The position numbers and the translations under genes were made by a program. Source: Candidatus Fermentibacterales bacterium (GTDB lineage Bacteria > Fermentibacterota > Fermentibacteria > Fermentibacterales > JAFGKQ01). From it: a stretch of DNA of 6,438 bases. The stretch lies in assembly GCA_016928495.1 (NCBI GenBank), contig JAFGKQ010000152.1, positions 1 through 6,438 of the forward strand. The letters run 5' to 3'. Below the pieces are notes generated by a model that saw only the letters and a program-made list of their open reading frames with translations, made no database searches and was not told the DNA's origin. The stretch's first letter is position 1; each line of letters begins with the position of its first letter. Of the stretch, positions 1-6,438 are shown piece by piece.

Positions 1-418
1 CCAGCTCGCAGGGAGAGGGCAGCATGACGACCACGTCATCCGTTCCCCTCAGACCATCCGCAACCAGGAAGGGCGGTGTCTCGGGCAGCCCGTATCCGTG
101 CTCCCTGGCCAGTGTGACGTAAGCGGGGGCTGACATGCGATACCCCCTGTAGAGAACGGTTGTGTCCGTCAGGAAGACCTGTTCTCGCGGAAGCGAGAGG
201 CCCTCTATCACCCCCATCACCTGATGGGGCCTGAGGAAGTTGCTGTTGCCCTTCTCTCCGGCATGTATCTTGATTGCGACGTACTCGGTCGGGCCGGGTG
301 CCACCAGCCCGGAGAAGCACCCGAGAAGCCCGGCGAAGCCGGACCGGGGTTCCCCGGCATCGCCACCCTCCATTCCTGGAACCGGCAGGAAACGGACTTC
401 CTTCCTCTTCGCGGTCAT
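1..418 (-). CDS. DUF362 domain protein, N-terminal part (runs off left edge)
   Basis: This is the first 139 codons of a protein on the minus strand; the C-terminal part lies outside the window. Residues 46-64 (YVAIKIHAGEKGNSNFLRP) match the DUF362 signature in which a VKVHFGEKGN-like strand and loop is followed by an RP. Residues 82-94 (FLTDTTVLYRGYR) match its LTDTNTLYKGxR motif, and residues 118-127 (LVADGLRGTD) match the ADGLRG motif. The start at 418 is favoured because GGAGG at complement 427-431 sits 8 bases upstream. An in-frame ATG at 439 has no good Shine-Dalgarno and lies too close to the candidate promoter. Many DUF362 proteins carry a C-terminal ferredoxin-like domain and are listed as uncharacterised Fe-S proteins; whether this one does cannot be seen here. 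No signal peptide is visible. The gene is divergent from alr and shares a short control region with it. Family assignment is firm; the biochemical role is unknown. Confidence 0.86.
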   Translation of the reverse strand, partial: MTAKRKEVRFLPVPGMEGGDAGEPRSGFAGLLGCFSGLVAPGPTEYVAIKIHAGEKGNSNFLRPHQVMGVIEGLSLPREQVFLTDTTVLYRGYRMSAPAYVTLAREHGYGLPETPPFLVADGLRGTDDVVVMLPSPCEL

Positions 419-426
419 GCGTGGGA

Positions 427-431
427 CCTCC
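427..431 (-). promoter_or_regulatory. Shine-Dalgarno of the DUF362 gene
   Basis: GGAGG on the minus strand, 8 bases before the ATG at 418-416. It decides the start in favour of 418 over the in-frame ATG at 439, because it would lie inside the coding sequence of the longer form. Confidence 0.7.
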
Positions 432-448
432 GTTCTCATGTGCCCTCT

Positions 449-454
449 ACTATA
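449..454 (-). promoter_or_regulatory. Candidate -10 box for the DUF362 gene
   Basis: TATAGT on the minus strand in an otherwise GC-rich stretch. Transcription would begin near 442 and give a leader of about 24 bases holding the GGAGG at 427-431. I see no good -35 hexamer at 16-18 bases, so this is a weak prediction based on one box. Confidence 0.33.
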
Positions 455-480
455 AGACCCGCGAGGACGTGTGCATCAGG

Positions 481-510
481 TTGCAGAAGGGCTTTCGGGT
501 GCCTTATGCT
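481..510 (+). promoter_or_regulatory. Candidate promoter for alr and the downstream operon
   Basis: TTGCAG (481-486), an 18-base spacer and TATGCT (505-510) resemble a sigma-70-type promoter, with 3/6 and 4/6 matches to consensus. The predicted transcription start, about 7 bases after the -10 box, falls at or next to the alr ATG at 518. The mRNA would then be leaderless, which agrees with the lack of a Shine-Dalgarno there. Only inspection supports this. Confidence 0.35.
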
Positions 511-517
511 TGCCCCT

Positions 518-1684
518 ATGGGTACTCTGGTCTGGGTCGAGCTCGACGCCGATGCTCCGGGTCACAACCTGAGAGAGCTGCGAGCATGCGCGGGCGAGGG
601 TGTGAAGCTCTGCGCGGTGGTGAAGTCGAACGCTTACGGTCATGGCGTGGAGCAGATGGTCCCTCTCCTGGACGACGCGGACTGGTTCGCCGTGAACTCC
701 CTGGACGAGGGCCTCGAGCTCCGCAGGCTGGGTGTCTCCAGGCCGGTCCTGCTCGTCGGCTACGTTCCTCTCGACCGCGTCGGAGAGGCCGTCGGGGCCG
801 GGCTCAGCATGACCGTGTTCAACGCCGAGACCATCAGGGCGCTGGCCGGGGCCTGCGGTGAACCGGGACAGGAGGCGAAGGTCCATCTCAAGGTCGAGAC
901 CGGAACCGGCCGCCAGGGCGTGCTGATGGAGGAGCTGGCCGACTTCGTGCGACTCGTCCACTCCACTCCTGGAGTGATTCTCGAGGGGCTGTCCACTCAC
1001 TACGCGAACATCGAGGACACGCTCAACCACAGCTACGCGGAGCAACAGCTCGCGGTCTTCGACGAAGCTCTGCAACTTGTCTGCTCTCTCGGCCCCAGGC
1101 CTCCGGTGGTGCACACCGCATGCTCGGCTGCCTCGATCCTTTTCCCCGAGACCCATTTCGACATGCTCAGGGCGGGGATCAGCGTCTACGGCCTCTGGCC
1201 TTCACGCGAGACCTACCTGTCCGCGCTTTCCGGAAGCGGTCCGGTGCCCGATCTGGTCCCCGTGCTCTCGCTGAAGACCCGCGTGGCACAGCTCAAGACT
1301 CTGCCGAGGGGATCCTGCGTCGGATACGGCTGCACCTTCAAGACATCCAGGAGCACCAGAGTCGCGGTGCTTCCCGTCGGGTACGCGGATGGATACGACA
1401 GGTCGCTTGGCAACAGAGCCTATGTCCTGGTGAGAGGACAGAGGGCGCCGGTCCTGGGCAGGATCTGCATGAACGTCGTCATGGCGGACGTCACGGACGT
1501 GGAGGGGGTGCAGCTCGAGGAAGAGGTGACTCTTCTCGGGAGGTCGGGCGATGAGCGCATAACGGCTGAGCTGATGGCGGAATGGGCCGCCACGATCAAC
1601 TACGAGGTCGTAACCAGGACAAGCCCGTTCCTGACGAGGAAGGTCGTCCGTGGCGGCGACGATCCCCGTGCGGGGCTGGCCTGA
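518..1684 (+). CDS. alr: Alanine racemase
   Basis: PLP-dependent fold type III racemase that interconverts L- and D-alanine in the cytoplasm, supplying D-alanine for peptidoglycan. The product from 518 is 388 residues, normal for the family. The N-terminal barrel has the PLP lysine in VVKSNAYGHG (K36). R132 lies in ETGTGRQG, H199 and S203 in HTACSAAS, and R218 in LRAGISVYG, which contacts the cofactor ring nitrogen. The C-terminal domain holds the second catalytic tyrosine in VGYGCTF (Y270), the PVGYADGY motif, GRICMN (317-319) and TINYEV (Y362). Asn follows CM where the best-known racemases have Asp; together with ETGTGRQG and THYANIEDT this looks like a recognisable racemase subgroup rather than damage. 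The start is uncertain: ATG 518 puts the protein directly before the conserved WVELD strand, ATG 506 is in frame, and neither has a Shine-Dalgarno. First gene of the plus-strand run. Confidence 0.95.
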   Translation: MGTLVWVELDADAPGHNLRELRACAGEGVKLCAVVKSNAYGHGVEQMVPLLDDADWFAVNSLDEGLELRRLGVSRPVLLVGYVPLDRVGEAVGAGLSMTVFNAETIRALAGACGEPGQEAKVHLKVETGTGRQGVLMEELADFVRLVHSTPGVILEGLSTHYANIEDTLNHSYAEQQLAVFDEALQLVCSLGPRPPVVHTACSAASILFPETHFDMLRAGISVYGLWPSRETYLSALSGSGPVPDLVPVLSLKTRVAQLKTLPRGSCVGYGCTFKTSRSTRVAVLPVGYADGYDRSLGNRAYVLVRGQRAPVLGRICMNVVMADVTDVEGVQLEEEVTLLGRSGDERITAELMAEWAATINYEVVTRTSPFLTRKVVRGGDDPRAGLA

Positions 1685-1703
1685 TCATCCGGGGCGGTAT
1701 CGC

Positions 1704-2465
1704 ATGACGATGGAAGTACTGGGATGCGACGGGGGGAAGCAGGAAGGCAAGTTCCTCGTCACGATGAGACTGGGGGATCGGGTCCTGCTGGATGCGGGCT
1801 CGGCAGCCAGCCTCAGCAACGAGGAGCAGAAGGCGGTCGAGAAGGTCCTGATCAGCCATGCCCACCTGGACCATGTGCATGAGCTGGGCTTCCTTGCCGA
1901 CACAAGACTGAGCCAGACCGACGCTTCGCTCGAGGTCTACGGCAGCCGGGCGGCCATCTCGATCATACGCGAGCACTACATGAACGATCTTCTCTGGCCG
2001 GACTTCAGCCGGATAGTCATGGACGGCACGCCCGCGATGATCTACAGGGAGTTCGTCGACTACGACTGGCTCGAGCTGGGAGACGGCCTTGCGATCATGC
2101 CGGTGCCCGTCAATCACGGCGCCGGAGGGCGAGGCTTCCTGATCAGGTCGAAGACGGCCTGCATAGCCTACAGCGGCGACACGGGACCCACGGAGGACAT
2201 CTGGCGGCTCGCCGCCGAGCAGGAGAACCTGGCCCTGGTGGTCGTGGAAGTCTCCTTCCCGGACGGCATGGAGAGCACCGCGCTCGCCAGCGATCACCTG
2301 ACCCCTTCGCTGCTCGCGACCGAGATGAAGAAGCTGGACAGGGACGTGCCCATCTACGCCTTCCACCTGAAGCCCTGGTTCCGGCACGAGATCGTGAGAG
2401 ACCTCTCCAGGCACTTCATTGACCGCGCGGTTCTGCTTCTGAGGGGTGAGCGGATAGAGTTCTAG
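1704..2465 (+). CDS. MBL-fold hydrolase resembling class II cyclic-nucleotide phosphodiesterase
   Basis: Metallo-beta-lactamase-fold protein of 253 residues, probably a cytoplasmic phosphodiesterase. The metal motif is SHAHLDH (H52, H54, D56, H57), followed by NH (H138), YSGDTGPT (D159), SDHLTP (H198) and FHLKP (H221), the expected set of two-metal ligands. Several details recall class II 3',5'-cyclic-nucleotide phosphodiesterases (PF02112, CpdP/PDE1 type): the LLDAGS strand, SGDTGPT followed by a W and then EVSFP, and the final HLTP and HLKP. The substrate is not proven; other MBL phosphodiesterases share much of this. I chose ATG 1704 because GGGGCGG at 1691-1697 sits 6 bases upstream and the gene then begins 19 bases after alr stops. 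A GTG at 1650 would extend it into alr with no conserved residues. ATG 1710 is also possible. Confidence 0.85.
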   Translation: MTMEVLGCDGGKQEGKFLVTMRLGDRVLLDAGSAASLSNEEQKAVEKVLISHAHLDHVHELGFLADTRLSQTDASLEVYGSRAAISIIREHYMNDLLWPDFSRIVMDGTPAMIYREFVDYDWLELGDGLAIMPVPVNHGAGGRGFLIRSKTACIAYSGDTGPTEDIWRLAAEQENLALVVVEVSFPDGMESTALASDHLTPSLLATEMKKLDRDVPIYAFHLKPWFRHEIVRDLSRHFIDRAVLLLRGERIEF

Positions 2466-2507
2466 CTTCCCGACCCGGCTCCGCGCGATGATGCCACGAC
2501 ACGGGGG

Positions 2508-3683
2508 ATGGAGGACCCGCAGTTGCTCAGGACTGGCCTGGACAGGGCAGCGGAGGCCGGCATGCCGGCAGGGAGGGCCGGTCTCCTGACACACTGCGCC
2601 GCGGTCGATTCGAACCTCAGGGAATCCCCCGAGGTCGTTCGAGAGATTCCGGGCATGGAGCTGGCAGCGGTCTTCGGACCCCAGCACGGCTACTACGGCC
2701 AGACGCAGGACAACATGGTCGAGTGGAGGGGCGGATCCCTCGAGAGGCTCGGAGTCCCGCTCTATAGCCTTTATGGAGAGGTCAGGCGGCCTGGCCCCGA
2801 CATGCTGGACGGCCTGGACCTGCTCCTGGTGGACCTCCAGGACGTCGGATCCAGGTACTACACCTACATCTATACCATGGCGCTGTCCATGAGGGCCGCT
2901 GCCGAGCAGGGGATACCGGTGATCGTGCTCGACCGGCCGAACCCGCTGGGCGGAAGGGTGGTGGAAGGCGCTACCCTGGACCCCGACTATTCCTCCTTCG
3001 TCGGCATGTACCCCATTCCGGTCAGGCACGCCCTGACCATCGGGGAGGCTGCGCAGTACTTCGCGTACCTGGACGGCCTGCCGGCGCCCATGGTCGTGGA
3101 GATGGAGGGCTGGTCCGCGGAGGGCTTTCAGGAAGAGCGCAGGTGGGTTCTTCCCTCCCCGAACATGCCTACCTCCGGCACCGCTCACGTATACCCCGGG
3201 ATGTGCCTGCTCGAGGGGACGAACGTGTCCGAGGGCAGAGGCACGACCAGGCCCTTCGAGATCTTCGGGGCGCCCTGGGTCGACGGATGGGAGCTGGCGG
3301 CACGCCTGAACGGGAGCCCCTGGCTGGAAGGAGCGTTGCTCAGGCCCCACGAGTTCATCCCGACCTTCGGCAAGCACGCCGGGGAGCCTTGTCGAGGCGC
3401 CCAGATCCATGTCCTGGACAGGGAGCGCTTCCGGCCTTTCAGGGCGGGGCTGGCGATCCTCGCGGAGCTCTGGACCTTCGTGGGCACATCGTGGAAGCAG
3501 CCCCCGTACGAGTACGAGACGGGGAAGCTCCCGATAGACATCCTCGCGGGAGGGACCGAGGTGAGGATCGCTGCGGAGACCCATGACGATGACGCTCTGG
3601 CACGGCTGTCCCGGGCCGATCTCGACGCATACCGGTCCAGCGTGTCTCCGTTCCTCATCTACGAAAGGGAGCTAATCCCTTGA
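2508..3683 (+). CDS. DUF1343 / NamZ-family exo-beta-N-acetylmuramidase-like protein
   Basis: Full-length member (391 residues) of DUF1343, the family of Bacillus subtilis NamZ (YbbC, GH171), which removes terminal N-acetylmuramic acid from peptidoglycan fragments. Family blocks appear in order: GPQHG (57-61) with QDNM (67-70), SLYG (87-90), DLQDVGSRYYTY (109-120), LDRPNP (141-146), RHALTIGE (173-180), PSPNMPT (216-222), EGTNVSEGRGTTRPFE (236-251), GAPW (254-257) and WKQPPYEYE (329-337). The PQHG...QDNM form differs from the commoner PEHG form and appears to mark a subgroup, from my memory of the family. There is no signal peptide, so the protein is predicted cytoplasmic, unlike secreted NamZ. 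The start is uncertain: ATG 2508 has only a G-run directly against it, whereas TTG 2523 has GGAGG (2510-2514) 8 bases upstream and would start the protein at LRTGLDR, close to the usual family start. It follows the MBL gene by 42 bases and overlaps the next gene by 4. Confidence 0.9.
   Translation: MEDPQLLRTGLDRAAEAGMPAGRAGLLTHCAAVDSNLRESPEVVREIPGMELAAVFGPQHGYYGQTQDNMVEWRGGSLERLGVPLYSLYGEVRRPGPDMLDGLDLLLVDLQDVGSRYYTYIYTMALSMRAAAEQGIPVIVLDRPNPLGGRVVEGATLDPDYSSFVGMYPIPVRHALTIGEAAQYFAYLDGLPAPMVVEMEGWSAEGFQEERRWVLPSPNMPTSGTAHVYPGMCLLEGTNVSEGRGTTRPFEIFGAPWVDGWELAARLNGSPWLEGALLRPHEFIPTFGKHAGEPCRGAQIHVLDRERFRPFRAGLAILAELWTFVGTSWKQPPYEYETGKLPIDILAGGTEVRIAAETHDDDALARLSRADLDAYRSSVSPFLIYERELIP
2510..2525 (+). 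promoter_or_regulatory. Shine-Dalgarno and alternative TTG start of the NamZ-like gene
   Basis: GGAGG at 2510-2514, 8 bases of spacer, then TTG at 2523-2525 in the NamZ-like reading frame. This pairing is better than anything before ATG 2508, and the next gene in the run also uses TTG. If correct, the protein is 386 residues. Confidence 0.45.
3664..3671 (+). promoter_or_regulatory. Shine-Dalgarno deciding the TTG start of the phosphoesterase
   Basis: AAAGGGAG, 8 bases before TTG 3680. It lies inside the last codons of the NamZ-like gene and supports initiation at the rare start codon that overlaps that gene's TGA stop. Confidence 0.65.
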
Positions 3684-4459
3684 GACTCGCAATCTTCGGC
3701 GACGTTCACGGGAACCTGCCCGGCCTCGAGGCAGCCTGGAGGACGCTCAGCTCCGAGGGATTCGATCTGGCCCTCTGCACCGGCGATCTGGTCCAGTACG
3801 GCCCCTGGCCGAACGAGGTGGTGAGCTTCTTCGTCGAGCACGACGTTGCGTGCGTGCAGGGCAACTGCGACAGAGCAGTGGGGAGATCCAGACGGGAGAC
3901 GGGTGACGACTTTCCGAACGCGCACTGGAAGGCCCTGGCCTGCAGGGCGCTGGAATGGACCTCGGACATCATCGAGGAACGGAGCAGGAAGTACCTCAGA
4001 GATCTTCCCGAGGAGCTGAGGTTCGCCGTGGGAAGGAGAGAGATCCTGCTGACTCACGGTCTTCCGGGAAGGGCCACCGTCGGATTCGAGCACGACACTC
4101 CGGGGGAGTCCGCAGACCTGCTCCTCCAGTCCGCCTCGGTTTCCCTGATGATCCTCGGGCACACTCACTCCCCTCTCCTCGTCACCCGTGAGAGAGGCTG
4201 GATAGTCAACCCCGGGAGCGTGGGGGGGGGCAGCCTCCCCGGAGCGGGAACGGCAGCCCTCGTCGAGATGGACGAGCGGAAGGAGCGCATGAGCGTTGCC
4301 TTCTACAGGGTATCCTGGGATCGGGAGAGGTACGTTCGGGAATACGAGAGGGCGGGTCTGCCGGACATCTTCCTGAGGTGTCTTCTGCTGGGCAGGGATC
4401 CCAGGGGTCGCTGGCATACCGAAGATCACAGATGGAGGCAGCGATGGGCAGAACGATGA
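3680..4459 (+). CDS. Calcineurin-like metallophosphoesterase (YfcE/MJ0936-like)
   Basis: Cytoplasmic two-metal phosphoesterase of 259 residues. Metal and catalytic motifs occur in the standard order: GDVHGN (D8, H10), GDLVQYGP (D36), GNCD (N62), LLTHG (H126), GHTH (H161, H163) and NPGSVG (177-182). This matches the small single-domain phosphodiesterase group around YfcE and MJ0936 (PF12850 type). The true substrate is unknown; members hydrolyse artificial phosphodiesters. The start is TTG at 3680, forming a TTGA stop/start overlap with the upstream gene and served by the AAAGGGAG at 3664-3671. The core fold should end near residue 205. The last 30 or so residues are rich in Arg and Trp and unlike the family core, and the DNA there also carries the ribosome binding site of the next gene. 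A run of nine G at 4222-4230 encodes glycines after NPGSV. It overlaps the following gene by 16 bases. Confidence 0.9.
   Translation: MRLAIFGDVHGNLPGLEAAWRTLSSEGFDLALCTGDLVQYGPWPNEVVSFFVEHDVACVQGNCDRAVGRSRRETGDDFPNAHWKALACRALEWTSDIIEERSRKYLRDLPEELRFAVGRREILLTHGLPGRATVGFEHDTPGESADLLLQSASVSLMILGHTHSPLLVTRERGWIVNPGSVGGGSLPGAGTAALVEMDERKERMSVAFYRVSWDRERYVREYERAGLPDIFLRCLLLGRDPRGRWHTEDHRWRQRWAER
4434..4438 (+). promoter_or_regulatory. Shine-Dalgarno of the LeuC-like gene
   Basis: GGAGG, 5 bases before ATG 4444, located within the last codons of the phosphoesterase. It selects 4444 over in-frame ATGs at 4432, which would begin before the site, and 4456, which is 17 bases away. Confidence 0.6.
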
Positions 4460-5709
4460 TCGAGAAGATGCTCGGGAGTCATGGGGGAGGAGACTGCGGA
4501 CCCGGGGACATCATCTGGCTGGAGGTGGACAACCGGACCGCCCGTGACTTCGCCGGCGCGAACGTGGTTGCCAACCTCGAGCAGTACGGCGGGGAGAAGC
4601 CGATCGAAGACCCGGGGAAGACCTTCTTCACGTTCGACTGCAACGTTCCGGCCAACACCATTCCATACGCCAACAACCAGCACCGCATCCGGATGTTCGC
4701 GAGGAAGCACGGCCTGCGGGTCTACGATGTCGACTACGGCATAGGCTCGCACGTGCTGATAGAGGAGAAGCTGGCAGGGCCGGGCAGCACGACCGTGGGC
4801 ACCGACAGCCATCTGAACATCATGGGCGCGGTGGGTGCGTTCGGGCAGGGGATGGGCGATCTGGACATCGCCTTCACCTTCAAGACGGGCACTACATGGT
4901 TCGAGGTGCCTCCATCCGTTCGGATCGACCTGACCGGTACTCCCTCGAGCGACGAGGTCGAAGCCAAGGACCTCGCACTGCTTCTGCTCGGCAGGTTCAG
5001 GGGCCACGAGCTCCTGGGAAGGTCGGTGGAGATCTACGGCGACTGGGTGGAGCGTGCCAGCCTCGAAGACTGCATAACGGTGGCGAGCCAGGCGACCGAG
5101 ATGGGAGCCATCATCGCGCTGTTCCCTCCTAACGCCAGCGTGCTGGGCCATTTCGGGATGAGCAGGGAGGAGGCCGTCTACGCGGACCCGGACGCGTCCT
5201 ACCAGGCGACCTACGAGGTGGGCATCTCCGAGCTCGAGCCGCTGGTGGCCTGCCCGCCCGGTCCGACGAACGTAAGACCCGTCTCGGGCTTCACCGAGCC
5301 AGTGCCTGTGGACAGCGTCTTCCTGGGAAGCTGCACCAACGGCACGCTCCAGGACATGGAGCTGGCGGCAAGGCTGCTCGAGGGCCGGAAGGTCCACCCG
5401 GGCGTCATGCTGAGGGTGGTGCCCGCCACCAGGAAGGTCTGGGGGGAGATGCTGAGAAGAGGTCTCCTCGACATCATCTTCGAGGCTGGCGGGATTCTGA
5501 GCAATCCGGGCTGTGGCGGCTGCGCCGCCGGGCAGATCGGCATGACCGGCAGGGGAGAGGTGCAGATCAGCACTTCCAACAGGAACTTCACGGGCAAGCA
5601 GGGCGATGGCGACACCTATCTTGCCGGCGTGGGAACGGCCGTGGCGTCGGCGGTGCTGGGAAGGCTGGCATCGGTACACGACCTGCAGGCGAAGGGAGGC
5701 CGCCGATGA
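4444..5709 (+). CDS. Aconitase-superfamily hydro-lyase, large subunit (LeuC/HacA-like, atypical)
   Basis: Large subunit (421 residues) of a two-subunit [4Fe-4S] hydro-lyase related to 3-isopropylmalate dehydratase and homoaconitase. The N-terminus MGRTMIEKML is the usual family start. Cluster cysteines are visible as SCTNG (C297) and PGCGGC (C357, C360). Other landmarks are GTDSHLN (119-125), GAFGQGMGDLD, and STSNRNFTGKQG near the C-terminus. Several positions differ from classical LeuC: RDFAGA (34-39) where HDVTGP is usual, FDC (64-66) where the catalytic pair is DH, GIGSHV (99-104) where GICHQV is usual, and TDSHL for TDSHT. The changes cluster at active-site motifs while the cluster ligands are kept, so this looks like a distinct functional clade, not decay. 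The substrate is not predictable; no leuA or leuB is adjacent. ATG 4444 has GGAGG 5 bases upstream; the longer frame back to 4378 is unconserved. Its stop overlaps the small-subunit start by ATGA. Confidence 0.88.
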   Translation: MGRTMIEKMLGSHGGGDCGPGDIIWLEVDNRTARDFAGANVVANLEQYGGEKPIEDPGKTFFTFDCNVPANTIPYANNQHRIRMFARKHGLRVYDVDYGIGSHVLIEEKLAGPGSTTVGTDSHLNIMGAVGAFGQGMGDLDIAFTFKTGTTWFEVPPSVRIDLTGTPSSDEVEAKDLALLLLGRFRGHELLGRSVEIYGDWVERASLEDCITVASQATEMGAIIALFPPNASVLGHFGMSREEAVYADPDASYQATYEVGISELEPLVACPPGPTNVRPVSGFTEPVPVDSVFLGSCTNGTLQDMELAARLLEGRKVHPGVMLRVVPATRKVWGEMLRRGLLDIIFEAGGILSNPGCGGCAAGQIGMTGRGEVQISTSNRNFTGKQGDGDTYLAGVGTAVASAVLGRLASVHDLQAKGGRR

Positions 5710-6236
5710 CCCGTCCGGTGCGGCTCGAAGGCAGGGTCTGGGTTCTCGAAAGAGACGGCAGGCTCATAGACGACATAGATACCGACATGATCTACCACAA
5801 CGCCCATCTTGCCGTGACGGAAGCATCGCAGATGGGGCAGTACGCACTTGGCAACCTCAAGGGCTTTTCTGACTTCGCATCGAAGGCTTCCGCAGGCGAC
5901 CTCGTTCTGGCGGGGGACAACTTCGGATCCGGCAGCTCCAGGCAGCACGCCGTGGACTGCTTCATCTCTTTGGGAATCCTGGCGATCATGGCCAGGTCCT
6001 TCGGTGCGATTTACAAGCGGAACGCCATCAACTCGGGTCTCGCCCTCGTCGAGGTCCCCGGGCTGCCGGACGGCCTGATAGAACACCACGAGACCGTCGC
6101 GCTGGATCTGGAGACAGGATACCTGAGTGTTGGCTCAGGTGAGTTCCATGCGAGACCCATGAGCAGTGTCTCAAGAGATATCTACCTCGCCGGAGGCCTG
6201 TTCGAGTACGCCAGGACAAGGGAGCCACGGGCCTGA
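5706..6236 (+). CDS. Aconitase-superfamily hydro-lyase, small subunit (LeuD/HacB-like)
   Basis: Swivelling-domain subunit (176 residues) that completes the active site of the preceding large subunit. It is the length expected of the short LeuD/HacB type. IDDIDTDMIY (21-30) is the N-terminal IDTD motif. GDNFGSGSSRQHA (70-82) corresponds to the GxNFGxGSSREHA loop, with the base serine (S77) and substrate arginine (R79) kept but Glu changed to Gln at 80. SFGAIYKRNAINSG (98-111) is the conserved helix and turn. The specificity loop after IDTD reads IYHNAHLAV rather than a typical IPMI or homoaconitase sequence, in line with an unusual substrate. AAGGGAGG at 5692-5699 lies 6 bases before the ATG, which overlaps the large-subunit TGA, so the subunits should be made in matched amounts. 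Last gene of the run; no strong terminator follows. Confidence 0.88.
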   Translation: MTRPVRLEGRVWVLERDGRLIDDIDTDMIYHNAHLAVTEASQMGQYALGNLKGFSDFASKASAGDLVLAGDNFGSGSSRQHAVDCFISLGILAIMARSFGAIYKRNAINSGLALVEVPGLPDGLIEHHETVALDLETGYLSVGSGEFHARPMSSVSRDIYLAGGLFEYARTREPRA

Positions 6237-6306
6237 GCAGGGCTGCTGCCGATAGCGGAGTCACCGGTCAGGCGGACATGCCTTCCCGATCATCGAACCG
6301 GACAGC

Positions 6307-6339
6307 ACGTCTCGACAAGTTGAATTAGTTGAGCTACGT
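6307..6339. other. AT-richer imperfect hairpin between convergent genes
   Basis: ACGT plus CTCGAC (6307-6316) can pair with GTTGAG plus ACGT (6328-6333 and 6336-6339) around an 11-base loop, with one G-U pair and a two-base bulge. The loop and right arm also form a 9-base near-repeat (GTTGAATTA, GTTGAGCTA, 6319-6336). No T-run follows on either strand, so it is not a classical intrinsic terminator, but it sits where a terminator shared by convergent genes would be expected. The rest of 6237-6341 shows nothing recognisable. Confidence 0.25.
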
Positions 6340-6341
6340 CC

Positions 6342-6438
6342 CTAGTCCATCATGGCGGCGGTGGCGGTGGTCAGGTGGCCTATCGGGAGCCAGACGGTGA
6401 GCAGGGTATCGCGGCCCTCCCAGGAAGGGAAGCCGAGC
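6342..6438 (-). CDS. C-terminal end of an unidentified protein (runs off right edge)
   Basis: A minus-strand frame is open from the right edge for 31 codons and stops with TAG at 6344-6342. About nine in ten of its codons end in G or C, as in the neighbouring genes, and it lies convergent to the LeuD-like gene with a gap of about 100 bases. The stretch EGRDTLLTVWLPI resembles the final strand of HATPase_c domains, where histidine kinases often end with GxGTxFTVWLP, and is followed by a 12-residue tail. That match is short and the identification is speculative. A plus-strand frame from ATG 6352 is also open here but has no ribosome binding site and is low in complexity. The call as a real gene end is moderate; the function is uncertain. 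Confidence 0.45.
   Translation of the reverse strand, partial: LGFPSWEGRDTLLTVWLPIGHLTTATAAMMD

Follow-up and report, generated by a model that had tools for sequence, protein, structure and literature searches.

The question raised by this locus is whether a pair of overlapping genes resembling leuC and leuD encodes an isopropylmalate isomerase, a homoaconitase or some other enzyme. The window is one whole contig of 6438 bases from a Candidatus Fermentibacteria-type metagenome-assembled genome (MAG; G000, 2.3 Mb, 81% complete). No large subunit of the aconitase superfamily other than the one encoded here (LS) was found in that genome. The LS and small-subunit (SS) genes share an ATGA, and ribosome-binding sequences lie upstream of both starts (GGAGG for LS, AGGGAGG for SS). 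The order alr-MBL-NamZ-phosphoesterase-LS-SS is kept across the taxonomic order. A cell-wall role, for which alr, NamZ, GlmS and M23 neighbours might speak, was rejected as the clade to which LS belongs also occurs in archaea, so that these neighbours look local.

Table 1 Features of the window and of the LS active site (LS residue numbers; aconitase equivalents as aligned).
Feature	Coordinates	Strand	Evidence
Alanine racemase, first gene of the locally conserved order, start codon inferred	506..1684	+	PF01168, PF00842
Metallo-beta-lactamase-fold hydrolase	1704..2465	+	conserved order
NamZ exo-beta-N-acetylmuramidase	2508..3683	+	PF07075, PF20732; conserved order
Calcineurin-like phosphoesterase	3680..4459	+	PF12850; conserved order
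Large subunit LS, 421 aa, remodelled LeuC/aconitase-type [4Fe-4S] hydro-lyase (predicted)	4444..5709	+	PF00330, AF2, clade tree
TARDF, LS residues 32-36; R34 for Gln72 (aconitase)/His (LeuC)	4537..4551	+	Arg 90/90
D65-C66: Asp100 kept, His101 replaced	4636..4641	+	alignment
G99-I-G-S-H103: Ser/Thr for His147, His one residue downstream	4738..4752	+	alignment
K385 for Arg452	5596..5598	+	K 90/90 vs R 29/30 others
Small subunit SS, 176 aa, remodelled LeuD-type swivel domain	5706..6236	+	TIGR02087, PF00694

Profile searches place the pair in the aconitase superfamily. LS matches PF00330 (225 bits), and its best NCBIfam match, PRK00402, scores 363.2 bits against a cut-off of 385. The curated cut-offs of the LeuC models TIGR02083 (274.5 against 610.65 bits) and TIGR02086 (356.1 against 410.15 bits) and of the homoaconitase models NF040615 (258.7 against 550 bits) and NF040604 (90.4 against 230 bits) were not reached either. 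SS matches PF00694 and marginally passes the LeuD/DmdB cut-off of TIGR02087 (109.2 against 108.95 bits); where homoaconitase small subunits have the Arg of the YLR loop, the clade has Ala or His. The AF2 model of LS (pLDDT 94) superposes on MJ1003 (4kp2) and MJ0499 with TM scores of 0.89-0.90 at 31-33% identity. Membership of the superfamily (PF00330 and PF00694) is shown by the profile matches, the predicted fold, the three cluster cysteines and the swivel-domain Ser-Arg. The LeuC catalytic set (HD, DH, GxCHQ, SDSHT and R452) is replaced throughout the clade, and neither of the catalytic histidines of aconitase, His101 and His147, is in place. LS and SS are best read as the subunits of one putative [4Fe-4S] hydro-lyase. 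It would hydrate or dehydrate some acid, with the base Ser and the Fe-S ligands kept and the His relays lost.

The remodelling was examined in 90 clade and 30 non-clade large subunits and in 82 clade and 37 other small subunits, with positions numbered as in pig aconitase through alignment. At the position of R34 the 30 non-clade proteins have His (23), Gln (4) or Asn (3). The His101 position, His in 29 of these 30, is Cys (66), Leu (12) or Thr (12) in the clade. Gly101, Ser/Thr102 and His103 are found in all 90 clade proteins, where non-clade proteins have CHQ or EH, and the changes of Asn258 to S215 and of Ala/Val to T218 are invariant. The clade LS keeps the three cluster cysteines, Asp100, Asp165-Ser166-His167, Glu262 and Arg447. 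All 82 clade small subunits carry HN (31-32) in place of PG and GSSRQ in place of GSSRE, and the change of ARIFYRN to GAIYKRN (100-106; ARIF.RN to GAIY.RN) has no or almost no exceptions; the equivalents of Ser642, Ser643 and Arg644 (GSSR) are retained.

The initial annotation, made from the letters of the contig, had already picked out many of these features. Its motifs agree exactly with the translation, both in LS (R34-D35, F64-D65-C66, G99-I-G-S-H103, T120-D-S-H-L124 and the kept cysteines C297, C357 and C360) and in SS (I24-D-T-D, I29-Y-H-N-A-H-L35 and G76-S-S-R-Q80). Its view that the changes mark a clade and not a local mutant was borne out, as the same or equivalent changes occur in 90 of 90 large and in 82 small subunits. 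It had passed over S215, T218 and K385 in LS and HN (31-32) and GAIYKRN (100-106) in SS. Residue changes kept this strictly in both bacteria and archaea mean that a function is under selection and that the site has not decayed.

In a maximum-likelihood tree a single branch, with support 100/100 and a length of 1.18 changes per site, separates all 66 clade sequences from the rest. The separate clade with shared substitutions that the initial annotation had anticipated is therefore recovered, and it groups neither with LeuCD nor with homoaconitase. E. coli LeuC and the Aquifex-type aconitases form long branches in this tree, and the placement of the nearest sister group is provisional. The clade forms a separate deep branch next to that of LeuCD and homoaconitase and is apparently undescribed; no description was found in the open-access literature, to which the search was confined. 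A clade-profile scan of 84,980 species genomes gave at least 565 confirmed stretches. The best 80 of these matches come from more than 15 bacterial and archaeal lineages, namely Fermentibacteria, Eisenbacteria, Bipolaricaulota/Acetothermia, Riflebacteria/Ozemobacter, Chloroflexi, Coatesbacteria, Zixibacteria, Cloacimonadota, Aminicenantes, WOR-3, KSB1, LCP-89 and Sumerlaeota in the Bacteria, and Thermoplasmata, Heimdall-, Hod- and Borrarchaeota in the Archaea. The identity cut-offs for the clade (47%) and for the IDH-like protein described below (54%) were both set from gaps in the data. The genomes are MAGs and incomplete, so that single absences carry little meaning, and the HMM searches covered chosen families.

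The genome data contradict an ordinary LeuCD or homoaconitase identity. No member of the LeuA/homocitrate-synthase/Re-citrate-synthase family was found at E 1e-20 in 15 Fermentibacteria genomes including that of the window, and this absence of HMGL-type synthases holds in relatives that are 95-97% complete. The sole PF00180 match of the window's genome is the IDH-like protein, and neither LeuA nor LeuB, the genome context of a LeuC, was found there (81% complete). In many clade genomes the IDH-like protein is likewise the only PF00180 protein at E 1e-15, so LeuB is missing from these too. Relatives in the same order have an LS homologue at 66-73% identity, and most of them also hold a separate canonical LeuC-like protein, 33-38% identical to LS. 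The alternative kept in view by the initial annotation, that the pair serves as the organism's only isopropylmalate isomerase, does not agree with the canonical LeuCD of most relatives or with the lack of a LeuA/HMGL-type synthase in its own genome. Generic family matches and the 34-38% identity of LS to LeuC-like proteins of relatives are what an isopropylmalate isomerase or homoaconitase with drifted residues would give. Such an identity is nevertheless scarcely credible given the unreached curated cut-offs, the missing LeuA and homocitrate synthase in the 15 Fermentibacteria, and the leu operons of G070, G066 and G088, which use another LeuC adjoining LeuA. Annotation at family level as LeuC, LeuD or homoaconitase would wrongly ascribe leucine synthesis to many uncultured anaerobes and to Asgard-related archaea.

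Other standard roles were also rejected. The lack of an HMGL-type protein argues against a leucine, homocitrate, citramalate-synthase or Re-citrate route in Fermentibacteria, and homocitrate synthase is absent from most clade genomes tested. A fumarase substitute is not needed where class I fumarase is present (30 of 34 genomes, including that of the window). A 2,3-dimethylmalate dehydratase (DmdAB) would want its lyase partner, PF13714 (PEP-mutase/ICL family), which is absent from the window's genome and from nearly all clade genomes tested. The methylcitrate cycle was rejected because its methylisocitrate, being a tertiary alcohol, could not be oxidised by an IDH-like enzyme. Service as the sole aconitase of citrate-synthase genomes does not fit, as citrate synthase is missing from most Fermentibacteria and a further aconitase is present in about half of the distant clade genomes. 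An isocitrate-lyase partner was seen only in clade-less genomes or was not adjacent; a gene of the isocitrate/methylisocitrate-lyase family adjoins LeuC2 in the clade-less genomes G002, G008 and G053, and lies next to the IDH-like gene in G002 and G053.

When the genome neighbours of the clade were tabulated, as the initial annotation had proposed, genes for a new NADP-type isocitrate-dehydrogenase-like (IDH-like) protein, a second, canonical LeuCD pair (LeuC2 and LeuD2) and an HD-domain protein recurred. In tblastn searches of 66 distant clade loci the same locus held SS in 54, the IDH-like gene in 18, LeuD2 in 12, the HD-domain gene in 8 and LeuC2 in 5, against a chance expectation of 0.26 per gene for a 2.7 Mb genome. 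By genome, an IDH-like protein of at least 54% identity is present in 54 of 57 clade-positive and 7 of 25 clade-negative genomes (Fisher 8e-10, a significance inflated by ignoring relatedness). The HD, LeuC2, LeuD2 and IDH-like genes are repeatedly found together with LS and SS in Bipolaricaulota, Aminicenantes, Zixibacteria, Chloroflexi and Asgard-related archaea. Recurrent orders include LeuD2-IDH-LS-SS in Bipolaricaulota and Aminicenantes, HD-LeuC2-LeuD2...IDH...LS-SS in Zixibacteria, and CoA-ligase-citryl-CoA lyase-HD-LS-SS-LeuC2-LeuD2-IDH in Anaerolineae (L125); CoA-ligase/citryl-CoA-lyase genes lie upstream of HD in both L125 and L187. In the Fermentibacteria the module genes are dispersed, with IDH-like followed by HD (L177, the window's genome) and LeuC2D2 adjoining GlmM-GlmS. 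LeuC2 has every canonical catalytic residue. The IDH-like protein keeps S113, which binds isocitrate, R119, R129, R153, Y160, K230, D283, D307 and D311 of E. coli Icd as well as the NADP motif HG(S/T)APKYAG; LeuB and DmlA lack S113 and the NADP-type loop. Because Asn115 of Icd is Ile in this protein, isocitrate is its likely but not certain substrate.

Three forms of lyase accompany the module, namely a citryl-CoA-lyase-like enzyme, ATP-citrate lyase, and a CitD-CitE fusion with or without CitF. The fusion is present in 9 of 9 clade-positive and 0 of 3 clade-negative Fermentibacteria tested, and the latter three also lack the IDH-like protein and an intact LeuC2. Fermentibacteria mostly have no citrate synthase, and those without it carry the fusion, which in this group occurs without CitF and has a changed carrier Ser position. 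In G061 CitF lies directly upstream of LeuC2. The linked dehydrogenase and lyases, together with the isocitrate/methylisocitrate-lyase-family gene beside LeuC2 in the three clade-less genomes, point to an acid of the citrate/aconitate/isocitrate type. An ordinary aconitase is, however, present in about half of the distant clade genomes, along with ATP-citrate lyase in several and classical IDH in some (compare PMC8542988), so that a second citrate route would be redundant in those genomes. Coexisting aconitase together with missing citrate synthase means that the module does not just fill in for an absent aconitase. One explanation could be a reductive route that cleaves citrate and is separate from an oxidative one; another could be a different acid such as citramalate.

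The pair probably belongs to an unusual form of the citrate-isocitrate step in central metabolism. The best explanation, to which we give somewhat less than an even chance, is that the clade enzyme acts at the citrate/aconitate/isocitrate node with LeuC2D2 and the IDH-like protein, perhaps in one half-reaction. Ser642 is the general base of the aconitase superfamily (PMC8184944), and its equivalent in SS, Ser78, would abstract the proton while the open iron of the cluster acts as Lewis acid, as in aconitase. An arrangement around R34, H103, S215 and K385 may replace the His101/His147 relay, with R34, R380 and K385 as putative carboxylate anchors and H103 or the kept D121-H123 as candidate proton donor. 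The substrate would be a citrate/aconitate/isocitrate-type tricarboxylate, handled together with canonical LeuC2D2 and the NADP-type IDH-like dehydrogenase. By analogy with the homocitrate isomerisation that aconitase and homoaconitase share in fungi and Thermus (PMC3556520), LS-SS most likely would perform one half, either dehydration or hydration. Such a route would connect 2-oxoglutarate with oxaloacetate and acetyl units, and citryl-CoA lyase, ATP-citrate lyase or a lyase of the CitDE type would cleave or form the citrate. If the module does serve a citrate-isocitrate route, it would help to account for the link from 2-oxoglutarate to acetyl units in lineages without citrate synthase or ordinary aconitase. 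Against this explanation stand the ordinary aconitase of about half of the distant clade genomes, the Ile at Icd N115, the ability of a fully canonical LeuC2 to run both half-reactions alone, the state of the Fermentibacterial CitDE, and the loss of His101 and His147, which could mean no aconitase chemistry whatever. The bolder claim of an undescribed anaerobic 2-oxoglutarate/citrate-type route, combining the clade, LeuC2D2, HD and a new NADP-type IDH with split isomerisation, a rebuilt site and CitD-CitE or citryl-CoA lyase, is possible but doubtful.

Some of the same evidence suits another malate-type acid, such as citramalate/3-methylmalate or a longer homologue, with a CitDEF-like citramalate lyase and the IDH-like protein as 3-methylmalate dehydrogenase. 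Fermentibacteria have the module mostly without citrate synthase, without HMGL-type synthases and with a CitDE-like lyase that may act on some other acid, ordinary aconitase and IDH stand alongside in many clade genomes, and R34 and the HN loop point to a changed pocket. We consider this unlikely, as the IDH-like site is of the isocitrate type (S113, YAGVE) and not of the LeuB/DmlA type, and citryl-CoA-lyase-like enzymes are linked in other phyla. That the pair alone interconverts citrate and isocitrate, leaving LeuC2D2 for another step, would suit its position adjoining Ccl-HD in Chloroflexi and immediately after the IDH-like gene in several phyla, and the genomes whose only PF00180 protein found is IDH-like. 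It is quite unlikely, however, with His101, His147 and Arg452, kept in nearly all non-clade homologues compared, all lost, and with LeuC2D2 likewise beside Ccl and IDH-like. Replacement of both catalytic histidines in all members and near-obligate co-occurrence with the other module genes could also indicate that the pair is no free-standing hydro-lyase but assists LeuC2D2/IDH-like in regulation, Fe-S sensing or assembly. This is very unlikely, since the invariant cluster cysteines, base Ser, Arg644, Asp165, His167 and Glu262 would be needless in a non-enzyme.

Among known systems, the methanogen enzymes MJ0499-MJ1277 (isopropylmalate/citramalate isomerase) and MJ1003-MJ1271 (homoaconitase) share with the clade separate subunits of similar lengths, the fold (predicted here), the three cluster cysteines and GSSR. 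They differ at HD (RD in the clade), DHQ (DCN), CHQ (GSH), R452 (Lys), the small-subunit loop YLVY/YLRT (HLAV or YLHI) and GSSRE (GSSRQ), LS identity being 31-33%. Aconitases (mitochondrial, AcnA, AcnB and Aquifex-type TIGR01342) have the same fold and equivalents of Asp100, Asp165-Ser166-His167, Glu262, Arg447, Ser642, Ser643 and Arg644. Clade enzymes, in two subunits and about 30% identical to them, have Arg for Gln72, Ser for Asn258 and Lys for Arg452, with His101 lost and His147 shifted or lost. With Ser642 and the cluster ligands remaining, the clade lends itself to finding out which residues the chemistry of aconitase requires. In the split homocitrate system (PMC3556520) two aconitase-family enzymes likewise carry out one isomerisation that feeds a decarboxylating dehydrogenase; most clade genomes tested, by contrast, lack homocitrate synthase, and their dehydrogenase is IDH-like at residue 113. 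Aconitase X (cis-3-hydroxyproline/mevalonate 5-phosphate dehydratase) is, like the clade, a superfamily branch with changed canonical active-site residues, and has taken a new substrate (PMC8184944). Its cluster ligands differ and its structure is distant (TM 0.51-0.59), whereas the clade keeps all three cysteines.

The order alr (alanine racemase), metallo-beta-lactamase-fold hydrolase, NamZ (exo-beta-N-acetylmuramidase), phosphoesterase, large subunit, small subunit is kept across genera of the Fermentibacteria (window 506-4459; relatives' loci L032-L050). In the Cloacimonadota loci L114, L117, L118, L131, L134 and L135, the two aconitase-family subunit genes are separated by an M23 peptidoglycan endopeptidase gene. 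In genome G036 the clade large subunit is encoded twice, on separate contigs (L015 and L050).

The IDH-like protein represents a distinct NADP-type isocitrate-dehydrogenase-like family, widely distributed among uncultured anaerobes, in which SPIVxLRQ replaces SLNVALRQ and is preceded by an insertion. Three genomes (G053, G008 and G002) encode LeuC2, the canonical paralogue linked to the clade, and the IDH-like protein without the clade; in these, an isocitrate/methylisocitrate-lyase-family gene adjoins LeuC2. In G011, a genome with neither the clade nor the IDH-like protein, catalytic residues have been lost from the LeuC2 homologue, and its cluster-cysteine motif is only partly kept.

The CitD-CitE fusion joins an N-terminal carrier-like domain to citrate-lyase beta. 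In E. coli CitD the prosthetic group is attached to a serine of the carrier (LESGD); the fusion has Lys or another residue at this position. CitF is encoded in the same cluster as the fusion in some genomes and is absent in the Fermentibacteria. An ATP-grasp protein resembling succinyl-/citryl-CoA synthetase beta, with a ferredoxin-like, cysteine-rich C-terminal tail, is encoded near a citryl-CoA lyase.

Coordinates of genes in the own genome and in relatives
Feature	Locus	Position	Strand	Source
LeuC2 homologue with lost residues	L066	5866-7131		G011, Fermentibacteria
Isocitrate/methylisocitrate-lyase-family gene beside LeuC2	L178	9426-10490		G053
Same	L060	2471-3481		G008
Same	G002:C147	19297-20019		G002
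IDH-like gene	L120	6874-7998		
IDH-like gene	L177	6103-7437		Own genome
M23 endopeptidase gene between subunit genes	L114	5663-7252		Cloacimonadota
CitD-CitE fusion gene	L237	14300-15502	-	Own genome, contig C299
CitD-CitE fusion, further loci	L239, L240, L241, L242, L243, L245, L246, L247			
ATP-grasp protein	L125	3875-5527
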